A stretch of DNA of 64,000 nucleotides. It comes from Paenibacillus hemerocallicola. GTDB taxonomy: Bacteria > Bacillota > Bacilli > Paenibacillales > NBRC-103111. The notes under the pieces were generated by a model. The model ran no database searches, had not been told where the DNA came from, and worked only from the letters and a program-made list of their open reading frames with translations. The first letter of the stretch is position 1; every line of letters begins with the position of its first letter. Positions 1 to 64,000 of this stretch are shown piece by piece. The stretch covers positions 1-64,000 of the forward strand of contig NZ_VDCQ01000037.1 in NCBI RefSeq assembly GCF_006265175.1. Direction: 5' to 3'. Both the position numbers and the translations under genes were made by a program.

Positions 1-96
1 TGGGGTACGTTCAAATCCCAGCAGCTGGATTTCTCCAAGCTGGGCGACCATAACAAAAAATCGATCGAAATTCTCAATAAGGCAGGCTGGAAATAA
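1..96 (+). CDS. Iron ABC transporter substrate-binding protein, C-terminal end (partial)
   Basis: The reading frame is open from the first base and ends in TAA, giving the last 31 residues of a protein that begins outside the window. The tail, with the pattern LGxxNKKSxEILNKAGWK, is typical of the C-terminus of Fe(3+)-binding periplasmic-type proteins of the FbpA/FutA family. The permease and ATPase of the same importer follow within 2 bp, which supports the assignment. The protein would capture iron or an iron chelate outside the membrane and hand it to the permease. Its lipobox and ligand residues lie upstream and cannot be seen. Confidence 0.72.
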   Translation, partial: WGTFKSQQLDFSKLGDHNKKSIEILNKAGWK

Positions 97-98
97 TT

Positions 99-1751
99 AT
101 GAGCGTCACCGCTTTACTGCGCAAGCTGAAACGGAATAGCAGCGGCTGGGTCATCCTCAGCGTGATCGGGGCCTTTTTGGCCCTTCTTCCGTCTCTTTAT
201 ATCCTCATGGGACTGTTTCACAAACCGAACGAGAACTGGGAGCATATCCGGCAGTACATGCTGAAGGATTATGCTCTTCAATCGTTATGGCTCGTTCTGG
301 GCACGGGCACGTTTACCGTCATCATCGGGGTAACGCTGGCCTGGCTCGTGGCGGCCTACGAGTTCCCGTTCAGGCGGTTCCTGGCATGGATGTTCGTAAT
401 GCCGCTCGCAATCCCGCCCTATATTGCAGCTTATACGTACGGCTCCATGTTGAGCTATACGGGAAGCGTGCAAGTTTTTATGCGCAATGTGCTGGGTTGG
501 ACCCCGGAACAAAAATGGTTCGACGTCATGTCCATGAAGGGCGCTATTTTTATTTTTACGCTTTTTTTGTTTCCTTACGTCTATTTGATTACGAAATCGT
601 TTCTGGAAAAACAGAGCGCTTCGTTCATCGAAAATGCAAGGCTGCTCGGGAAAGGCCCGCTGCACATCTTTTTTCGAGTCGTGCTTCCGATATCTCAGGC
701 GGCAATCGTCGGAGGAGTCAGTCTGGTCGCCTTCGAGGTGCTGAACGATTTCGGGGTAACGAAGCATTTCGGCATCCAATCGTTTACGACCGCCATATTC
801 AAAACATGGTTCGGCATGAGTGACGTCGATTCGGCGATCCGTTTGGCAGCTCTGCTGATGAGTTTTATCATTGGGTTGTTTGTCGTGGAACGGCTGCTGC
901 GAAAGCGGAGGAAATACAGCCCGACCACGGGCAAAACCAGTCCGCTTCAACGGAGAAGGCTGCGGGGGATTCAGGCTTATGCCGCGACTTCGTTCGGTGC
1001 GATCATTTTTTTGTTTTCTTTTCTCGTTCCGGTCGTGCAATTGATCGTGTGGGCCCGATGGACGTATAAGGATGTATGGAATGCGAAATTTGTCGGGCTT
1101 CTGGTCCATACATTGACCATTTCCGTCGTTTCGATTTTGCTGCTTATGCTGTTTGCGGTTATTATCGCCAACGTTTGCCGGATGCAGCGGTCGGTGTTTG
1201 CGCTCGTTCTTTCCAAACTGATCTCCATGGGGTATTCTGTACCAGGGGCTGTTCTTTCCATCGGCGTGCTCGCCGTATTCATTTCGCTCGACCATCGGCT
1301 GGGCGGCATGTACGAAAGCTTCGGTTGGGGAGAGAACAAGCTCGTGCTCAGCATGTCGTATGGAATGCTCCTATTCGCTTATGTGATCCGCTTTCTCGCG
1401 GTCGGGTTTAATGCCGTGGAGGCCGGATTCGAGAAAACGGGCAACCGGTACACGGAAGCTTCGCGTTTGCTCGGAATGGGTACGACCCGAACGTTTTTTA
1501 AAGTCGATTTGCCGTTGGTGAAAGGCGCGGTGATTACCGGATGTATCCTGACGTTTATGGAAATCGTCAAGGAATTGCCGCTTACCTTGCTATTGCGGCC
1601 TTTCAATTTCGATACGTTGGCGACGAAAGCTTACCAGTACGCCAGTGACGAGCAAATCCATCAGGCTTCCATACCTTCGCTATTCATAATCGGGGTAGGG
1701 ATCGTGTCGGTATGGTTTTATCATATGATGGGAGAGAAACAAGCCAAATGA
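99..1751 (+). CDS. Iron ABC transporter permease (FbpB-like)
   Basis: A 550-residue membrane protein made of two fused permease halves, each with about six hydrophobic segments. Each half carries an EAA-type loop that docks on the ATPase: ENARLLGKG followed by FFRVVLP near residue 180, and TEASRLLGMG with FFKVDLP near residue 455. This duplicated layout is the hallmark of FbpB-type ferric iron permeases rather than of siderophore (FecCD) permeases. It starts 2 bp after the binding-protein stop, and its TGA stop overlaps the ATG of the ATPase gene (ATGA), so the three genes are almost certainly co-translated. The exact substrate (free ferric iron, citrate or another chelate) cannot be read from the sequence. 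Confidence 0.88.
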   Translation: MSVTALLRKLKRNSSGWVILSVIGAFLALLPSLYILMGLFHKPNENWEHIRQYMLKDYALQSLWLVLGTGTFTVIIGVTLAWLVAAYEFPFRRFLAWMFVMPLAIPPYIAAYTYGSMLSYTGSVQVFMRNVLGWTPEQKWFDVMSMKGAIFIFTLFLFPYVYLITKSFLEKQSASFIENARLLGKGPLHIFFRVVLPISQAAIVGGVSLVAFEVLNDFGVTKHFGIQSFTTAIFKTWFGMSDVDSAIRLAALLMSFIIGLFVVERLLRKRRKYSPTTGKTSPLQRRRLRGIQAYAATSFGAIIFLFSFLVPVVQLIVWARWTYKDVWNAKFVGLLVHTLTISVVSILLLMLFAVIIANVCRMQRSVFALVLSKLISMGYSVPGAVLSIGVLAVFISLDHRLGGMYESFGWGENKLVLSMSYGMLLFAYVIRFLAVGFNAVEAGFEKTGNRYTEASRLLGMGTTRTFFKVDLPLVKGAVITGCILTFMEIVKELPLTLLLRPFNFDTLATKAYQYASDEQIHQASIPSLFIIGVGIVSVWFYHMMGEKQAK

Positions 1752-2386
1752 CTTTTTTCGAAATGTCCGACGTCACTTTTCAATATCATAGCGGGAACGA
1801 GAGCGTGCTGCGCGATTTTGCCCTTACACTCGAGCGGGGAGAGGTCGTGGGCATACTCGGTCAGAGCGGGTCCGGCAAAAGCACGCTGCTGCGGCTCATT
1901 TCAGGGCTGGAGGAGCCGCGCTCGGGACGGATCGCGATCAACGGGCGAACGATGGTCGACGCCAATCGTTTCGTAAATCCCGAGCATCGAGGGGTGGGCA
2001 TGGTGTTTCAGGATTACGCGTTATTTCCCCATATGACCGTCGAACAGAACATCGCATTCGGCTTGCATCGTCTTCCGAAAAAGGATCGGGCCGCAAAAGT
2101 AAGCGAGATGCTGGAGCTGGTGCAGCTGCACGATTATCGGAAGCGGTATCCTCACGAGCTGAGCGGCGGTCAGCAGCAGCGTGTCGCATTTGCGCGAGCC
2201 TTGGCGCCCGAGCCTGCCATTTTGCTTATGGACGAGCCGTTCAGCAATTTGGATGCCGATCTGAAGGAGAGCATTCGCCAACAATTGAAGCAAATATTGC
2301 GAGCGGCGGGCATCACTTCGATACTCGTCACCCACGATGTAGAAGATGCCAACGCCATTTGCGACCGGATAGTCCGAATAGGCTGA
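1748..2386 (+). CDS. Iron ABC transporter ATPase, short form (FbpC-like)
   Basis: A 212-residue ABC ATPase that powers the preceding permease. Walker A GQSGSGKST, Q-loop VFQDYALFPHM, signature LSGGQQQ, Walker B ILLMDEPFSNLD and the H-loop VTHD are all intact. The start is taken at the ATG that overlaps the permease stop; an upstream in-frame codon lies inside the permease gene and is unlikely. Unlike typical FbpC/PotA-type ATPases of about 350 residues, the protein stops about 15 residues after the H-loop and lacks the C-terminal regulatory (TOBE-like) domain. An intrinsic terminator follows at once, so the short form looks native rather than a frameshift product. Confidence 0.88.
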   Translation: MTFFEMSDVTFQYHSGNESVLRDFALTLERGEVVGILGQSGSGKSTLLRLISGLEEPRSGRIAINGRTMVDANRFVNPEHRGVGMVFQDYALFPHMTVEQNIAFGLHRLPKKDRAAKVSEMLELVQLHDYRKRYPHELSGGQQQRVAFARALAPEPAILLMDEPFSNLDADLKESIRQQLKQILRAAGITSILVTHDVEDANAICDRIVRIG

Positions 2387-2398
2387 GAGTCTACTGTT

Positions 2399-2430
2399 GC
2401 CCCCTTGCGGTACCGGAGGGGGTTATTTTT
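2399..2430 (+). terminator. Rho-independent terminator of the iron importer operon
   Basis: A GC-rich hairpin (CCCCCT paired with AGGGGG around an 11-base loop) is followed by TTATTTTT, 12 bp after the ATPase stop. Confidence 0.8.
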
Positions 2431-2529
2431 GTGCCAGCCTACTCTATTCATGAAAGTGAAGCTGCAGCCGGATTCAACCCAAACGGCCGCGATCGACTTT
2501 GTTCCGAAGATCGGGTAAGCGGCCTCCGT

Positions 2530-2558
2530 TTCACCTGTTCCATCGGTTCTGGTATGAT
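2530..2558 (+). promoter_or_regulatory. SigA-type promoter for the DUF457 hydrolase gene
   Basis: TTCACC, a 17-bp spacer ending in TGG (extended -10), then TATGAT, about 40 bp before the start codon. No other signal was seen between the upstream terminator and this gene. Confidence 0.5.
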
Positions 2559-2596
2559 AACGGAAGACGTTATCGTTTCTTCAGACGGAGGTAGGC

Positions 2597-3469
2597 ATGG
2601 ATACGATTACCCATACGTTTTTCGGACTGGCCTTGTACGGGGCGGTCGATAAGGCAGGCATGACGCCGAAGCAGAAGCGGGCGCTGCTGTTTACAACCGT
2701 CGCCGGCTCGCAAATCCCAGATATCGATGTCATCTCGGCTTGGTGGGATACGTCGGGACGTTACCAGATGTGGCACAGGGGCATTACGCACTCTCTGCTG
2801 ATGGTGCCCGTATGGGCCGGCCTTCTTGCGTTGTTTGCGCGCACCGTTTTCCGTCAACGCGGATGGCTTTGGTTTCAAATCGCCCTTATCGCCGTCTTTA
2901 TCCACGACACGAGCGATATATTCAACGCCTGGGGGACCGGCTATTTCGAGCCTTTATCCGACGTACGGCTAACCTTCGGCACCGTTCCGATCGTGGACCT
3001 CGTTTTCTGGGCGATGATGGGGGGAGGCTTGCTTGTCAGCCAATTCGGCCGCGGGCGTTGGTCCTCCCACCGGGTGTTCCGTACCGTCTGGGTGCTAATG
3101 GCGCTGCACGTTGCGATTCAGACCGCCCAAGGGATGACCATTTTGCAGCAGGCGAAAGGGGAGTACGAGCAGGTCGCGCTATCCGCGGACTTCGTACCCG
3201 GCGTATTCACCGTTATCGGCAAAAAGGACGCGGTCGTGACGCTGCAGAAAGGATCGGTCTGGACGGGACTCGAAAGGATCGCCACGCTGGAATCGAAGGA
3301 GGAGGCCGATCTGGATTCCTTATTTGCGGCCAATCCGAAAGCGGCGACGCTTATGCAGTGGGCGCCATTTGTCGTCATTGTGGACAACGGCGAGCGGATC
3401 GGCTTATACGACCCCCGATTTTACCGGAACGGGCAATCGTTTCTTTTCGAGTACATGGATCGAAAGTAA
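2597..3469 (+). CDS. Membrane-bound metal-dependent hydrolase, YdjM/YfhP-like (DUF457)
   Basis: A 290-residue protein starting MDTITHTFFG, with GSQIPDIDV and RGITHSLL motifs. These conserved His/Asp residues characterise the DUF457 (LexA-binding, inner membrane-bound hydrolase) family, whose members include Bacillus YfhP. Several hydrophobic segments follow in the middle, and the C-terminal 110 residues appear soluble. The ribosome binding site GACGGAGG is well placed before the ATG. The gene is followed 22 bp later by nagA in the same direction, so they may be co-transcribed, although the functional link is unclear. The biochemical activity of this family is poorly defined; 'hydrolase' rests on the metal-ligand pattern only. 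Confidence 0.8.
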   Translation: MDTITHTFFGLALYGAVDKAGMTPKQKRALLFTTVAGSQIPDIDVISAWWDTSGRYQMWHRGITHSLLMVPVWAGLLALFARTVFRQRGWLWFQIALIAVFIHDTSDIFNAWGTGYFEPLSDVRLTFGTVPIVDLVFWAMMGGGLLVSQFGRGRWSSHRVFRTVWVLMALHVAIQTAQGMTILQQAKGEYEQVALSADFVPGVFTVIGKKDAVVTLQKGSVWTGLERIATLESKEEADLDSLFAANPKAATLMQWAPFVVIVDNGERIGLYDPRFYRNGQSFLFEYMDRK

Positions 3470-3491
3470 AGCAGCAAGGAGCTGACGCGGG

Positions 3492-4643
3492 TTGAGTCGA
3501 ACGATCATTTATAATGTTGGAGCCGTATGCATGGACACGGTAGTTTCACCGGCTGTCGTGTGGATCGAGGATGGACGGATCGAACGCGTCGAAGAACGGA
3601 CCGTCATTCCATCGGAACTGCCGTCGGATTGTGCGGCAATCGACGGTCGGGGTATGCTGCTAATCCCCGGCATGATCGACGTCCATATTCACGGGGCGAA
3701 CGGGTTCGATATGATGGACGGCACGGAGGATAGCGTCCAGCAGGTGTCGAGGGCGTGCGCGGATAGCGGCTGCACCTCGTTTCTGGCAACGTCGGTAAGC
3801 TCAACGATAGAAGATCTGCTCGATATGGTCCGCAGCGTGAAACGGGTCGTCGGGCAGGAGCGGGGCGCGTCAATAGCGGGGATTCATCTGGAAGGCCCTT
3901 ATTTGAATGTGAAACGGAAAGGAATGCAGAACGAGAAATATTTGCGCCATCCCGATCTGGAAGAGATGAAGTCGATCTTCGCGGAAGCGGGCGGTTTGAT
4001 CAAAATGGTTACGATCGCTCCGGAGTTGCCGGGCGCAACGGAACTGATCGCGTATTTGCGGGAGAAGGAGGTCGTCATCGCGGTCGCCCATTCGGATGCC
4101 ACCTACGAGGAGGCCAAAATGGCTTTTGCCCAGGGGGCCAGCCATGTGACGCATTGCTTCAACGGCATGCGACCGATTCATCATCGGGATCCGGGATTGG
4201 TCGTGGCGGCGTTCGAAGAGGAGCATGTCAGCCTGCAGGCGATCGTGGACCATGTTCACCTTCACCCCGCGGTCGTCCGCTTGATGTATCGTTTGAAGGG
4301 TGCGCATGGAATGGTGTTGATTACGGACGCGCTGCAAGCGATGGGACTGGGCGACGGCAGCTATTCCTTCGGAGGGCACGACGTCCGTGTGGTGGACGGT
4401 GTAGCCCGTTTGGCCGACGGCACGCTCGCTTCAAGTACGGTAACGATGAACAAAGCGTTGCGATACTCCGTTGATCTCGGCATCCCGATAACGGATGCGG
4501 TGCGGATGGCTGCTACCACGCCTGCGGATATATTAGGACTATCGAATAGTGGACGAATTGCTCCCGGCTGTCGGGCCGATCTCGTTTTATTGAATGAGCG
4601 GTATGACGTGCAATGGACGATGATTAACGGGAAGTTGAACTAA
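3492..4643 (+). CDS. nagA: N-acetylglucosamine-6-phosphate deacetylase
   Basis: A 383-residue amidohydrolase that would deacetylate GlcNAc-6-phosphate to glucosamine-6-phosphate, the first cytoplasmic step of amino-sugar use and cell-wall recycling. Visible signatures are DVHIHG (first metal-binding pair), HLEGP with the metal-binding Glu, VAHSDAT, THCFNGM, VDHVHLHP and the catalytic-Asp region ITDA. Length fits the family. The start is a TTG preceded by AAGGAG at 11 bp. The usual partner nagB and a GntR-family regulator are not next to it here, which is unusual for Bacillus-like genomes. A terminator follows 60 bp downstream. Confidence 0.95.
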   Translation: MSRTIIYNVGAVCMDTVVSPAVVWIEDGRIERVEERTVIPSELPSDCAAIDGRGMLLIPGMIDVHIHGANGFDMMDGTEDSVQQVSRACADSGCTSFLATSVSSTIEDLLDMVRSVKRVVGQERGASIAGIHLEGPYLNVKRKGMQNEKYLRHPDLEEMKSIFAEAGGLIKMVTIAPELPGATELIAYLREKEVVIAVAHSDATYEEAKMAFAQGASHVTHCFNGMRPIHHRDPGLVVAAFEEEHVSLQAIVDHVHLHPAVVRLMYRLKGAHGMVLITDALQAMGLGDGSYSFGGHDVRVVDGVARLADGTLASSTVTMNKALRYSVDLGIPITDAVRMAATTPADILGLSNSGRIAPGCRADLVLLNERYDVQWTMINGKLN

Positions 4644-4704
4644 GGCTCCTCCAGACTGCCGCCCTCATCCGGTCATGGAACCCGCTACCGGACTCGTCGA
4701 GTTG

Positions 4705-4743
4705 AAATCCCCTTCAGCGCATGAGCGTCGAGGGGGATTTTGT
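4705..4743 (+). terminator. Rho-independent terminator after nagA
   Basis: AAATCCCC pairs with GGGGATTT across a 19-base loop; the last bases of the 3' arm supply the T-rich tail (ATTTTGT). It separates nagA from the peptide cluster. Confidence 0.7.
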
Positions 4744-4931
4744 CGTCTCCTTCGGATAAATAGGGCCGGCATATAGACTCGGGCGATCATTTCATCTGCA
4801 TGCCGGAACAATATGGGTCCAGTACGGCTTGTACAAAATGGGCCTGGTGGCGGTTGTACGGGGCGCAGTGATAGCCCATCATTAATGTGGGAACCTGTAT
4901 TTCCCAAATTACCGTCAAGGAGGGAATTTGT

Positions 4932-5180
4932 ATGAAGAAGCGTTTGTTCATCGAAGAGCTGGAAGTCCGGCAATCCAGCTCGCCCCTGTTCATTGCCCCG
5001 ATCGATCCGAATTTGATGGCCACGACGATGGCAGTAGGCGAGGAAGGCGGACCGATCTACACGACGCAAGCGGTCGGGGAAGAGGGGGGACCGATCTATA
5101 CGACGCAAGCCGTCGGTGAAGAAGGCGGTCCGATTTATACGACGCAGGCGGTTGGTGAAGAAGGCGGATGGCTTAAATAA
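4932..5180 (+). CDS. Graspetide (plesiocin-type omega-ester peptide) precursor
   Basis: An 82-residue peptide. Residues 1-30 (MKKRLFIEELEVRQSSSPLF...) form a leader rich in charged residues. From residue 31 come four tandem 13-residue modules with the pattern TT-x4-EE-GGPIY: the first reads TTMAVGEEGGPIY, the second and third TTQAVGEEGGPIY, and the last ends EEGGWLK. TTxxxxEE is the core motif of group 2 graspetides such as plesiocin, in which an ATP-grasp ligase links Thr hydroxyls to Glu side chains as esters; plesiocin also has four modules. The modules differ almost only at third codon positions, which points to selection on the peptide. The start is the ATG 7 bp after AAGGAGG. A small hairpin (TGGGAA/TTCCCA, 4888-4906) sits just before the ribosome binding site. 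Product structure and activity are inference. Confidence 0.85.
   Translation: MKKRLFIEELEVRQSSSPLFIAPIDPNLMATTMAVGEEGGPIYTTQAVGEEGGPIYTTQAVGEEGGPIYTTQAVGEEGGWLK
5022..5177 (+). repeat. Four tandem 39-bp units encoding the graspetide core modules
   Basis: Units begin at 5022, 5061, 5100 and 5139, each encoding a 13-residue module. ACG ACG opens every unit. GAA/GAG, GGC/GGG/GGT, GTA/GTC/GTT and GCA/GCG/GCC alternate synonymously. The only amino acid changes are Met to Gln after unit 1 and the closing WLK in place of PIY. Confidence 0.95.
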
Positions 5181-5222
5181 TTGAGCGATCGGAATGACCA
5201 TTCTTGTGCGCGCTTCAGAGCC

Positions 5223-5250
5223 GGTGCTTTGAGGCGGGCACTCGTTTTTT
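5223..5250 (+). terminator. Possible attenuating terminator between precursor and ligase genes
   Basis: GGTGC pairs with GCACT (one G-T pair) across a 10-base loop, followed by C-G and six T residues. The stem is weak. A partial terminator here would give more precursor than enzyme transcript, as is common in RiPP operons; that role is inference. Confidence 0.35.
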
Positions 5251-5315
5251 AACAGTATGGAATAAATAAGTTTCGGGATCTCCACAAAGCACCTGGAAAA
5301 GCATCGGAGCAAAGA

Positions 5316-5330
5316 CCCCACTTTGTGGGG
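5316..5330 (+). other. Perfect hairpin just before the ATP-grasp gene ribosome binding site
   Basis: CCCCAC-TTT-GTGGGG is a perfect 6-bp stem with a 3-base loop, ending 7 bp before AGGAGGT of the ligase gene. It could mark a processed 5' end, or with the following T-rich bases a weak terminator. No other evidence for its role is visible. Confidence 0.4.
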
Positions 5331-5348
5331 TTACTTTAGGAGGTGCGG

Positions 5349-6308
5349 ATGATGAAGGAAGTATCGGTCGGCATAATTGGTGCCGCCAACGAACGGCATT
5401 GCGTTTATTTGTCCCGCGAGCTGGAGCGGCAAGGAGCCCGCCCCGTCATTCTGGACAATTCGCCCAACCTGCCGTTTCCCTTGAGCCAGCATGCGGACGA
5501 GAGCTATTACGGCGGAATGCCTTTAAGCGATACCGCGATCTATTATTTGCGGGCGTTGTTCCTACCTACTCCGGCTATCGATACGGAGCCGATCTCCGGA
5601 CAAATACGGGAGGAGGGGTACGTGGCTTATGCGGCGGAGCGCGAACGGTATGCCGCATGGTTGTCGTGGCTGAAGACGGCCCCTCTGCATAACCGGCATA
5701 TCGTCAATCCGGTAGATACGCTGCTTCTCCATTTCGCTAAGCCATATCAGCTCGAATGTTTGCGCAAGCGGCATATTCCGGTCCCGGATACGCTGGTGAC
5801 CGGCGATGCGAATCTGCTGCAGCGGTTCAGCCGCAATCGTCAGGTCGTGTACAAGCCGGTCGCCGGAGGGGCTTTGTGCCGGTTGCTTACGGAGGAGGAT
5901 AAGGGCGAGGAAAGACTCGAGGCGCTGGCAACGGCGCCGGTGCTTTTCCAGGAATATGTGGCGGGCAGCGATCTGCGCGTATTCGTGCTGGACGGTCGGG
6001 TCGTTGCCTCCTTTCTCGTGGAGGGCGAGGGCATCGATTACCGTGCCGGGAAGACGAAGCTGGAGCCTTACGAGCTGCAGCCTGAAATCGCCGATTTGTG
6101 CGTACAAGCGTGCGAGACGTTGGGGCTCATATTCAGCGGGGTGGATTTGAAGCTGCGGGTAGACGGTTCCGTCGTGCTGATCGAGTGCAACCCGAGCCCG
6201 ATGTTCGAAGGCTTCGACCGGGTAAGCCCGGTGCCGATCGTGGAACAGCTCGCCGCCTATTTGATCGATAGCGCCATCCAAGTTCGCAAAACGGAATTTC
6301 GGAGTTGA
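5349..6308 (+). CDS. ATP-grasp ligase, graspetide-type (RimK-like)
   Basis: A 319-residue RimK/microviridin-ligase-like ATP-grasp enzyme expected to form ester cross-links between Thr and Glu in the precursor encoded just upstream. Seen in the sequence: VVYKPVAGG, the nucleotide-binding lysine strand near residue 169; FQEYVAGSDLRVFVLDG, the hinge and substrate strand; and LIECNPSPMFEGFD near 278-289, where Glu and Asn would bind magnesium. Two ATGs (5349 and 5352) and a GTG at 5343 compete; the AGGAGGT motif favours one of the ATGs. The TGA stop overlaps the TTG of the next frame, suggesting coupling with the protease gene. Family assignment is strong; the partnership with the precursor is inferred from adjacency. 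Confidence 0.85.
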   Translation: MMKEVSVGIIGAANERHCVYLSRELERQGARPVILDNSPNLPFPLSQHADESYYGGMPLSDTAIYYLRALFLPTPAIDTEPISGQIREEGYVAYAAERERYAAWLSWLKTAPLHNRHIVNPVDTLLLHFAKPYQLECLRKRHIPVPDTLVTGDANLLQRFSRNRQVVYKPVAGGALCRLLTEEDKGEERLEALATAPVLFQEYVAGSDLRVFVLDGRVVASFLVEGEGIDYRAGKTKLEPYELQPEIADLCVQACETLGLIFSGVDLKLRVDGSVVLIECNPSPMFEGFDRVSPVPIVEQLAAYLIDSAIQVRKTEFRS

Positions 6309-6349
6309 ACCGAGAGGCCGATCGCGAGCAAGGGGAAGGGATTCGTAAC

Positions 6350-7495
6350 GTGTCCGCGCACGTATTCCGTATAGGGACGATCCATCACGACAGATTTTGG
6401 ATCGAACGGCCCGACGGCCGTCTGTTTCAAATCGACGGGCAAGCGAAGTCGGTGCTGGAACGTCTGGCGTCCGGCGCTTCCGCTGCAGTCGTATGCGAAG
6501 AGTCCGAACTGGAGCTCGAGGAGCTGGCGATGCTGTTTCAGATTCTCGGAATCGGGACGGATGAATCTTTTGTACTGGAAGGCGATGTTGAACATACAGT
6601 CGGAGTCGGGGACGATCCGGCGAATAATGCCGGGATGAGGGCAGCCGTTAGGCAGACGTCGGCTTCGTCCGGTGAAACGACGGAACGCAATTTCGTATTT
6701 CCATGGCTGGAATGCCGTTCATTTGCGTGGGTCGTAGCGTCGTTCTTATGCGTAGCTGTCGGATTGCTGGCGTGGTTTACGTACTCTGCGCCTTTGGCGT
6801 TTGTTGCAAGTTTTTCCGATCAATGGATCATCGCAGCCGCTTTGACGGTCGCCGTCATTTTACATGAGCTCGGACATCTGCTCGCGATGCCGCGGTCGGG
6901 CGGGATATCGGTATCGGTACATTGGTCTGGGCCGCTGCCGGTGTTCAGCATTGTCTGCAACGGGGCGTGGAAGCTGTCGGGACCGCAGCGAGTCCGCATC
7001 GATTTGGCCGGGTTCGCGACAGATGTTCTCGTATGCGGAATCGCTGCGGCGATCGGTCTTTTCGACAGCGGCTTATCGCCATGGATATGGACGTTTATTC
7101 TGGTGCAAGGCTTTCGCATGGTCTTCGCGATATGGCCGCTATTGCCGGGCGACGGGTACTGGCTGCTCGTCGACCTGTTCTCCGCCCCTAACCTGTGGAT
7201 GCATGCGGCAGACGATCTCAAGCGGTTGCGACTCAACTGGCTATCGCTTTATGCGCTGCTGCGAATAATGTTTTTGCTGCTTCTCTGGCTGTTGTATGGC
7301 TATATGCTATATTTCTGGATCGTATTTTTCCTGTCAAAAACGTGGGACGCGGCGCTTGGGTATATCTTGTATCCGGCTCCGTTACTCATGCTGTTGAATG
7401 TGCTTAGTCAGCTATATGGATTAGCGGCCGCGCTGCGGAGGTTTTCCCGAAAAACGGCAAGTCAACGTTCGGAAGAAGCGGGAGCTCTAAATTAG
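6350..7495 (+). CDS. Membrane M50 metallopeptidase with N-terminal PqqD-like domain
   Basis: A 381-residue protein. The first 80 residues (FWIERPDGRLFQIDGQAKSV...) match the small PqqD/RRE-like winged-helix pattern that binds RiPP leader peptides. A linker follows, then membrane segments carrying the site-2-protease zinc motif HELGH at 172-176 and a third-ligand motif LLPGDGYW with Asp near 268. Similar PqqD-M50 proteins occur in peptide clusters (for example YydH in the epipeptide operon). The likely job is leader removal, export-linked processing or immunity in the graspetide system. A TTG at 6305 overlapping the ligase stop is possible, but GTG 6350 has the good ribosome binding site AAGGGGAAGGG. 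No exporter gene follows. Confidence 0.75.
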   Translation: MSAHVFRIGTIHHDRFWIERPDGRLFQIDGQAKSVLERLASGASAAVVCEESELELEELAMLFQILGIGTDESFVLEGDVEHTVGVGDDPANNAGMRAAVRQTSASSGETTERNFVFPWLECRSFAWVVASFLCVAVGLLAWFTYSAPLAFVASFSDQWIIAAALTVAVILHELGHLLAMPRSGGISVSVHWSGPLPVFSIVCNGAWKLSGPQRVRIDLAGFATDVLVCGIAAAIGLFDSGLSPWIWTFILVQGFRMVFAIWPLLPGDGYWLLVDLFSAPNLWMHAADDLKRLRLNWLSLYALLRIMFLLLLWLLYGYMLYFWIVFFLSKTWDAALGYILYPAPLLMLLNVLSQLYGLAAALRRFSRKTASQRSEEAGALN

Positions 7496-7543
7496 GCGAT
7501 ATGATTTGTCGCTCCCAATCCGTTCATCCAGCCGGCTTCTCGA

Positions 7544-8863
7544 TTATTTAGCGGAGTCGGCCGTTTCCGCTTTCACGGCTTCGATGCGGAACAGCTTGCG
7601 GGGCCTGCCTTTCGGAGCGGGGGCTTCCTCCCCGACGATACGGGCCAACCCGCTCCTCTCAAGCTCGGCCAACAGCCGGTTCGCATTGCGCTGCGTCATG
7701 TCCAGCCACGAGGCCAGATCGGCTGCGCTAACCGAACGTTTGCCCATCCGGGTCTGCACGGAGACGATTTTGTTGAACGTGGCGGCGGAGACGCCGGCCC
7801 GCTTCAACTGCTCGATAACTTCCATGTCGTCGGAACGGTAATGAAACGAGATCGACTCTTGATTCGGAAATGATTCCTGAATCGCTCCGGCTTCATCGGC
7901 GATAACGAGACCGCCATCCTCGTGCTTTTCCGTGCGGGACAGAGCCAGGACGGCATTTTGCTCGGCGCCGAAAGCGGTAAGTCCGTATCCGATTCCGAAA
8001 TGGACCGTACCGCCGGAGAGCAGACGGATTTTTTCGAACAGGAGAGAAGGGGGGAATGCCGTATTCCGCTCTATCGCTCCCCTTGTGGAGAAAATGCTGA
8101 ATGTCGTACCGCCTGACGGGATGAGAGCCCCGGATATATGCTCGGTATATTGAAGCAGCAATTCCTGCAGCTTCAGATTGAGCCGGTACGTTTCGTAAGC
8201 GCTCGTATTTTCTTTGAACACGTTGCGCACTTGCAGGAGAAGTGCGGCGATTTGCGATTGCCGGAAATGGTTCGTTTTTCCCAGTTGCGTTGCCAGACGC
8301 AGTGTTTCCCTGATCGACATAACGGTAGGGACGATCCGGAAGACGGCGACTTCCCGCTTGAGCAAATCCTCATAAACGTGTCCGCGATGGGTGATGCAGA
8401 TGTTTACTTGTCCGGAACGATAGAGTGCTTCATGAAACTCTGCAAGCTCGGCGGACGGGACGTACCCGCTCTTCGGATGGATGACCGGGACGCTTTCGTG
8501 CAGCCGAAGCTCGTCCAGCGTTTCCGCGACTTCCGCCTGCGTCAGCGTATCGATGCTGAACCGTTCCGGTATGCCGCCCACGCGTACAGCCTCGAATAAC
8601 GCTTTCATCAGAGCGGAACCGCTGGATCGGATCATGAGCGCATTGGCCTCGGGAACATGCGCACGACCGATCTCATAGGCGATCCGCCCGGTAAAGAGCC
8701 ATATGTCGATGCCGCTTTTTTGCTCCTTAACGATATCCGCAACTTCCTCGACGTCCTCGTATACATACGGGATAAGGCTTACCCGATCCTCCCATTCTCG
8801 GCCGACATGCCGCACGAGAGCAATCGTATCTGAAGGGCCGACCAGACCGATGACAATATTCAT
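7544..8863 (-). CDS. Transcriptional regulator with degenerate cyclase-like domain and C-terminal HTH
   Basis: A 439-residue protein of uncharacterised architecture. The N-terminal 100 residues (MNIVIGLVGPSD, DIVKEQKSGIDIWLFTG) resemble a PrpR-type ligand-sensing domain that would read a small molecule. The middle contains GIGYGLTAFGAEQNAVLAL, reminiscent of GGDEF/nucleotide-cyclase folds but without the catalytic GGDEF sequence. The C-terminal 70 residues (SVSAADLASWLDMTQRNANRLLAELERSGL) form a winged helix-turn-helix. A GGAGGT ribosome binding site precedes the ATG. It diverges from the M20/CapA/ceramidase-like operon and is separated from it by dyad sequences, so it probably regulates that operon. 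The ligand is unknown. Confidence 0.65.
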   Translation of the reverse strand: MNIVIGLVGPSDTIALVRHVGREWEDRVSLIPYVYEDVEEVADIVKEQKSGIDIWLFTGRIAYEIGRAHVPEANALMIRSSGSALMKALFEAVRVGGIPERFSIDTLTQAEVAETLDELRLHESVPVIHPKSGYVPSAELAEFHEALYRSGQVNICITHRGHVYEDLLKREVAVFRIVPTVMSIRETLRLATQLGKTNHFRQSQIAALLLQVRNVFKENTSAYETYRLNLKLQELLLQYTEHISGALIPSGGTTFSIFSTRGAIERNTAFPPSLLFEKIRLLSGGTVHFGIGYGLTAFGAEQNAVLALSRTEKHEDGGLVIADEAGAIQESFPNQESISFHYRSDDMEVIEQLKRAGVSAATFNKIVSVQTRMGKRSVSAADLASWLDMTQRNANRLLAELERSGLARIVGEEAPAPKGRPRKLFRIEAVKAETADSAK

Positions 8864-8987
8864 GAATACCTCCGGAAGTCCGTAAATTTAGCGGCATAAC
8901 GCGTCGACGGCTAATGCCTCTTCGTTCCTATTATGGAGGGCAGCGTCTACAAAAAGCAATCTGCCCCGTATAATCCAATCGATCTAA

Positions 8988-9010
8988 TGCCGGTTTCGGC
9001 AGTTTCGGCA
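8988..9010. promoter_or_regulatory. Candidate operator between divergent regulator and M20 operon
   Basis: TGCCG-GTTT-CGGCA is a perfect 5-bp inverted repeat, and GTTTCGGCA occurs twice in tandem. It lies 15 bp upstream of the likely -35 of the M20 operon, a position suited to an activator. Confidence 0.45.
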
Positions 9011-9025
9011 TTTTCGAATTTGCGA

Positions 9026-9055
9026 TTGACACGCTTGCGAGAGCGATGTTAGTCT
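9026..9055 (+). promoter_or_regulatory. Candidate promoter of the M20/CapA/ceramidase-like operon
   Basis: A perfect -35 (TTGACA) is followed 18 bp later by TAGTCT, a poor -10 that keeps the key T, A and final T. The weak -10 would fit activator dependence. Confidence 0.4.
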
Positions 9056-9069
9056 TTATATGGAATACA

Positions 9070-9086
9070 TAAAGAAATATTCTTTA
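9070..9086. promoter_or_regulatory. Candidate second operator (TAAAGAA-ATA-TTCTTTA)
   Basis: A perfect 7-bp inverted repeat around ATA lies just downstream of the predicted transcription start and about 107 bp before the M20 start codon. Repressor binding here would block the operon. The cognate protein is unknown. Confidence 0.4.
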
Positions 9087-9192
9087 AATAGCTGCGTTCA
9101 GTTATTTGCTTTAAACACGGCTGAACGGCATGCATCGCCGCGCGGCGGTTCCTGCACGGTTACCGTATCTTTGAACGGGAACGGAGAATGAA

Positions 9193-10521
9193 ATGGACAG
9201 CTTCGAACGGAAGCAATGGCTGGCCGATATGATTGCCTGCAGAAGAAAAGTGCATGCCCATCCCGAGCCGGGCTGGCTTGAATACCGGACCGCGGCGCTC
9301 GTGGCCGAACGGTTGACCGCGCTTGGCTTCGAGGTGACGACCGGCAAAGGCGCTTGCGCTTCGGAGGCGCGAATGGGCTTGCCCGGTACGGAAACGATTC
9401 GTGCGCATGAAGAGAAGGCTCTAAGGCAAGGCGTCGATCCGGATTGGCTCGAGCGGATGAAGGACGGCCATACGGCCGTCGTCGGCGTACTTCGGGGCGC
9501 GAGGCCGGGACCGGTCGTCGCCTTGCGATTCGATATGGATTGCGTCGAGGTCGGAGAGAGCGACGATCCGGAGCATTTGCCGAGAAAGCTGGGCTTCTCC
9601 TCCGCTCAGCCGGATCTTATGCATGCATGCGGCCATGACGGGCATATCGCTATCGGGCTGGGGACGGCGGAGAAGATTGCCGAACGCGCGAATGAGCTCG
9701 CCGGGGAAGTGCGGCTTCTGTTCCAACCTGCGGAGGAAGGCTGCCGAGGCGCGAGGTCGATGGTGGAGGCCGGCTGGCTCGACGGCGTAAACTATTTGCT
9801 GTGCGGGCATATCGGTCTCAAGAGCAAAAAGCTCGGAGAAATCGTCGCATCGGTCAGCGGCTTCATGTCCACAGCCAAGATCGACGCTGTGTTTCGCGGC
9901 AAAGCCGCTCATGCCGGGGAGTCTCCGGAGCTGGGAAGCAACGCTCTGCTCGCAGCATGCGCGGCCGCGCTGCATCTGCACGGCATAAGCCGTCATGGAG
10001 GCGGGGCGACCAGAGTGAATGTCGGGATGCTCGAGGGAGGTACCGGGCGCAATGTCGTACCCGGAGAAGCAAGGATGAAGCTCGAGCTTCGCGGAGAGAC
10101 GGAGGCGTTGAACGCGTATATGGTCGGAGAGACGAGCCGCATTTTGGAGTCGGCGGCTGCGCTGTACGGCGTATCGTGCGAATGGGAGACGGTCGGCTGC
10201 GGCACGAGCGCGGAAGGAGACCGCTCGCTCATTCCGCTGATCGAAAAGGAATGTGCCGGCATGGAAACGGTCGGTACATTCGTCCCTACGCTGCCGTTCG
10301 GCGCTTCGGAGGATGCGACCTTCATGCTGCGTAAGGTTCAGGAGCAGGGGGGGCGGGGTGTCTATATGCTGTTCGGCAGCCCGCTGGCCGCAGGCCATCA
10401 CCACCCTTCGTTCGATTTCGACGAACGGGTGCTCGGGATCGCCGCCGAACTGCTCGTTCGTCTCGTGTTCGCCTGCCCGCAATGGCCCGCGGAAATCGAA
10501 TTTCCTTGCATAACGAATTAG
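9193..10521 (+). CDS. M20-family amidohydrolase (AbgA-like)
   Basis: A 442-residue dinuclear-zinc amidohydrolase that would release an acyl group or amino acid from an amide. The usual metal and catalytic motifs are present: ALRFDMD, HACGHDGH, FQPAEEGCRGA with the catalytic Glu pair, and SGFMSTAKIDAVFRGKAAHAG for the dimerisation/substrate domain. Length and overall pattern resemble AbgA (p-aminobenzoyl-glutamate hydrolase subunit A) more than the shorter hippurate hydrolases. A GGAG ribosome binding site precedes the ATG. It is first of three tandem hydrolase genes facing a divergent regulator. The true substrate is unknown. Confidence 0.85.
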   Translation: MDSFERKQWLADMIACRRKVHAHPEPGWLEYRTAALVAERLTALGFEVTTGKGACASEARMGLPGTETIRAHEEKALRQGVDPDWLERMKDGHTAVVGVLRGARPGPVVALRFDMDCVEVGESDDPEHLPRKLGFSSAQPDLMHACGHDGHIAIGLGTAEKIAERANELAGEVRLLFQPAEEGCRGARSMVEAGWLDGVNYLLCGHIGLKSKKLGEIVASVSGFMSTAKIDAVFRGKAAHAGESPELGSNALLAACAAALHLHGISRHGGGATRVNVGMLEGGTGRNVVPGEARMKLELRGETEALNAYMVGETSRILESAAALYGVSCEWETVGCGTSAEGDRSLIPLIEKECAGMETVGTFVPTLPFGASEDATFMLRKVQEQGGRGVYMLFGSPLAAGHHHPSFDFDERVLGIAAELLVRLVFACPQWPAEIEFPCITN

Positions 10522-10537
10522 AAAGGAATGAATCGGC

Positions 10538-11833
10538 TTGACCCGAATGACGATTGCCGCCACGGGCGACAGCTTTATTACCAGACGTCTGCCGGTCGGG
10601 GATGATACGCGTCCCGATTTGGCCGAACTGCTCGGTCGGTCCGACATCCGGTTTACGAATCTGGAAGTGACGGTGCACCGGATGGAAGGGTTCCCGGCCG
10701 CACAAAGCGGAGGCACATGGGCCGTAGCCGACCCGTCCGTACTGGACGATTTGCGCCAATACGGCTTCAATGCGCTTGCCTGGGCGAACAACCATACACT
10801 GGATTATTCATATGGCGGGCTCGAGGCGACGAGACGATACCTGGACCGGTACGACTGGGTGCATGCGGGTGTCGGGCAAAATTTGGCCGAAGCGGGCGGC
10901 ATCAAATACATGGAATTTCAAGGGGGAAGAGCGGCGCTTATCGCGGCTACCTCGACCTTTCACGAATCATGGCGTGCGGGAGAGCAGCGAACGGACGGAA
11001 TCGGCAGACCAGGGGTCAACCCGCTCCGGTATGTGACCACATATCGCATATCGGAAGAGCAAATGACCCGAATGAAAGCGATTGCGGATTCGACTGGCAT
11101 TAACGACGAGCACGATATGCTTGCCAAGGAAGGATTCGCCGTCGGCGATCCGGACGTCATGCTGTTCGGCGGACATCGTTTCTCCGTCGGCGAGGAGGAG
11201 GGGGCGACGACCAAGCCGCATCCGGCCGATATGTCCCGAATACTCGGCGCAATCGGCCATGCGAGACGGCAAGCCGACTACGTAATCGTCAGTATCCACT
11301 CCCATGAAATGAAGGATGGGCGCAAAGACGCTCCTGCCGATTTCCTCCGGGAGTTTGCCAGAGGCTGCATCGACGAAGGGGCGCATGCCGTTATCGGCCA
11401 CGGGCCGCATATTATTCGCGGGGTGGAACTGTACAAGAACAGACCGATCTTGTACAGCCTGGGCAATTTTATTTTCCAGAACGATTCCGTCGAACGCTTA
11501 CCTTCCGATTATTACGAGAAATACGGCCTGAGTCACTCGCATCATACGGCTGATGCGCTCGATGCCCGCAGCGCCGGCGATACGCGCGGATTGGGCGCCA
11601 ACCCGGACGTATGGACGTCCGTCGTCGCGTCACTCTCCTTCGAAGGCGGCGATTTGAAGGGAATGGACTTTCATCCGATTTCCCTCGGTTATGGAACGCC
11701 CCGATACCGCCGAGGTTGGCCGAGGCTGACGAACGATACTGGCGTATTGCGCAAGCTGCAGAGCTTGAGCCGGGAGCTCGGAACCGAATTGCTTATCGAA
11801 GGAGCGCAAGCCTGTTGGAGAGCCCGATCATAA
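10538..11833 (+). CDS. CapA-family metallophosphoesterase-like protein
   Basis: A 431-residue protein with the CapA (PgsA-like) pattern: ATGDSFITRRL at the N-terminus, FTNLEVTVHRMEG, NNHTLDYSYGGLEAT, and AVIGHGPHIIRGVELYKNRPILYSLGNFIFQN. These His/Asp/Asn residues form the calcineurin-like metal site. CapA proteins are named for polyglutamate capsule synthesis, but no capBC genes are nearby and there is no signal peptide or membrane anchor, so this is more likely a cytoplasmic phosphoesterase of the same fold. The start is a TTG 10 bp after AAAGGA. It lies 16 bp downstream of the M20 gene and in the same operon. Confidence 0.8.
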   Translation: MTRMTIAATGDSFITRRLPVGDDTRPDLAELLGRSDIRFTNLEVTVHRMEGFPAAQSGGTWAVADPSVLDDLRQYGFNALAWANNHTLDYSYGGLEATRRYLDRYDWVHAGVGQNLAEAGGIKYMEFQGGRAALIAATSTFHESWRAGEQRTDGIGRPGVNPLRYVTTYRISEEQMTRMKAIADSTGINDEHDMLAKEGFAVGDPDVMLFGGHRFSVGEEEGATTKPHPADMSRILGAIGHARRQADYVIVSIHSHEMKDGRKDAPADFLREFARGCIDEGAHAVIGHGPHIIRGVELYKNRPILYSLGNFIFQNDSVERLPSDYYEKYGLSHSHHTADALDARSAGDTRGLGANPDVWTSVVASLSFEGGDLKGMDFHPISLGYGTPRYRRGWPRLTNDTGVLRKLQSLSRELGTELLIEGAQACWRARS

Positions 11834-11861
11834 TTACGTTCCATGAAACGGAGGTATTCGA

Positions 11862-13169
11862 ATGCTGAAATGCGGAATGGCCGAACTGGAAATTACGCCC
11901 CCACTCGGCAGCTCCATGCCTGGATATACGGCGGAAAGAAAATCCGAAGGAATCCGCGATCCGCTGTACGCCAAAGCGTTGGTCGTCGAGTCGGAAGAGA
12001 CGGTGCTGGCTTTCATCGCGATCGATGCGCTATATATTCCGGGTCGCGAGGCGGACCGGATTCGCGAACGGCTGCTTGCGTATACGGGCATCCCGGTAGA
12101 GCGAACGATGGTGTCCGCCACGCATACGCACACGGGCGCGCCGGTGCGCATAGGACTGGACGGAAGCCGCCACGACGAATATTTGGCCTATATGGCCGAC
12201 AGGGCGGCCGATGCCGCGATCGTCGCCTACAACGGACGGAAGCCGGCGCGCCTAGGCTGGGGAACCGGACATGTGGGGGAGGTGTCGTTCAATCGCCGCT
12301 ACTGGATGAAGGACGGGCAGCTGAGAACAAATCCGGGTTTTCTGAATCCGGAGATCGATCGACCCGCCGGTCCGATCGACCCGGAGGTGTCCGTCCTGCG
12401 TATCGACGATCTGGACGGACGGGCGATGGGGGTTGTGGCGAGCTTCGCTTGCCATACGGATACGGTCGGGGGGAGCTCTTACAGCGGCGACTATCCGGCC
12501 GTCCTGTCGGCAACGCTGAAGGAATCGTTGGGAGAGCATGCCGTCAGCGTATTTCTGCTCGGAGCATGCGGGGACATTAACCATACCGATACGAGCAAGG
12601 CGAAGCCGGCGGATCGGAGCATCACGCGGGAAATCGGCTTGCGTCTGGCCGGAGAGGTGCTCCGGGTACGCGAGGAGACGGAGACCGTTACGGAGGCGAG
12701 AGCTGGCGCCGTCCGCGACTTCATCTCGATGGGGCTGCGCGAAGCGAGTCCGCGGGAGATCGAGCAGGCGCAAAAAGTGCTGGCCGACAGCAGGGTCGTC
12801 GGAGCGGAGCGCTTCTTCGCCGAACAAATCATGAAAGTGGCGGAGCTGGCCGGGGGAGAAGCGCAGCTGGAGGTTCAGGCGATGCGACTTGGCGATTTGG
12901 CGTTCGTCGGTCTGCCCGGTGAAATATTCGTGGAACTGGGGCTTTCGGTAAAACGCGCTTCCCCTTACGCACATACGGTCGTCAATACGCTGTGCAACGG
13001 CTCGATCTACGGCTACGTCTGCACCGAAGCAGCCTATACGCAGGGCGGCTATGAACCTCGATTGAAAGTATTCAACCGCATAACCCCGGGGACGGGGGAG
13101 CGTCTGGCGAAGAGCGCAGAAGCATTGCTGCAAGGGCTTTTGGAATCTTCTTCTATTCCTGGGCAATAA
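11862..13169 (+). CDS. Neutral/alkaline ceramidase-like hydrolase (N-terminal domain only)
   Basis: A 435-residue protein that matches the catalytic domain of neutral/alkaline non-lysosomal ceramidases. It has AELEITPPLG at the N-terminus, the zinc-binding SATHTHTGAP, SFACHTDTVGG and GACGDINHTD. True ceramidases are about 650-700 residues with a C-terminal immunoglobulin-like domain and a signal peptide; both are missing, so this cytoplasmic form likely cleaves another amide or ester. It is third in the M20-CapA operon, 28 bp after the CapA gene. The three enzymes together suggest stepwise breakdown of an N-acylated, possibly phosphorylated compound; this is inference. Confidence 0.8.
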   Translation: MLKCGMAELEITPPLGSSMPGYTAERKSEGIRDPLYAKALVVESEETVLAFIAIDALYIPGREADRIRERLLAYTGIPVERTMVSATHTHTGAPVRIGLDGSRHDEYLAYMADRAADAAIVAYNGRKPARLGWGTGHVGEVSFNRRYWMKDGQLRTNPGFLNPEIDRPAGPIDPEVSVLRIDDLDGRAMGVVASFACHTDTVGGSSYSGDYPAVLSATLKESLGEHAVSVFLLGACGDINHTDTSKAKPADRSITREIGLRLAGEVLRVREETETVTEARAGAVRDFISMGLREASPREIEQAQKVLADSRVVGAERFFAEQIMKVAELAGGEAQLEVQAMRLGDLAFVGLPGEIFVELGLSVKRASPYAHTVVNTLCNGSIYGYVCTEAAYTQGGYEPRLKVFNRITPGTGERLAKSAEALLQGLLESSSIPGQ

Positions 13170-13183
13170 ATGGAAATGATTTG

Positions 13184-13375
13184 GCTGTTGAAAAAGTCAA
13201 AAAGAGAGATTTGTCATACAAAAGGTGGGGGAAGTGTGCGGAAAGCGAAGCGGTTGACTTTAAAATCGTGTTGTAACCGTTTGAATCTTAAAAACAACAC
13301 GATTTTAACGGATGCGGAGCGCATTCCCCCACCTCTTGTCTCCGGCGCTTCCTCTTTGCAGACTTTTGCAACAGC
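13184..13375 (+). repeat. MITE-like hairpin element, copy 1
   Basis: A 192-bp element bounded by inverted ends GCTGTTGAAAAAGTC and GACTTTTGCAACAGC (one mismatch). Inside are two nested perfect inverted repeats: AGGTGGGGGAA (13223-13233) with TTCCCCCACCT (13324-13334), and TTAAAATCGTGTTGT (13260-13274) with its complement (13294-13308). The whole would fold into a long hairpin. No transposase is encoded. A similar but diverged copy in the same orientation lies near 38.8 kb. It sits 14 bp after the ceramidase-like gene and might also end its transcript. Confidence 0.85.
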
Positions 13376-13721
13376 TTCAAATTATACAGCTAAAAACGGC
13401 ATCGTAGGTAAGCAGCTTTGATTAACTGGAGAACCTCCATCTATTCCATTGTCATAACGTCGATCGAGGCCGAAGTGTACGATATAACTGGACTTTTTCC
13501 AGCTATCGGACAAAAATATGCCGTCATCCAGAAAATAGCTGCATATTTTCCATTTGAGATCGGCAGGGATCGCCGATGCCCACAGGATCATATCCCATAC
13601 TGCCAGACGTGTTATTTTATGCCTTCCTCCATGGGCAATATTAGCCATTATCTGGTTGGCTTCCGTCACGTCTGATGGTATTATGGCAATATCTCCTACA
13701 TAGAAAAGAGGATTCATCCCG
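13376..13721. other. Intergenic stretch without a convincing gene
   Basis: This stretch of lower GC holds overlapping open frames on both strands, the longest 111 codons on the minus strand. None has a ribosome binding site or a recognisable family pattern. It may be decayed coding sequence next to the MITE-like element. Confidence 0.4.
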
Positions 13722-14015
13722 ATGATCGATCATATCGTACTAGTCAAATTCGGAGAGTCGACGACACGCGAGCAGCTTGAGGAAGTCGTATCCCGGTTCA
13801 AGGCGCTCAGAGCCCACTTGACCGGAATCGTCGACCTGCAGGCCGGTCTTAACTTCTCGGACAAAAACCAAGGGTATCAGGTTGCTCTGTCGGTACGTTT
13901 CGAGGACCGGGCCGCGCTGGAAGCTTACGGGCCGAATCCGCACCATCAAGCCGTCGCGGCCTTTATCCGGGAATCCGGCAGAGTCGACAGCATTGTCGTC
14001 GATTTTGAAAGTTAG
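13722..14015 (+). CDS. Dabb (stress-responsive A/B barrel) domain protein
   Basis: A 97-residue single-domain protein. MIDHIVLVKF at the start, the central GLNFSDKNQGYQVALSVRFEDRAALEAYGPNPHHQAV and a C-terminal VDSIVVDFE strand follow the Dabb pattern of small dimeric alpha/beta barrels seen in stress-responsive plant proteins and some bacterial degradation enzymes. AGAGGA lies upstream of the ATG. It stands alone between the repeat region and a terminator. A paralogue with the same motifs is encoded at 24968-25276. Its substrate or role cannot be told from sequence. Confidence 0.85.
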   Translation: MIDHIVLVKFGESTTREQLEEVVSRFKALRAHLTGIVDLQAGLNFSDKNQGYQVALSVRFEDRAALEAYGPNPHHQAVAAFIRESGRVDSIVVDFES

Positions 14016-14045
14016 GATTGCGTATTTATGCAACAAAAGGAAGAC

Positions 14046-14081
14046 GGCGCTCGCGGACAATCCGCAGAGCGCTTTCTTTTT
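14046..14081 (+). terminator. Rho-independent terminator after the Dabb gene
   Basis: GGCGCTC-GCGGA-CAA-TCCGC-AGAGCGCT forms a strong stem with a single bulge, followed by TTCTTTTT. Confidence 0.75.
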
Positions 14082-14146
14082 CGGCAAGCGCCCCCTTATC
14101 CGGCAGAATGCATACGAAAGTTACATGGTAGGGGGGCGAAACGATA

Positions 14147-15040
14147 ATGAGTTCGAAGCGGTGTTTGTTTTGCGACAAAGTCGTTCCAATACGACCGAAG
14201 GGCGAGTACGATTGCTACGTCGGCTGCAGCTGCGCGCCCGAAGGCTCTTACAATCTGCTTAGAGACAGCTACGAGCACTTTGTCTTGTTGTCTTATCAAA
14301 TCAAACGGCAAATGTTCCCGATCATTTCCGGGTATATCAGGGAATTGACCGATAATGAAGAGGCGGTCGCCCTGTCTGTGGAAGACATCGAAGCGATCCG
14401 GAATTCCCCGCGCATACCGGCGACGGTCGAGCAGAAGGAAAGCCTGATGCTGAAATATTTATTCAGACGATCCGACAAGCCGTTCGATCCCGTCGTCCTG
14501 GGTCCGCTGGCCGATCATTGCAATTTGACTTATTCTCCGAGTATGCAGGAGCTGGTATACATTATCGAGAAGCTTAGGGACGAGAAGCTTCTCGAGCGGA
14601 TCGGCACGACCTTCAAGCTTACGGAGAAAGGATGGTCGGCAGCCAAGGAGAAATCGAACGGAAAACGGTCCAAGCCGTGCTTCGTCATGATCCCCGAGCA
14701 GGCCGGTATCCGTGAATCCTGGTCGGAGAAGGTGATTCCGGCAATCGAGCGGTTCGGCTACGCTCCCCACGTATTCGAACCGTCGAAGTGGAAAAAAGTG
14801 GACGACAGCACGATCCGGCTCATCTCGGAAAGCAAGCTGTTTATCGCGGACTTGTCCGGGCAATGTCCGGAAGTGTATTTCGCCGGCGGCTTGGCGCTAG
14901 GGATGGAGATTCCGGTCATTTGCTCCGTCAAAAGGGAGTATACGGATGCGTTGCCCGTAATGTCCATGCAATTTCGTCCGATAGGATGGGAAAACGCAGA
15001 TGAATTGGCCGAATTGATGCAGCAGCGACTGCGCGCGTAA
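14147..15040 (+). CDS. Zinc-ribbon/winged-helix protein with nucleoside 2-deoxyribosyltransferase-like domain
   Basis: A 297-residue protein of unassigned function. Residues 1-35 contain CLFC and CYVGCSC, a likely zinc-binding knuckle. Residues about 105-170 (LADHCNLTYSPSMQELVYIIEKLRDEKLLERI) look like a winged helix. The C-terminal 120 residues, CFVMIPEQAG, then FIADLSGQCPEVYFAGGLALGMEIPVICSVK, carry the ADLSG...E.G.A...PVI signature of nucleoside 2-deoxyribosyltransferase-like (SLOG/TIR-related) nucleotide-binding domains. A GGGGGG-rich ribosome binding site precedes the ATG, and a strong terminator follows. It is a single-gene unit. Such domains often sense or cleave nucleotides in stress or phage defence, but that role is speculative here. 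Confidence 0.7.
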   Translation: MSSKRCLFCDKVVPIRPKGEYDCYVGCSCAPEGSYNLLRDSYEHFVLLSYQIKRQMFPIISGYIRELTDNEEAVALSVEDIEAIRNSPRIPATVEQKESLMLKYLFRRSDKPFDPVVLGPLADHCNLTYSPSMQELVYIIEKLRDEKLLERIGTTFKLTEKGWSAAKEKSNGKRSKPCFVMIPEQAGIRESWSEKVIPAIERFGYAPHVFEPSKWKKVDDSTIRLISESKLFIADLSGQCPEVYFAGGLALGMEIPVICSVKREYTDALPVMSMQFRPIGWENADELAELMQQRLRA

Positions 15041-15076
15041 CGCTCTGCACATTTTGCGGATGCAGCATTTCATAGG

Positions 15077-15119
15077 AAAAGCCCCGCGTTACGGAAACAT
15101 CCGGAAGCGGGGCTTTTTG
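15077..15119 (+). terminator. Strong Rho-independent terminator
   Basis: AAAAGCCCCGC and GCGGGGCTTTT form a perfect 11-bp stem with a 19-base loop; the 3' arm runs into a fifth T. Confidence 0.9.
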
Positions 15120-15260
15120 CTTTTCTCGAATTTCCTTTACAAGCAATCCTTTTACAAAAAGGGAAAATATGCATAGCCATCGAATACATTAAGCGAGTAG
15201 CCAGTTAAAACGTTTCATCGATAGTAGGGCGTATCAATAGCCGATATATTACGGGAGGAG

Positions 15261-15737
15261 ATGGGCGGACTGCACAACCGGGAAACGGATTGGGGCAAAG
15301 TGCTCAGGTGGGTTATCGTGCTGCCGATGTTTGTCTTTACGCTTGTTTTTTTGAAAGTGTTTTTTATCGGGCCGTTTAACTACTTGGTGGGTGGAATCAT
15401 TCCGCAAAGAAGCGACATGTGGTTTATAGTCGATCGATTTTACAGAGATTGTTTCTGTATGGGCTTCGCTATTTACGTGAGCTGTATGACGGCGACTTCA
15501 AGAAGAGTAACAATTTCCATCGTCTATATGATTTTGGTATTGGCGATGCTCCCCAGACAGATGGAAATTGTAATGGATAGTCAACCGTTCGCGGTGACGG
15601 AATGGAAAATGACGTACTGGACTGTCGTATATGTGGCAAGCGGCGTCTTACCGCTGATGATTATGCTGGGAATCAAGTACTGGCCGAAATTATTCGCCCG
15701 GAAAGACGCGACGGAGCCGGGATCAATCGTGCAATGA
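15261..15737 (+). CDS. Hypothetical four-helix membrane protein
   Basis: A 158-residue protein with about four hydrophobic segments (VIVLPMFVFTLVFLKVFFI; CMGFAIYVSCM; ISIVYMILVLAMLP; VVYVASGVLPLMIMLGI). It has a short charged N-terminus and a hydrophilic tail. GGGAGGAG lies only about 2 bp from the chosen ATG, closer than ideal, so initiation a little downstream is possible. No family is recognised. It lies alone between two terminators. Confidence 0.6.
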   Translation: MGGLHNRETDWGKVLRWVIVLPMFVFTLVFLKVFFIGPFNYLVGGIIPQRSDMWFIVDRFYRDCFCMGFAIYVSCMTATSRRVTISIVYMILVLAMLPRQMEIVMDSQPFAVTEWKMTYWTVVYVASGVLPLMIMLGIKYWPKLFARKDATEPGSIVQ

Positions 15738-15797
15738 TTTAAATCTGTTCGCAGCTGTAACACTATAGCGAACTTAAACTTTACGAACATTCATATT

Positions 15798-15833
15798 GAC
15801 CCGGATCGCCGTCCCGGGTCTATTTGCGTTTTT
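15798..15833 (+). terminator. Terminator after the hypothetical membrane protein gene
   Basis: GACCCGG and CCGGGTC form a 7-bp stem across a 9-base loop, followed by TATTTGCGTTTTT. Confidence 0.6.
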
Positions 15834-16067
15834 CCTCGCACACTCCTCATTCGTACCTGTACTCCACCACATAGTAGTTGAGCAACTTCGCATCGTATTC
15901 GATCACTCGGGGAACATCATCTCAGCGATTCATTTGCCGTGCGGCAGGTTAATGGAAAAGAAGATTAATCGTTTTATAACAAATTTGTGTCGGTTTCGGT
16001 CGGTTTCGGTTACTTGCCGGTTACAATCCGTGTAAGCCTTATCATTCAAGTTGGAAGGGGGGATCGT
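15834..16067. other. Upstream region of glnQHMP with a tandem 10-bp repeat
   Basis: No gene is visible. CGGTTTCGGT is repeated exactly at 15991-16000 and 16001-16010, about 60 bp before glnQ. A -10-like TATAAC lies at 15975-15980 without a convincing -35. No clear TnrA/GlnR box (TGTNAN7TNACA) was found. The tandem repeat could bind a regulator such as GlnL. Confidence 0.4.
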
Positions 16068-16796
16068 ATGATACGGTTTCATCAGGTCAACAAACATTAC
16101 GGGCATTTCCATGTGCTCAAAGACATTAATTTGACCGTCCATTCCGGCGAGGTCGTCGTCGTAATCGGACCGTCCGGCTCCGGCAAAAGCACGCTCGTTC
16201 GTTGCATCAACCGGCTGGAAGCGATTACGGACGGGGAATTGATCGTGGACGGCATCCGCTTGAACGACAAGAAGACCGATATCAACCAGATCCGGCGCAA
16301 TATCGGTATGGTGTTCCAGCATTTCAATCTGTATCCGCATATGTCCGTGTTGAAAAATATTACGCTCGCCCCGATCAAGGTGGCGAACATGTCGGAGAAG
16401 GAAGCGCGCGAGACCGCGATGCTCTATCTTGACAAAGTGGGCATTTCGGGCAAGGCGGACGCTTACCCGTGGCAGCTGTCCGGCGGTCAGCAGCAGCGCG
16501 TCGCGATCGCGCGGGGACTCGCCATGAAGCCGAAAATCATGCTGTTCGACGAACCGACCTCCGCGCTCGATCCGGAAACGATCGGAGAAGTTTTGGACGT
16601 GATGAAAACGCTTGCTCTGGAAGGGATGACGATGGTCGTCGTCACCCACGAAATGGGCTTCGCCCGGGAAGTGGCCGATCGCGTCGTATTTATGGACCAA
16701 GGACGGATAGTAGAAGACGCGGTTCCCGCCGAATTTTTTGCCGAACCGAAACAGGAGAGGGCGCAATTGTTTTTAAGCCGCGTACTGAATCATTGA
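16068..16796 (+). CDS. glnQ: Glutamine ABC transporter ATPase
   Basis: A 242-residue polar amino acid ABC ATPase. It has Walker [11 protein letters not shown]-loop [12 protein letters not shown], signature [16 protein letters not shown], Walker [15 protein letters not shown] and H-loop [15 protein letters not shown]; the last is characteristic of amino acid importers. The start is the ATG after GGAAGGGGGG. It leads a four-gene operon in the order ATPase, binding protein, permease, permease, the same order as B. subtilis glnQHMP. It would energise uptake of glutamine or a related amino acid. Specificity is inferred from this synteny and from the adjacent GlnKL-type two-component genes. Confidence 0.88.
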
Positions 16797-16833
16797 TTTT
16801 ACGAAAACGATACGGGAAAAGGGGAGATTTGAC

Positions 16834-17673
16834 ATGAATAGGATGAAAACGTTGACCGGTCTGACGCTAACCGCGGTTATGGCCGTATCTTTGGTCGCTT
16901 GCGCGGGAGGCACGAAATCCGCCGGACAGGATCCGAAGCAAGGCTCGCAGCCGGCGGTCGGCTCGGTCGAGCAAATCAAGGCGCGCGGCAAGCTGGTCGC
17001 CGGCGTGAAATACGACCTGAACCTGTTCGGTTTGAAAGATCCGGCTTCGGGCAAAGTGGAAGGGTTCGATATCGATCTGACCAAGGCGATCGCGAAAAAA
17101 ATATTCGGCGACGAGAATAAGCTCGAGCTGAAGGAAGTTACGTCCAAAACCCGCATCCCGATGCTGAAAAACGGCGAAATCGACATGATTGTCGCAACGA
17201 TGACGATCACCGAGGACCGCAAGAAGGAAATCGACTTTTCCGACGTTTATTTCATGGCAGGTCAATCGCTCCTTGTCAAAAAGGATAGCAAAATTAACGG
17301 CTTGGCCGATTTGACCAAGGGCACGAAGGTCGTAACCGCAAAAGGCTCGACTTCGACAACCAACATTCGCGAGAAATCTCCGGGTACGCAAGTGCTGGAG
17401 TTCGAGAACTACGCGGAAGCGTTCACCGCGATGAAAGCGGGGCAAGGCGACGCTTTGACGACGGATAATGCGCTTCTGTACGGCATGGCGAAGCAGGATC
17501 CGAACTACCGCGTCGTGAATGAAACGTTCACCGAGGAGCCATATGGAATCGGCATGCGCAAAAACGAAGACGATCTCGTCAAGCTGGTCAACTCCGTGCT
17601 GAAGGAAATGAAAGAAAACGGTGAATATGACAAGCTGTACGAGAAATGGATCGGCGAAAAACCGAAAAAATAA
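16834..17673 (+). CDS. glnH: Glutamine-binding lipoprotein
   Basis: A 279-residue substrate-binding lipoprotein of the polar amino acid family. The signal peptide ends in VSLVACAGG, giving a lipid-anchored Cys near residue 23. The mature part has the family pattern GKLVAGVKYDLNLFGLKD, GFDIDLTKAIAKKI, IDMIVATMTITEDRKKEIDFSDVYF (ligand-binding and hinge region), GSTSTTNIREK and EPYGIGMRKNE. It would capture the amino acid outside the membrane and deliver it to the two permeases downstream. It lies 37 bp after glnQ with a GGGGAG ribosome binding site. Confidence 0.88.
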   Translation: MNRMKTLTGLTLTAVMAVSLVACAGGTKSAGQDPKQGSQPAVGSVEQIKARGKLVAGVKYDLNLFGLKDPASGKVEGFDIDLTKAIAKKIFGDENKLELKEVTSKTRIPMLKNGEIDMIVATMTITEDRKKEIDFSDVYFMAGQSLLVKKDSKINGLADLTKGTKVVTAKGSTSTTNIREKSPGTQVLEFENYAEAFTAMKAGQGDALTTDNALLYGMAKQDPNYRVVNETFTEEPYGIGMRKNEDDLVKLVNSVLKEMKENGEYDKLYEKWIGEKPKK

Positions 17674-17738
17674 TTCGAGCCGGCGGGGTGGGCGAAACGC
17701 GTCCATCCCGTTCTTGTTCCAGGAAAGGAGGAGCCGGG

Positions 17739-18392
17739 ATGATCGATATATCCATCTTGTCAGACCATTGGGGCCAATTTTTGGAAGGATTCGCGAATAC
17801 GATCAAAGCAAGCGTGCTCGCATTGATCGGCAGCTTCCTTCTGGGTGCCGTTTTTGCGGTGTTCCGCATAGCGCCGGTCAAGGTGCTTAATGCAGTCGGA
17901 GCGGTGTACGTGGAATTTATAAGAAATATTCCGCTCATCGTCATCGTATTTTTCATGTTCGTAGGGCTGCCCGCGATCGGCATCTTGTTGGATCCGTTTA
18001 CGGCGGGGACGGTAGGCTTGACGATTTATACCGCCGCATTCATCGCCGAGACGATTCGGGCCGGCATCCAGTCCGTCCCCAAGGGACAAATGGAAGCGGG
18101 ACGTTCGGCCGGATTCGGCTACGTACAGGTCATGCGTTACATCATTTTGCCGCAAGCCGTGAAAATCGTCATTCCGCCGCTCGGCAACCAGTTTTTGAAT
18201 CTGATCAAAAACTCGTCCGTATTGGGCGTCATCGCGGGGCTTGATTTGATGTATTACGGCGATTTGATATCGGCGTCGACATTCGTCACCTTCGATGTTT
18301 ACATTTTCGTCGCATTGTTTTACTTGGCATTGACTATCCCGCTCGGCTTCGGACTCCGCTACTTGGAGCGCCGGATGGCCCGGGCGCGTTGA
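17739..18392 (+). CDS. glnM: Glutamine ABC transporter permease
   Basis: A 217-residue integral membrane protein of the HisM/GlnP family with about five membrane segments. The conserved EFIRNIPLIVIVFFMFVGLP stretch and the EAA-like loop ETIRAGIQSVPKGQMEAGRSAGF...ILPQA contact the ATPase and define the family. The start follows GGAAAGGAGGAG; a longer frame upstream is non-coding. It is third in the operon, pairing with the next gene to form a heterodimeric pore. Confidence 0.87.
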   Translation: MIDISILSDHWGQFLEGFANTIKASVLALIGSFLLGAVFAVFRIAPVKVLNAVGAVYVEFIRNIPLIVIVFFMFVGLPAIGILLDPFTAGTVGLTIYTAAFIAETIRAGIQSVPKGQMEAGRSAGFGYVQVMRYIILPQAVKIVIPPLGNQFLNLIKNSSVLGVIAGLDLMYYGDLISASTFVTFDVYIFVALFYLALTIPLGFGLRYLERRMARAR

Positions 18393-18405
18393 GGAGGGGA
18401 TTCCT

Positions 18406-19056
18406 GTGGATTTTGCCGGCGCGTATGCTCCCTCTCATTTGAAATTTTTGCTGCAAGGCTTGTGGGTGACGCTGGAGGTAGCGTTGGTGTCGATCGTGCT
18501 CAGCTTTATTATCGGGACATTGATCGGAATAATACGCTATTGGAAAATACCCGTTCTATCGCAGGTGACGGGATTTATGGTCGAGACGATCCGGAACCTG
18601 CCCCTGTTGCTGATCATCTTCTTCACCTATTTCGCCTTGCCGGAAGTCGGGATTAAAATGAGCAAAATGAATGCGGCGATCGTGGCGCTGGTCATCTTCG
18701 AATCGGCGATGCTTGCGGAAATCGTCCGCAGCGGCTTGAACTCCATCGATAAAGGTCAAATCGAAGCGGCGCGTTCCTCGGGCTTGTCCGCTGCGCAGAC
18801 GATGCGGTTCGTCATACTGCCCCAAGGGCTGCGCCGAATGGTTCCTCCGATCGTAAGCCAATTCATCTCGCTGCTGAAGGATACGTCTCTTGCCGTCGTC
18901 ATTGCGCTGCCGGAGCTGATGAATCACGCGCAAATCATAAACGGACGCAACGTAAACTATGTCATTCCGACCTTTATTATGATAGCCTTGATGTACTTCG
19001 TCGTTAACTATGCGTTGTCCATCTTGTCCAAGAAGCTGGAAAACAAGCACGTGTGA
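18406..19056 (+). CDS. glnP: Glutamine ABC transporter permease, second subunit
   Basis: A 216-residue partner permease with the same motifs as the preceding gene: ETIRNLPLLLIIFFTYFALP and the EAA-like loop EIVRSGLNSIDKGQIEAARSSGLSAAQTMRFVILPQ. It starts with GTG after GAGGGGA, 13 bp behind glnM. It closes the transporter part of the operon; a hairpin with a weak T tail and then the sensor kinase gene follow. Confidence 0.87.
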   Translation: MDFAGAYAPSHLKFLLQGLWVTLEVALVSIVLSFIIGTLIGIIRYWKIPVLSQVTGFMVETIRNLPLLLIIFFTYFALPEVGIKMSKMNAAIVALVIFESAMLAEIVRSGLNSIDKGQIEAARSSGLSAAQTMRFVILPQGLRRMVPPIVSQFISLLKDTSLAVVIALPELMNHAQIINGRNVNYVIPTFIMIALMYFVVNYALSILSKKLENKHV

Positions 19057-19064
19057 CCGGATTG

Positions 19065-19116
19065 AAAGAGATCTCCATTTCTTGGGCAACCTAGAGACGT
19101 TGATCTCTTTTGATTT
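19065..19116 (+). terminator. Hairpin between transporter and two-component genes
   Basis: AAAGAGATC and GATCTCTTT are perfect 9-bp arms separated by 28 bases, followed by TTGATTT. The long loop and poor T tract suggest partial termination, so the kinase and regulator may be read at reduced level from the transporter promoter. Confidence 0.4.
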
Positions 19117-19186
19117 CGGCATATCCGTGTCTAGCGTTCGCTGCCGGCTTCGCCATAGTAAAGCTCGGGAGGGGACCGAAATCGTC

Positions 19187-20473
19187 ATGTCGGATCGAAT
19201 GCGTATATTGATTGTTATTTTGCTGAGTACGGCATTGCTCGGAGAAGTGAAGCTGAACCCGTTCGGAGACTCGTTCCGGTTCTCGCTCGGAATCGTAGCT
19301 TATTTTTTCGGTCTGCTCTGGTTTTCCGTGCCGGTACTGTCGACAGGGCTGCTGACGGGCGCGTTCGTAGTCTTGTTCCGTATCGGCATGGATGCGATAG
19401 GCGGCGAAGCGAATCTTTTGTCCAGCTTCCTGCACCATGTGCCGACCTTCGGCTTTTATTTGGCATTCGCGCTTTCCGTCAAGCTGCTGCACATTCGCCG
19501 TCGTGCCGAATTTCCGATAAGGGTCGGGTTGATCGGCGCGGCGGCGGACATCATATCGAACAGCGCAGAGCTCGTGATCCGTTTCGCGCTGCTCGAATCG
19601 GCTCCGTTTTCATGGCAGAGTCTGCTTCTGATCGGCATAACCGGCGTGCTTCGCAGCTTCTTCGTGGTAGGGCTGTACAATATGCTGTCCATTCGCCAAG
19701 TGCGAGAGCTGGGGGAATGGCGAAAGCTGGAGCTGGAGAGGCTCATTCTGCTGAATTCCAGCCTGTATGAAGAGTCGTTTTATATGCGCAAAGTGATGTC
19801 CCACGTCGAGAAGCTGACCCGCGAAAGCTACAGGCTGTATAAGAAGCTGATGGAGCAGCGGCTGCCGGAGCATAGCGAAGCGCTGCAGGTGGCGGAGAAC
19901 GTGCATGAGCTGAAAAAAGATTTGCAGCGCATCGTAACCGGTCTGTCGAAGCTGATGAAGCCTACGAAGGCCGGGGACCGTCTCGGTATAGCCGAGCTTT
20001 GCGGTTTGGCCGTTCAAGCGAATGAAAAGTATGCGGAGGCAATCGGCAAACCGATCGTTTTTCGACTTCATGCCGACGTCCAGTTGTACACGAATCAAAC
20101 CTATGCGCTGCTGTCCATCCTGAACAACTTATTGACGAACGCCGTGGAAGCGATTGCAGATCAGGGGATAATCACAGTCGAGGCGGAGCTTGAGGCAGAA
20201 CTGCTGCTGTTTCGGGTAACGGATAACGGGCCTGGCATTTCCGAGCTGGAGAAGGAATGGGTATTCGAACCGGGATATACGACCAAATTCAATCCCGAGG
20301 GCTACTTTTCCACTGGAATCGGCTTGACGCATGCGCGGGACATAGCCCGGTCAATGGGCGGAACGCTCAGCTTGTGTCCGTCGCAGCACGGCACCCGGTT
20401 CGAGCTCCAGCTCCCGATCGGGCAGCTGATAAGAAGGGGGGAATATGACGAAGATGAAGCTGTACCTGATTGA
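19187..20473 (+). CDS. glnK: Sensor histidine kinase (GlnK/YcbA-like)
   Basis: A 428-residue kinase. About five hydrophobic segments fill residues 1-170, then comes a helical dimerisation part with VHELKKDLQRI, where the His is the likely phospho-acceptor. The C-terminal ATPase domain has N-box NLLTNAVEAI, G1 DNGPGIS and G2 STGIGLTHARDIARSMGG. There is no standard HEIRNPL H-box, as in the GlnK (YcbA) and CitA-like kinases. The ATG follows GGGAGGGG by 12 bp. Its end overlaps the response regulator gene by 29 bp. In B. subtilis GlnKL controls glutaminase and glutamine transport genes; here it sits directly behind a glutamine importer. Confidence 0.78.
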   Translation: MSDRMRILIVILLSTALLGEVKLNPFGDSFRFSLGIVAYFFGLLWFSVPVLSTGLLTGAFVVLFRIGMDAIGGEANLLSSFLHHVPTFGFYLAFALSVKLLHIRRRAEFPIRVGLIGAAADIISNSAELVIRFALLESAPFSWQSLLLIGITGVLRSFFVVGLYNMLSIRQVRELGEWRKLELERLILLNSSLYEESFYMRKVMSHVEKLTRESYRLYKKLMEQRLPEHSEALQVAENVHELKKDLQRIVTGLSKLMKPTKAGDRLGIAELCGLAVQANEKYAEAIGKPIVFRLHADVQLYTNQTYALLSILNNLLTNAVEAIADQGIITVEAELEAELLLFRVTDNGPGISELEKEWVFEPGYTTKFNPEGYFSTGIGLTHARDIARSMGGTLSLCPSQHGTRFELQLPIGQLIRRGEYDEDEAVPD

Positions 20474-21356
20474 CGACGATGCCGCCGTACGGAAAATGCT
20501 GGAGCGTATCATATCGGATGGAGAAGTGGGCGAAGTCGTGGGCGAGGCGGCGGACGGCTTGCATGTGACGGCCGGCCAATTGACCGATACGGATACGGTG
20601 CTGATCGATTTGCTGATGCCCGGACGGGACGGGATCGAGACGATCAAGGCGCTGCGGAAGGAAGGGTACGCCGGCACGTTCGTCATGATCTCGCAGGTCG
20701 AGCACAAGGAACTGGTCGGGGAAGCTTACCAGGAAGGGGTCGACACTTTTATCCGGAAGCCGATCAACCGGTATGAAGTATTGTCGGTGCTAAAAAGAGT
20801 AGCTCATCACCTGAGCCTCGTACGCTCGATCGACTCGATCCGCCATTCGCTCAGCGCTCTGGGCGGCGGTGCAGCGTCCGGACCCGTTCAGCGCGAGCAA
20901 AAGCCTACTCTGGAGGAAAGAGCTCGTACGCTCATGCTGCAGCTGGGCATCGCCGGGGAGGCCGGGGCTGGAGATTTGCTCGGCCTCGTTCGCTGGCTCG
21001 AGGAAGAGGAGCGCCGCAGCGGACCTCTTCGCGAGCTGCCTCCGCTTAAGGAATTATACGTTCAAGTGCTGCGCAAGGAAAAAGATTATGGACCCGGACA
21101 GCTTACGGACCGGGAAGTTCGGGCTTTGGAGCAGCGGATGCGCCGCATGGTGCTGCAGACGCTCACCCATTTGTCCTCGCTCGGGCTGACCGACTACGCC
21201 AACCCCATATTCGAACACTACGCCTCGCGGTTGTTCGAATTTCAAGAAGTTCGTACGCGCATGCGGGAGCTGGAGCAAGACATGGAAGGGACGAACAGCA
21301 AGGCGAACGTTAAAAAGTTTCTTCAATCTTTTTTTCTCGAATTGAAGCAAAGCTGA
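20445..21356 (+). CDS. glnL: Response regulator (GlnL/YcbB-like)
   Basis: A 303-residue regulator. Residues 1-120 are a receiver domain with the acidic pair IDDD, the phospho-acceptor Asp in VLIDLLMPGRDG, and Lys in FIRKPIN. The C-terminal 150 residues (LKELYVQVLRKEKDYGPGQLTDREVRALEQRMRRMVLQTL, then LQSFFLELKQS) follow the YcbB/GlnL output-domain pattern rather than OmpR, NarL or LytTR types. The ATG follows AAGGGGGGAA and overlaps the kinase gene, indicating translational coupling. A clear terminator ends the unit. It probably activates amino acid uptake or glutaminase genes in response to extracellular glutamine. Confidence 0.82.
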   Translation: MTKMKLYLIDDDAAVRKMLERIISDGEVGEVVGEAADGLHVTAGQLTDTDTVLIDLLMPGRDGIETIKALRKEGYAGTFVMISQVEHKELVGEAYQEGVDTFIRKPINRYEVLSVLKRVAHHLSLVRSIDSIRHSLSALGGGAASGPVQREQKPTLEERARTLMLQLGIAGEAGAGDLLGLVRWLEEEERRSGPLRELPPLKELYVQVLRKEKDYGPGQLTDREVRALEQRMRRMVLQTLTHLSSLGLTDYANPIFEHYASRLFEFQEVRTRMRELEQDMEGTNSKANVKKFLQSFFLELKQS

Positions 21357-21387
21357 TTAGCCGGCGTAAACGGCTATGTCCGCAATA

Positions 21388-21445
21388 CGGCCCCGGATTC
21401 ATCGACTGCCCGAGAGGCATTGACGATCCGGAGCCGCTTTTTTTG
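21388..21445 (+). terminator. Rho-independent terminator after glnL
   Basis: CGGCCCCGGAT pairs with ATCCGGAGCCG (small internal mismatch) across a long loop, followed by seven T residues. Confidence 0.75.
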
Positions 21446-21585
21446 TTGCGATGGTTTATTCGTGCCCGGGTGTGCCATTTTCTTTTTTTCTTGATTCCGG
21501 TTGCCGACTGGATCATAATTTAAATTTATACATAGTGTTTGAGAGTCATTATCCATCCATTCCTATTGAAGTAAAGGAGACGCAG

Positions 21586-22584
21586 ATGCAGCTGCCTCAA
21601 TGCTTGGACCCGCAATCGTTCGAGGAATTGAACCGGCATGTATTGGAGACGATGCGAACCGTATCCGCCTCGGCCGCCTCGACCTATGTCATCCATAACG
21701 GTCTAGTAATAAACGAGTGGTACTCCGGCCATCACGAACATGCGGAGGAAAGTCGTCCCGTAGATGCGGAGTCCCGATTCAACGTCGCCTCGATCCGCAA
21801 AACGTATTTGGGCTGGGCCGTGAGCCTTGCCTTGTACGAAAGTAAAATCAACAGCTTGAACGATCCGATCGGCGACTATCTGGATGATTTGGACGAAAAT
21901 ATATTGGATCGGACGTCGATACGTCATTTGTTAACGCATACGCACGGATTGCAAGGCTCGAATAAACGGATTTTTCCGCCGGGCACGGGTTGGAAATATA
22001 ACAATTCGGGCGTTAATCTGCTGGTCAGGCTCATCCGGAAGGTGTATGGTCATTCGCTTGCCGAAGTGTTGGAGAACACGGTTTTCGCACCTTGCGGATT
22101 TATGGAGACAGGCTGGACCAAGGAGCGGAGCGACAAGCTGGTTTGGCTGAGCGAAACCTACGCGGGGAATCGAGGCGGGGAAGCGAATCTGTTCGTCAGT
22201 ACGCGGGAGCTGGCGTTTTGGGGATATTTGCATTTGATGAAAGGCATGTATGACGGCCGACAATTGCTCCCGGCCCCCGTATTCGAACAAGCCGTTTCCA
22301 TCGTTACTCCGGCTCAGCTTGACGACAGCTTGCCCCGGAACGGATTTTTCTGGTGGGTTCAGGATACGCCCCGCCATTCGTCGGAGCTTGGAACGCTTCT
22401 TCCCGAAGGCTCGTATCAGTCTTTGGGGCTATATGGAAATGCCTTGATCGTTATTCCCGAGTACGAGGCCGTAGCCGTTAGAATGTTGAATCAAACCGGG
22501 CCGAATCCTCCGGGATTCGATTATATCCGGGACATCCAACAATTCGGAAATATCGTTTCTTCGACGATTAGGAGGTTCGCATAA
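21586..22584 (+). CDS. Beta-lactamase-family serine hydrolase
   Basis: A 332-residue class C beta-lactamase/DD-peptidase-like hydrolase. It has the nucleophile motif SIRK within FNVASIRKTYLGW, the YNN motif (KYNNSGVNLLVRLI) and HLLTHTHGL between them. The start is taken at the ATG after AAAGGAGA; longer in-frame extensions upstream contain no signal. There is no signal peptide, so a cytoplasmic esterase or peptidase role is likelier than antibiotic resistance. It precedes a group of small-molecule enzymes in the same direction. Another family member is encoded on the minus strand at 28264-29424, but similarity between them is limited to family motifs. Confidence 0.82.
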   Translation: MQLPQCLDPQSFEELNRHVLETMRTVSASAASTYVIHNGLVINEWYSGHHEHAEESRPVDAESRFNVASIRKTYLGWAVSLALYESKINSLNDPIGDYLDDLDENILDRTSIRHLLTHTHGLQGSNKRIFPPGTGWKYNNSGVNLLVRLIRKVYGHSLAEVLENTVFAPCGFMETGWTKERSDKLVWLSETYAGNRGGEANLFVSTRELAFWGYLHLMKGMYDGRQLLPAPVFEQAVSIVTPAQLDDSLPRNGFFWWVQDTPRHSSELGTLLPEGSYQSLGLYGNALIVIPEYEAVAVRMLNQTGPNPPGFDYIRDIQQFGNIVSSTIRRFA

Positions 22585-22684
22585 AAGGAAAAACGTGCCA
22601 GCGTGTCGAATCCGTCACCATGACATTTGCCGGCCGGCTGAGGCGAATGGCGCATACTTTCTCCATGCGAAGGAGTGAGCGGAC

Positions 22685-23473
22685 ATGATCACGATCGGAT
22701 TGGCATCGATCCGCCATCAGGAATCGATCTCGAAAGGCTTGCAAAAAATCGAGGAAATGCTGCTTAAGTGTCAGGAGCAAAACGTCGATATCGTCTGTTT
22801 TCCCGAAGCGTACTTGCCGGGCTTGAGAGGCACCGATGTGCAGCTTCCGCCGCCGGATCAACGGGAGTTGGAGCAAGCTTTGCTCTCTTTGCAAAGCTTT
22901 TGCAAGCTCTATGCTACGATGGCAATCGTAGGTATGGAGTGGATTACGGAATTAGGGCTGCACAACCGGGCATACGTCATCTCCGGGACCGGTGAAGTAT
23001 TGGGTTATCAAACGAAAAATCAATTGCCGCCGGGAGGGGAGTCGGAGCATTACGTGCCGGACGGGAGCAGGATGATGTTCTCGGTCAAAGGGGTCCCGTT
23101 CGGAATCGCGATTTGTCACGAAGCGTGGAGGTACCCCGAAACCGTTCGATGGGCGGCGACGAGGGGAGCGCAGATCGTGTTTCAGCCGCAATGGACGGGG
23201 AGACATACAGGTCGCGTGCCGTTAACGGAATGGGGAACTTCCTTTTTCGAGAAGGCGATGATTTGCCGCGCCGGAGAAAATAACGTTTATTTCGCCAGCG
23301 TCAACGTAACGATGGACTATCAGACCTCGGCGACCTCTCTGATTGACCCGCAAGGCAGGCTGATGCAATATATCCCGTACGGCAAGGAAGAACTTCTAGT
23401 AAGCGAGATAGATCCCGCCAAAGCGACGAGATTGTTTGCAACGCGATTCGATCCGTCGCAGCTGCCCGGATAG
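22685..23473 (+). CDS. Carbon-nitrogen hydrolase (nitrilase superfamily)
   Basis: A 262-residue enzyme with the Glu-Lys-Cys triad visible: Glu in VCFPEAYLPG (residue about 41), Lys in YQTKNQLPPGGE and Cys in FGIAICHEAW. This family hydrolyses amides, carbamoyl compounds or nitriles without a cofactor. A GGAGTGAGCGG-type ribosome binding site precedes the ATG. The neighbours (serine hydrolase upstream; VOC, metallo-hydrolase and Dabb proteins downstream) suggest a small catabolic unit. The substrate is unknown. Confidence 0.85.
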   Translation: MITIGLASIRHQESISKGLQKIEEMLLKCQEQNVDIVCFPEAYLPGLRGTDVQLPPPDQRELEQALLSLQSFCKLYATMAIVGMEWITELGLHNRAYVISGTGEVLGYQTKNQLPPGGESEHYVPDGSRMMFSVKGVPFGIAICHEAWRYPETVRWAATRGAQIVFQPQWTGRHTGRVPLTEWGTSFFEKAMICRAGENNVYFASVNVTMDYQTSATSLIDPQGRLMQYIPYGKEELLVSEIDPAKATRLFATRFDPSQLPG

Positions 23474-23544
23474 ATGCTTGTAGTACGCATAGCACGCTGG
23501 CGCAATCGTGAAGTTATCTCAGTTCCAAGGAGGAATTAGTAACC

Positions 23545-23973
23545 ATGACGAATCAAATCCCGCTAGTTTCGCGCATTGCCGGCGTCGAAATTCCGGTATC
23601 GGATTTGCGAGCGGCGGTCGAATGGTATGACCGGGTATTGGGCTTAAAAGTAATCGGCGACTTCCAAGAGTCGTGGAAGGAGGCCATGTTGCAGTTTGCG
23701 CATAGACCGGACGGAGTCCCGGGCATTTATTTGGTGCAGACCGATTCATCGGAGCGGCTCAAATTTCACAATACGAATTATGGCTATACGCAGAGCATCA
23801 TCGACTTCTATTCCGACGATTTGCCCGCCTTCCACCGTCATCTGAAAACGCACGGAGTAACGACCAATCGGGATGTCGTTCAGCTAAGTGCGGGGGAAAT
23901 AAGCGGCTTCGGCTTCTTCGATCCGGACGGCAACTCATTGGGGGCGACCAATGTTGTATTTGCAGGGAAATAA
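23545..23973 (+). CDS. VOC-family (glyoxalase-like) protein
   Basis: A 142-residue single VOC domain with IAGVEIPVSDLRAAVEWYDRVLGLKVIGDF at the N-terminus and FGFFDPDGNSLG at the C-terminus, the typical paired beta-alpha-beta-beta-beta halves. Such proteins are metal-binding lyases, isomerases, dioxygenases or drug-binding proteins. It follows the nitrilase-family gene by 71 bp with a clear AAGGAGG site, and precedes an MBL-fold gene by 23 bp. The specific reaction cannot be told. Confidence 0.82.
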   Translation: MTNQIPLVSRIAGVEIPVSDLRAAVEWYDRVLGLKVIGDFQESWKEAMLQFAHRPDGVPGIYLVQTDSSERLKFHNTNYGYTQSIIDFYSDDLPAFHRHLKTHGVTTNRDVVQLSAGEISGFGFFDPDGNSLGATNVVFAGK

Positions 23974-23996
23974 AGTGGTCAGGCAGGTGGAACGAT

Positions 23997-24932
23997 GTGA
24001 GCCAAGTCGAGAAAATCAGCGGGGAGCTCGCGAAAATCACGGTGAAGCAGCCGATGCAAGGGGATGTAAACGCATACGTTTTCCGTAACGAGCAAGTGAC
24101 GCTTATCGATTGCGGTCACCCTTCTCCCGATTCGCAGGCCGAATTATTGTCGGGCTTGCTCCAACTGGGGCTCAAACCGGAGGATATCGATCAAATCGTG
24201 TTGACGCACCGACATATCGATCATGTAGGAGGAATCGTCTGCGAATACGACTATTTTGATCGCGCGAAGGTAGTCGCTCCAGTCGGTCCGCTAGAGCCGA
24301 TTATCCGACTGGACGCCTTGGAAAGGGTCAAATCCTGCATACCGCAACAGCATATTAACGAAGTAATCGACGACGTGCTGTATGATGCGCTCCGATCCTA
24401 TTATTCTTACGCCAAGCCGGTACGCGTGGACTCTCAGGTTCGGGAAGGGGACAAGATCGATATCGGCGGCGAACAACTGACCGTTATGGAAACTCCGGGT
24501 CATAGCATCGATCATATTTCGTTGCTTCATGAGGAAAGCGGCTACCTTATTGGCGGGGACGTGCTGTTGCTCCATGGACCTCCGATGATTCAATCTCTGG
24601 ATTCGTATACAAAAAGTATGGAAAAAATAAAGAACTGTGGTGCCGGGTTCGTATACCCGGGTCACGGAAAAGAAATTCATAACATACACGAAGCGGTCGC
24701 CCTAACGCTTGACAGACTCGCGGCAACGGATCAAAAAATATTGGACGCGTTGAAACGCAGTATACATACGCCATTTTCGTTGGCTTTGGAATTCACCGGA
24801 GGTAAAACTCATAAGGGTATCCGATTTTTCTTGGAAGTCGTACTGGCCCACTTGGAAAGAATGAACGCAAAAAATGAAATTGAACTCATTTACGACAACG
24901 ATAAGATCGATCGAGCCATATACCGGTTATGA
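23997..24932 (+). CDS. Metallo-beta-lactamase-fold hydrolase
   Basis: A 311-residue MBL-fold protein. The dinuclear metal motif is LTHRHIDHVGG (HxHxDH form with Arg/Ile in the x positions). Further ligands are the His in TPGHSIDHIS, the Asp in YLIGGDVLLLHGP and the His in YPGHGKEI. The start is a GTG after AGGTGG. Length and the C-terminal helical part (FSLALEFTGGKTHKGIRFFLEVVLAHLERM) resemble hydroxyacylglutathione-hydrolase/lactonase-like members with an extra winged-helix-like tail. It belongs to the same run of small-molecule enzymes. Confidence 0.85.
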   Translation: MSQVEKISGELAKITVKQPMQGDVNAYVFRNEQVTLIDCGHPSPDSQAELLSGLLQLGLKPEDIDQIVLTHRHIDHVGGIVCEYDYFDRAKVVAPVGPLEPIIRLDALERVKSCIPQQHINEVIDDVLYDALRSYYSYAKPVRVDSQVREGDKIDIGGEQLTVMETPGHSIDHISLLHEESGYLIGGDVLLLHGPPMIQSLDSYTKSMEKIKNCGAGFVYPGHGKEIHNIHEAVALTLDRLAATDQKILDALKRSIHTPFSLALEFTGGKTHKGIRFFLEVVLAHLERMNAKNEIELIYDNDKIDRAIYRL

Positions 24933-24967
24933 ATGAAAGTAAACAATCGAGCGGAGGGAATAGGTTC

Positions 24968-25276
24968 ATGTTCGAGCATCTCGTATCTTTTAAATTTAAC
25001 GAAACGTACACGGCCGATAAAGAAAAAGCTTTGTTGGACATGCTGATGACGTTTAAAGAACGGATCCCGGGGATCGTCGAATTGACGGCGGGCGTCAATG
25101 TGACGGAAGAGGTCGATAACATTCACGGGTACACGTTGGGGCTGCGCGTGACGTTCCGGGACCAGGAAGCGCTACGTCAATACGGCCCGCATCCGGTACA
25201 TCAGCAGTTCGTCAAAATGCTTGACGGAATGTTGGAGAATGTCGTAGTAATCGACTATCCGATAAGCCGTACCTAG
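24968..25276 (+). CDS. Dabb-domain protein, second paralogue
   Basis: A 102-residue stress-responsive A/B barrel protein beginning MFEHLVSFKFNE, with GVNVTEEVDNIHGYTLGLRVTFRDQEALRQYGPHPVHQQFV and a final VVVIDYP strand. The same landmarks appear in the gene at 13722-14015. An upstream ATG overlaps the MBL gene stop, but the one chosen has GGAGGG at 7 bp. It ends the run that starts with the serine hydrolase. Confidence 0.83.
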   Translation: MFEHLVSFKFNETYTADKEKALLDMLMTFKERIPGIVELTAGVNVTEEVDNIHGYTLGLRVTFRDQEALRQYGPHPVHQQFVKMLDGMLENVVVIDYPISRT

Positions 25277-25370
25277 TGGCGACAAAGAGAATGCCGCACA
25301 ATCGATATTGAATTATTATGCATGCAATTGTATATTAATACCATTCGATTCAGCCTGAAGGATGGTGCCT

Positions 25371-26123
25371 ATGTACAAGCATATGGAAGAGATGACTTTA
25401 AATACATGGCCGGCATTGGAAACGGTTCTGCGAAAAGGCTGGATTGTCCGATATGCCGACGGCTATACGAAAAGAGCAAATTCGGTAAGCCCGCTCTACG
25501 GAACTGGCTTATTCGACGCCGATGAAGTGGAGGAGCTAATTCGAGTTTGCGAGAGCTGCTATCGTCAGCGCGGACTGGATACCGTCTTCAAATTGACGCC
25601 CTTTGTTGTACCCGATAATTTGGACCGTCTTTTGGATGAAAAAGGTTACCGCGTCGTTGACGAATCCAGTGTCCGGCTTCTCCATTTGGATAATGTTCCG
25701 AAGCCTGCGGTGGCCGCAAAGCGGCAGGAAGCGCTTAACGACGAATGGTTGTATAATATGGCGAGATTAAATCGCCTATCCGACAAGAACATGAAGATCA
25801 CGAGACAAATGCTTGGCCGCTCCACTTTGCCGAAAGGCTTCTTCACGTTATACGAGGAAGATATTCCGGTTGCCTGCGGGTTGGGCGTCATTCAGGATGA
25901 ATACGTATGTCTGTACGATATCGTAACCGACGCCGGCTACCGAAGAAGAGGCTTCGGAGAGCAGCTGGTACTGAATATTTTGGATTGGGGAAAATCGATC
26001 GGGGCGCACTATTCCTTATTGCAAGTCGTGCAGCAAAACGAGGCGGCCGTCCATTTGTACGACAAGCTGGGTTATATAGAGATATATAAATATTGGTACA
26101 GGGCGAAGCCGAATCGGACCTGA
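25371..26123 (+). CDS. GNAT-family N-acetyltransferase
   Basis: A 250-residue acetyltransferase. The acetyl-CoA binding loop is YRRRGFGEQLV within DIVTDAGYRRRGFGEQLVLNIL (about residues 190-205), followed by LQVVQQNEAAVHLYDKLGY, the standard motif B. The N-terminal 120 residues form a less conserved half that may be a degenerate second GNAT fold. AAGGATGG precedes the chosen ATG by 9 bp. Substrate unknown. It is transcribed toward the toxin-like gene that follows 50 bp later. Confidence 0.85.
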   Translation: MYKHMEEMTLNTWPALETVLRKGWIVRYADGYTKRANSVSPLYGTGLFDADEVEELIRVCESCYRQRGLDTVFKLTPFVVPDNLDRLLDEKGYRVVDESSVRLLHLDNVPKPAVAAKRQEALNDEWLYNMARLNRLSDKNMKITRQMLGRSTLPKGFFTLYEEDIPVACGLGVIQDEYVCLYDIVTDAGYRRRGFGEQLVLNILDWGKSIGAHYSLLQVVQQNEAAVHLYDKLGYIEIYKYWYRAKPNRT

Positions 26124-26173
26124 TCACCCGGGGCGGGGCCAATCCGCCGCTCACGTATGGAAGGAGGATTGGG

Positions 26174-27232
26174 ATGACCGAGCGAAGTTCTCGTTTCGTT
26201 CCTAAGAGCCATCGGTCGGACAACGGAATCCGACGGTCCGGCCGCACCACATCTACCATGGACTTTCAATCGAAGCGGACGGATGTACAGCGGGTGTTGC
26301 AGTTGCACCGGACCGTCGGAAATCAGGCAGTCGGCCGATTATTAAATGGATCTTTGCAACGGACTCTCGACGATGCGAAGCAGTCTTCCTCCGAGCAAAG
26401 CTCGGGCAAGCCGCGTTTCTACATCATACCCGACTGCAAATCGGCCGAAGCGGCCCGAAATTTGTTGTCACGGATTGCTCTCGGCGACAGCGATGCCCTT
26501 AGACAGATTGGCCAAGAAGCTTTCGCGACTTATAAAGACAGTCTGCAGCTGATGGAATGGGGACTGGCCGGCAAAAACAACGAGTACGTCGTCATACCCG
26601 GCACGAACGGAGCTGTAAACTGGGAAGGCATAGACGACAAGTACGACCCTATTGCGCATTCCCACCCTAAGCAGGACCCGGGTGAGACTAAGCAGAATAG
26701 CTCGGAAAATACGTGGGTTAACCATTTCAAGAAAGGGAAGCCGATTTCGCAAAACATAGGAATGAAAGATTGGCATCTCTCTTATCCGACGCAATCGGAT
26801 ATCGTGATCCCTGCCGAACAGCAAGCAAGCTCACACTTGGTGTACACCTCTTGGCAGGTGATGGAGGATGAGGAAAGCGGCGGATTTTCAGTTGCTTACA
26901 ATCCGGAGTGTACTCCGGAGAAGCAGCTCGTATTCGAAATCGTGAAGCCGCACAAAACCGCTTACACGCGAACCAAGAGCATTATGAACCTCAATCAGCA
27001 TAAGTCCGCCCTTTACTTGTGCGATATTAGATTATTACGCGGGTCGAAGGAATTGTTCGTGCTGCATGACGTGAAGGCGAACGAGATGGAGCTGGGGAGC
27101 CAGCCCGTTATCGGCGAAGATTTTCCCGACTTGGGGAAAGAGGTGCCGGCCGAAGAAGCCGAGGAGAGGGAACAGATTCCGAGTACCGCCGAAACGTCCG
27201 ATACGGAGGACGATCCGTTTGAAGGCTTTTAA
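26174..27232 (+). CDS. Orphan protein with eCIS/polymorphic-toxin-type N-terminal motif
   Basis: A 352-residue protein. Near residues 36-62 it has VQRVLQLHRTVGNQAVGRLL, very close to the LQRxxGNQAVxxLL segment found at the start of proteins associated with extracellular contractile injection systems and related polymorphic toxins (usually just before DUF4157). The central part includes YVVIPGTNGAVNWEG, IAHSHPKQD and SYPTQSDIVI; HSHP plus a later TxxD faintly recalls JAMM/MPN metalloproteases. The C-terminus is acidic (EEAEEREQ, TEDDPFEGF). There is no signal peptide and no tail-tube, sheath or immunity gene nearby. AAGGAGGA precedes the ATG. Motif presence is seen; effector function is inference. 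Confidence 0.6.
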   Translation: MTERSSRFVPKSHRSDNGIRRSGRTTSTMDFQSKRTDVQRVLQLHRTVGNQAVGRLLNGSLQRTLDDAKQSSSEQSSGKPRFYIIPDCKSAEAARNLLSRIALGDSDALRQIGQEAFATYKDSLQLMEWGLAGKNNEYVVIPGTNGAVNWEGIDDKYDPIAHSHPKQDPGETKQNSSENTWVNHFKKGKPISQNIGMKDWHLSYPTQSDIVIPAEQQASSHLVYTSWQVMEDEESGGFSVAYNPECTPEKQLVFEIVKPHKTAYTRTKSIMNLNQHKSALYLCDIRLLRGSKELFVLHDVKANEMELGSQPVIGEDFPDLGKEVPAEEAEEREQIPSTAETSDTEDDPFEGF

Positions 27233-27277
27233 CATTGCGGCTTGACCGGGTCGATTAATGAAAGGCTTGGAACATCC

Positions 27278-27306
27278 TTGACTGCTATATAACTGATGAG
27301 TAATAT
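27278..27306 (+). promoter_or_regulatory. Promoter for the ArsR-family gene
   Basis: TTGACT, 17-bp spacer, TAATAT. The AT-rich CTATATAACTGATGAGTAAT across the spacer could hold an ArsR-type dyad for autoregulation. Confidence 0.5.
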
Positions 27307-27344
27307 AAAGACATAAAGGAGGATGAAATCCGATACCTAACTAT

Positions 27345-27656
27345 ATGGAAGGCGCAAACGTATTCGAAATATTGGCCGAGCCGAACCGGAGACGGATATT
27401 GGATTTGCTGCGAGCCCGTCCCCGTTCCGTCGGAGAATTGGTGGAGCAATCCTCCTTGAGCCAGCCAGGCATATCCAAGCATCTTCGCATTTTGCGGGAA
27501 GCGGGTCTTGTCGAAGTAAGTCCGGTAGCGCAAAAGCATATGTACAAGCTGTGTGCGGAGCCGTTGGCGGAGATCGCCCATTGGCTGGAGCCGTATAGAC
27601 CGTTCTGGTCGGACAAGCTTGACGCGCTTGTTCGCCATTTGGATGAGGAAGAGTAA
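27345..27656 (+). CDS. ArsR-family winged-helix regulator
   Basis: A 103-residue regulator with the ArsR pattern FEILAEPNRRRILDLLRARPRSVGELVEQSSLSQPGISKHLRILREAGLVEV, recognition helix SQPGISKHLRIL, and the wing VAQKHMYKL. The metal-site ELCVCD motif of ArsR/SmtB sensors is missing, so it belongs to the non-metal group often controlling an adjacent SRPBCC gene, which is absent here. The first ATG lies 22 bp after a perfect AAGGAGG; an in-frame ATA at 27333 has ideal spacing (10 bp), so translation may begin there with a rare start codon. Confidence 0.85.
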   Translation: MEGANVFEILAEPNRRRILDLLRARPRSVGELVEQSSLSQPGISKHLRILREAGLVEVSPVAQKHMYKLCAEPLAEIAHWLEPYRPFWSDKLDALVRHLDEEE

Positions 27657-27680
27657 AAAGAAGGGGCGCTTTCGAACACG

Positions 27681-27713
27681 GCCTGCCGTCCAGTTATCGA
27701 CGGCAGGCGTTTT
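27681..27713 (+). terminator. Terminator after the ArsR-family gene
   Basis: GCCTGCCGTC and GACGGCAGGC make a perfect 10-bp stem, loop of 8, then GTTTT. It also separates the convergent small gene on the other strand. Confidence 0.8.
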
Positions 27714-27718
27714 CCATT

Positions 27719-27937
27719 CTATTCATGCTCGGTCAACAGGGTGATGATGAAGGTTATGCGCTGCATCTGCGCGTCCAGTCCGGTGTTTCTCTGCGCTCTC
27801 GCTTGTGCTTCGATCAGATCGAAATATTTAAAATAAATTTCCGCCTCGTCCAATTTATCCGTCTTGTACGGCGCTTCTTCGATAAAGTAGCTGCCGTCCG
27901 AAAGCTTCAGGACATGACCGTTTCTTTGTTTGGACAT
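27719..27937 (-). CDS. Small hypothetical protein
   Basis: A 72-residue protein: MSKQRNGHVLKLSDGSYFIEEAPYK, then a predicted long helix (LDEAEIYFKYFDLIEAQARAQRN) and a final hydrophobic ITFIITLL segment. GAGGTGAG lies 4 bp before the ATG on the minus strand. No family is recognised. It is a single gene convergent with the ArsR-family gene. Confidence 0.6.
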   Translation of the reverse strand: MSKQRNGHVLKLSDGSYFIEEAPYKTDKLDEAEIYFKYFDLIEAQARAQRNTGLDAQMQRITFIITLLTEHE

Positions 27938-28263
27938 ACTCTCACCTCAACCTTACTATACCTTATTTTTTGTCGTCGGACGATCGGACCGTGTTGCGGG
28001 CGGCGCTCCGTTTCGTCTTGGAACAGTCGGAACGCTCTGTCTTCGTATGGGAGGGCGTAAGTTCCATAGCGGTCTTTCGGCATGCGACGGATGGATCGAC
28101 AAACATGACAAAGATAACGGGTGGTTGAGCCGGTAGAAATCGAGATGGAGATTTACATACCGGTATAAAGAAGCCGGAGTTTAAATGTTCACCGGTAACT
28201 GGACAAAATGATGCCGGTTACTCCGAGCACACTTTGTCCGGCTGCGCCTACGGGGCTTCCGCC

Positions 28264-29424
28264 CTATTCCTCGATCGAGGCGATGACTGCATTGTTGAAC
28301 AAATTCATACAAGGGAACCAAACGCCGTGTCCGTCATTCCGCTTGCCTTCAATCGAGAAAATGATTTGCACGGTCTCGTAATGCGGATCGACGGTAATGT
28401 TGACGCCCCCGGCACCGCCGCAAACGATCGCCTGCGGCGAGAACAAATCCCCGCTATCCCGTTTCGTATGATTGACCGGCCAGCAATAGCCGTAGGACGC
28501 CTCCCGGAAAAATTGGTCGCCATAGGTGGAAGAAACGTTCGGCGCCTGATCGCGGATCATCTCCGCAACCGATGCAGGGCTCAAAATCCGTTCGTCCCCG
28601 TACCTGCCTCTGTTTAGAAACAGTTGTCCGAACCGGGCGATATCGATAGCGGTCGAGTAAGCGCCTCCCGCTGCGGACGGCCATGACATCGCTTCCGGCG
28701 AATGGAACCATTGACCTCCCGGCAAATCTTGCGCTCTTCGGATGACTTTTCCGTAACGGGCTTCCGGTACGACAAAATAGGTATCGTTCATACCAAGCGG
28801 AATGAATATGTGCTCCCGGCAAAACTGCTCCAACGTTTGGCCGCTTACTCTCCTTACGATTTCCCCCAGAAGCTCGATCCCGTAACCGCAATAGGACAAT
28901 TCCGTGCCGGGAGGCTTCCATAACGGAGTATCGTAGCCGAGAAACAGCTTCTCGTGCAGACCGGGATGCTGATTAGCATCCGGGGGCGGGATTTGAACAA
29001 GCCCTTCTTTTCTTTTGCTATGATCGTTGACATCCGCGTTCCGCAAGCCGGACGTGTGCGTCATGAGATGATGGACCTTTACGTGATGCTTGCCTTCGCC
29101 GACGAACTCGGGAATATAATACGAGACCGGAAAGCTTAAGCATAATAGCCCTTGTTCGACCAAAATCATCGCGGCTGTCGCCGTGATCGGTTTCGTGATC
29201 GAGGCCAGGGGAAACAACGTATCGGTTGCAAGAGGGGAAGCGTCCGATTCCGGAGATACTTTTCCGTATGCGCGATGGCTTACAATGATGCCTTTTCGGG
29301 CGACGACGATCCCGAACGCCTGCGACACGTTTCGTTCGGCCCAGCCTTCCACCAACCGTTCCATCCTGTTAATCTTTGGCGAAGACATTCCAGCCTCTTC
29401 CGGCGAACCTTGTCTAAGTTTCAT
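28264..29424 (-). CDS. Beta-lactamase-family serine hydrolase
   Basis: A 386-residue class C beta-lactamase-like hydrolase. The catalytic SITKP occurs within LFPLASITKPITATAAMILVEQGLL, with the Tyr motif LSYCGYGIELLGEIV (Y-C-G in place of YxN) and VHHLMTHTSGL between. The C-terminal domain holds CGGAGGVNITVDP near the usual HxG/KTG position. The ATG is preceded by AAAGGAG at 8 bp; in-frame codons further upstream are not supported. No signal peptide is visible. On its 5' side is a promoter and a terminator-ended leader on the same strand, so expression may be attenuated. Confidence 0.82.
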   Translation of the reverse strand: MKLRQGSPEEAGMSSPKINRMERLVEGWAERNVSQAFGIVVARKGIIVSHRAYGKVSPESDASPLATDTLFPLASITKPITATAAMILVEQGLLCLSFPVSYYIPEFVGEGKHHVKVHHLMTHTSGLRNADVNDHSKRKEGLVQIPPPDANQHPGLHEKLFLGYDTPLWKPPGTELSYCGYGIELLGEIVRRVSGQTLEQFCREHIFIPLGMNDTYFVVPEARYGKVIRRAQDLPGGQWFHSPEAMSWPSAAGGAYSTAIDIARFGQLFLNRGRYGDERILSPASVAEMIRDQAPNVSSTYGDQFFREASYGYCWPVNHTKRDSGDLFSPQAIVCGGAGGVNITVDPHYETVQIIFSIEGKRNDGHGVWFPCMNLFNNAVIASIEE

Positions 29425-29497
29425 ACGACAGCTCCTTTTCGGGTAGTAATTCATGGTACCACAACCATGCCGGAAGTCCATGTAAGAAATGACTACT

Positions 29498-29520
29498 AAT
29501 AAAAAAAACGTCTATCGACG
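29498..29520 (-). terminator. Minus-strand intrinsic terminator upstream of the serine hydrolase gene
   Basis: Read on the minus strand, ACGTC-GATA-GACGT is followed by eight T residues. It lies about 73 bp before the serine hydrolase start codon and about 190 bp after the minus-strand promoter. Confidence 0.7.
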
Positions 29521-29700
29521 TATTTCAAAGATGAGCGACCGCCTCGTTCCCCCCAAAAAGTGACGCTATTCTTCGAAGGTTGCACCGGGTACTTTTCGGG
29601 GACCCCGAATACCGGAAGTTTTTCTTATAAAGAAAGTCTCTTTCGCTTTAGTGCTTTAGCGAAGTAAAATTTTCTTCTTTATTGTTCAAAAAAGCCGTCC
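29498..29700 (-). ncRNA. Candidate small RNA or attenuator leader
   Basis: A transcript starting near 29700 from the minus promoter and ending at the T-run terminator would be about 200 nt with no sizeable open frame. It contains a TTCGCT/AGCGAA hairpin (29642-29663) and a strong dyad in which TTCGGG-GTC-CCCGAA is flanked by CCGGTA and TACCCGG (29585-29614). No known riboswitch class is recognised. It could be a free small RNA or a leader controlling the serine hydrolase by attenuation. Confidence 0.45.
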
Positions 29701-29706
29701 GAAACG

Positions 29707-29735
29707 CCTATATCGCCCGGTACGGAAGCAGTCAA
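29707..29735 (-). promoter_or_regulatory. Minus-strand promoter of the leader/serine hydrolase unit
   Basis: On the minus strand: TTGACT, exactly 17 bp, TATAGG. Its -35 lies 11 bp from the -35 of the divergent riboswitch promoter. Confidence 0.6.
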
Positions 29736-29746
29736 GAAATTTGGGC

Positions 29747-29776
29747 TTTACATACTGTGCCGTCTCGAGTTATAAT
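29747..29776 (+). promoter_or_regulatory. Promoter of the c-di-AMP riboswitch transcript
   Basis: TTTACA, 18-bp spacer, perfect TATAAT, starting transcription about 15-20 nt before the riboswitch core. Confidence 0.75.
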
Positions 29777-29798
29777 TAAATTCAATCGAATAACCAAC

Positions 29799-29948
29799 GT
29801 TAATCGCTGAGTTTTCTTTTGAGAAAAGCGGGGGAACCAAGTAATATGGGGTGAATCGGTAGGCAATCCGCAGATTGCATATCGTAGGGCGTTTTCTCAC
29901 CGCCCGAATCCGTCAGCTAACCTCGTAAGCGAATGTGGGGAGGATAGC
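29799..29948 (+). promoter_or_regulatory. c-di-AMP riboswitch (ydaO/yuaA type)
   Basis: The conserved sequence blocks of the ydaO class appear in order: AATCGCTGAG, CGGGGGAACCAA, ATATGGGGTGAATCGG, GTAGGGCG with CGCCCGAATCCGTCAGC, TAACCTCGTAAGCG and TGTGGGGAGGAT. The aptamer senses cyclic di-AMP and in known cases turns genes off through a terminator. Typical targets are cell-wall hydrolases and potassium or osmolyte transport; here the next gene encodes only a 55-residue protein. Confidence 0.93.
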
Positions 29949-29959
29949 TTTGTTTACTT

Positions 29960-29990
29960 ACACAAGGTCTAGCCTTGTGTTATTTGTGTT
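29960..29990 (+). terminator. Likely expression-platform terminator of the riboswitch
   Basis: ACACAAGG-TCTAG-CCTTGTGT is a perfect 8-bp stem followed by the T-rich TATTTGTGTT, 12 nt after the aptamer and before the small gene. This arrangement fits ligand-induced termination, though the T tract is imperfect. Confidence 0.55.
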
Positions 29991-30051
29991 CTTACAAAGC
30001 AAATAACCCTATCCATCTCTGCAGGCGTTAATCTGAGAGGAGGATGTACAA

Positions 30052-30219
30052 ATGGCTCCAAAGGAAAAATTGTTTCGTTTATTCGACCAGTTGAACGAAA
30101 AGGATCAGAAAAAAGCTTTCGAGTTCATGCAATCCTTGGCTCACCGCAATGGCGCGGGCAGGAAAAGGGAAGAGGTTTCCAAGCTCTACGGCAAAGATTA
30201 TTTCGTGGTATCCGACTAA
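30052..30219 (+). CDS. 55-residue protein under the c-di-AMP riboswitch
   Basis: A short frame with excellent initiation signals (AGAGGAGG then ATG at 8 bp) and its own terminator. The product begins MAPKEKLFRLFDQLNEKDQKK, continues AFEFMQSLAHRNGAGRKREEVSK and ends LYGKDYFVVSD. The first half is an amphipathic helix of the LFDQLNEKDQKKAFEFMQSL kind, seen in small antitoxin-like or DNA-binding proteins, but no family can be named with confidence. Its only clear neighbour relation is the riboswitch, so it is probably a c-di-AMP-responsive regulator or modulator of potassium, osmotic or cell-wall functions; this is inference. Confidence 0.75.
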   Translation: MAPKEKLFRLFDQLNEKDQKKAFEFMQSLAHRNGAGRKREEVSKLYGKDYFVVSD

Positions 30220-30268
30220 TGTTTTTTCAAACAGAGACGATCTCTCAGAAGCTGCGACAGCATACTTG

Positions 30269-30294
30269 ATCCGCCGATTGGGGCGGATTTTTTT
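30269..30294 (+). terminator. Terminator after the 55-residue gene
   Basis: ATCCGCC and GGCGGAT form a perfect stem with a 6-base loop, then a run of seven T residues. Confidence 0.88.
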
Positions 30295-30356
30295 GTTGTT
30301 GCTTAAAATTACGCGCAACGGAACCCTTCCGATGAAGGAAGGAGCGTCTATATTTC

Positions 30357-30389
30357 AAGCGGAAGGATAACCGCTTCATATGATATAAT
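30357..30389 (+). promoter_or_regulatory. Extended -10 promoter and dyad before ypsA
   Basis: TGA-TATAAT (extended -10, TATAAT at 30384-30389) lies about 40 bp before ypsA. An inverted repeat AAGCGG-8-CCGCTT occupies the -35 region, where no good -35 hexamer is seen. Confidence 0.5.
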
Positions 30390-30429
30390 GGATACTCCAT
30401 AGAAACGTAGAACCGGGAGCTGGCGGCGG

Positions 30430-30987
30430 ATGAAAAACATTTTGGTTACGGGCTACCGCGCCCATGAACTGCAAATTTTCGACGAGAAGCATAAGGGGAT
30501 CTCTTATATCAAGAAGGCGATTGCCGGCAGGCTGATTCCTTTGATCGAAGACGGCTTGGAATGGGTCATAACGCCCGGACAGTACGGAGTCGATTTATGG
30601 GCATGCGACGTCGTCATCGGCCTGAAAAAACAGTTTCCCCACTTGAAGCTGTCCATCATTACGGCATATAAAAACCCGGAAGAAAAGTGGAAGGACGAGA
30701 AAAAGAACTTTTATCATGAAATATTGCGGGGCGTCGATTATTACGGCTCGGTGAGCAACCAGGAGTATAGCGGCGTGTGGCAGCTGACGGCAAGAGACGA
30801 TTTGCTGCTGCGCAAAACGGATGGGATTCTTCTGCTGTACGACGAGGATGCGGCTGAAGGCAGCCCCCGGTTTTATAAAGAAAAGGCGTTGAAGAAGCAG
30901 TCCAAGGACGGATATCGGGTCATTGGCATAAGCTCGGAGGATATCCAGAGCATCGCCAACGATGAAATGTACGAATCGTTCGAGTAA
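30430..30987 (+). CDS. ypsA: YpsA-family SLOG-domain protein (DUF1273)
   Basis: A 185-residue protein matching YpsA closely in length and motifs: MKNILVTGYRAHELQIF at the N-terminus, WVITPGQYGVDLWACDVVIGLK (nucleotide-binding SLOG core), and DGILLLYDEDAAEGSPRFYKEKA. SLOG proteins bind nucleotide-derived ligands; in B. subtilis and Staphylococcus YpsA influences cell division. It stands at the head of a unit with a TraX gene 23 bp downstream. In many Bacilli ypsA is next to gpsB; gpsB is not seen here. Confidence 0.9.
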   Translation: MKNILVTGYRAHELQIFDEKHKGISYIKKAIAGRLIPLIEDGLEWVITPGQYGVDLWACDVVIGLKKQFPHLKLSIITAYKNPEEKWKDEKKNFYHEILRGVDYYGSVSNQEYSGVWQLTARDDLLLRKTDGILLLYDEDAAEGSPRFYKEKALKKQSKDGYRVIGISSEDIQSIANDEMYESFE

Positions 30988-31010
30988 CGTCCACGAGAGG
31001 AGGAGAACGC

Positions 31011-31652
31011 ATGTACATCGTCGCAATGCTGACCATGCTTATCGATCATATGGGAATCGTTTTCTTTCCCGGGCAGGACGGCTGGCGAATCGTCGGCAGA
31101 ATCGCGATGCCGATCTATGCGTATTGTCTTGTACAAGGCTTCCGATATACGCACAGCAAAACGAATTATTTGCGGCGGCTTGTGTTGCTCGGCCTTATAT
31201 CGGAGATCCCGTATGTAATCGCCTTGCAAATCGTAAACATCAACGTCATCGGGACGTTCGTCATCGCTCTGCTCGTCTTGATCGGATTGGACCGGAATCG
31301 CGGCAAGATCGCGTCAACCGTCCTCGTGGTTGCAGGCTGCGTAGTGCTTGAGACGCTTCCATTCGATTATGGAGCTTATGCGCTGCTGCTCGTACTCGTC
31401 TATAAATATTTGGACAGCCGGTATTGGGTGGCCGCGCATTTGCTGCTCAATCTAGCCTTCTTGATGGTTACGGGCGGCGTCCTACAGATGTATAGCATCA
31501 TCTCGACCCTTTTCTTGGTATACCGTCCTTCCCTGTACGAATGGCTGGACAAGGTCGAAATGAAGAGATGGGTATGGAGAAGCTTCTATCCTGCCCATCT
31601 TATCGTATTGGCCGTGATTCAACTGCTGTTCTTTGTGAACGGATCCGATTGA
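31011..31652 (+). CDS. TraX-family membrane protein
   Basis: A 213-residue polytopic protein with about seven hydrophobic segments. MLTMLIDHMGIVFFP, WRIVGRIAMPIYAYCLVQGFRYT and LRRLVLLGLISEIPYVIAL match TraX, named for F-pilin N-acetylation but common in Firmicutes that have no conjugation system. The DH and RIAMPIYA motifs are the conserved family core, shared with acyltransferase-like membrane enzymes. GAGAGGAGGAG precedes the ATG. Its substrate in this organism is unknown. Confidence 0.85.
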   Translation: MYIVAMLTMLIDHMGIVFFPGQDGWRIVGRIAMPIYAYCLVQGFRYTHSKTNYLRRLVLLGLISEIPYVIALQIVNINVIGTFVIALLVLIGLDRNRGKIASTVLVVAGCVVLETLPFDYGAYALLLVLVYKYLDSRYWVAAHLLLNLAFLMVTGGVLQMYSIISTLFLVYRPSLYEWLDKVEMKRWVWRSFYPAHLIVLAVIQLLFFVNGSD

Positions 31653-31690
31653 TTGAGGGCGAACCGATACGAGACGATAGTTTTCCCAGA

Positions 31691-31716
31691 CAACCGATAC
31701 GAATCGGTTGTTTTTT
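31691..31716 (+). terminator. Terminator after the TraX gene
   Basis: CAACCGAT-ACGA-ATCGGTTG is a perfect 8-bp stem followed by six T residues. Confidence 0.88.
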
Positions 31717-31873
31717 GTCGTTTCCGACGGCGGCAACGTTTCGGATTGTCCGGTGCTTGTGAGCGGCTTCTGCACAATTTTTGCGCGATTTTGGTTCAAT
31801 ACTTGCGCTCCTCGGGTCCTTATACTTGGGAATAGGCAAAGCCAATATCAAAAGCTCCGAGGGGTGTAGTCCA

Positions 31874-32857
31874 ATGAGTAAAGTACGCATCGGCGTGATC
31901 GGTACGGGGAATATCGCCCATACCCATTTGAACAGATTGAAGCAGGCGCAGGACGTGCATATCGTCGCGCTGTCCGATCCGAGCGAAGCGAGCCGGCAGG
32001 CGCTGCGGCAAAGATTCGGACTGGACGAGGCGGCCGAATACGCGGATCATTCGGAGATGCTGAAGCTCGGCACTATCGATGCGGTCATCATTTGCTCGCC
32101 GCATACGCTTCATTATCGACATGCGTCGGATGCGCTGTCGGCAGGCAAGCATGTACTGGTGGAGAAGCCGCTAACCTGCACGTCCGACGACGCCAAGCTG
32201 CTGATCGCTCAGGCAGAGAAGGCCGGCAAAGTGCTGCAGGTTTCGTTCCAGCGGCATTTTCTGCCGCACTTCATGTATATTCGCGATGCGATCGCCGAAG
32301 GGACGATCGGCAAGCTCACTTCCGTCACCGCCACGCTGTATCAGGATTGGAAGGATGCGCAGAAAGGAACTTGGCGGCAAAATCCGCAGCTGTCGGGAGG
32401 CGGCATGCTGATGGACTCGGGCAGCCATATTATTGACGTTCTGCTGTGGACGACGGGACTGACCCCGGAATCGGTAACGACACAATTGCATTGTCACGAA
32501 TCTCCCGTGGAGATCGATACGTTTACGACGATCCGTTTTGCCGAAGGGCAAGTCGGCAGCTTGAACATCGCGGGCAAAGCCCCATCGAAGCTATTGTTCG
32601 AGACGTACGCTTTTCTCGGTGAAAATGGCGGCATTTTTTACGACAACGGCAAAATCGTGCTGCGTCTGAACGGTGAAGCGCCGATAGAACCGGAATTGCC
32701 TACAGCCGTTACCGATCCTGATAGAAGCTTCATCGCCGCTATTCGGGGCGAGAGCGAAGTATCCGTTCCCGGAGACTATGCATTGAAAGTATTGCAGCTG
32801 ACCGAAGCGATCTATGATGCGGCCGATTATTCCCCCTTGACATATGCGAATGCATAG
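31874..32857 (+). CDS. Gfo/Idh/MocA-family oxidoreductase
   Basis: A 327-residue NAD(P)-dependent sugar or inositol dehydrogenase-like protein. The Rossmann motif is IGVIGTGNIAHTHL. The EKP motif (VLVEKPLTCTSDDA) supplies the conserved Lys near residue 97, and GGGMLMDSGSHIIDVLLW supplies the catalytic His region. GAGGGGTG precedes the ATG. It is followed 33 bp later by a sugar phosphate isomerase/epimerase-like gene, a common pairing for interconversion of keto-sugars or inositol derivatives. The substrate is not identifiable. Confidence 0.9.
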   Translation: MSKVRIGVIGTGNIAHTHLNRLKQAQDVHIVALSDPSEASRQALRQRFGLDEAAEYADHSEMLKLGTIDAVIICSPHTLHYRHASDALSAGKHVLVEKPLTCTSDDAKLLIAQAEKAGKVLQVSFQRHFLPHFMYIRDAIAEGTIGKLTSVTATLYQDWKDAQKGTWRQNPQLSGGGMLMDSGSHIIDVLLWTTGLTPESVTTQLHCHESPVEIDTFTTIRFAEGQVGSLNIAGKAPSKLLFETYAFLGENGGIFYDNGKIVLRLNGEAPIEPELPTAVTDPDRSFIAAIRGESEVSVPGDYALKVLQLTEAIYDAADYSPLTYANA

Positions 32858-32890
32858 ACAAAACGGTTTCGAGAAGGAGCAAATTCCATC

Positions 32891-33766
32891 ATGAAAATCA
32901 CGAATAAAATCGGTGTCATCGTCGACAGCTTTCGAATCGGCGTCCGCGAAGGATTGGCGAAGGCCAAGGAGGTCGGAGCGGAAGGGGTTCAAATTTATGC
33001 CGTCAAAGGCGAGATGGAGCCCGAAGCGCTGACCGGTCCGGCACGCAAGGAATTGAAAAAGGTTATCGAATCGATGGGCCTGGAAATATCGGCATTGTGC
33101 GGCGATTTGGGTAGATTCGGCTTTGAGGACAAATCGGCCAATGCGGACAAAATCGAGAAGTCGAAACGGATTATGGAGCTGGCGAAGGAGCTGGGGACCG
33201 ATGTCGTTACGACACATATCGGAGTCATTCCGTACGATCCCGAGAGCGAGAGCTATGCGGCCATGCATAACGCATGCCGGGAGCTGTGCCGATTTGCCGA
33301 AAGCATGAATTCGTATTTTGCGATCGAAACCGGTCCGACTACGGCACTACAATTGAAAAGCTTCCTCGACACGCTCGGAGGCAAAGGCGTAGCGGTCAAT
33401 TACGATCCGGCCAATTTGGTGATGGTAACCGGGGACGATCCGATCCGGGGCGTGTACACGCTCAAGGATTATATCGTGCATACTCACGCCAAAGACGGTA
33501 TCCGCTTCCTTTCCGTCGATCCGCGGGAAGTGTACGGTTCGTACGATTTCGTTCCGGGAGATAACGGGAAAGTCCGGGACTTGGTCCGCGCGCGAAAAGT
33601 ATACGCGGAGACGGCTTTCGGCGAAGGCCACGTGGACTTCGACCGCTACTTTCAGGCGCTTAAGGATATTGGATACGAGGGGTACTTGACGATCGAGCGG
33701 GAAGCCGGGGACCAGCCGGAGACTAATATTCGCCAGGCAGTCGAGTTTATTAAAGGTTATCGATAA
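32891..33766 (+). CDS. Sugar phosphate isomerase/epimerase-like TIM-barrel protein
   Basis: A 291-residue xylose-isomerase-like TIM barrel. Landmarks are KEVGAEGVQIYAVKGE, DVVTTHIGVIPYDP, YFAIETGPTT (metal-binding Glu), NYDPANLVMVTGDDP (Asp), YIVHTHAKDGIR (His) and GYLTIEREAGDQPE (Glu). GAAGGAG precedes the ATG. With the preceding dehydrogenase it likely forms a two-gene operon acting on a cyclic polyol or sugar; a dedicated transporter is not present nearby. Confidence 0.88.
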   Translation: MKITNKIGVIVDSFRIGVREGLAKAKEVGAEGVQIYAVKGEMEPEALTGPARKELKKVIESMGLEISALCGDLGRFGFEDKSANADKIEKSKRIMELAKELGTDVVTTHIGVIPYDPESESYAAMHNACRELCRFAESMNSYFAIETGPTTALQLKSFLDTLGGKGVAVNYDPANLVMVTGDDPIRGVYTLKDYIVHTHAKDGIRFLSVDPREVYGSYDFVPGDNGKVRDLVRARKVYAETAFGEGHVDFDRYFQALKDIGYEGYLTIEREAGDQPETNIRQAVEFIKGYR

Positions 33767-33783
33767 GCGGAAAGTGCGGAATA

Positions 33784-33826
33784 GGGGATCGCTCGCTTTT
33801 TTTTGCGGCGATCTCCCTTTTTTTTG
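33784..33826 (+). terminator. Terminator after the isomerase gene
   Basis: GGGGATCGC and GCGATCTCCC pair with one bulge around a T-rich loop; eight T residues follow. Confidence 0.75.
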
Positions 33827-33964
33827 AAAAAATCTTGCTTGCATTATTTTAGAATCGACCTTATAATGTGCCTGTAACCATTGCAGTTAATGAAGGCTGC
33901 ATTTTATTTGCGTATTACTGTGCTTAGTCAAGGCTCAGTCAAACGAACCGAGGAGATGGTCGCG

Positions 33965-34339
33965 ATGCAGGTAGTGTCGATTATTATTCAAATTGTTCTT
34001 GCTCTCCTATTTCTGATGGCGGGAGCGGGGAAAGCCGCCGGCTCCAACATGCATGTCGAAAATTTCAAGCAGTGGCGTCTGCCGCAATGGTTTCGGGTCG
34101 TAACCGGGCTCGTCGAGCTGGTCGGGGCCGCGGCGTTGGTAATCGGCATATGGGAGCCGAGCTGGGCTGCGGCGGGAGCGTTATGGCTGGGCATAACCTC
34201 AATCGGAGGAATATGGGTTCATATCCGCGCGCGCGATACGTTCAAGCAATCGTTCATGATCGTCCTGTTGTTTATTTTATGCGCCGTCGTATTCTTCATT
34301 CAGCTTGGCGAGCTCGCGAATTTCCCGGGATTTCAATAA
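33965..34339 (+). CDS. DoxX-family membrane protein
   Basis: A 124-residue protein with four hydrophobic segments and the DoxX landmarks LLFLMAGAGKAAG, then WFRVVTGLVELVGAAALVIGIW. The start is the ATG 9 bp after GAGGAG; an ATG 9 bp earlier is too near that site. DoxX-like proteins are small membrane components linked to redox or detoxification, but their mechanism is unsettled. It is monocistronic here, as judged from the upstream terminator and the gap before the next gene. Confidence 0.82.
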   Translation: MQVVSIIIQIVLALLFLMAGAGKAAGSNMHVENFKQWRLPQWFRVVTGLVELVGAAALVIGIWEPSWAAAGALWLGITSIGGIWVHIRARDTFKQSFMIVLLFILCAVVFFIQLGELANFPGFQ

Positions 34340-34423
34340 TCGCGTTGCTCCGATGCCCTTGTCACGATTCGGCTCATCCGGTACTATGGAGAGAATGAAT
34401 GATCAGACAAAAGCGGAAATCGG

Positions 34424-35074
34424 GTGAGCGCTGCAATGGGGATCGCGGATTTCATAACGTCGATAACCGAAGAACAACTGTTGGAATGGCTGGAACGTTT
34501 CCGCTCGTTCGGGCCGCTGCCGGGCATTTTGCTTACGTTTCTCAAATCGTTCGTTCCGCCGCTGCCGACGCTTCTCATCGTTGGCGTGAATGCCGCCGTA
34601 TACGGGTTATGGCTGGGCTTTCTCTACTCCTGGATCGGCATGGTGGGCGGCTGCTTGCTGACGTTTCTGCTGGTCCGCAAAATAGCCGGGCACCCGTATT
34701 TGGAACGGTGGGCCCGTAAACCGAAAGTACGCAAAGGGATGCAATGGGTACGCCGCAACGCGTTCAGCTATGTATTCCTGCTCAGCTTGTTTCCCGTAGG
34801 TCCGTTTGTCGTTATCAATATCGCGGCCGGGCTCGCGGGCATGCGGTTCCGTTCCTTCGCGTTTGCCCTGGCCGGGGGCAAGGCGATCATGATTTTCATC
34901 GTCTCTTATATAGGGCACGATATTTCCCGGTACGCAGAAGATCCCGTTCGTCTCGTTTATGTCGTCTTGTTTATCGCGATTTCCTTATTCGTAAGCCGCA
35001 AGATCGAGGCGAGGTTCGCCAAGGAGTCTTCCAAAAGGGAATTGGACGAACGGGAGCTGACCGGCGAGATGTAA
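34424..35074 (+). CDS. TVP38/TMEM64-family (DedA-like) membrane protein
   Basis: A 216-residue membrane protein. FGPLPGILLTFLKSFVPPLPTLLIVGVNAAVYGLWLGFLYSWIGMVGG with the downstream FLLSLFPVGPFVVINIAAGLAGM follows the VTT/DedA-superfamily pattern, including the re-entrant proline-rich and glycine-rich segments. These proteins move or flip phospholipids or carrier lipids. The GTG start is followed 12 bp later by an ATG, and neither has a strong ribosome binding site. The C-terminal tail is charged. It ends in a terminator. Confidence 0.82.
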   Translation: MSAAMGIADFITSITEEQLLEWLERFRSFGPLPGILLTFLKSFVPPLPTLLIVGVNAAVYGLWLGFLYSWIGMVGGCLLTFLLVRKIAGHPYLERWARKPKVRKGMQWVRRNAFSYVFLLSLFPVGPFVVINIAAGLAGMRFRSFAFALAGGKAIMIFIVSYIGHDISRYAEDPVRLVYVVLFIAISLFVSRKIEARFAKESSKRELDERELTGEM

Positions 35075-35098
35075 GAAAAACGGAGAAATGAAGCGAGG

Positions 35099-35127
35099 GG
35101 CCTCCCGATTTACTTGGGGGGCTTTTC
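35099..35127 (+). terminator. Terminator after the TVP38-family gene
   Basis: GCCTCCC pairs with GGGGGGC (one T-G pair) around ATTTACTT, followed by TTTTC. Confidence 0.6.
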
Positions 35128-35160
35128 TGCATTTATGGTTACCGATTGGTATGGATCGTC

Positions 35161-35189
35161 TTGACAGGAAATAACGGTTCCTCTATAGT
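35161..35189 (+). promoter_or_regulatory. Strong SigA promoter of the TetR-monooxygenase operon
   Basis: Perfect TTGACA, 17-bp spacer, TATAGT. The start site would fall within the adjoining dyad. Confidence 0.85.
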
Positions 35190-35192
35190 TAA

Positions 35193-35212
35193 ACTAACGA
35201 CCGGTAGTTAGT
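35193..35212. promoter_or_regulatory. TetR operator overlapping the transcription start
   Basis: ACTAACGACCGGTAGTTAGT is a 20-bp near-perfect palindrome centred on ACCGGT (one mismatched pair, G against T). It sits 3 bp after the -10 of the regulator's own promoter, the classic place for TetR autorepression. Confidence 0.8.
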
Positions 35213-35229
35213 GTGAGAGGGTTGATTGA

Positions 35230-35841
35230 ATGTCCTATGACAAAATAAAGCAAGTAGCCCTGAAGCATTTTGCCCGCGACGGGTATGAGGGGGCTTCCTT
35301 ATCGCAAATAGCATCCGAGGTCGGCATCAAGAAGCCGTCCATTTACAATCATTATGCCGGCAAGGAGGAACTGTTTCTCTCCGTGCTGACCGGCATCAGC
35401 GACGACTATAAGCGGTTTCTCGCATCCCGCTTGGAACAGTCGGAGGGAGACTCTCCAGAACGGCAGCTTTTCCGCATGTATACGTCCTACATCGAATACT
35501 TTACGTTCGATGCGGACAGAACGGATTTTTGGAAGCGGGTCATCATGTTTCCGCCTGCTTTTCTGAAAGAGAGAATCGTGCAAATCGTAGGGGAGGTGGA
35601 GCAGCTCATTGCTCCCCGGCTCGCGGCATTGTTCTCGGATGGAATAGGCAGGGGGACGATCAGGGCTTTTGATCCGGGAGAGCTGGTGACGCTGTTCTAC
35701 TCTTTGGTGAATGGCTACATGATGGGACTTATGATGGTCGGGCCGCATGATTTCACCAATAAGCTGGAGCGCATCTGGACGATGTTCTGGCAAGGGATCG
35801 GTTATGGAGAATGGGAAACGGAGGGAAGACGCGATGGCTAG
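35230..35841 (+). CDS. TetR-family transcriptional repressor
   Basis: A 203-residue regulator. The N-terminal helix-turn-helix is the TetR consensus: ALKHFARDGYEGASLSQIASEVGIKKPSIYNHYAGKEELFLSVL. The rest is a ligand-binding helical domain of the TetR_C_33/AcrR-like kind. The operator in front of its gene and the overlap of its end with a flavin monooxygenase gene indicate that it represses itself and that enzyme, and is released by a small lipophilic inducer. GAGGG and a short spacing precede the ATG. Confidence 0.92.
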   Translation: MSYDKIKQVALKHFARDGYEGASLSQIASEVGIKKPSIYNHYAGKEELFLSVLTGISDDYKRFLASRLEQSEGDSPERQLFRMYTSYIEYFTFDADRTDFWKRVIMFPPAFLKERIVQIVGEVEQLIAPRLAALFSDGIGRGTIRAFDPGELVTLFYSLVNGYMMGLMMVGPHDFTNKLERIWTMFWQGIGYGEWETEGRRDG

Positions 35842-36997
35842 TCGGAAGTTTATCGTCGTAGGGGGCGGTATTGCCGGATTATGTACCGCAATCGCGCTTA
35901 GGAACAAAGGCTTCGATGTCGACGTGTTCGAGGGCGCTTCCCGATTGAAGGAATCCGGCGCCGGGTTGGGCGTAGGAGCCAATGCACTGCAGGCGATGAA
36001 GCGGCTCGGTCTAGGGGACAAGCTGCTGGAGAAGGGCAAGGTGCTCCAGGCGGCGAGGATCGTCAACGAGAAAGGGGGGCTAATTGCCAAGACCGACTCG
36101 GTGAAAGTCAGCTCCCTGTTCGGAACGGACAATATTACGATTCATCGGGCCGATTTGCTGCATATCCTCGCGGAATCGCTGCCGGGCGACGGCATATGGA
36201 CGAATAAGAAATGTGTCTCGGTTACACAGCACTCCGGAGGCGGCGTGACTGTCGGCTTTCAGGACGGATCTACAGTGACAGGCGATGGATTGATAGCCGC
36301 AGACGGGATACGCTCCGCGATCCGACAGCAGCTCATGCCGGAAGCGACTCCACGGTACGCGGGTTATACGTGCTGGAGGTCCGTCGTTGCCGGCGTACCC
36401 CGAGGCTATGAGGCAACTACATTTACGGAGACTTGGGGAAGCAAGGGTCGGTTCGGTATCGTTCCGCTGCAAGGTGACCGGGTGTATTGGTTTGCCTGCA
36501 TAAACGCGGCAGCACGAGATCCGAAATTTGCGGATTTCCGCAAGGCTGCACTGATTAGACATTTCGAGGGATACCACTCTCCGATCCGCGAGCTGCTTGA
36601 AGCTTCGAACGACGACGCGTTGCTTCATAACGATATTTACGATCTGAAGCCGTTCAACCGATTCGCATTCGGCTCGATCGTACTGGTCGGCGACGCCGCT
36701 CACGCTACGACGCCCAATTTGGGGCAGGGAGCCGGTCAAGCTATGGAAGATGCGGTATTTCTTGCGGAGTGCTTGGCCAACCACTCCTCAGTAGAGGAGG
36801 CGTATGTCCGATTTGAGAGGCTGAGGCTAGCCCGTACCCGCAAAATCGTGAATACGTCCCGGACGATCGGGAAGGTTGCGCAATTCGAGTCGAAGCTGCT
36901 CTGCGGCATCAGAAACGGATTGTTTCGCGCCATCCCCGCACGGATGAACGTGCGGCAGCTGCGCTTCCTGCTCGATGTGAAGTTTGACGTCCGATAG
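35834..36997 (+). CDS. FAD-dependent monooxygenase (UbiH/TetX-like)
   Basis: A 387-residue flavoprotein hydroxylase. The FAD-binding GxGxxG is IVVGGGIAGLCTAIALRNKG at the N-terminus, the DG motif is GDGLIAADGIRSAIRQQL, and the second FAD motif is VLVGDAAHATTPNLGQGAGQAMEDA. This is the group A aromatic or polycyclic hydroxylase pattern, including salicylate hydroxylase-like and TetX-like enzymes. The chosen ATG has GGAGG at 9 bp and overlaps the repressor gene by 8 bp. Repressor coupling suggests a detoxification role; antibiotic resistance cannot be claimed from sequence. Confidence 0.88.
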   Translation: MASRKFIVVGGGIAGLCTAIALRNKGFDVDVFEGASRLKESGAGLGVGANALQAMKRLGLGDKLLEKGKVLQAARIVNEKGGLIAKTDSVKVSSLFGTDNITIHRADLLHILAESLPGDGIWTNKKCVSVTQHSGGGVTVGFQDGSTVTGDGLIAADGIRSAIRQQLMPEATPRYAGYTCWRSVVAGVPRGYEATTFTETWGSKGRFGIVPLQGDRVYWFACINAAARDPKFADFRKAALIRHFEGYHSPIRELLEASNDDALLHNDIYDLKPFNRFAFGSIVLVGDAAHATTPNLGQGAGQAMEDAVFLAECLANHSSVEEAYVRFERLRLARTRKIVNTSRTIGKVAQFESKLLCGIRNGLFRAIPARMNVRQLRFLLDVKFDVR

Positions 36998-37009
36998 GAC
37001 TTAACATGA

Positions 37010-37042
37010 AAAAAAGCACTGTCACTTTGACAATGGCTTCTC
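37010..37042 (-). terminator. Minus-strand terminator of the small acidic gene
   Basis: On the minus strand, AGCCATTGTCA-AAG-TGACAGTGCT forms an imperfect stem followed by seven T residues. Confidence 0.5.
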
Positions 37043-37129
37043 TTTGTCCTGGCTATCCTTATTTTTGGCATTTTCTTCAGTTCCTTGATCCGGTTCGTCG
37101 TACGGTATCCGATCTTCTTCGTAATACAT
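37022..37129 (-). CDS. Small acidic 35-residue protein
   Basis: A short frame on the minus strand with AAGGAGG 10 bp before ATG and a terminator-like hairpin at its end. The product starts MYYEEDRIPYDEPDQG and ends KDKEKPLSK-like (DSQDKEKPLSK); it is hydrophilic and probably unstructured. No family is recognised. Strong initiation and termination signals are the only support, so it could still be a chance frame. Confidence 0.45.
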   Translation of the reverse strand: MYYEEDRIPYDEPDQGTEENAKNKDSQDKEKPLSK

Positions 37130-37309
37130 GTCGGCAGCGCCTCCTTGTCTTTGATCTTGACTCAGTATAGGCTGCCAGTATTAACGGAGTGTTAACTCAC
37201 TGTTTCGGCAATATGAATGTTTTCAATGCATGCCGCTTTATCGGAAGCGGGTGACGGGGACTGATCTGCAGCGTCCCGCTTCATTGCCGGTCGGCCTTTT
37301 ATCTCCCGC

Positions 37310-37339
37310 TTTACAAATGAATAGGTATTGCATTATAGT
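37310..37339 (+). promoter_or_regulatory. Promoter of the 57-residue lysine-rich protein gene
   Basis: TTTACA, 18-bp spacer, TATAGT, about 36 bp before the start codon. Confidence 0.6.
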
Positions 37340-37374
37340 GGGTTCATATCTGATTCGGAATGAGGTGTGCGGAT

Positions 37375-37548
37375 ATGTCAAAACAACAAGTATCATTGGC
37401 GGATGCGATCAAACAGAAGCTGGCGGAGAAAAAAGAAGCGCAAGCGGCGGCGAACAAGCAGCAGAAGCATGCGCCCAGCCCGAACCAGCAAATGAAAAGC
37501 CAAATCAACAAAAAACCGAACAATCAAAAGCGACGGACAGGCGTATAA
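37375..37548 (+). CDS. Small lysine/glutamine-rich protein
   Basis: A 57-residue, strongly basic protein: MSKQQVSLADAIKQKLAEKKEA, then QQK- and N/K-rich low-complexity sequence ending NNQKRRTGV. An amphipathic helix at the N-terminus precedes a disordered tail, as in small nucleic-acid-associated proteins. It has its own promoter, a GAGGTG ribosome binding site and a terminator. No family function is known to me. Confidence 0.65.
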   Translation: MSKQQVSLADAIKQKLAEKKEAQAAANKQQKHAPSPNQQMKSQINKKPNNQKRRTGV

Positions 37549-37586
37549 GAGATTGAAATCGTCACGTCCGCCGATGATGGATGAAG

Positions 37587-37616
37587 GAGGTGTGCCGTCG
37601 GGCAGGCCTCTTTTTC
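37587..37616 (+). terminator. Terminator after the lysine-rich protein gene
   Basis: GAGG..TGCC-GTC-GGGCA..CCTC forms an imperfect hairpin followed by TTTTTC. Confidence 0.55.
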
Positions 37617-37705
37617 TTTTGATTAATCGAGTGCGCCGTAAGAGAGTATGCCGTGCTCCTGCCAGCGCATTTTTTGTGCGGTCGCTCCTGTTATTGCTTA
37701 CCGAT

Positions 37706-38173
37706 CTACCAAATACTCGGAAGAACTTTGATTTCCCGATCGATCCGCGAAAGGAAACCGTAGTTCGGGTTAAAGGTGAAGATGCGCTTCATCCGGAAAT
37801 GAAGCAGAATAACGGCGGTCAAGGCCTCGTTCAACGAAAACCGGCAATCCGGATATTCGATCAACAGCCGCCTCGCCTCCCGTTCCAGCTCCGGACCGCC
37901 GGGAATAACGGTCAGTACGTTTTGCTGCACGGCCTTGTCCACGGTATTCAAGAACATCTCCGCATCGGCATAATCGAAATGATTGCGCAGCCATTGATGC
38001 GTTTCGAATAGGACATAATTGGTCGTCGTGAGCGGCCGGTCCAGGTCATGAAGCTCGTAAAACATCGAGCGTGCTTGCAAGTAGTACGGATCCTCCGGAT
38101 TCATGAAGGCCATCCATGCGGATTGTTCCAGAAAAACAGAGTGCGTCGGGTATGTATGCTCATGCGTATTCAT
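37706..38173 (-). CDS. PIN-domain protein, VapC-like, with altered catalytic residues
   Basis: A 155-residue PIN-fold protein. The segments HSVFLEQSAWMAFMNPEDPYY, TTNYVLFETHQWLRN, CRFSLNEALTAVILLHFRMKRIFTFNPNYGFL align with the four catalytic blocks of VapC ribonucleases. The acidic positions read Glu (usually Asp), Glu, Glu within SLNEA (usually Asp) and Asn within TFNPNY (usually Asp). Loss of carboxylates suggests weak or no nuclease activity. The gene overlaps the upstream small gene by 14 bp, the layout of a toxin-antitoxin pair. Confidence 0.75.
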   Translation of the reverse strand: MNTHEHTYPTHSVFLEQSAWMAFMNPEDPYYLQARSMFYELHDLDRPLTTTNYVLFETHQWLRNHFDYADAEMFLNTVDKAVQQNVLTVIPGGPELEREARRLLIEYPDCRFSLNEALTAVILLHFRMKRIFTFNPNYGFLSRIDREIKVLPSIW

Positions 38174-38516
38174 CGTGAAGGACCTCCGGTTCGTGTGAAC
38201 TCCGTCTGCGGCCGGTCAACGCATCCAGAGCCAGAAGGGGATTGCTCTCGATCAAGTCGATATTCGTTTTGAAAATCCGTTCCTGCCCTTTCAACGCCAG
38301 CTGCTGCTTCAAAAGGTAGTGGACGACGGCGGCAACGGTCGTATTCCGCGATTCCGCCAGCTGCCGACAGCGTTCGTAATATTCGGGCTCAAGCTCGATG
38401 ACCGGCGATTCCGCGGACGGTTCGTTTTCGCCGTCGTTTTCGTGTCCGATAAACTGAGTCGCGGCGTCTTTCCATTTTTTGAATTGATTATGTACGAAAT
38501 GTTTGGAGTTGCTCAT
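38160..38516 (-). CDS. VapB-like antitoxin candidate
   Basis: A 118-residue protein, longer than usual for VapB. Residues about 40-72 (VIELEPEYYERCRQLAESRNTTVAAVVHYLLKQQLAL) resemble a ribbon-helix-helix DNA-binding unit. The C-terminal part with NIDLIESNPLLALDALTG could bind the PIN partner. GGAAGGTG lies 5 bp before the ATG. It overlaps the PIN-domain gene start, so the two are translated together. Antitoxin function is inferred from this arrangement. Confidence 0.6.
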   Translation of the reverse strand: MSNSKHFVHNQFKKWKDAATQFIGHENDGENEPSAESPVIELEPEYYERCRQLAESRNTTVAAVVHYLLKQQLALKGQERIFKTNIDLIESNPLLALDALTGRRRSSHEPEVLHDEYA

Positions 38517-38673
38517 AGGTTCACCTTCCGCTTTGCGTAGAGTCAGTTGTTTTGAACATTATCCCTATAACTTTCGGGGAAAAGTGTCGTTTTCAGGGCG
38601 CGGCGCAGCTTAAATTGTCGAAAGAACGCGACGGCGGCTCGTTATTTGTCGGCAATAAAAATGGCACTATACC

Positions 38674-38703
38674 GTTTCTACCCACTTAGTGGGTGGTTGA
38701 AAC
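38674..38703 (+). repeat. Compact dyad GTTTC/ACCCACT-AGTGGGT/GAAAC
   Basis: ACCCACTTAGTGGGT is a perfect inverted repeat, flanked by GTTTC on the left and GAAAC on the right, in an AT-rich gene-free stretch. Hairpins of this kind followed by GGTTGAA occur at ends of IS200/IS605-type elements, so it could be a decayed element end. That origin is uncertain. Confidence 0.4.
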
Positions 38704-38773
38704 AGCGAATTCAAATAATAAGCCAGGAATTTTTTTGCTTATGCCGATAAGTTATTAAAATATATTTTAATTA

Positions 38774-38977
38774 TCTGGTTGAAAAAGTCAAAAAGAGAGA
38801 ATTGTCATACAAAGCGAGGCGGGGGAAATGTGCGGAAAGCGAAGCGGTTGACTTTACAATCGTGCTGTACCCGCTAAAATCTTAAAACAACACGATTTTA
38901 ACGGATGTGGAGCACATTCCCCCATCTCTTGTCTCCGGCGCTTCCTCTCTCTGCAGAGAGAAGCTTTCGGAACGGCG
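38774..38977 (+). repeat. MITE-like hairpin element, copy 2
   Basis: Closely similar to the element at 13184-13375, in the same orientation: GGTTGAAAAAGTC, then AAAAGAGAGA, TGTGCGGAAAGCGAAGCGG, CAACACGATTTTAACGGATG and TCTTGTCTCCGGCGCTTCC in the same order. One arm of the inner repeat (ACAATCGTGCTGT) and the right end (CTCTCTGCAGAGAG) have diverged, so the terminal inverted repeat is no longer intact. It ends about 130 bp before the next gene. Confidence 0.85.
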
Positions 38978-39107
38978 AAAAACAGCCTTGAAGGAACGAT
39001 ATACTGGTGCGGCAGATTCCGCGAGCTGCCTGATCGGAACGACGGCTTTTCCTTTTCCGGCTTCATTTTGTATAATAAGGGGAATGTTAAACGCAAAGGA
39101 TGGTTCG

Positions 39108-39410
39108 ATGTTTGAAATTACGGCTTATACGGTAGAATCCGTTCCGGACAAATTCGGGATCATAACCGGGAAACGGTATGAATTTATGCTGGAGATCGAA
39201 GTATCCGAGGAAGACGAGCTTTATTCCGAGGACGGTTTGTTTTTACGTGTCATCTATAAGGAGGACGAAGGACGGACGGGCATCGTAAAGTACGAGTTTA
39301 TCGAGAGAAGCACGAGCAAGTATTTGGATTTCGAGCTTGATGACGAGGAGACGGCTTTCGTCGAGTCATTCTGCAAGGAGCGTTATATGGAATCGGAAGA
39401 CCAGGACTAA
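39108..39410 (+). CDS. DUF6509-like small protein
   Basis: A 100-residue acidic protein: MFEITAYTVESVPDKFGIITGKRYEFMLEIEVSEEDELYSEDGLFLRVIYK, then YLDFELDDEETAFVESFCKE. This resembles the conserved small cytoplasmic protein family DUF6509 of Bacilli, with no known function. AAAGGAT precedes the ATG; the frame is open further upstream into the MITE-like element but without initiation signals. A perfect -10 TATAAT lies at 39071-39076. Confidence 0.75.
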   Translation: MFEITAYTVESVPDKFGIITGKRYEFMLEIEVSEEDELYSEDGLFLRVIYKEDEGRTGIVKYEFIERSTSKYLDFELDDEETAFVESFCKERYMESEDQD

Positions 39411-39427
39411 AGAATAGCAATTGTTTT

Positions 39428-39466
39428 CAAAGATCGCTGCGGCCCGGCCCATGCGGTCTTTTTTTG
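39428..39466 (+). terminator. Terminator after the DUF6509-like gene
   Basis: AAAGATCGCTGCGG and the ATGCGGTCTTT region pair imperfectly, and a seven-T run follows. Confidence 0.6.
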
Positions 39467-39552
39467 TCGCAAAGCGCGTGGTATACTGATTGGTAAGCAT
39501 TGGCCGTATGCAGTTTCGATCGACAGGCCGGAATCGGAAGGGAGTCGGGACA

Positions 39553-39807
39553 ATGAAGCCGAAGCAACCGTATAACCCATACCTGGATTCGACGCTCCAT
39601 CTAACCATCCCGGATAAACCGTTCGAAATTACGACTCGTGACGGGTTCAACGATGTGATCAAGCACGGCGATATCGTGCAAGGACACCAATTTCCGAAGC
39701 AACTGAACGAATTTCCGCATCAACTCCGGAGCGTTATGAAGTGGGGCATCCGATTTTACGTCGCTTCCTTTATAGTCGCGGTCGTATGTTCGATTTTGGA
39801 TGGGTAG
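39553..39807 (+). CDS. Small hypothetical protein with C-terminal membrane anchor
   Basis: An 84-residue protein: a polar N-terminal part (MKPKQPYNPYLDSTLHLTIPDKPFEITTRDGFNDVIKHGDIVQGHQFPKQ) and one C-terminal membrane helix (IRFYVASFIVAVVCSIL). GGAAGGGAG precedes the ATG. No family is recognised. It is a single-gene unit bounded by terminators. Confidence 0.6.
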   Translation: MKPKQPYNPYLDSTLHLTIPDKPFEITTRDGFNDVIKHGDIVQGHQFPKQLNEFPHQLRSVMKWGIRFYVASFIVAVVCSILDG

Positions 39808-39823
39808 CAGTTGGAACGGTAAG

Positions 39824-39864
39824 AGCCTAAAGCTGCTCGAGGGCGCAGCTGCGGGCTTTTTTTT
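39824..39864 (+). terminator. Terminator before the MetF-like gene
   Basis: AGCCTAAAGCTGC pairs with GCAGCTGCGGGCT with a small internal loop, followed by TTTTTTT. Confidence 0.75.
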
Positions 39865-39914
39865 GAACGATAAAAATGTTTAGCTTCTATATAGACAAAG
39901 AAGGACGTGGAGCC

Positions 39915-40850
39915 ATGCTTAAACAAAAAATTAGCAATAAACAACCCGGTATCCTCACCTACGGAATTACGCCCCCCAAGTTGAATACCGTATCGGAAAA
40001 AGTTGCCGAAATCTCGCAAAAGCAAATCGAAAGAGTAAGAGGTCTCGGATTGGACGGCTTAATCGTGTACGACGTTCAAGAGGAGGCCGACCGGGTAGAG
40101 GAAGAACGGCCTTTTCCATATTTGCAGACGATTGATCCGAACGATTATTGCAAAACCTATTTACATCAATTGGACTTACCGAAAATTATTTATCGCTGTG
40201 TCGGCAAAAATACGGAAGCCCAGTTTTCCGAGTGGGTCGGCTCGGATACGGAGGAGGACCGGTTTTCCGTATTCGTGGGTGCTTCTTCCAGCAAGCAAAA
40301 GGTTCAAATGGGATTGACCGACGCATATCGTCTTGCTCGGAGCTTGAACGGCAACCTCACGATGGGTGGAGTCGTCATACCGGAGCGGCATATTGCCAAA
40401 AAGGACGAGCATCTTCGAACGGTGACCAAGGCGAATAACGGCTGCAAATTTTTCGTCTCCCAAGCAACCTACAACGTCGATGCATCCAAAAACTTTTTGT
40501 CCGATTATTACTATCACTGCCGGCATCATCAAATCGAGATGGTCCCGATCTTGTTTAACCTGGCCCCGTGCGGCTCGCAAAAAACGCTGCAGTTTATGAA
40601 ATGGCTCGGAATCAGCATCCCGAGATGGTTGGAAAACGAGCTAATTCATTCCAATGATATTTTGGATAAGTCGCTTGCCTTGTCCCGCGACATATTCGCG
40701 GAACTATTCGATTTCGGCATGGAGAAAGGGATTCCGATCGGCTGCAGCGTGGAGAGCGTGTCTACCCGGAAAGTGGAAATCGAGGCTTCTATTCAACTGG
40801 TGAACGAGATCAAGACGATACTGGGAAAAAGTGTCGTGCATTCGCAGTAG
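39915..40850 (+). CDS. Methylenetetrahydrofolate reductase-like protein
   Basis: A 311-residue TIM-barrel protein resembling the MTHFR (MetF) superfamily: GILTYGITPPK at the N-terminus, IERVRGLGLDGLIVYDVQEEADR, GVVIPERHIAKKDEHLRTVTKANNGCKFFVSQATYN, then MVPILFNLAPCGSQKTLQFMKWLGISIPRWL. The pattern 'kakaGaxFfxTQ...yd' of MetF appears as KANNGCKFFVSQATYN. No other methionine or folate gene is adjacent, so a role beyond the standard NADH-dependent reduction is possible. Start chosen after GTGGAG; a longer frame upstream is less likely. Confidence 0.75.
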   Translation: MLKQKISNKQPGILTYGITPPKLNTVSEKVAEISQKQIERVRGLGLDGLIVYDVQEEADRVEEERPFPYLQTIDPNDYCKTYLHQLDLPKIIYRCVGKNTEAQFSEWVGSDTEEDRFSVFVGASSSKQKVQMGLTDAYRLARSLNGNLTMGGVVIPERHIAKKDEHLRTVTKANNGCKFFVSQATYNVDASKNFLSDYYYHCRHHQIEMVPILFNLAPCGSQKTLQFMKWLGISIPRWLENELIHSNDILDKSLALSRDIFAELFDFGMEKGIPIGCSVESVSTRKVEIEASIQLVNEIKTILGKSVVHSQ

Positions 40851-40897
40851 TTGACTATCGGTAAAGACTCTTAACTTACTATTTGACATTTACAAAC

Positions 40898-40926
40898 TTG
40901 ACGTATATTCGTAACATTAATATACT
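40898..40926 (+). promoter_or_regulatory. Promoter of the CatE-like gene
   Basis: TTGACG, 17-bp spacer, TATACT. ACTTACT (40875-40881) and AGTAAGT (40938-40944) lie as inverted copies on either side and may be bound by a MarR/DUF24-type repressor like CatR. Confidence 0.65.
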
Positions 40927-41007
40927 TGTTTACATTAAGTAAGTAGTTGGTTGGTTAGCGGAGCGGACGATCGCTCTCATCTCGCGAAGAAGGCGGTGGA
41001 CGGATCG

Positions 41008-41877
41008 ATGTCTTATCGGATGCATGCTGACATGACTCTCGGTAAAGTGAAGTTGAAGGTCAGCGACCTGAGACGCTCGCTCGAATTTTACGAGGACGTG
41101 GTCGGCTTTCGGGTATTGAAGCGGGAAGGACTTACCGCCGAGCTGACGGCCGACGGCGAGAACGCGCTGGTGGAGCTGCAGGAAGTTCCCGGCGCTGTCA
41201 TTACCCCGCGCAGAAGCGCTGCGGGACTGTATCATTACGCCATTCTGCTGCCGACCCGCAAAGATTTGGGATTGCAGCTGCGAAGATTGATCGAGTCGGG
41301 TATCCGCATCGGACAATCCGATCATGACGTCAGCGAAGCTTTGTATATTACCGATCCGGATCTGAACGGTATTGAAATATATCGCGATCGTCCCAGGAAC
41401 GAGTGGAAATATGACGACAAAGACCAGGTCGTAATGGGCGGCGATCCGATCGATTACGATGGACTGCTCCGGGAAGCCGAGGGCGGTACGTGGACCGGTT
41501 TACCTCCGGGCACCACGATTGGGCACGTTCATTTCCATGTTGCCGATTTGGTGCAATCCAAGCGGTTTTATTGCGAATTGCTCGGTTTCGACCTGATGTT
41601 GGACGCTACGAATGGTTTTGGGGCGATATTCATCTCTGCCGGAGGCTACCACCATCATATCGGCTTGAACGTATGGGCCGGCGAAGGTGCGTCGGCCGTT
41701 CCGGCAAGCGGTACCGGACTCGACTATTTCACGATCGATCTTCCGGATGACGCCGAATTGGGCAAAATCATAAATCGGCTTACGGAAGCCGGAATTCCGG
41801 TAGAAGAAAAAAGCGGAGCCGTATTCGTCTCCGATCCTTCCGGGATCAGACTTAAACTGATGTCTTCGAAATCGTAG
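41008..41877 (+). CDS. CatE-like extradiol dioxygenase (two-domain VOC protein)
   Basis: A 289-residue protein of two VOC modules. The first (LGKVKLKVSDLRRSLEFYEDVVGFRV) and second (TIGHVHFHVADLVQSKRFYCELLGFDL) give the pseudo-repeat. HVHFHV, GGYHHHIGLNVW and GIRLKL hold the likely metal ligands. Length and order match catechol-2,3-dioxygenase CatE of Bacillus, which opens catechol and quinone-derived rings. The ATG follows GGTGG-type sequence. A CatD/DoxX partner is not adjacent, though a DoxX gene lies at 33965. Confidence 0.8.
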   Translation: MSYRMHADMTLGKVKLKVSDLRRSLEFYEDVVGFRVLKREGLTAELTADGENALVELQEVPGAVITPRRSAAGLYHYAILLPTRKDLGLQLRRLIESGIRIGQSDHDVSEALYITDPDLNGIEIYRDRPRNEWKYDDKDQVVMGGDPIDYDGLLREAEGGTWTGLPPGTTIGHVHFHVADLVQSKRFYCELLGFDLMLDATNGFGAIFISAGGYHHHIGLNVWAGEGASAVPASGTGLDYFTIDLPDDAELGKIINRLTEAGIPVEEKSGAVFVSDPSGIRLKLMSSKS

Positions 41878-41886
41878 CGCGAACGA

Positions 41887-41925
41887 GAAAGAAAGCCTTC
41901 CCGACCGAGAAGGCTTTCTTTCTTT
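41887..41925 (+). terminator. Strong terminator between convergent genes
   Basis: GAAAGAAAGCCTTC and GAAGGCTTTCTTTC form a perfect 14-bp stem with an 8-base loop. A- and T-rich arms let it serve both the CatE-like gene and the convergent sensor-domain gene. Confidence 0.9.
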
Positions 41926-41932
41926 GTATAGG

Positions 41933-42607
41933 TCAGGCAGTCGGGTAAGAACTCTCCGGAGAGGGTATCCATGCCTTCGAATCGTCCGATGCGACAGGAG
42001 CGGCTGCGGATAGTCCGCCCAACCATTGGACAGACGAAGCTGCGAGACCGCGCAATACCCCGATACCGACAAGCACCATGGCCAAACCTATGCCGGAGGC
42101 GATCCACGAACGCTGATACGCGGTCAAGGTCGGCAGCAGCACATCGAGTACGAGATCGTCGGTGAATATTTCGATTCCGTATCTGGACAGCACGACGTAC
42201 ACGAGCGGCGATAAGACGATGCAGGCTCCGCATAGCGGAAGTGCCACGGCGGCCGCGAACTGAAGTACGGCGGTAGGAAGCTTCAACAGCCAATACAGCA
42301 ACGGTGCATACAGCTTGCCTTGCGTGAACATGTCCCTGAATCGGAATTCGATCGGAGCGGCCGGCGGCGGCAAAGTTTCTATGACGCCCGGAGCCAGCAA
42401 TCCGCGCTGCAGGCTAAGATCGAACCTCATCATTCCGCGGGACGCACGCAGCGTCGCATGAAGAATCGGCAATCCGATCCAGAGAGGGGTCAAGGCCAGT
42501 CCGAGCGCGGTAAACGTCACGGACAGCACGAATCCGATGATGCTGAAGGGCAGGGTAACGAATAGCATATAAAGGGTTTGTTTGCGGTAGCGGCTCAAAC
42601 TTTTCAT
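41933..42607 (-). CDS. Membrane sensor-domain protein (putative sensor family)
   Basis: A 224-residue protein with four to five membrane segments arranged as in the 'putative sensor' family (PF13796 type): FVTLPFSIIGFVLSVTFTALGLALTPLWIGLPIL, then RFRDMFTQGKLYAPLLYWLLKLPTAVLQFAAAVALPL and a last segment SGIGLAMVLVGIGVLRGLAA. In actinomycetes and Paenibacilli this domain is often fused to histidine kinases; here it is free-standing. AAGGATGG precedes the ATG. The signal detected is unknown. Confidence 0.72.
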   Translation of the reverse strand: MKSLSRYRKQTLYMLFVTLPFSIIGFVLSVTFTALGLALTPLWIGLPILHATLRASRGMMRFDLSLQRGLLAPGVIETLPPPAAPIEFRFRDMFTQGKLYAPLLYWLLKLPTAVLQFAAAVALPLCGACIVLSPLVYVVLSRYGIEIFTDDLVLDVLLPTLTAYQRSWIASGIGLAMVLVGIGVLRGLAASSVQWLGGLSAAAPVASDDSKAWIPSPESSYPTA

Positions 42608-42720
42608 GATCATCCATCCTTGCGGTCGTTTTTTTCCATTGTAAAGGAAATGCGGACGCATGGATACGGACCTCGGCTTTGGCGGCTCCCCGACTAAAGT
42701 CCGGTTGGCGAACCCTCCCT

Positions 42721-43485
42721 TTACTCCCCCGGAAGCTTTTTCGGTTTGTCGCCGAACCATTTCATGTACACGCTCTCGTAGGTGCCGTTCTTCGTGACAT
42801 CGGCAATGGCGCTATTTACGCTGCCGATATATTTGTTCTTTTTATTGGCGGCTATGGCGTAGCTTTCCTTGTTCAGCACTTCTCCGACTACCTTTACTTT
42901 GCCGTTTCCGGCATTCTGCATATATTCCCTGACATTGCGCTCGTCGAATATGACGCAGTCCGCTTTTTTGGCGATAACATCCTCATACGCCTGATTGATG
43001 TCCGGGTAGCCCTTGACTTCCTTCAGGTTCGGAATAGCCCCCGCGAATGCATAAGCGGTCGTGTCGAGCTTCGTGACGACGGTCTTCCCCTTGAGATCGT
43101 CTTTGTTCCGGATATCCGTATTGTCCTGTGCGGTAAGCATGACGAGTCCCGTTTGGAAATAAGGGTCGGAGAAAGCCAATTCGTCCTTGCGCGCCTTATT
43201 GACGGTCATCCCGGCAATGACGAGATCGACTTTGCCCGATTTCAAAGCCGGCGACAATTCTCTCGATTCCATCGGAACGAGCTCGTACCGCATCCCGGCC
43301 TTTTGGGCGATCTCCTTCCACAGCTCCACCTCAAAGCCCTTATTCTCTCCGCCTTCCGTGTAAGTGAACGGACGAAAGTTGCTTTCCATGCCGACCTTCA
43401 GTACTTTATTCTGATTGCATCCCGTCAGCAATACTGCGACGGACAATAGCAGATACCCGATGCTTTTGCTTATCGCATCTTTCAT
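42721..43485 (-). CDS. Orphan amino acid-binding lipoprotein
   Basis: A 254-residue polar amino acid substrate-binding lipoprotein. The signal peptide ends in AVLLTGCNQ with the lipid-anchored Cys near residue 25. Family motifs are LKVGMESNFRPFTYTE, GFEVELWKEIAQKAG, VDLVIAGMTVNKARKDELAFSDPYF and KADCVIFDERNVREYM. It is unrelated in detail to the GlnH at 16834. No permease or ATPase lies near, so it either feeds a transporter encoded elsewhere or works in sensing. AGGAGGG precedes the ATG. Confidence 0.85.
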   Translation of the reverse strand: MKDAISKSIGYLLLSVAVLLTGCNQNKVLKVGMESNFRPFTYTEGGENKGFEVELWKEIAQKAGMRYELVPMESRELSPALKSGKVDLVIAGMTVNKARKDELAFSDPYFQTGLVMLTAQDNTDIRNKDDLKGKTVVTKLDTTAYAFAGAIPNLKEVKGYPDINQAYEDVIAKKADCVIFDERNVREYMQNAGNGKVKVVGEVLNKESYAIAANKKNKYIGSVNSAIADVTKNGTYESVYMKWFGDKPKKLPGE

Positions 43486-43614
43486 CGAAAACCCTCCTGT
43501 TCTTCGTGCACATGGAACAAAGGTAGGTTTTGTCAGTTCGCCGAACATTATACAAGCGCTCTAACTGGCCTTGATGTACGCGAAGGGCGTTTTTTCGCGG
43601 TAAAAATGCGAATG

Positions 43615-43623
43615 TGGTAAAAT
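43615..43623 (+). promoter_or_regulatory. Extended -10 element before pepT
   Basis: TGG-TAAAAT, an extended -10, lies 25 bp before the pepT start codon; no good -35 is seen. A CGCGAA/TTCGCG dyad occurs at 43579-43599. Confidence 0.45.
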
Positions 43624-43648
43624 GATGCCAAAAGGAGCTAAGCGAAAC

Positions 43649-44881
43649 GTGAACAATGAAATTATTGCAAGATTGATTTCTTATGCGCAAGTGGATACGC
43701 AGTCCGATGACGGCAGCGACTCTTGCCCGAGCACTCCGGGGCAGCTGGCGCTCGGCCGCATGCTGGTCGAAGAATTGAAGACGATCGGGATGGAAGAAGT
43801 GACGATGGATTCCAACGGTTATGTCATGGCGACTCTCCCCGCCAATACGGACAAGTCGGTTCCGACGATCGGCTTTCTCGCTCATCTCGATACGGCCACC
43901 GATTTCACGGGAGCAGGCGTTAATCCTCAAGTCGTGGAGCATTACGACGGCAAAGACCTGCTGCTGAACGAGGAGCGGCAAATCGTCCTGTCTCCGCGGG
44001 ATTTCCCGGATTTGTCCAAATACGTCGGTCATACGCTTATTACGACGGACGGTACGACGCTTCTGGGGGCGGACGACAAAGCCGGCATCGCCGAGATCAT
44101 GACCGCGATGGCGTATTTGATCGGGCATCCGGAGATCAAGCACGGGAAAATACGAGTCGCCTTTACGCCGGATGAAGAAATCGGAAGAGGGCCCCATCGT
44201 TTCGACGTGAACGCCTTTCAAGCGGATTTCGCCTATACGATGGACGGAGGGCCTCTGGGCGAGCTGCAGTATGAGAGCTTCAACGCGGCAGCCGCGAAAA
44301 TCACGTGCACCGGAAAAATCGTTCATCCGGGTACGGCCAAAGGCAAGATGATCAACTCCGCGAAAATAGCGATGGAGATCCACGGCAGATTGCCCGCGAG
44401 CGAAGCGCCCGAGTATACGGAAGGGTACGAAGGGTTCTTTCATTTGATATCCATGAACGGGAATGTGGAAGAAACCCGGCTTCACTACATTATCCGGGAT
44501 TTCGATCGCGAACGGTTCGAAGGGCGGAAAGCCAAGCTAACGGGTATCGTGGAGGAGCTGCGGGCGAAGTATGGAGAGCAGCGAATCGTATTGGAAATGA
44601 AAGATCAATATTTCAATATGAGGGAGAAAATCGAGCCGGTCATGGCAATCGTCGAGACGGCCCGTCAAGCGATGGAGAGTCTGGGCATCGAGCCTGTCAT
44701 TCAGCCGATCCGCGGCGGAACCGACGGCTCCCAGCTATCCTACATGGGGCTGCCGACGCCGAATATATTCACGGGAGGCGAGAACTACCACGGTCGCTAT
44801 GAATTCGTATCGGTAAATAATATGGTTAAGGCGACTAATGTGATTATCGAGATCATCAAAAGGTTTGAACGGCAATCGTGA
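43649..44881 (+). CDS. pepT: Peptidase T (tripeptide aminopeptidase)
   Basis: A 410-residue M20B metallopeptidase that removes the N-terminal residue from tripeptides. Motifs: [13 protein letters not shown] (first zinc His and catalytic Asp), [14 protein letters not shown] (bridging Asp), [16 protein letters not shown] (catalytic Glu pair), and the C-terminal [32 protein letters not shown], all characteristic of PepT. The GTG start gives the exact family length and has AAAGGAG at 11 bp; an earlier ATG would add nine residues. A DUF3139 gene follows closely. Confidence 0.95.
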
Positions 44882-44909
44882 CCGATTAGCAAGTAAGGAG
44901 AAGGCAACG

Positions 44910-45203
44910 ATGGCAAAATACAGAAACGTTTCGTTGGTATTGATCATAGCAACGCTGGTTCTTGTCGTATGTTTGCAGTTTTCCGTCTTTCAGCGAGCGG
45001 CTGCCAGATTTACCGCATCGACATATATTGCTTTCAATTATCGCTCTATCGATTTAACGTTTCAAACGATCGAATATTCCCCTCAATTCGGCAGCTATTT
45101 CGTAAAATACCGGGATCAAGAGGGCCAGAATGTCGGCTTCGAGGTAAAGTCCAAGCGATTGCCGATCGTCGTTGTCTTTGACCCTCTGAATCCTGGAGCT
45201 TAG
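44910..45203 (+). CDS. DUF3139-like membrane-anchored small protein
   Basis: A 97-residue protein with one N-terminal membrane helix (VSLVLIIATLVLVVCLQFSVF) and a small extracellular beta-rich domain (IDLTFQTIEYSPQFGSYFVKYRDQEGQNVGFEVKSKRLP). The layout matches DUF3139 proteins of Bacilli. AAGGAGAAGG precedes the ATG, 28 bp after pepT, so the genes may be cotranscribed. Function unknown. Confidence 0.75.
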   Translation: MAKYRNVSLVLIIATLVLVVCLQFSVFQRAAARFTASTYIAFNYRSIDLTFQTIEYSPQFGSYFVKYRDQEGQNVGFEVKSKRLPIVVVFDPLNPGA

Positions 45204-45211
45204 GTCGCCGT

Positions 45212-46096
45212 TTATGCTTCGTTGCGGGGGACGGCGAAATAGTCGACGATAAAATCGCGAAATTTACGGGCGGCGATGGACAAATAGCGCTTCTCATGCC
45301 AAGTGACCTGGAACGTACGCTGACAAACCGGATGTTCGATCGGCAGCACGGTGACGCGGGACCGGACGTCTTTGCCGCAGCCTCCGATCAGCGCCACGCC
45401 CAGCCCGGCGCGTACGAGGCTTACGATGGCGGACGGTTCGTCGACCCGGCAGACGAACTTGGGCGCGATCCCCGCTTTCCGCAGGAAGCCGTCGTTCATG
45501 GGCTGGAACAGCATGCCTTCCTTGTACCCGATAAAGGGATCATTCGCCAGCTCGCTTAAAGAAATGCCGGAGCGATCGGCAAATCGGTGTCCCGGAGGAA
45601 CGGCGACGAAGACATCTTCCCGGAAAACGGGGGTCGAACAGAACCCCGTCCGCTCGATAGGCAGCGGCGAGAAACAAATATCGACCTCGCCCGCCTCGAG
45701 CAAATCCGCCATCTCTTCGATGGAAGCTTGAGTAATCCGATAATCGATCCGCGGATGAAGCGACAAAAACGCGCCCAACGGCTCGGCCAGACGGTCCAGC
45801 GTCGATGTTGCCAGATGAATGGCGCCTTGCTCCAAACCCGCCAATTCCATTACTTCTTTCCGTCCCTCTTCCAACGCGTCGAGGGCTATTTCCACTTTGC
45901 CGAGAAACGCTTTGCCGAATGAATTGAGCCGGATTTGTCTGCCATGACGGTCGAACAACGGGGTCCCGACATCTTCCTCCAATCGGGCTATCGTCTTGCT
46001 TAGTGCCGGCTGGGCGATATGGAGCTCTTGGGCCGCTTTAGTCATATGCTCCAACCTGGCCACAACCCGAAAATATTGCAATTGCAGAAGTTCCAT
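45212..46096 (-). CDS. LysR-family transcriptional regulator
   Basis: A 294-residue LysR-type regulator. Its N-terminal helix-turn-helix is LQYFRVVARLEHMTKAAQELHIAQPALSKTIARLEEDVGTPLFDR, and the rest is a periplasmic-binding-protein-like co-inducer domain. The start with AAGGGATG is preferred over an ATG 9 bp upstream. It is divergent from a quinone-oxidoreductase-like gene across about 110 bp that includes a palindrome, the standard layout of a LysR regulator and its target. Confidence 0.93.
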   Translation of the reverse strand: MELLQLQYFRVVARLEHMTKAAQELHIAQPALSKTIARLEEDVGTPLFDRHGRQIRLNSFGKAFLGKVEIALDALEEGRKEVMELAGLEQGAIHLATSTLDRLAEPLGAFLSLHPRIDYRITQASIEEMADLLEAGEVDICFSPLPIERTGFCSTPVFREDVFVAVPPGHRFADRSGISLSELANDPFIGYKEGMLFQPMNDGFLRKAGIAPKFVCRVDEPSAIVSLVRAGLGVALIGGCGKDVRSRVTVLPIEHPVCQRTFQVTWHEKRYLSIAARKFRDFIVDYFAVPRNEA

Positions 46097-46120
46097 GTCA
46101 ATCATCCCTTATATACTCAA

Positions 46121-46132
46121 AGTTATATAACT
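46121..46132. promoter_or_regulatory. Palindrome in the LysR/oxidoreductase intergenic region
   Basis: AGTTATATAACT is a perfect 12-bp palindrome in an AT-rich stretch between the divergent genes. It is a likely LysR binding site. Confidence 0.45.
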
Positions 46133-46204
46133 GATATCATTTTATATATTTTTGTTTATTTAAGAATCATTATAAAATAAATCGTAGACATAAGGAAAGG
46201 GGAA

Positions 46205-47146
46205 ATGAGGATGAACGATCGTCCGGATAAAATGAGAGCGGCGGCATTTACCGAGTATGGTTCGGCGGAGGTGCTGCAAACGATGGAATTCGATGTTCCG
46301 CAAGCGGGAGCGGGCGAGGTGAGGGTTCGCGTCAAAGCGGCGGGCGTTCAGCCGGCCGATACGGCAATACGCGGCGGAAGAAGTCCGCGCGGGGTGACGG
46401 TGCGGCTTCCGCAAATTCCGGGAAACGAATTTGCCGGAGTGGTCGAGCAAGTCGGTCAAGGAGTAACCGGGTTTCCGATAGGCAGCGAGGTGATCGGTTA
46501 CAAAGTGTTGACGTGTTATGCGCAATACGTCGTTGTAAGCGCGGACCAGATTGTGGCCAAGCCGGATAGCATGCCTTGGGACGAAGCCGGGGCATTATCC
46601 GCTTCGGGACAAACGGCGCATACAGCCCTGCAAGAGCTTCGCGTCGGCTCTGGCGATACCGTCCTCATTCACGCGGCAGCCGGTGGAGTCGGCTCGGCGG
46701 CGGTTCAACTGGCCAAGGCTTGGGGAGCGTCTACCGTAATCGGAACGGCCAGCGAACGAAACCACGATTATGTTCGTTCCTTGGGCGCTATCCCGGTCGC
46801 GTATGGCGACGGGTTGGCCGAAAGGGTGAGGGCGATTGCTCCCGGCGGTATTGATGCCGTATTGGATGCGGCCGGCGGCGATGCGCTTAAAGTATCCGTG
46901 GAGCTGTGCCAAAATCGGGATCGAATCGGAACGATTGCCGGCTTCGATTTGGCAGAACAGCTGGGAGTTCGGACGATCTTCAGCAAACGTTCCGCCGAAA
47001 GGCTGGCGGAGCTCGTCGAATTGTACAGGAAAGGGAAGCTGCGGATTGCCATTAGACAAACATTCCCATTGGACAAGGCGGCGGATGCTCATAGAGAAAT
47101 AGAAACCGGACACGGCTTCGGCAAAGTCGTAATCGTCATGGATTAA
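46205..47146 (+). CDS. Zinc-less medium-chain NADP-dependent (quinone) oxidoreductase
   Basis: A 313-residue MDR-family reductase. It has MRAAAFTEYGSAEVLQTMEFDVP, the fold entry VRVKAAGVQPADTAIRGG, IPGNEFAGVVEQVG, and the nucleotide-binding HAAAGGVGSAAVQLAKAWGA. The zinc ligands of alcohol dehydrogenases are absent, so it is a quinone- or enone-reductase type. Two ATGs at 46205 and 46211 are possible, both behind the AAGGAAAGGGG stretch. The divergent LysR gene probably controls it, perhaps in response to reactive carbonyls or quinones. Confidence 0.88.
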   Translation: MRMNDRPDKMRAAAFTEYGSAEVLQTMEFDVPQAGAGEVRVRVKAAGVQPADTAIRGGRSPRGVTVRLPQIPGNEFAGVVEQVGQGVTGFPIGSEVIGYKVLTCYAQYVVVSADQIVAKPDSMPWDEAGALSASGQTAHTALQELRVGSGDTVLIHAAAGGVGSAAVQLAKAWGASTVIGTASERNHDYVRSLGAIPVAYGDGLAERVRAIAPGGIDAVLDAAGGDALKVSVELCQNRDRIGTIAGFDLAEQLGVRTIFSKRSAERLAELVELYRKGKLRIAIRQTFPLDKAADAHREIETGHGFGKVVIVMD

Positions 47147-47181
47147 AGACCGGCAGCCGGGTTCATAGCGGCCGCTGCTTC

Positions 47182-47208
47182 AGCCTGCGATAATCGCAGG
47201 CTTTTTTG
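47182..47208 (+). terminator. Terminator after the quinone-oxidoreductase gene
   Basis: AGCCTGCGA-TAA-TCGCAGGCT is a perfect 9-bp stem followed by TTTTTTG. Confidence 0.9.
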
Positions 47209-47271
47209 CCTTATCAGACCTTGCCGAGGAGGTCGACAAACAGCTGAAGAATAATAAATAAAGATATGCGG

Positions 47272-47306
47272 AAAGAGGGACGTTGTCGGATGGCGTCCCT
47301 CTTTTT
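47272..47306 (+). terminator. Second terminator-like hairpin
   Basis: AAAGAGGGACG and CGTCCCTCTTT form a perfect 11-bp stem with an 11-base loop, then TT. It lies between convergent genes and has no gene of its own directly upstream, so it is either a backup terminator or the end of a lost gene. Confidence 0.75.
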
Positions 47307-47332
47307 ATGTGCACCGGCTGTCGTCCCAACCT

Positions 47333-48286
47333 TTAAGTTTCGTAAAGAACTTGCCCCGTTATAGAGGTATCGTATCCCTGCATGTTTTGCAGCTCGCTGC
47401 GGAACGCTTCGGATTGCAGGATGGACATCACCTGCTCGATCCATGGGAGATTGTCTTGGTTTTTCAGCATGACAAGATCGTAGCGTTCCCGTACGAGCGG
47501 TATAAAATCTATACCGCCTACGAGGAGCGCGGCTTTCTCGATGCCTACCCCGACGTCGGCTTCACCTGACGCGACTTTGCCCGCTACGCTCATATGGTTC
47601 GTTTCCTCCTGCTCGTAACCGATGAGCTGGCGGCCCGAAATGCCGTGCATCCGCAATTGCTCGTCCAGCAGCACCCGTGCTCCCGACCCTTTCTCACGGT
47701 TGACGATCCGGAGTCCAGGCAGTCCCAGTCCGGACCAATCCCGGATTTTCCAAGGGTTGCCCCGCTGCACGTACAATCCGGCCGAACGCGAGAGCAGATT
47801 GACGACGACGCAAGAGTAGCCTATCAGCAGCTTGCGAACGAAAGGAATATTGTATTGTCCCGTATCGCCGTCCAACAGATGCGTACTGACGATGTCGGCC
47901 TCGCCCTTGTACAGCGAGATCAGACTGTCCAGACTTCCGACGAACGATCGAAGCGGTCGAATCGCAGGGGAGCTCTTCTCCATATATTTGGCCAACAGAT
48001 CGAGGCTTACGTCCTGACCGGTTATGACGAGAGACCGGCTCGCGCTGCTTGCAAGCGAAGAGGGAGTGGCGAAGGAAGGCTCGGAAGTCTCGGGATGAGC
48101 CGATACGGTTTGCCTTCCTTTTGCCCGGGCTTTGTACGCTTCGAGATCGACAGCGTCAATCCGCATCTGTTTCCCCACGCGATAAGCGGGAAGCGCCCCC
48201 TTCTTGATGAGATCATATACGGTCAATTTGGATATTTTCAAAAGCTTGGCTATTTCTTCGGTCGTGTAGGAGATGTCGGACTTCAT
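47333..48286 (-). CDS. Molybdate-type regulator: excisionase-like HTH plus substrate-binding domain (YvgK-like)
   Basis: A 317-residue regulator. Residues 5-52 (YTTEEIAKLLKISKLTVYDLIKKGALPAYRVGKQMRIDAVDLEAY) are a MerR/excisionase-type helix-turn-helix. After a linker comes a PBP-like ligand domain (VITGQDVSLDLLAKYMEKSS, GEADIVSTHLLDGDTGQYNIPFV, GLRIVNREKGSGARVLLDEQL, GEADVGVGIEKAALLVGGIDFIPL). This is the YvgK architecture. It diverges from modAB, and the intervening promoter carries a dyad over the -10, so it likely represses molybdate uptake when molybdate (or molybdopterin) is plentiful. Confidence 0.85.
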   Translation of the reverse strand: MKSDISYTTEEIAKLLKISKLTVYDLIKKGALPAYRVGKQMRIDAVDLEAYKARAKGRQTVSAHPETSEPSFATPSSLASSASRSLVITGQDVSLDLLAKYMEKSSPAIRPLRSFVGSLDSLISLYKGEADIVSTHLLDGDTGQYNIPFVRKLLIGYSCVVVNLLSRSAGLYVQRGNPWKIRDWSGLGLPGLRIVNREKGSGARVLLDEQLRMHGISGRQLIGYEQEETNHMSVAGKVASGEADVGVGIEKAALLVGGIDFIPLVRERYDLVMLKNQDNLPWIEQVMSILQSEAFRSELQNMQGYDTSITGQVLYET

Positions 48287-48354
48287 GGTTTCCTCCGGGC
48301 GGTACGTATTGTACTAATCTTACGATTGTCGATCCTGTATTTCAATGCCATTTA

Positions 48355-48383
48355 TTTACGAAATCGATCGCAATCATTATAAT
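48355..48383 (+). promoter_or_regulatory. Promoter of modAB
   Basis: TTTACG, 17-bp spacer, perfect TATAAT. Confidence 0.7.
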
Positions 48384-48407
48384 CAGATATATCCAGTTAT
48401 AAATGAT
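48382..48407. promoter_or_regulatory. ModE-box-like operator over the modAB start site
   Basis: ATCA-GATATA-TCCAGT-TATAAA-TGAT is an imperfect inverted repeat whose TATA-rich arms 6 bp apart recall molybdate ModE boxes. It overlaps the -10 and transcription start of modAB. Confidence 0.55.
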
Positions 48408-48483
48408 GATATTTAGTAGGACGGCCATTGGCAGGATCGAGTATGGATTGACCGTTGGGAATGAACAAAGGGGAGTGTTCCGA

Positions 48484-49281
48484 TTGTTGTCGAGCAATTT
48501 TCGTAGTACAGTGGTTATAATTTCCTTATTGTCGGTTGCGTTGCTGGGCTGCGGTACGAAGAAAGAGCCGACTGCCGCCGCAGACCGCACAGAGCTTACA
48601 ATTTCGGCGGCCGCGAGCCTGACCGACGCTTTGAACGAAGTAAAAGCTACTTACGAGCAGCAAAACAAAACGATTCGGCTGAACTTCAATTTCGGAGCGT
48701 CCGGAGCGCTGCAGCAGCAAATCGAGCAGGGAGCGCCGGCCGATCTGTTCTTGTCGGCCGCTTCGAAAAACATGAAAGCTTTGATCGATAAGCAGCTTAT
48801 CGATCCGGCACGTAACAAGACATGGCTGATCAATGAGCTGGTAGTCGCAGTAGCCGCGGATGGCAAGTCGGGTGTACGCAGCATAGGAGATTTGCAGCAA
48901 AAGGATGTCATGCATCTCGCTCTTGGGGAACCGCAGACCGTCCCGGCCGGTACATACGCGAAGGAGGCGCTTACCTATGCGAAGCTATGGGACGCCCTCC
49001 AGACGAAGCTCGTTTACGGTAAGGACGTCCGTCAAGTGCTTACCTACGTGGAGACCGGGAACGCTGAAGCCGGTTTCGTCTATAAAACCGATGCGCTCGG
49101 CTCGAGCAAAGTAAAAGTCGCCTTCAGCGTCGACCCGAACGCGTATACGCCCATCGAATATCCGGCAGGTGTCGTAAAAGCTACCAAGCATAGCAAGGAG
49201 GCGGGCGATTTCTATACGTATCTTCAATCGAAGGAAGCGCTGGACATATTCGTGAAATACGGCTTCACGGTCGCGAGATGA
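48484..49281 (+). CDS. modA: Molybdate-binding lipoprotein
   Basis: A 265-residue molybdate/tungstate-binding protein. The signal peptide ends ALLGCGT with the anchored Cys near residue 22. ModA motifs are TISAAASLTDALNEVKATYEQQ, LNFNFGASGALQQQIEQGAPADLFLSA, and ETGNAEAGFVYKTDA. The TTG start has AAAGGGGAG at 8 bp; a GTG 9 bp upstream overlaps the Shine-Dalgarno sequence and is unlikely. The stop overlaps the modB ATG. Confidence 0.93.
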   Translation: MLSSNFRSTVVIISLLSVALLGCGTKKEPTAAADRTELTISAAASLTDALNEVKATYEQQNKTIRLNFNFGASGALQQQIEQGAPADLFLSAASKNMKALIDKQLIDPARNKTWLINELVVAVAADGKSGVRSIGDLQQKDVMHLALGEPQTVPAGTYAKEALTYAKLWDALQTKLVYGKDVRQVLTYVETGNAEAGFVYKTDALGSSKVKVAFSVDPNAYTPIEYPAGVVKATKHSKEAGDFYTYLQSKEALDIFVKYGFTVAR

Positions 49282-49955
49282 TGAACGGGATCGATTGGAA
49301 CGAATTTTTATCGCCGATCGTGCTTTCTCTGAAAGTATCGGTCGTCTCCAGTCTATTCGTTCTGCTGGCAGGAGGATTATCGGCGTGGGGAATGTCCCGA
49401 CGAAGCTTTAGAGGAAAGACGCTTCTGGAAACCGCGCTATTGCTGCCGCTTGTGCTCCCGCCTACGGTCGTAGGCTTTATCCTGTTGGTGCTGCTTGGTA
49501 AAAAAAGCTGGATCGGGAGTCTGGCCGACACTATTTTTCAACATTCGATTATTTTTACGTGGGGAGCCGCGGTCATCGCTTCGGTCGTAGTCGCTTTCCC
49601 GTTGGTTTACCAGACAATGAAAACCGGCTTCGCTTCGGTCAGCCCCGAGCTGCAGGATGCCGCCAGATCGATGGGGGCCGGCGAGTGGCAAGTATGGCGG
49701 TTGATTACGCTGCCGCTCTCTTGGCGCTCGATCGTCACGGCCTATATTCTCGGCTTTGCCCGCGGACTCGGGGAATTCGGCGCTACTCTGATGATTGCGG
49801 GGAACATCCCGAATAAAACGCAGACGCTCCCCACGGCGATCTATACGGCAGTCGAATCGGGCAACCGGACGCTTGCCTGGTGCTGGACCGGCGCCATTAT
49901 CGCGATCTCGTTTATCATGTTATGGGCGGTGACCCGGAAAAATCGAGAGGAGTGA
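49278..49955 (+). CDS. modB: Molybdate ABC transporter permease
   Basis: A 225-residue permease with about five membrane segments. ETALLLPLVLPPTVVGFILLVLLGKKSWIG and the EAA-type loop ELQDAARSMGAGEWQVWRLITLPLSW are ModB signatures; RGLGEFGATLMIAGNIPNKTQTLPTAIYTAVE completes the family pattern. It overlaps modA by 4 bp. The gene for the ATPase ModC, normally next, is missing; an aldo/keto reductase follows instead, 4 bp downstream. A ModC encoded elsewhere or a shared ATPase must be assumed. Confidence 0.93.
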   Translation: MMNGIDWNEFLSPIVLSLKVSVVSSLFVLLAGGLSAWGMSRRSFRGKTLLETALLLPLVLPPTVVGFILLVLLGKKSWIGSLADTIFQHSIIFTWGAAVIASVVVAFPLVYQTMKTGFASVSPELQDAARSMGAGEWQVWRLITLPLSWRSIVTAYILGFARGLGEFGATLMIAGNIPNKTQTLPTAIYTAVESGNRTLAWCWTGAIIAISFIMLWAVTRKNREE

Positions 49956-49959
49956 ACGT

Positions 49960-50808
49960 ATGCAATACCGCAGATTGGGCCATACCGATGTCCAGATACC
50001 TGTTATCGGACAAGGAACATGGAGGTTTGGCGAAGACCGGAGCAAGGCGAAGGCGGAAATCGAAGCATTGCGCTTCGGCCTGGAGCGAGGGATGAGCCTT
50101 ATCGATACCGCGGAGGAATATGCCAAGGGAGGATCCGAGCGAGTCGTAGGGGAAGCGATCGCGGATGTTCGCAAGGAAGTATTCCTCGTTACGAAAGTAT
50201 CGGCCAAAAACTGTTCGTACAGCGGTGTGCTGCAAGCGGCCGAATCCAGTTTGGACAGATTGAACGCCACTTATATCGATCTTTATTTACAGCATTGGCC
50301 CAACGAACAAATTCCCGTGGCGGAAACGATGGCCGCGATGACCGAGCTGATCGACAAAGGCTTGGTCAAGTATGTCGGGGTAAGCAATTTCACCCCGAAG
50401 CTTCTGGCGGAGGCGCAGCGGGCATTGGGCCGTCATCCGCTGGTGTGCAATCAGATCGCGTACCATCTGGCCGACAGGCATATCGAGGACGCGGAGCTCC
50501 CTTTTTGCCGGGAAAACGGGATTACCGTTATGGGTTATTCGCCGTTCGGCTATGCTCCCCGACATTTCGGAAAACCGGGATTTCCCCAAGCCGGCACGCC
50601 GGAGCGGGCCGTATTGGACGAAATCGGCAAAAAGTACGGCAAGAACGCTTATCAAGTCGCCTTGAACTGGATCGTCAGACAAGAGGGAATCGTCACCATA
50701 CCGAAATCCGCGAATCTCGATCACATTCGGGATAATCTGAATGCCTTGGGCTGGGAGCTGGAGGAAGAAGATCTGGTTCGGATCGAGCATACGTTTCCCA
50801 AAAAGTAA
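49960..50808 (+). CDS. Aldo/keto reductase
   Basis: A 282-residue AKR TIM-barrel enzyme. The catalytic tetrad residues are in SLIDTAEEYAKGGSE (Asp, Tyr), FLVTKVSAKN (Lys) and DLYLQHWPNE (His). NADPH-binding SNF and IPKSANLDHIRDN patterns are present. It follows modB by 4 bp and so belongs to the same operon. B. subtilis also has an aldo/keto reductase (yvgN) behind its modAB-like genes, though that protein looks like a different AKR subgroup. The link to molybdenum is unexplained. Confidence 0.9.
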   Translation: MQYRRLGHTDVQIPVIGQGTWRFGEDRSKAKAEIEALRFGLERGMSLIDTAEEYAKGGSERVVGEAIADVRKEVFLVTKVSAKNCSYSGVLQAAESSLDRLNATYIDLYLQHWPNEQIPVAETMAAMTELIDKGLVKYVGVSNFTPKLLAEAQRALGRHPLVCNQIAYHLADRHIEDAELPFCRENGITVMGYSPFGYAPRHFGKPGFPQAGTPERAVLDEIGKKYGKNAYQVALNWIVRQEGIVTIPKSANLDHIRDNLNALGWELEEEDLVRIEHTFPKK

Positions 50809-50866
50809 CGCTTATGCTCGATATAGCGAATGGGATAGAAACGAAGTCTGCGAAGGAGGAAAAAAG

Positions 50867-51535
50867 ATGCCCGATTCCGTCAGGGCTATCGTAACGGGTG
50901 CTACCGGAATGGTAGGCGAGGGGGTAGTTCACGAATGCTTGAAGCATCCGGATGTGGAGCAGGTATTGGTGCTCGGTCGGAAACCGTGCGGTATTTCGCA
51001 CCCGAAGCTGCGAGAGATTATTGTCCGCGACTTCTTCGAGCTGACCTCGATCGAAGAGCGGTTGTCCGGCTATAATGCCGCCTTCTTTTGTCTGGGCGTA
51101 TCATCGGTAGGCATGAAGGAGCAACAATACGACCGGCTGACCTATGAGCTGACCTTGAACGCGGCCGATACCTTTGCGAGATTGAATCCGGACATGATTT
51201 TCTGTTACGTATCCGGGTCCGGCACCGACAGCACGGAGCAAGGCAAATCGATGTGGGCAAGGGTGAAGGGGAAGACGGAAAATCATCTGATGAGGCTGCC
51301 TTTCAAGAAGGCCTATATGTTTCGCGCCGGTTACATGCAGCCTACGAAGGGGCTGAACAATGCGCATTCCTATTATTCCGCGCTAGGCTGGCTGTATCCG
51401 GTATGGAAGTTGCTGTTCCCGAACCATGTATGCACGTTGCAAGAAGTAGGAATCGCCATGATCCACTCCGTCACGAAAGGGTATGAGAAGTCCGTGCTGG
51501 AAGTAAAAGATATCGTTGCTTTGGCACGGCGATAA
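50867..51535 (+). CDS. NAD(P)-binding Rossmann-fold protein (short epimerase-like)
   Basis: A 222-residue protein. The nucleotide-binding motif is AIVTGATGMVGEGVVHECL at the N-terminus, with VLVLGRKP after the second strand, SSVGMKEQQYDRLTYELTLNAA and FCYVSGSGTDSTEQGKSMWARVKGKTENHLM holding a Ser-x(n)-Lys pair. It resembles the NAD-dependent epimerase/HTATIP2-like atypical SDR group. GAAGGAGG precedes the ATG. It probably ends the modAB-AKR transcript, judging by same-strand spacing and the terminator that follows. Confidence 0.82.
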   Translation: MPDSVRAIVTGATGMVGEGVVHECLKHPDVEQVLVLGRKPCGISHPKLREIIVRDFFELTSIEERLSGYNAAFFCLGVSSVGMKEQQYDRLTYELTLNAADTFARLNPDMIFCYVSGSGTDSTEQGKSMWARVKGKTENHLMRLPFKKAYMFRAGYMQPTKGLNNAHSYYSALGWLYPVWKLLFPNHVCTLQEVGIAMIHSVTKGYEKSVLEVKDIVALARR

Positions 51536-51542
51536 GAGGAAG

Positions 51543-51582
51543 AAAAGCCTCGACCCGGTTAACGAACCAGGTCGAGGCTTTG
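51543..51582 (+). terminator. Bidirectional terminator between convergent genes
   Basis: AAAGCCTCGACC and GGTCGAGGCTTT form a perfect 12-bp stem with a 14-base loop between the Rossmann-fold gene and the SNF2 helicase gene. Confidence 0.85.
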
Positions 51583-51586
51583 TAGA

Positions 51587-54500
51587 TTAGCCGATCATGA
51601 GAATGTCGCGTATATCCTCTTCCGTCAATGCGGACAATGCTTCCTGACCGGGCTGGATGACTTCCTCGATCAAATTTTTCTTTTTTTGCTGAAGCAAGTA
51701 CATTTTGTCTTCCACGGTGCCTTGGCTGACCAGTCGAATGACCTGCACGACGTTTTTCTGCCCGATCCGGTACGCCCGGTCGGCGGCTTGCTGCTCCACG
51801 GCGGGGTTCCACCATAGATCGTACAAAATGACCGTGTCCGCTCCGGTCAAGTTCAGACCGGTGCCGCCGGCCTTCAAGGAAATCAGGAACAATTCCCGTT
51901 CGCCGTCGTTAAATCGGCTGCACAGCTCGACGCGCTCCGCTGCGGGGGTTTTGCCGTCCAAGTAAAAATGCGGCACTCCCTGACGGCCCAGCTCTCTTGC
52001 GATCAAACCCAGCATCTCGGTAAATTGCGAGAAGACGAGCATTCGCTTTCCCGCGCTCCGGCATTCCTCCACAAGCTCCAGCAACTGCTCGAATTTGGCC
52101 GAGCTTCCGTCGTACCCTTCGACGAACAGGGCGGGGTGGCAGCACAGCTGGCGGAGACGGGTCAATCCGGCCAATATTTTGATCCTGTTTTTTTGGAACC
52201 CGTTCTCGTTCAGGTGCTGCAACGTTTCTTGACGCAATTTGGCCAAGTAAGCAGCGTACAGCTTCTTCTGATCCGGCAGCAGCTCGGACGTTTGCAGCGA
52301 CTCGATCTTCTCCGGCAGCTCCTTCAGCACATCGGATTTCAACCGGCGCAGCAGAAAAGGGCGAATTCGTCTCGCCACGCTTTCCCGCGATAATTCGTTA
52401 AACGCTTTTCTGCCCGGGAACAGCCCGGGAAATACGGCTTCAAAAATGGACCACAGCTCTTCCAACGAATTTTCTACGGGAGTTCCGGTCAGGGCGAAAC
52501 GATGCCGGGCTTGCAGCAGTTTCACGACCTGAGCCGTTTGGGTCGTATAATTTTTGAATGCCTGAGCCTCGTCCAACAATAGCGTATGATACGTTTGTTC
52601 CGAATACAGATCGATGTCTCTCCGAATTAGCGGGTAAGAGGTAATAATGACATCCATGCTCGGTATTTCCCTCAAAATGGCGCGTCGGTCCGCTCTGCTC
52701 CCGTCAGCGATGACGGCCCGAATTTCGGGCGCGAACTTCGTTAGCTCATTTCTCCAGTTATACGTTAGGGAGGCGGGGGCAACGACGAGCGCCGGCATCC
52801 CCAGACTGCGGATTTCCGGCAGTGCGGAGACGAGAAACGCGATGCTTTGCAGCGTTTTGCCAAGCCCCATATCGTCCGCCAAAATGCCGCCGAACCGGTA
52901 GTGTGCGACCGTCTTCATCCATTGGTACCCGAACTTTTGGTAATCCCGAAGTACCGTGTCCAGAGCAGCGGGGACAGGGAAATCCAAATGGTCCGGATTG
53001 CGCATGTTCTCCAACAGCCGGCGCAGCGATTTGCCGAGCGTCACGGCATTCCCTTGACGCATCGAATCGGTCAAGTGGAGACCGCGGACGACCGGGAGCC
53101 GGAATTGCGAACCGATTACATCCGTGTTGCTAATGCCGACTTCGTTAAGAAGGCGGATGATTTCCTGGAATTCCGCGCTATCCAGCGGCATTAACGCCCC
53201 ATTCGGCAGCCGGTAATATTTCCGTTTCTCCTCGAGCGATATCAACAATTCGCGAATGTCGGAGTCTGGTATGCCTGCCATGTCGAACCGGAATTCGAGC
53301 CATTCGATCCGTTCATCCACATCCACCGTTATTTTCGGTGGAGCGTGCTTGGTGACGATTCGCACCTTCACGGCTGAAGTGGCGTACACTTTCAGCAGCT
53401 TCTCCAGCTGCGGCACGATGGTGTACAAAAAATCGTATTCCGCATCCTCGTCATCCAGAAAGTAGCCGCTTTCCGTCCGGGCGAAGGAGCCCTGCTCCAA
53501 AAGCTCGATAATTTGCCGCTCCTTCTCCCCGTCCCTCATCAAAATGCGGCCGCTGCCGCCTTTGGCGCGGTTTCCTTCCAAAGGATTGAAGACGATGTCG
53601 CCGTATTGAAACTCCAAGCCGGCCAACAGCCGAGACTTTACCCGGTCCAAATACAGCTTGGCCTCGAGCGGCGTGCGAACAAGACGGTCTGAAACCGTTT
53701 GAGCGATCCGAACGTTCCCGAGCTTCATCAGCCCCGGGATAACCCTCTCCATGAAAAGCTCCATTTGCTCCGGCGGTATATGGATTTGGTGCTTTCGCAA
53801 AGGCTCGAGCATTCGCATCATTTCGACGAGGCGATTGCACGCGTCGGCCTGCAGCTTCAGCAGCTTGCCTTCGGAAAGGACGATGCCGTACGACTCCATG
53901 ACCGTTATGTGTTCCATACCGTGGACATTCAATACATAACCTTCCCCCTGCGCTTGGTCGAATTCAAAATCAAGCGGAAGAGGCTCCTCGGATACGCGGA
54001 TGCCTTCGAACGTGCCTTCCTCGTATACCAGTTGCACGGAAGGCGCTGCCGCCAGCAAAGGAAGGAGTGCGTCCCAAGAGAATGGGGGAATCAGCAGCTG
54101 CCGCTCGCCCTTCGGCTTGCGAGTTTGGATTGAATACGGATTGGAAGCTTCGCGGTACATGTTCTCGTTGCGGTTTATTTGGATCAGCTGCCGAATTACG
54201 GCATCATCCCGCTCCTGAAAGCTGTGCAGCTCCGGATCGTAAATGAATTGCTTGGACAACGGGAAGGGCTGTCTCCGATCGATCCGTTCGAGAAACGATT
54301 GGATAGGCTGAACGATATAGGGTCGCTTCGGGCCGACTTTCATCTCGATGCCGAACATAACCTTCCCGAAGCCGTAGTATACGGGCTTGCAGACGAACTC
54401 CACCTGTAAGGGCGTCCGATTATCGAAAAAGGGCCGGCTGCCGGTCGGCCGCATCGGTTTCTCGCTGAACAGTCCGAGCATGCCGCTGGTCAGTTCGAGA

Positions 54501-54922
54501 TCTCCTTCCGAACTCCCTGTTCGTCTTGCCGAAGCAAAATCGATTCGGGGATGACTTAGGCCGGGTTTCCTTGCGAATGCTTCTTCCGTTTGCAGTCTGG
54601 ATACACCCGGACGGATTGCCTGCAATCCGTCCTCCAGTTGAATGCCGTGGAGCTTGATCAGCGCGGCAGCAATATGCTCGCAATAACGAGAGGGAGAACC
54701 GGCTGAAGGACAAGTACATGTCGCATGCACGTCTCCGTTCCGGTCGATCTCGACGGATACTTGGGTGCCGATGCTTCCTTGCACGGTTGCTTCGTAACGG
54801 GGGTGATCGGGATCGGTATGGGTAATTGTCACTTCTCCGGCTTGGCAGCTTTTGTCTCCCAGTTCATACGCGCGTTCTCCGCACAGCAATTTGATGACCC
54901 GCCGGGTCAGTTGAAAGCTCAT
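51587..54922 (-). CDS. SWI/SNF-family (SNF2) DNA helicase/translocase with SWIM zinc finger
   Basis: A 1111-residue protein. An N-terminal SWIM zinc-binding motif is visible as C69-x-C71 and C81-x-H83 (ATCTCPSAGSPSRYCEHIA). A long middle region follows, then an SNF2 motor: ILADDMGLGKTLQSIAFL (Walker A), LLLDEAQAFKN (DEAQ box), FALTGTPVENSLEELWS (motif III), LVFSQFTEMLGLI and GTGLNLTGADTVILYDLWWNPAVEQQAADRAYRIGQ (motifs V and VI). This is the YwqA-like architecture of Bacilli. It would translocate on double-stranded DNA to remodel protein-DNA complexes. AAAGGATC precedes the ATG. Monocistronic. Confidence 0.95.
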   Translation of the reverse strand: MSFQLTRRVIKLLCGERAYELGDKSCQAGEVTITHTDPDHPRYEATVQGSIGTQVSVEIDRNGDVHATCTCPSAGSPSRYCEHIAAALIKLHGIQLEDGLQAIRPGVSRLQTEEAFARKPGLSHPRIDFASARRTGSSEGDLELTSGMLGLFSEKPMRPTGSRPFFDNRTPLQVEFVCKPVYYGFGKVMFGIEMKVGPKRPYIVQPIQSFLERIDRRQPFPLSKQFIYDPELHSFQERDDAVIRQLIQINRNENMYREASNPYSIQTRKPKGERQLLIPPFSWDALLPLLAAAPSVQLVYEEGTFEGIRVSEEPLPLDFEFDQAQGEGYVLNVHGMEHITVMESYGIVLSEGKLLKLQADACNRLVEMMRMLEPLRKHQIHIPPEQMELFMERVIPGLMKLGNVRIAQTVSDRLVRTPLEAKLYLDRVKSRLLAGLEFQYGDIVFNPLEGNRAKGGSGRILMRDGEKERQIIELLEQGSFARTESGYFLDDEDAEYDFLYTIVPQLEKLLKVYATSAVKVRIVTKHAPPKITVDVDERIEWLEFRFDMAGIPDSDIRELLISLEEKRKYYRLPNGALMPLDSAEFQEIIRLLNEVGISNTDVIGSQFRLPVVRGLHLTDSMRQGNAVTLGKSLRRLLENMRNPDHLDFPVPAALDTVLRDYQKFGYQWMKTVAHYRFGGILADDMGLGKTLQSIAFLVSALPEIRSLGMPALVVAPASLTYNWRNELTKFAPEIRAVIADGSRADRRAILREIPSMDVIITSYPLIRRDIDLYSEQTYHTLLLDEAQAFKNYTTQTAQVVKLLQARHRFALTGTPVENSLEELWSIFEAVFPGLFPGRKAFNELSRESVARRIRPFLLRRLKSDVLKELPEKIESLQTSELLPDQKKLYAAYLAKLRQETLQHLNENGFQKNRIKILAGLTRLRQLCCHPALFVEGYDGSSAKFEQLLELVEECRSAGKRMLVFSQFTEMLGLIARELGRQGVPHFYLDGKTPAAERVELCSRFNDGERELFLISLKAGGTGLNLTGADTVILYDLWWNPAVEQQAADRAYRIGQKNVVQVIRLVSQGTVEDKMYLLQQKKKNLIEEVIQPGQEALSALTEEDIRDILMIG

Positions 54923-55056
54923 TTCCCAGATCCTTTCTATTCGTTAGTCATGCATTACGCACGATCGCTTATTCTCGAAACGCTTCTCTCATGATAACAG
55001 AAATATCGAAAAAGAACAGGGAACCTAAGGTCAAGCGTCGAAGGTGTAGTCATCGA

Positions 55057-55071
55057 TCATAATCATTATCG
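55057..55071. promoter_or_regulatory. Fur-box-like sequence
   Basis: TCATAATCATTATCG matches the 7-1-7 Fur/PerR-type dyad TGATAAT-N-ATTATCA except for one base in each arm. It lies 30 bp before the YdcF-like gene. Confidence 0.4.
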
Positions 55072-55100
55072 GAAGTACGTCCATAGAGGAGGTAGACAAC

Positions 55101-55898
55101 GTGGTTCTGCATGATGGTAATCAATCGGAGCTTGCATCGGATTTAAATGCGATCGCCCGATTTCTGGCCAAGCAGGATGTTTCGTCTTCGGATTGGAGGA
55201 CGGTCGATATCGATCTGGCGATTCTCGCGGGCAATGAAACGCTGCATTCCGTTTTGACGGCAGCGGAACTGGTTGGAAGCGGCTTTCAAGGGCAACTGCT
55301 GATTAGTGGAGGAAACGGACATGCGACACCCCGATTGGAAGCCGCCATTCAGAGTCATCCCCTTTTCCGCGATGTGGAAACGGCGAACCGATCCGAGGCG
55401 GAGATGATGGCCTCGATACTGACGCGTCATCTGGGAGTGCCCGACCGGCAGCTGCTTCTGGAAGCCCGTTCTTCCAATGCGGGCGAAAATGCGCTTTTTT
55501 CATGGCAGCGGCTTGTGGAAGCACGTCTTGTTCCGAAGAAGGTATTGCTGATTCAGGACCCGCTTATGCAGAGACGTCTTCAGGCCACGTTTCAGAAATG
55601 CTGGGCGCCTTTCACCGAAGCTTTGTTTTACAGCTGCGCCCCATTCGTACCGGTGGTCGATTATGTAGACGGAGCCATGATCATCAACACGCCGGACGGT
55701 CTGGAGGCGTGGTCTCCGGGTCGGTTCGTTTCCATGCTGCTGGGCGAACTGCTCCGTCTTCGCGACGATGAGCGCGGGTATGGTCCGAACGGCAAAAACT
55801 ATATCGTTTCCGTACGTATACCGCCGGAAATCGAGCAGGCTAATTCCCGGGTGACGGCTTCTTTCGCCGGGAAAGATATGGCGAGGCCCGTATGCTGA
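55101..55898 (+). CDS. YdcF-family protein (DUF218)
   Basis: A 265-residue protein close in length to E. coli YdcF. The DUF218 landmarks are DLAILAGNETLHSVLTAAELVGSGFQGQLLISGGNGHATPRL, RSEAEMMASILTRHLGVPDRQLLLEARSSNAGENALFSWQRL, and KKVLLIQDPLMQRRLQATF. YdcF binds S-adenosylmethionine; the physiological role is unknown. The start is GTG 6 bp after AGAGGAGG. The C-terminal PEIEQANSRV region is typical. A Fur-like box upstream hints at metal control. Confidence 0.85.
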   Translation: MVLHDGNQSELASDLNAIARFLAKQDVSSSDWRTVDIDLAILAGNETLHSVLTAAELVGSGFQGQLLISGGNGHATPRLEAAIQSHPLFRDVETANRSEAEMMASILTRHLGVPDRQLLLEARSSNAGENALFSWQRLVEARLVPKKVLLIQDPLMQRRLQATFQKCWAPFTEALFYSCAPFVPVVDYVDGAMIINTPDGLEAWSPGRFVSMLLGELLRLRDDERGYGPNGKNYIVSVRIPPEIEQANSRVTASFAGKDMARPVC

Positions 55899-56010
55899 TT
55901 TTTAACAAGTGAAAATTGTCAAACAATTCTCATCATTCCTCTATGGAGCTTGGGTGCAAGCGTCTTATAATGAAGAAGCAATGGATGAAACCGGGAGGGG
56001 ATAAGCGGGC

Positions 56011-56997
56011 ATGAATCATGGCGGGATCAAAATATTTGCGGGAAGCTCGGGAAGGTCGTTCGCGGAACGCATGTGCAAGTACTTGGATGCGGAATTGGGG
56101 TTGTCGGAGGCGATTACGTTTTCCGAAGGAAATACGTTTGTCCGGATTGGCGAAACGGTACGGGACAAAGACGTGTATCTCGTTCAGTCGATCGGTCTGA
56201 AGCCGAACGATGAATTTGTGGAAATTTTGTTTTGGGTGGATGCCTTCAAGCGGGCCAGCGCCAATTCCGTAACCGTCATCATGCCCTATTTCAGCTATGC
56301 GAAAGGGGATAAGAAGGACGAGCCCCGAGTATCGATCCGGGCTCGGGTGTGCGCGGAATCGATCGAGCTGGCCGGAGCGGACCGCGTCGTAGCGATGGAT
56401 TTGCACAGCCATCAAATCCAAGGATTTTTCAAAAAGCCCGTCGACCATTTATTCGCGCTGCCCGTCTTGTCGGAGGCGATTCTGCAAATGAATTTGACCG
56501 ATCCCGTCGTGGTCTCTCCGGACGCCGGCTTCGCCAAGCAAGCGAGAAAGTATGCGGATTATCTCGGAATGCCGATCGCAATCGGCGACAAAACCCGGAA
56601 AGATCACAAGGAGAAGGCTGAAATCATGGAGATTATCGGGGATGTTCGCGGCAAAACGGCCGTCATCATCGACGATTTTACGATTACGGGCGGAAGTATC
56701 GTCGAGCTGTCGAAAGGGTTGAAGGCGAGAGGCGCCAAAAGGATCATTGCCTGTTTGTCCCATTTGCTGGTGAACGAGAAGGGTGTCAAGAAGCTGGAGG
56801 ACAGTCCGATCGAGCTGATCCTTGGAACGGATTCCGTCGTAAATCCGCATATCGCGCAATCCGACAAAATAAGGCTCGTGTCGGTTGCTCCGCTGTTCGC
56901 AGAGGCGATTAGCCGAATCCATAGAAGGGAATCGGTTAGCCCATTATTCGAACGCGTGCCCGACGGCGTAATCAAAAGCTCCTTGATTACGGATTGA
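56011..56997 (+). CDS. Diverged ribose-phosphate pyrophosphokinase (PRPP synthetase-like)
   Basis: A 328-residue protein with the PRPP synthetase layout: FAGSSGRSFAERMCKYLDAELG, the ribose-5-phosphate region TFSEGNTFVRIGETVRDKDVYLVQS, VTVIMPYFSYAKGDKKDEPRVSIRARV (ATP loop), VVAMDLHSHQIQGFF, VSPDAGFAKQARKYADYLG and the PRPP loop VIIDDFTITGGSIVEL. Against housekeeping Prs, the YARQD motif is YAKGD and the SPD-x-GG-x-x-RA motif lacks the second Gly and Arg. It stands alone, away from glmU-prs. It may be an additional paralogue or a regulatory homologue. Confidence 0.85.
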   Translation: MNHGGIKIFAGSSGRSFAERMCKYLDAELGLSEAITFSEGNTFVRIGETVRDKDVYLVQSIGLKPNDEFVEILFWVDAFKRASANSVTVIMPYFSYAKGDKKDEPRVSIRARVCAESIELAGADRVVAMDLHSHQIQGFFKKPVDHLFALPVLSEAILQMNLTDPVVVSPDAGFAKQARKYADYLGMPIAIGDKTRKDHKEKAEIMEIIGDVRGKTAVIIDDFTITGGSIVELSKGLKARGAKRIIACLSHLLVNEKGVKKLEDSPIELILGTDSVVNPHIAQSDKIRLVSVAPLFAEAISRIHRRESVSPLFERVPDGVIKSSLITD

Positions 56998-57002
56998 AGC
57001 GA

Positions 57003-57197
57003 CTAAGGCATCGGCTCGAACCGGTCTGCAAACCGAGTCAGCCAGCCATACAGGAGACCGCTTAACAAAATTGCGGATAAAATGGCCGCAGGCAGCTTAC
57101 TCAGCTTAAACGTTTTGCCGATGGTTTTGTACAGGAAGATATATGCCAATGCCATTCCCATACAAAACGTTGCGATCAAAAACGCCGTTCCATCCAT
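57003..57197 (-). CDS. Small two-helix membrane protein
   Basis: A 64-residue protein, MDGTAFLIATFCMGMALAYIFLYKTIGK followed by a short charged loop and AAILSAILLSGLLYGWL. It has GGAGGCGG 6 bp before the ATG and two membrane helices. It is convergent with the PRPP synthetase-like gene, 5 bp from its stop. No family is recognised. Confidence 0.6.
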   Translation of the reverse strand: MDGTAFLIATFCMGMALAYIFLYKTIGKTFKLSKLPAAILSAILLSGLLYGWLTRFADRFEPMP

Positions 57198-57448
57198 ATA
57201 ACCGCCTCCTATGCATACTAGTACTCTCGGCGACAGGGTTTGTTGCGCAGCATGACCGGCAAAGCCGGACGCCAAGTATGCTCCGGTCGGAGATCTATTT
57301 ATCGCGGCATGCGACGATAGTCATTAGTCTGCCTGTTATGCCCAAGCTATTCGTGCTTTTTTGTAAAATCAATATAGGTCGAAAGCTCCTTACGCCCGCT
57401 TGTCATAATATGGTAGAATCCACTAGCGGATAGGGAGGAGATAAAAAT

Positions 57449-58369
57449 ATGAAGAGACAAACCAAGCTAACGCGGACGGCAGCGGCGGCCATGCTCGTGG
57501 GCATGCTGCTGCTGTCGGCCTGCGGCCAGAAGCCGGAAGATCCGGGAGCTGCTGCGGCAAATTCGCCAAACCCGACAGAAGCGACGACAAAACCGGCTGG
57601 GGAATCACCCAAGCCTGCGGAGCCGGTCAAAGCGGCGACCGGAGCGGACGTATTCGCGAAGACGATGGAAGCTTCCGCCAAGCTGGAAAGCTTTACGGTT
57701 GCCATGAACTCGAAACAGACGATGGAGCAGGCCGGAACAAAAATGGATATCCAGTCCAAAATCGACATGGATTTCATCATGAAGCCGCAAATCTCGTTCA
57801 AGCAAATCATGACGGTGAACATGTCGGGGCAGGATGTCAAGATGGACATGTACTTCACCAAGGACGGCTTCTTCATGAAAGATTCCTCCACAGGTCAATG
57901 GACGAAGCTGCCGAAAGAGCAGATGGATCAGATGATGAGCATGATTTCCGAAGAGCAGCTCGACCCTTCGAAGCAGATGGAGAAGCTGAAGCAGTTCGCG
58001 AACGATTTTACGGTTAGCGAGAGCGGCGGGGATTATGTCGTCAAGCTGTCGGCTACCGGCGAAAAGTTCAACAGCTTCATCAAAAACGAAATCAAAGAAA
58101 GCATGAGCGGCAATCCGCAAATGGGAGCCATGCTCGACCAAAGCATGTCCGCGATGTCCATCAAAACGGTCGAATACGCGTATACCGTGGACAAGAAGAC
58201 GTATAATCCGAAAAGCATGAAAGTAAGCATGGATTTGGAGATGGATATCCAGGGACAAAAGATGCGTATGGTCCAGGATATGGAAGGCACTTATTCGAAC
58301 TATAACAACATCAAAGAAATTACGGTTCCGAAGGAAGCGTTGGAAGCGAAAACCGTCGGGTCGATATAA
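57449..58369 (+). CDS. DUF6612/LppX-like lipoprotein
   Basis: A 306-residue lipoprotein. The signal peptide ends LLLSACGQ with Cys near residue 25, followed by a 40-residue Pro/Ala/Thr linker and a domain beginning ADVFAKTMEASAKLESFTVAMNSKQTME. Repeated Met and Lys positions (SMSGNPQMGAML, DMYFTKDGFFMKDSSTGQW) give the extended beta structure of LolA/LppX-type folds, the pattern of the DUF6612 family common in Bacilli. It sits in the cell envelope; its partner is unknown. GGGAGGAG precedes the ATG. Confidence 0.8.
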   Translation: MKRQTKLTRTAAAAMLVGMLLLSACGQKPEDPGAAAANSPNPTEATTKPAGESPKPAEPVKAATGADVFAKTMEASAKLESFTVAMNSKQTMEQAGTKMDIQSKIDMDFIMKPQISFKQIMTVNMSGQDVKMDMYFTKDGFFMKDSSTGQWTKLPKEQMDQMMSMISEEQLDPSKQMEKLKQFANDFTVSESGGDYVVKLSATGEKFNSFIKNEIKESMSGNPQMGAMLDQSMSAMSIKTVEYAYTVDKKTYNPKSMKVSMDLEMDIQGQKMRMVQDMEGTYSNYNNIKEITVPKEALEAKTVGSI

Positions 58370-58382
58370 GGACTGGATAAAT

Positions 58383-58421
58383 AAAGAGAGCATTGAACTT
58401 TCGTTCATGGCTCTCTTTTTT
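58383..58421 (+). terminator. Terminator after the lipoprotein gene
   Basis: AAGAGAGC and GGCTCTCTT with an inner TGAAC/GTTCA stem form a long hairpin followed by TTTT. Confidence 0.85.
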
Positions 58422-58441
58422 CGTGGCCGCTCCGGACGAGC

Positions 58442-59707
58442 CTAGTGATCGCCGTGAAGCGGAAACGCAATGGTGAAGGTCGTGCCCTTCCATTTCTCGC
58501 TATGCACCTCGATCGTTCCTTGCATTTTGCGAATGATGCTGAACGAGACCATCGTGCCGAGGCCGGTTCCCTTGTCCTTTGTCGAATAATAGGGAGTACC
58601 CAACCGGTTTATTTGCTCCAGGCTCATGCCGATCCCGTTGTCCTTTACGATGAGAACGGCCGACTTTTTAAGCTTCACCAGCTCGAGCTCGAGGAGTCCG
58701 TCCTCGGTCATCGCTTCAATGGCGTTTTTGCCTATATTGATGATCGCCTGGCGCAGCTTGAACTTGTCTCCGTATATAAACAGATCGCGATCCTTGATCG
58801 TAATGTTGATTTCGATATTTTGATAGTTGGCATAGGAATTCAAAATATTGCTCGCATATTGGAGCTCTTGCTCCAGCTCGATGATTTCGTTGTTTTCCGG
58901 ATCCGGCTTGGCGAGGGACAAGTAGTCGGAGATGATTTTCTGTGCACGGTCGAGCTCTTCCAGACAAATTTTCTGGTAATAAGTTTTTTTCTCCTGATTC
59001 AGATCGCCGCTCCCCAGTAATTGAATAAATCCTCTGACCGAGGTCAGGGGATTCCGGATTTCGTGAGCGACCGAAGCCGCAATGTCGCTTATAATTTTTA
59101 TTTTTTCGCTATGCTGCAGCTGCTGTTGGATATAGAAGTTGGCTCTGAAATATTCGGCAGCCCATATGTATAGACCGCAGCAGATGCTTTGTATGACGAT
59201 CAGAAATAAAGTCGAAGCAAAGTTGTTCGTAAATAAGGAGACAATGTTGTTCGTCGCGAGATAGTACGTGATCAGAATAAGCAGCCTCGCCAGAAAGCCA
59301 ACCCCGACAGCGGAAACGATTTTTTGGTAGACCGTGCTCGGTTTGCAATATTTCAAATAATACAAGAGCAGAAGCACGGACGGAATGACGGAGAAGGAAT
59401 ACATTAACGGGTTGGGGGCTCCTTGCAAATAACGATATACAATTAAATCGATAAACAAGAAGATCGTGACGTATATGCCGCCCAATATGGATCCGACGAT
59501 TAAAGGAATAATTCTGAAATCGAAAATCATGCCATTGATCTCGACAGGAAAGGACATCGTACAGATCAGCGTCACCGAGAACAAGAGGAATACGAGTAGA
59601 TTGAAGACGAAAGGCTTCCTTTCGATTTTCAGCAAATGCGGGTAAAACACGATGGGGAAAAGAATGAAAAAAAGATTGAGCAGGAAATCTTTTAAATAAG
59701 CTAACAT
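58442..59707 (-). CDS. Sporulation-type sensor histidine kinase (KinB-like)
   Basis: A 421-residue kinase. Residues 1-190 hold about six membrane helices of the 5TM-LYT kind (FPIVFYPHLL, DFRIIPLIVGSILGGIYVTIFLFIDLIVYRYL). The H-box is SVAHEIRNPLTSVRGFIQLL with the phospho-acceptor His, and the ATPase motifs are NIGKNAIEAM, DNGIGMS and GTGLGTMVSFSI. The layout matches KinB, which feeds the Spo0A phosphorelay. Orphan kinase: no response regulator adjoins it. AGGGGGAG precedes the ATG and a minus-strand promoter is visible. Confidence 0.9.
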   Translation of the reverse strand: MLAYLKDFLLNLFFILFPIVFYPHLLKIERKPFVFNLLVFLLFSVTLICTMSFPVEINGMIFDFRIIPLIVGSILGGIYVTIFLFIDLIVYRYLQGAPNPLMYSFSVIPSVLLLLYYLKYCKPSTVYQKIVSAVGVGFLARLLILITYYLATNNIVSLFTNNFASTLFLIVIQSICCGLYIWAAEYFRANFYIQQQLQHSEKIKIISDIAASVAHEIRNPLTSVRGFIQLLGSGDLNQEKKTYYQKICLEELDRAQKIISDYLSLAKPDPENNEIIELEQELQYASNILNSYANYQNIEINITIKDRDLFIYGDKFKLRQAIINIGKNAIEAMTEDGLLELELVKLKKSAVLIVKDNGIGMSLEQINRLGTPYYSTKDKGTGLGTMVSFSIIRKMQGTIEVHSEKWKGTTFTIAFPLHGDH

Positions 59708-59743
59708 GCTTCTCCCCCTAGAGAGCGAATATACACAAAGCTT

Positions 59744-59771
59744 ATTATAGCAAGAATGTCCATAGAGTAAA
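59744..59771 (-). promoter_or_regulatory. Promoter of the KinB-like gene
   Basis: On the minus strand: TTTACT, 16-bp spacer, perfect TATAAT, about 37 bp before the start codon. Confidence 0.55.
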
Positions 59772-60159
59772 TAAGAAAATGTCAACCGCCCCAACCGTTT
59801 CGAAACCGATCGCCGGTCCGATTTCGGAAAGGGTCGTATCCGTAATTCGTCCCCACGATCTTCGCCATATCGGGGCTGTCGCCCATCGCTCACAAAAATA
59901 TACAAACAACTGCAAAAAACTCTTTCCAATAGCGGGATAATCTGCCAAAATGGAATAGTCCCCGAAACAAACCACGTATGCAACCTGTATCTACAACTCG
60001 ATTTTACATCCGGCGGGGAATGGACAAGCCCGCATCCAGACCGACACATTCGACTATTTACCGCGAAGGAGGGGATTGATACAAAAATAGGCCGTTAACA
60101 GAAACAGAATACCCGGAGCGGAGAGAAACCATCAGACTGAATAAAGGACTGGTGGTTAA
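59772..60159. other. Intergenic region upstream of the heparinase-family gene
   Basis: No gene, RNA or strong promoter was recognised in this stretch. A TTGACA on the minus strand at 59777-59782 has no suitably spaced -10. AAAGGA and GGTGG lie just before the heparinase-family start codon. Confidence 0.4.
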
Positions 60160-63100
60160 ATGAAGCGGTATGATTCCAAACGAACGATACGCTGCTTGGC
60201 CTTGCTCATGGCGATATTGCTCTGTTTCGGCGCGGTTCCGATATTCCCGCAATCCGTAGCCAGAGGGGAGACAGCTCAACTGCTTAACGGGGGATTCGAG
60301 GAAATCGCATCCGGACGACCGAAAGATTGGACTTACATTAGCGGCACGGTAGGATCTTCAGCCGAGCAGGTGCTCGCGGGAAGCTCGAGCGTCAAGCTTG
60401 ACGACACTAGCGCAGCTTCCTCTACCGGGCTGCGCAGCGCGAAGATGCCGGTTACGGCGGGCCAGACGTACAATGCCACCGTATTTTCCTACAACACCCA
60501 GGGCGTTTCCGAGCTGTATCTCGAGTTCTGGGATGCGAACAACAATTATACGAAAATTTATACGGGAAGAAATTCGAGCCTGAACCAATGGAGCCAAATC
60601 CAAGTGAGCGGCGTGGCGCCGGAAGGAACCGTCTATGCGAGTTTGCGGCTGTATTTGCATGTGGCCAATATCGGGACCGCATATTTCGACGATGCCGCAT
60701 TCGAGCAAGTATTGACCGGTCCCCAGCCGACTTTATTGAACGGCGGCCTGGAGCAGCTCGAGAACGGACGGCCGAAATATTGGACATTGCCCGCATCGGC
60801 CCAGTCCAGCACGGAGCAGAAGCGGTCCGGGTCCTACAGCGTCCGGATCGACGATCCGACCAGCACGGCCGGCGTTACGGTTCGCAGCAATAAAATCGCG
60901 GTTACGCCGGGTCTGAAGTATGACGCCTCGGTATGGTCGTACAATTTGCAGGGCATCTCGCAGCTATATGTCGAATTTTGGGATGCAAACAACAACTATA
61001 CGACGATCTTGACGGCAAACAACAATACGCTGAATGCATGGACGCCGATTCGGATTAAAGGCGTGGCGCCGGAAGGAACGGCATACGCTACGGTCAGATT
61101 CTATTTGCACAGCGCGAATATCGGGACCGCATATTTCGACGATGCCGAGTTCTTCGAGGCCCCGCCCGATCCCGTGGCGAACCTGAACAACGGCAGCTTC
61201 GAAAGGCAAGAACAAAATAAGCCGGTCGGCTGGAGCGAGACGAACGGTTCGATCGAGCTCTCCACAGACGTTGCCAGGGACGGAGCGAATAGCGTAAAAA
61301 TCGCGCATACGGGCAGCGGCGCTTCGCCAGGCTTGCTCAGCCAGCCGATTATAGTTACTCCGGGATCGGAATATGCAGCCTCCGTATATACCTATACGTA
61401 TGTGCAGCAAGGAGCTTCCGTTTTGCAATTGGATTTTCTGAATGAGTTCGGCTCGACGGTAGGTTCCGTAACGTATGAGGATAACGCTTACAACGGATGG
61501 AGGCTGCTAACGGCAAGCGGCATGGCGCCTGCCGGCGCGACAACCGCGCGATTAAAGCTTGCGATGAAGCCGGACCAGGCGGGAACCGCTTATTTCGACG
61601 AAGTCCGGTTCGAGCGTGCGGATACCGCAGCGGGAAAGAAGACGCGGACAACCTACTATACGCCGGAGAAGGTCGCCGCCGCGAGACAAAACGTGCAGCT
61701 ATACAACTGGGCGCAAAGCTTGCGTGACGGAGCGGTAGCCAAAGCGGACAAATATTTGGCCAAAGGGAACGAATTTCTATGGAATATCGTGACAGGGCCC
61801 GATTTGCCGCGAAGCTACGGGGTGAACCAGACGCTCGGCAGCCCGATCACCGGCAGGGCGATCGATCAATACGGCAATTATCCGTACAAGGCCGAGCCGT
61901 TGAACGAGCCGTGGAAGATAGTGGACCCGAGCAGCGGTTACAAGTTTCCGACCAACGATTTCGGAGCGTATTACCGCAGCGGGCTCGACGAGCATGGCAT
62001 TTTCCAACCCGATTTGGCGGATCGCGGTTTGCTGGTCAATACGCTGTATCCGGAGAAAGGACCGACGTGGGGCGTAGACGACGGTTTCGGATGGGTGGAT
62101 GACAATGGCAATCGGTATACGTTCGTCGCCTACTATACGCATTGGTTCGTCTGGTACAGCTCAGGTATGATTCAGGATTCGATTCAAGCGTTGCGCGATG
62201 CTTACCTGTATACGGGAGATGCGAAATATGCGAGAGCGGGAGCATTGCTGCTTGACCGCATTGCGGATGTATATCCCGCAATGGATACGATGCTACACGA
62301 TAAAACCATTTATTTGAATTCACATGGCGGCACCGGCCACGGCAAGGCTGTCGGTTCGATTTGGGAGACGGCCTTGGTGAAAGCGTTCATTTCCGCCTAT
62401 GACGCCTTCTACCCGGTTATGGACGATTCGCAGCTGACGCAATTTTTGGACGGCAAGGCCAGTCAGTTCCGCTTGACGAACAGCAAAGGGACAGGCTCGG
62501 CCATACGCAGAAATATCGAGGACGGCATTATCCGGCAAGTGTATCCGGCAGTAAAGGCGGCGCAAATCCGCGGCAACGACGGGATGCATCAGAGCGCTCT
62601 GGCGATGGCTGCCGTCGTGTACGACTCGCTGCCGGAAACGAAGGAGTGGCTCGACTTTACATTCCAGACCGGAGGCAATACGTCGAATCCTCCTGGCGTG
62701 ACGGGCGGCAATATTTTGAATTCGCTCATAAGCGCCGTCGACCGCGACGGTAACGGCAACGAGGCCGCGCCGGGTTACAATGCCTTATGGCTGTCCAATC
62801 ATCAGCTCACCGCGGACATTCTTGAGGGCTATGACCTGTATCCGGAGTCGGATTTGTACGAGAACGTCAAATTCCGGAAAATGTTTTCCGCCTTTTATCC
62901 GCTCACCTTAAGCGAGAAGTATACGGCGAATATCGGGGACAACGGCTCGACCGGTAACCCGGGTATATCGCTTAAATTGGCGGATATGGTCAAGGCGTTC
63001 GACAAATTCGGCGATCCGATCTATGCGCAGCTCGCGTATTTCCTTAACGGCAATCGCGCGGACGGGATCCATTTGGACGTTTTTACGGTGAATCCGAATG

Positions 63101-64000
63101 ATATCGCGGAGAGGATCCGAAGCGTGATCGCCGAGCACGGACCGCTCGATTTGGATACCGTGAATATGACCGGTTACGGCTTCGCGGCATTGCGCGACGG
63201 GAAAAACGTATTCAACAGCTTCGGGTTGTCCTATGCGTTCCCAGCGATGGAAATTGCCGAGCAAAACACGGAAGCGAAGCTGTTCGAAGCGTCGGGCACG
63301 ATTCAATTGGAAGCCAATGCGCCAGCCGGAATGATCGCCTTCAACTTCCAGGTGCCTAAAACGGACGATTATGAAATCGACCTGCTGCCGTTCCGGGCGC
63401 CGACATACGGGATTTACCGCATTTCGATCGACGGCGTTCCGATCAAAGAGTTGGACTTCTACGGCTCGAATACGAACACGTTCGACGTACTCGGTCAAAT
63501 GCAGCTATCCGCGGGAACCCATGAAATCCGCTTCGAGGGCATAGGCAAAAACGCGTCCGCGGGCAATTACAAGATGGGCGTCCGCAGCTTGAATTTGCTT
63601 GACGAGCAGGCGCGCGAAATGAGAGATAATGCGGGACCGCAAGGCAATATGCTGCGCGATTTCTGGATGTACTACGGCAGGAACTCCGGTCATGGACACC
63701 GCGATACGCTCAATCTCGGCCTGCATGCCTTCGGACTCGATCTGTCCCCGGACTTGGGCTATCCGGAGTTTGCCGACAGCATAGATATGCATCGCGCCCA
63801 GTGGGTTGTCAATACGATCAGCCATAATACGGTCGTAGTCGATAAGAAGAAGCAAGCGGGTCAGTGGGTGGCCGATCCGAAGCACTTCGACGACGGCGGC
63901 ATGGTGCAGCTGATCGATGTCGAAGCGCCGAAGGTGTATCCGCAGACGGAGCTGTACAAGCGGACGACCGCCATGATCAAGATCGACGAAGCGAACTCGT
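60160..64000 (+). CDS. Secreted heparinase II/III-family polysaccharide lyase with three N-terminal CBM-like modules (partial)
   Basis: The frame is open from an ATG to the window edge, giving 1280 residues without a stop. A signal peptide (LALLMAILLCFGAVPIF) leads to three tandem modules of about 140 residues, each opening LLNGGFE- or LNNGSFE-like and closing GTAYFDD- or GTAYFDE-like; these are CBM_4_9/CBM22-type jelly-roll patterns. After about residue 495 comes an alpha-barrel part (YYTHWFVWYSSGMIQDSIQALRDAY, NSHGGTGHGKAVG) and then RNSGHGHRDTLNLGLHAFGLDL with VVNTISHNTVVVDKKKQ, the catalytic and beta-sandwich signature of heparinase II/III. It probably cleaves an acidic plant or animal glycan by elimination. 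The end lies outside the window. Confidence 0.88.
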   Translation, partial: MKRYDSKRTIRCLALLMAILLCFGAVPIFPQSVARGETAQLLNGGFEEIASGRPKDWTYISGTVGSSAEQVLAGSSSVKLDDTSAASSTGLRSAKMPVTAGQTYNATVFSYNTQGVSELYLEFWDANNNYTKIYTGRNSSLNQWSQIQVSGVAPEGTVYASLRLYLHVANIGTAYFDDAAFEQVLTGPQPTLLNGGLEQLENGRPKYWTLPASAQSSTEQKRSGSYSVRIDDPTSTAGVTVRSNKIAVTPGLKYDASVWSYNLQGISQLYVEFWDANNNYTTILTANNNTLNAWTPIRIKGVAPEGTAYATVRFYLHSANIGTAYFDDAEFFEAPPDPVANLNNGSFERQEQNKPVGWSETNGSIELSTDVARDGANSVKIAHTGSGASPGLLSQPIIVTPGSEYAASVYTYTYVQQGASVLQLDFLNEFGSTVGSVTYEDNAYNGWRLLTASGMAPAGATTARLKLAMKPDQAGTAYFDEVRFERADTAAGKKTRTTYYTPEKVAAARQNVQLYNWAQSLRDGAVAKADKYLAKGNEFLWNIVTGPDLPRSYGVNQTLGSPITGRAIDQYGNYPYKAEPLNEPWKIVDPSSGYKFPTNDFGAYYRSGLDEHGIFQPDLADRGLLVNTLYPEKGPTWGVDDGFGWVDDNGNRYTFVAYYTHWFVWYSSGMIQDSIQALRDAYLYTGDAKYARAGALLLDRIADVYPAMDTMLHDKTIYLNSHGGTGHGKAVGSIWETALVKAFISAYDAFYPVMDDSQLTQFLDGKASQFRLTNSKGTGSAIRRNIEDGIIRQVYPAVKAAQIRGNDGMHQSALAMAAVVYDSLPETKEWLDFTFQTGGNTSNPPGVTGGNILNSLISAVDRDGNGNEAAPGYNALWLSNHQLTADILEGYDLYPESDLYENVKFRKMFSAFYPLTLSEKYTANIGDNGSTGNPGISLKLADMVKAFDKFGDPIYAQLAYFLNGNRADGIHLDVFTVNPNDIAERIRSVIAEHGPLDLDTVNMTGYGFAALRDGKNVFNSFGLSYAFPAMEIAEQNTEAKLFEASGTIQLEANAPAGMIAFNFQVPKTDDYEIDLLPFRAPTYGIYRISIDGVPIKELDFYGSNTNTFDVLGQMQLSAGTHEIRFEGIGKNASAGNYKMGVRSLNLLDEQAREMRDNAGPQGNMLRDFWMYYGRNSGHGHRDTLNLGLHAFGLDLSPDLGYPEFADSIDMHRAQWVVNTISHNTVVVDKKKQAGQWVADPKHFDDGGMVQLIDVEAPKVYPQTELYKRTTAMIKIDEANS

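Follow-up and report, generated by a model that had tools for sequence, protein, structure and literature searches.

Plesiocin, a graspetide described as tetravalent, carries two esters in each of its repeat units (PMC12291112) and acts as an inhibitor (PMC13097080), and group 2 graspetides show a high co-occurrence with an NHLM-type transporter (PMC13097080). The enzyme that cuts graspetides was termed unknown in 2022 (PMC8939145), and cleavage was later shown for a C39 transporter and for NosP, a dedicated leader protease of a microviridin graspetide (PMC13039773), whose homologue AplP is an M1 protease (PMC10885120). Most class I microviridin clusters lack a gene for a leader peptidase, and in many graspetide clusters no protease can be identified, an obstacle to making the peptides in laboratory hosts (PMC13039773). 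Among RiPP systems at large, EpeP, TglG and TmoG are known M50-family proteases, and the pearlin proteases TglG and TmoG are membrane proteins acting on RiPP scaffold peptides (PMC10885120).

The window analysed here, a 64,000-nucleotide stretch of Paenibacillus hemerocallicola, had been described in an initial annotation as harbouring a three-gene cluster of a precursor, an ATP-grasp ligase and a PqqD-M50 protease at positions 4932-7495. This architecture was confirmed, and the locus comprises the following features:

4917..4924, + strand: ribosome-binding site of the precursor gene (AAGGAGGG), 7 nt upstream of ATG 4932, as read from the sequence
4932..5180, + strand: graspetide precursor gene, 82 aa (ATG 4932, stop 5180), with homologues in 14 other close-family loci
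4944..4964, + strand: leader motif LFIEELE, probable ligase-recognition motif
4980..5009, + strand: leader motif SPLFIAPIDP, a candidate region for recognition or cleavage by the protease
5022..5162, + strand: core with four TTxxxxEE modules (starts at 5022, 5061, 5100 and 5139)
5206..5250, + strand: hairpin with a T-run after it in the gap from precursor to ligase, possibly a partial terminator (from a consensus scan and a scripted search)
5352..6308, + strand: PsnB-like ATP-grasp graspetide synthetase, 318 aa (Pfam RimK; match to PDB 7drm)
6350..7495, + strand: RRE-M50 intramembrane metalloprotease (GTG 6350 preferred; the alternative TTG 6305 would overlap the ligase stop)
6356..6562, + strand: N-terminal PqqD-like domain with a predicted beta3-alpha3 fold, a probable RiPP recognition element (RRE; model pLDDT 91.4)
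6863..6877, + strand: HELGH zinc-binding motif, residues 187-191
7139..7159, + strand: LLPGDGY with Asp283, probable third zinc ligand

The precursor protein opens with MKKRLFIEELEVRQSSSPLFIAPIDPNLMA, and its leader of about 30 residues is followed by four modules of the TTxAVGEEGG type joined by a short, repeated linker (GGPIY), so that the four TT-x4-EE modules claimed for this short gene hold at the starts given above. On the DNA level, a tandem repeat with a 39 bp unit spans positions 5043-5168. The calculated monoisotopic mass of the unmodified precursor is 8739.34 Da. The motif TTxxxxEE occurs six times in the six frames of the window, four times in the precursor, and since none of 20,000 precursor shuffles reached four motifs, chance was ruled out as the source of the modules. 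The modules place repeated Thr donors and Glu acceptors, kept in homologues, beside the ligase. Following the initial annotation, we take TTxxxxEE modules to mark group 2 (plesiocin) graspetides, and a multi-module core of this kind is presumably common to plesiocin (PsnA/PsnB) and to the window. Searches of PDB chains with the whole precursor gave seven weak matches, of which the best reached E 0.0042 and none bears the name of a graspetide, and a profile of 14 leaders, with which the plesiocin leader peptide was sought, gave no match. The hairpin with T-run between precursor and ligase was also found by the scripted search in L058, L064 and L075, while L056 and L057 have hairpins by eye that lack a good T-run; this search was run without a chance control and yielded candidates in protease-free loci as well (e.g. 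L061, L063, L067 and L040). Such a hairpin could raise the abundance of the precursor above that of the enzymes.

The ligase was identified as RimK-like ATP-grasp protein by Pfam (57.6 bits, cut-off 21), and none of the NCBIfam graspetide models reached its own cut-off. Its top match among solved structures is 7drm (E 1.5e-40, 142 bits, residues 4-303), deposited as 'ATP-grasp domain-containing protein', which we take to be PsnB, the plesiocin synthetase; the second-best match reached only E 3e-8, and 9bou and AMdnB score below 7drm. The window ligase is kin to characterised graspetide synthetases, and the relation to plesiocin proposed at the outset is borne out at the level of the ligase and of the core motif, although at 142 bits over 300 residues the window ligase is divergent. 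The lysine (KPVAGG) and magnesium (ECNPSP) motifs, annotated as intact, are conserved beyond the window, with YKPVAGG and ECNPSP invariant in 11/11 aligned ligase rows. In the published graspetide similarity network group membership is set at an alignment score of 70 (PMC13097080), and the 142 bits from the direct comparison of ligase and PsnB correspond to an estimated score of about 38, which is under the level of a direct edge.

For the third gene, the start GTG 6350 was preferred over TTG 6305 because its ribosome-binding site is better spaced (by eye) and the homologues in L057 and L065 begin there. The HELGH membrane protease recognised in this position proved well conserved, as HExGH and Asp283 are invariant in 14/14 aligned proteins, and a catalytically dead protease was rejected on these grounds. 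In the predicted model HELGH and Asp283 are carried by helices 170-194 and 283-292, which places an HExxH motif and a later Asp within or beside predicted transmembrane helices as in M50 proteases; the assignment of Asp283 as third zinc ligand is assumed from M50 family knowledge. The predicted structure has the site-2 protease core fold, and the nearest folds to the membrane part are SpoIVFB and RseP. SpoIVFB, the processing protease of pro-sigmaK, acts on a protein substrate in sporulation and has no RRE domain, whereas one is predicted in the window protease. Pfam model PF02163 matched the window protease with 19.6 bits, short of the gathering score of 27.2, and five of seven family members matched at E<=10. 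The nearest NCBIfam models are those of RiPP-maturation proteases, namely YydH/LiaK of the epipeptides and the daptide HExxH protease. EpeP/YydH, LiaK and the daptide protease are likewise M50 membrane proteases of RiPP clusters, but the kinship is weak (24.7 of 225 and 31.2 of 300 bits, far under the curated cut-offs), and the window protease was rejected as an equivalog of either; their partners are epimerase or daptide enzymes and not ATP-grasp ligases.

The N-terminal domain had been called PqqD-like, and it is the predicted fold that carries this name. The model shows the beta3-alpha3 winged-helix arrangement of RREs, and in a structural search RiPP enzymes or leader-binding proteins filled the first 8 of 50 rows. 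On the sequence side, the Pfam PqqD model matched none of seven whole proteins and nine excised domains at E<=10, in a search where the HMMER filters drop most weak matches, the NCBIfam lasso-PqqD model reached E 0.27 in one of seven members, and none of the 14 matches of a PDB sequence profile, all with E values of 0.32 or higher, carries the name of a PqqD protein. By its modelled fold the domain is a probable RRE with predicted leader docking.

To place the cluster among its relatives, contigs were scanned with four close ligase rows (one partial), giving 12 loci, which together with the window, G109 (L040), G411 (L074) and G423 (L075) make up 16 distinct close loci; the hits G102, G078, G459 and G467 correspond to L061, L064, L066 and L065 by contig or position. 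The initial annotation would have been contradicted if the three genes never occurred together elsewhere, and this is clearly not the case: the protease gene directly adjoins the ligase in 9/16 close loci, with a visible precursor in eight of these nine and in three different gene orders. The carriers are the window, Aeribacillus composti, Metabacillus malikii, a Sporosarcina MAG, Paenibacillus sp. P25, a Paenibacillaceae MAG, an Alicyclobacillaceae MAG, G411 and G423. In the other 7/16 loci, those of P. mendelii, P. oenotherae, P. xerothermodurans, P. plantiphilus, P. daejeonensis, P. sp. J2TS4 and G109, the ligase has no such protease next to it, and whole-genome searches in five of these seven found none at E<=1e-5. 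Four carrier genomes searched in the same way hold the protease at one place each. Some members can thus do without the protease. In L058, L064 and L065 the ligase gene overlaps the protease gene or directly adjoins it. As L065 (3.9 kb, without visible precursor) and L066 (4.7 kb) are short contigs, missing neighbours there mean little. In the P. sp. P25 chromosome record (L039, 7133-9261) both ligase and protease are frameshifted, by decay or sequencing error.

On a wider scale, the ligase profile matched five of 398 genomes of the class (E<=1e-30), and the protease profile matched the same five (E<=1e-84) and one more at 5e-15. Among 392 genomes of the order, a close ligase was present in four (the window genome, G102, G078 and G109), two of which have a strong protease match (E<=5e-36), and 17 further genomes have weak protease matches alone (E 2e-11 to 9e-6). 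This patchy distribution of the cassette suggests transfer. A single origin of the protease-bearing loci was not rejected (AU p 0.256), nor is it required (two changes on the best tree). Plasmid records contained no protease match and three partial ligase matches (Halocatena, Halorussus and Candidatus Megaera), and the idea of a mobile-element cargo was rejected, as no mobile gene was noticed in the ORF lists of the window and the clustered loci. When the neighbours of 14 loci were clustered, the widest families listed besides ligase and protease were ABC ATPases (five loci) and response regulators (four), at varying positions, and long synteny was shared by two near relatives; among the matches listed, no further gene family recurs at a fixed place beside the protease.

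The leaders of the 15 visible close-family precursors share the motif [LM]FIx[EQ]LE irrespective of the presence of the protease (15/15), which fits ligase recognition. Plesiocin leaders carry a similar motif, LFIxDL; in the searched literature text the literal string LFIEDL was not found together with the word graspetide. A second stretch, SPL[FL][VI]xP..DP, lies just before the core in 8/8 visible precursors accompanied by the protease and in 0/7 without it, and would fit a protease recognition region. Because it rests on one to two phylogenetically independent contrasts on the ligase tree, this association is a lead only. The number of T[TS]x4EE modules follows the same division, with three to five in the eight precursors with protease and one to three, mostly two, in the seven without. 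In the protease-free precursors of L059-L063 there are one or two modules, and the sequence closes with EEGGC; such a C-terminal cysteine is absent from the eight protease-associated ones. A scripted search for GG or GA ahead of the core found GA in 2/15 precursors (G109 and P. xerothermodurans) and GG in 0/15.

The absence of an ABC exporter from the vicinity, noted earlier, holds for the cluster. With a full C39 transporter as the query, the 64-kb window yielded just two ABC ATPase stretches, near 1760-2371, accompanied by a binding-protein-dependent permease, and near 16071-16736. The C39 domain itself, sought by tblastn with two queries, was matched in none of the 16 close loci, the window among them (E<=1e-3, at which a divergent domain could escape). 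By this search the close loci show no NHLM-type transporter, a partner that is frequent in group 2 but not strictly defining, and in this the window cluster with its RRE-M50 protease differs from the plesiocin system. For comparison, eight distant ligase loci were fetched at length, of which G062 and G079 were dropped for want of a TTxxxxEE precursor; of the eight distant order-level ligase hits, all but G106, G294 and G326 were fetched at length. The ligases of the remaining six are about 28-33% identical, their precursors have a double glycine before the core (by eye), and the fetched stretches contain a C39 peptidase-transporter in 5/6 (four confirmed by Pfam, that of L054 by similarity and about 6 kb off; none in L043) and a window-type M50 protease in 0/6. 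The Bacillota clusters with TTxxxxEE and C39 (L041, L042, L044, L045 and L054) thus share the core motif with the window but differ in the leader, which ends in a double glycine. Elsewhere in the host genome (G000), four C39 peptidase matches lie on contigs C85, C90, C91 and C111, so that a transporter could act in trans, and other peptide export systems probably exist in this genome. MFS genes lie near the ligase in two loci (L063 and L075).

Further RiPP-like genes were observed around some relatives. In P. sp. P25 a second cluster adjoins the graspetide trio (L064, 386-6860), in which a second M50 protein (31.8 bits) is accompanied by a class-III aminotransferase, by what similarity marks as an ABC-type ATPase, and by two ORFs that look radical-SAM/SPASM-like by eye but have no Pfam match. 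In P. xerothermodurans (L038, 13773-17039) a LanM-type lanthipeptide synthetase (DUF4135 and LANC_like) is encoded some 4 kb upstream of the precursor gene, and by eye a lanthipeptide-like peptide end (TTPICAISATVAASSAACAGVG...) immediately precedes the precursor of the Alicyclobacillaceae MAG (L066, about 1900-2144). Distantly related M50 proteins stand in apparent operons in L046 (6745-11116), L047 (7190-8621) and L053 (4343-8531) and adjoin radical-SAM enzymes in L046 and L048; L046 has a pair of radical-SAM proteins, L053 is similar by eye, and L046 and L047 share a small peptide ending in CIDCCFQI. The operons of L046, L047 and L053 possibly represent an undescribed RiPP family.

Sequence comparison and fold prediction establish the three parts with their intact motifs and relatives, and show that they occur together repeatedly. 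This is most readily read as a minimal three-gene graspetide system working as set out next, a reading to which we assign a probability of about 0.6. By analogy with relatives, the ligase would dock on the LFIEELE motif of the leader and close side-chain esters from two Thr to two Glu per TTxxxxEE module, giving up to eight esters and four plesiocin-like hairpins. The protease would dock the leader via its N-terminal RRE, and its intramembrane zinc site would sever the leader, the likely place being the conserved SPLFxxPxDP stretch or its surroundings. The leader would be cut at the membrane, much as SpoIVFB removes the pro-sequence of sigmaK, and the protease would fill the role of the C39 peptidase-transporter and double-glycine leader of the related clusters. 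By analogy to plesiocin, the product may inhibit a serine protease. The range of roles suggested initially for the M50 protein, in leader removal, export or immunity, is plausible, and the RRE-M50 protease is the best candidate for freeing the finished peptide.

The protease might instead perform a secondary processing step, cutting between or after the modules and thereby setting the final size, or trimming after another enzyme has removed the leader. The higher module numbers in its presence and the short, repeated linker of the window would agree with this, but the linkers vary among carriers whereas the leader stretch SPLxxxPxDP is kept in 8/8, and RRE domains normally bind leaders, so we regard such a role as rather improbable. 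There is also a small chance that it takes no part in maturation and serves immunity or a stress response, by sensing or destroying the peptide or by releasing a regulator. SpoIVFB and RseP, its nearest folds, act in regulated proteolysis, and five protease-free genomes retain precursor and ligase; against this stand the probable leader-binding domain, the RiPP-maturation proteases as nearest NCBIfam models and the lack, among the matches listed, of a further gene family at a fixed place beside the protease.

That the protease also carries the peptide across the membrane or releases it, uniting cleavage and export in one protein, has a slim chance. We know of no M50 protease that is a transporter, and the MFS genes of L063 and L075 or the C39 proteins elsewhere in the host could export the product; on the other hand, no exporter recurs in the clustered loci, among the matches listed, and a dual role in cleavage and export was suggested for the M50 protease EpeP (PMC10885120). 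A purely structural role, in which the protein has no catalytic activity and gathers ligase and precursor at the membrane, would suit the overlapping or abutting ligase and protease genes, yet it is hardly credible given the invariant HExGH and Asp283 (14/14). Leader removal by the RRE-M50 protease remains the preferred reading.

Graspetide synthetases are well known and M50 proteases of RiPPs are known, but their pairing was not found in the searchable literature: in the accessible texts on graspetides, RiPP recognition elements, M50, PqqD or metalloproteases, an M50 partner of graspetides was not reported, and the M50 passages found alongside graspetides deal with epipeptides and pearlins. 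Neighbouring proteases or peptidase transporters are described for graspetide groups 26, 30, 32 and 40, their family not being named in the accessible text (PMC13097080), so the cassette may have been sighted before. From the descriptions available, TglG and TmoG cleave a modified residue off the C-terminus (PMC10885120) whereas the window protease is proposed to remove a leader before a multi-module core, and NosP, an AplP homologue (M1), differs from the membrane M50 enzyme of the window (PMC13039773; PMC10885120).

A stronger version, tentative and rather unlikely as a whole, is a self-contained trio in which one RRE membrane protease both cuts and releases the crosslinked peptide with no transporter needed. 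As far as our searches show, graspetides would thereby gain their first intramembrane protease encoded within the cluster, and a swap from C39 transporter to RRE-M50 with a matching leader change among related ligases would be implied. A compact cassette with its own probable leader protease opens the question of how graspetides are cut to direct tests and could find use in production. If the proposed reading is true, an intramembrane protease that carries a domain for leader recognition would be used on ester-crosslinked peptides.
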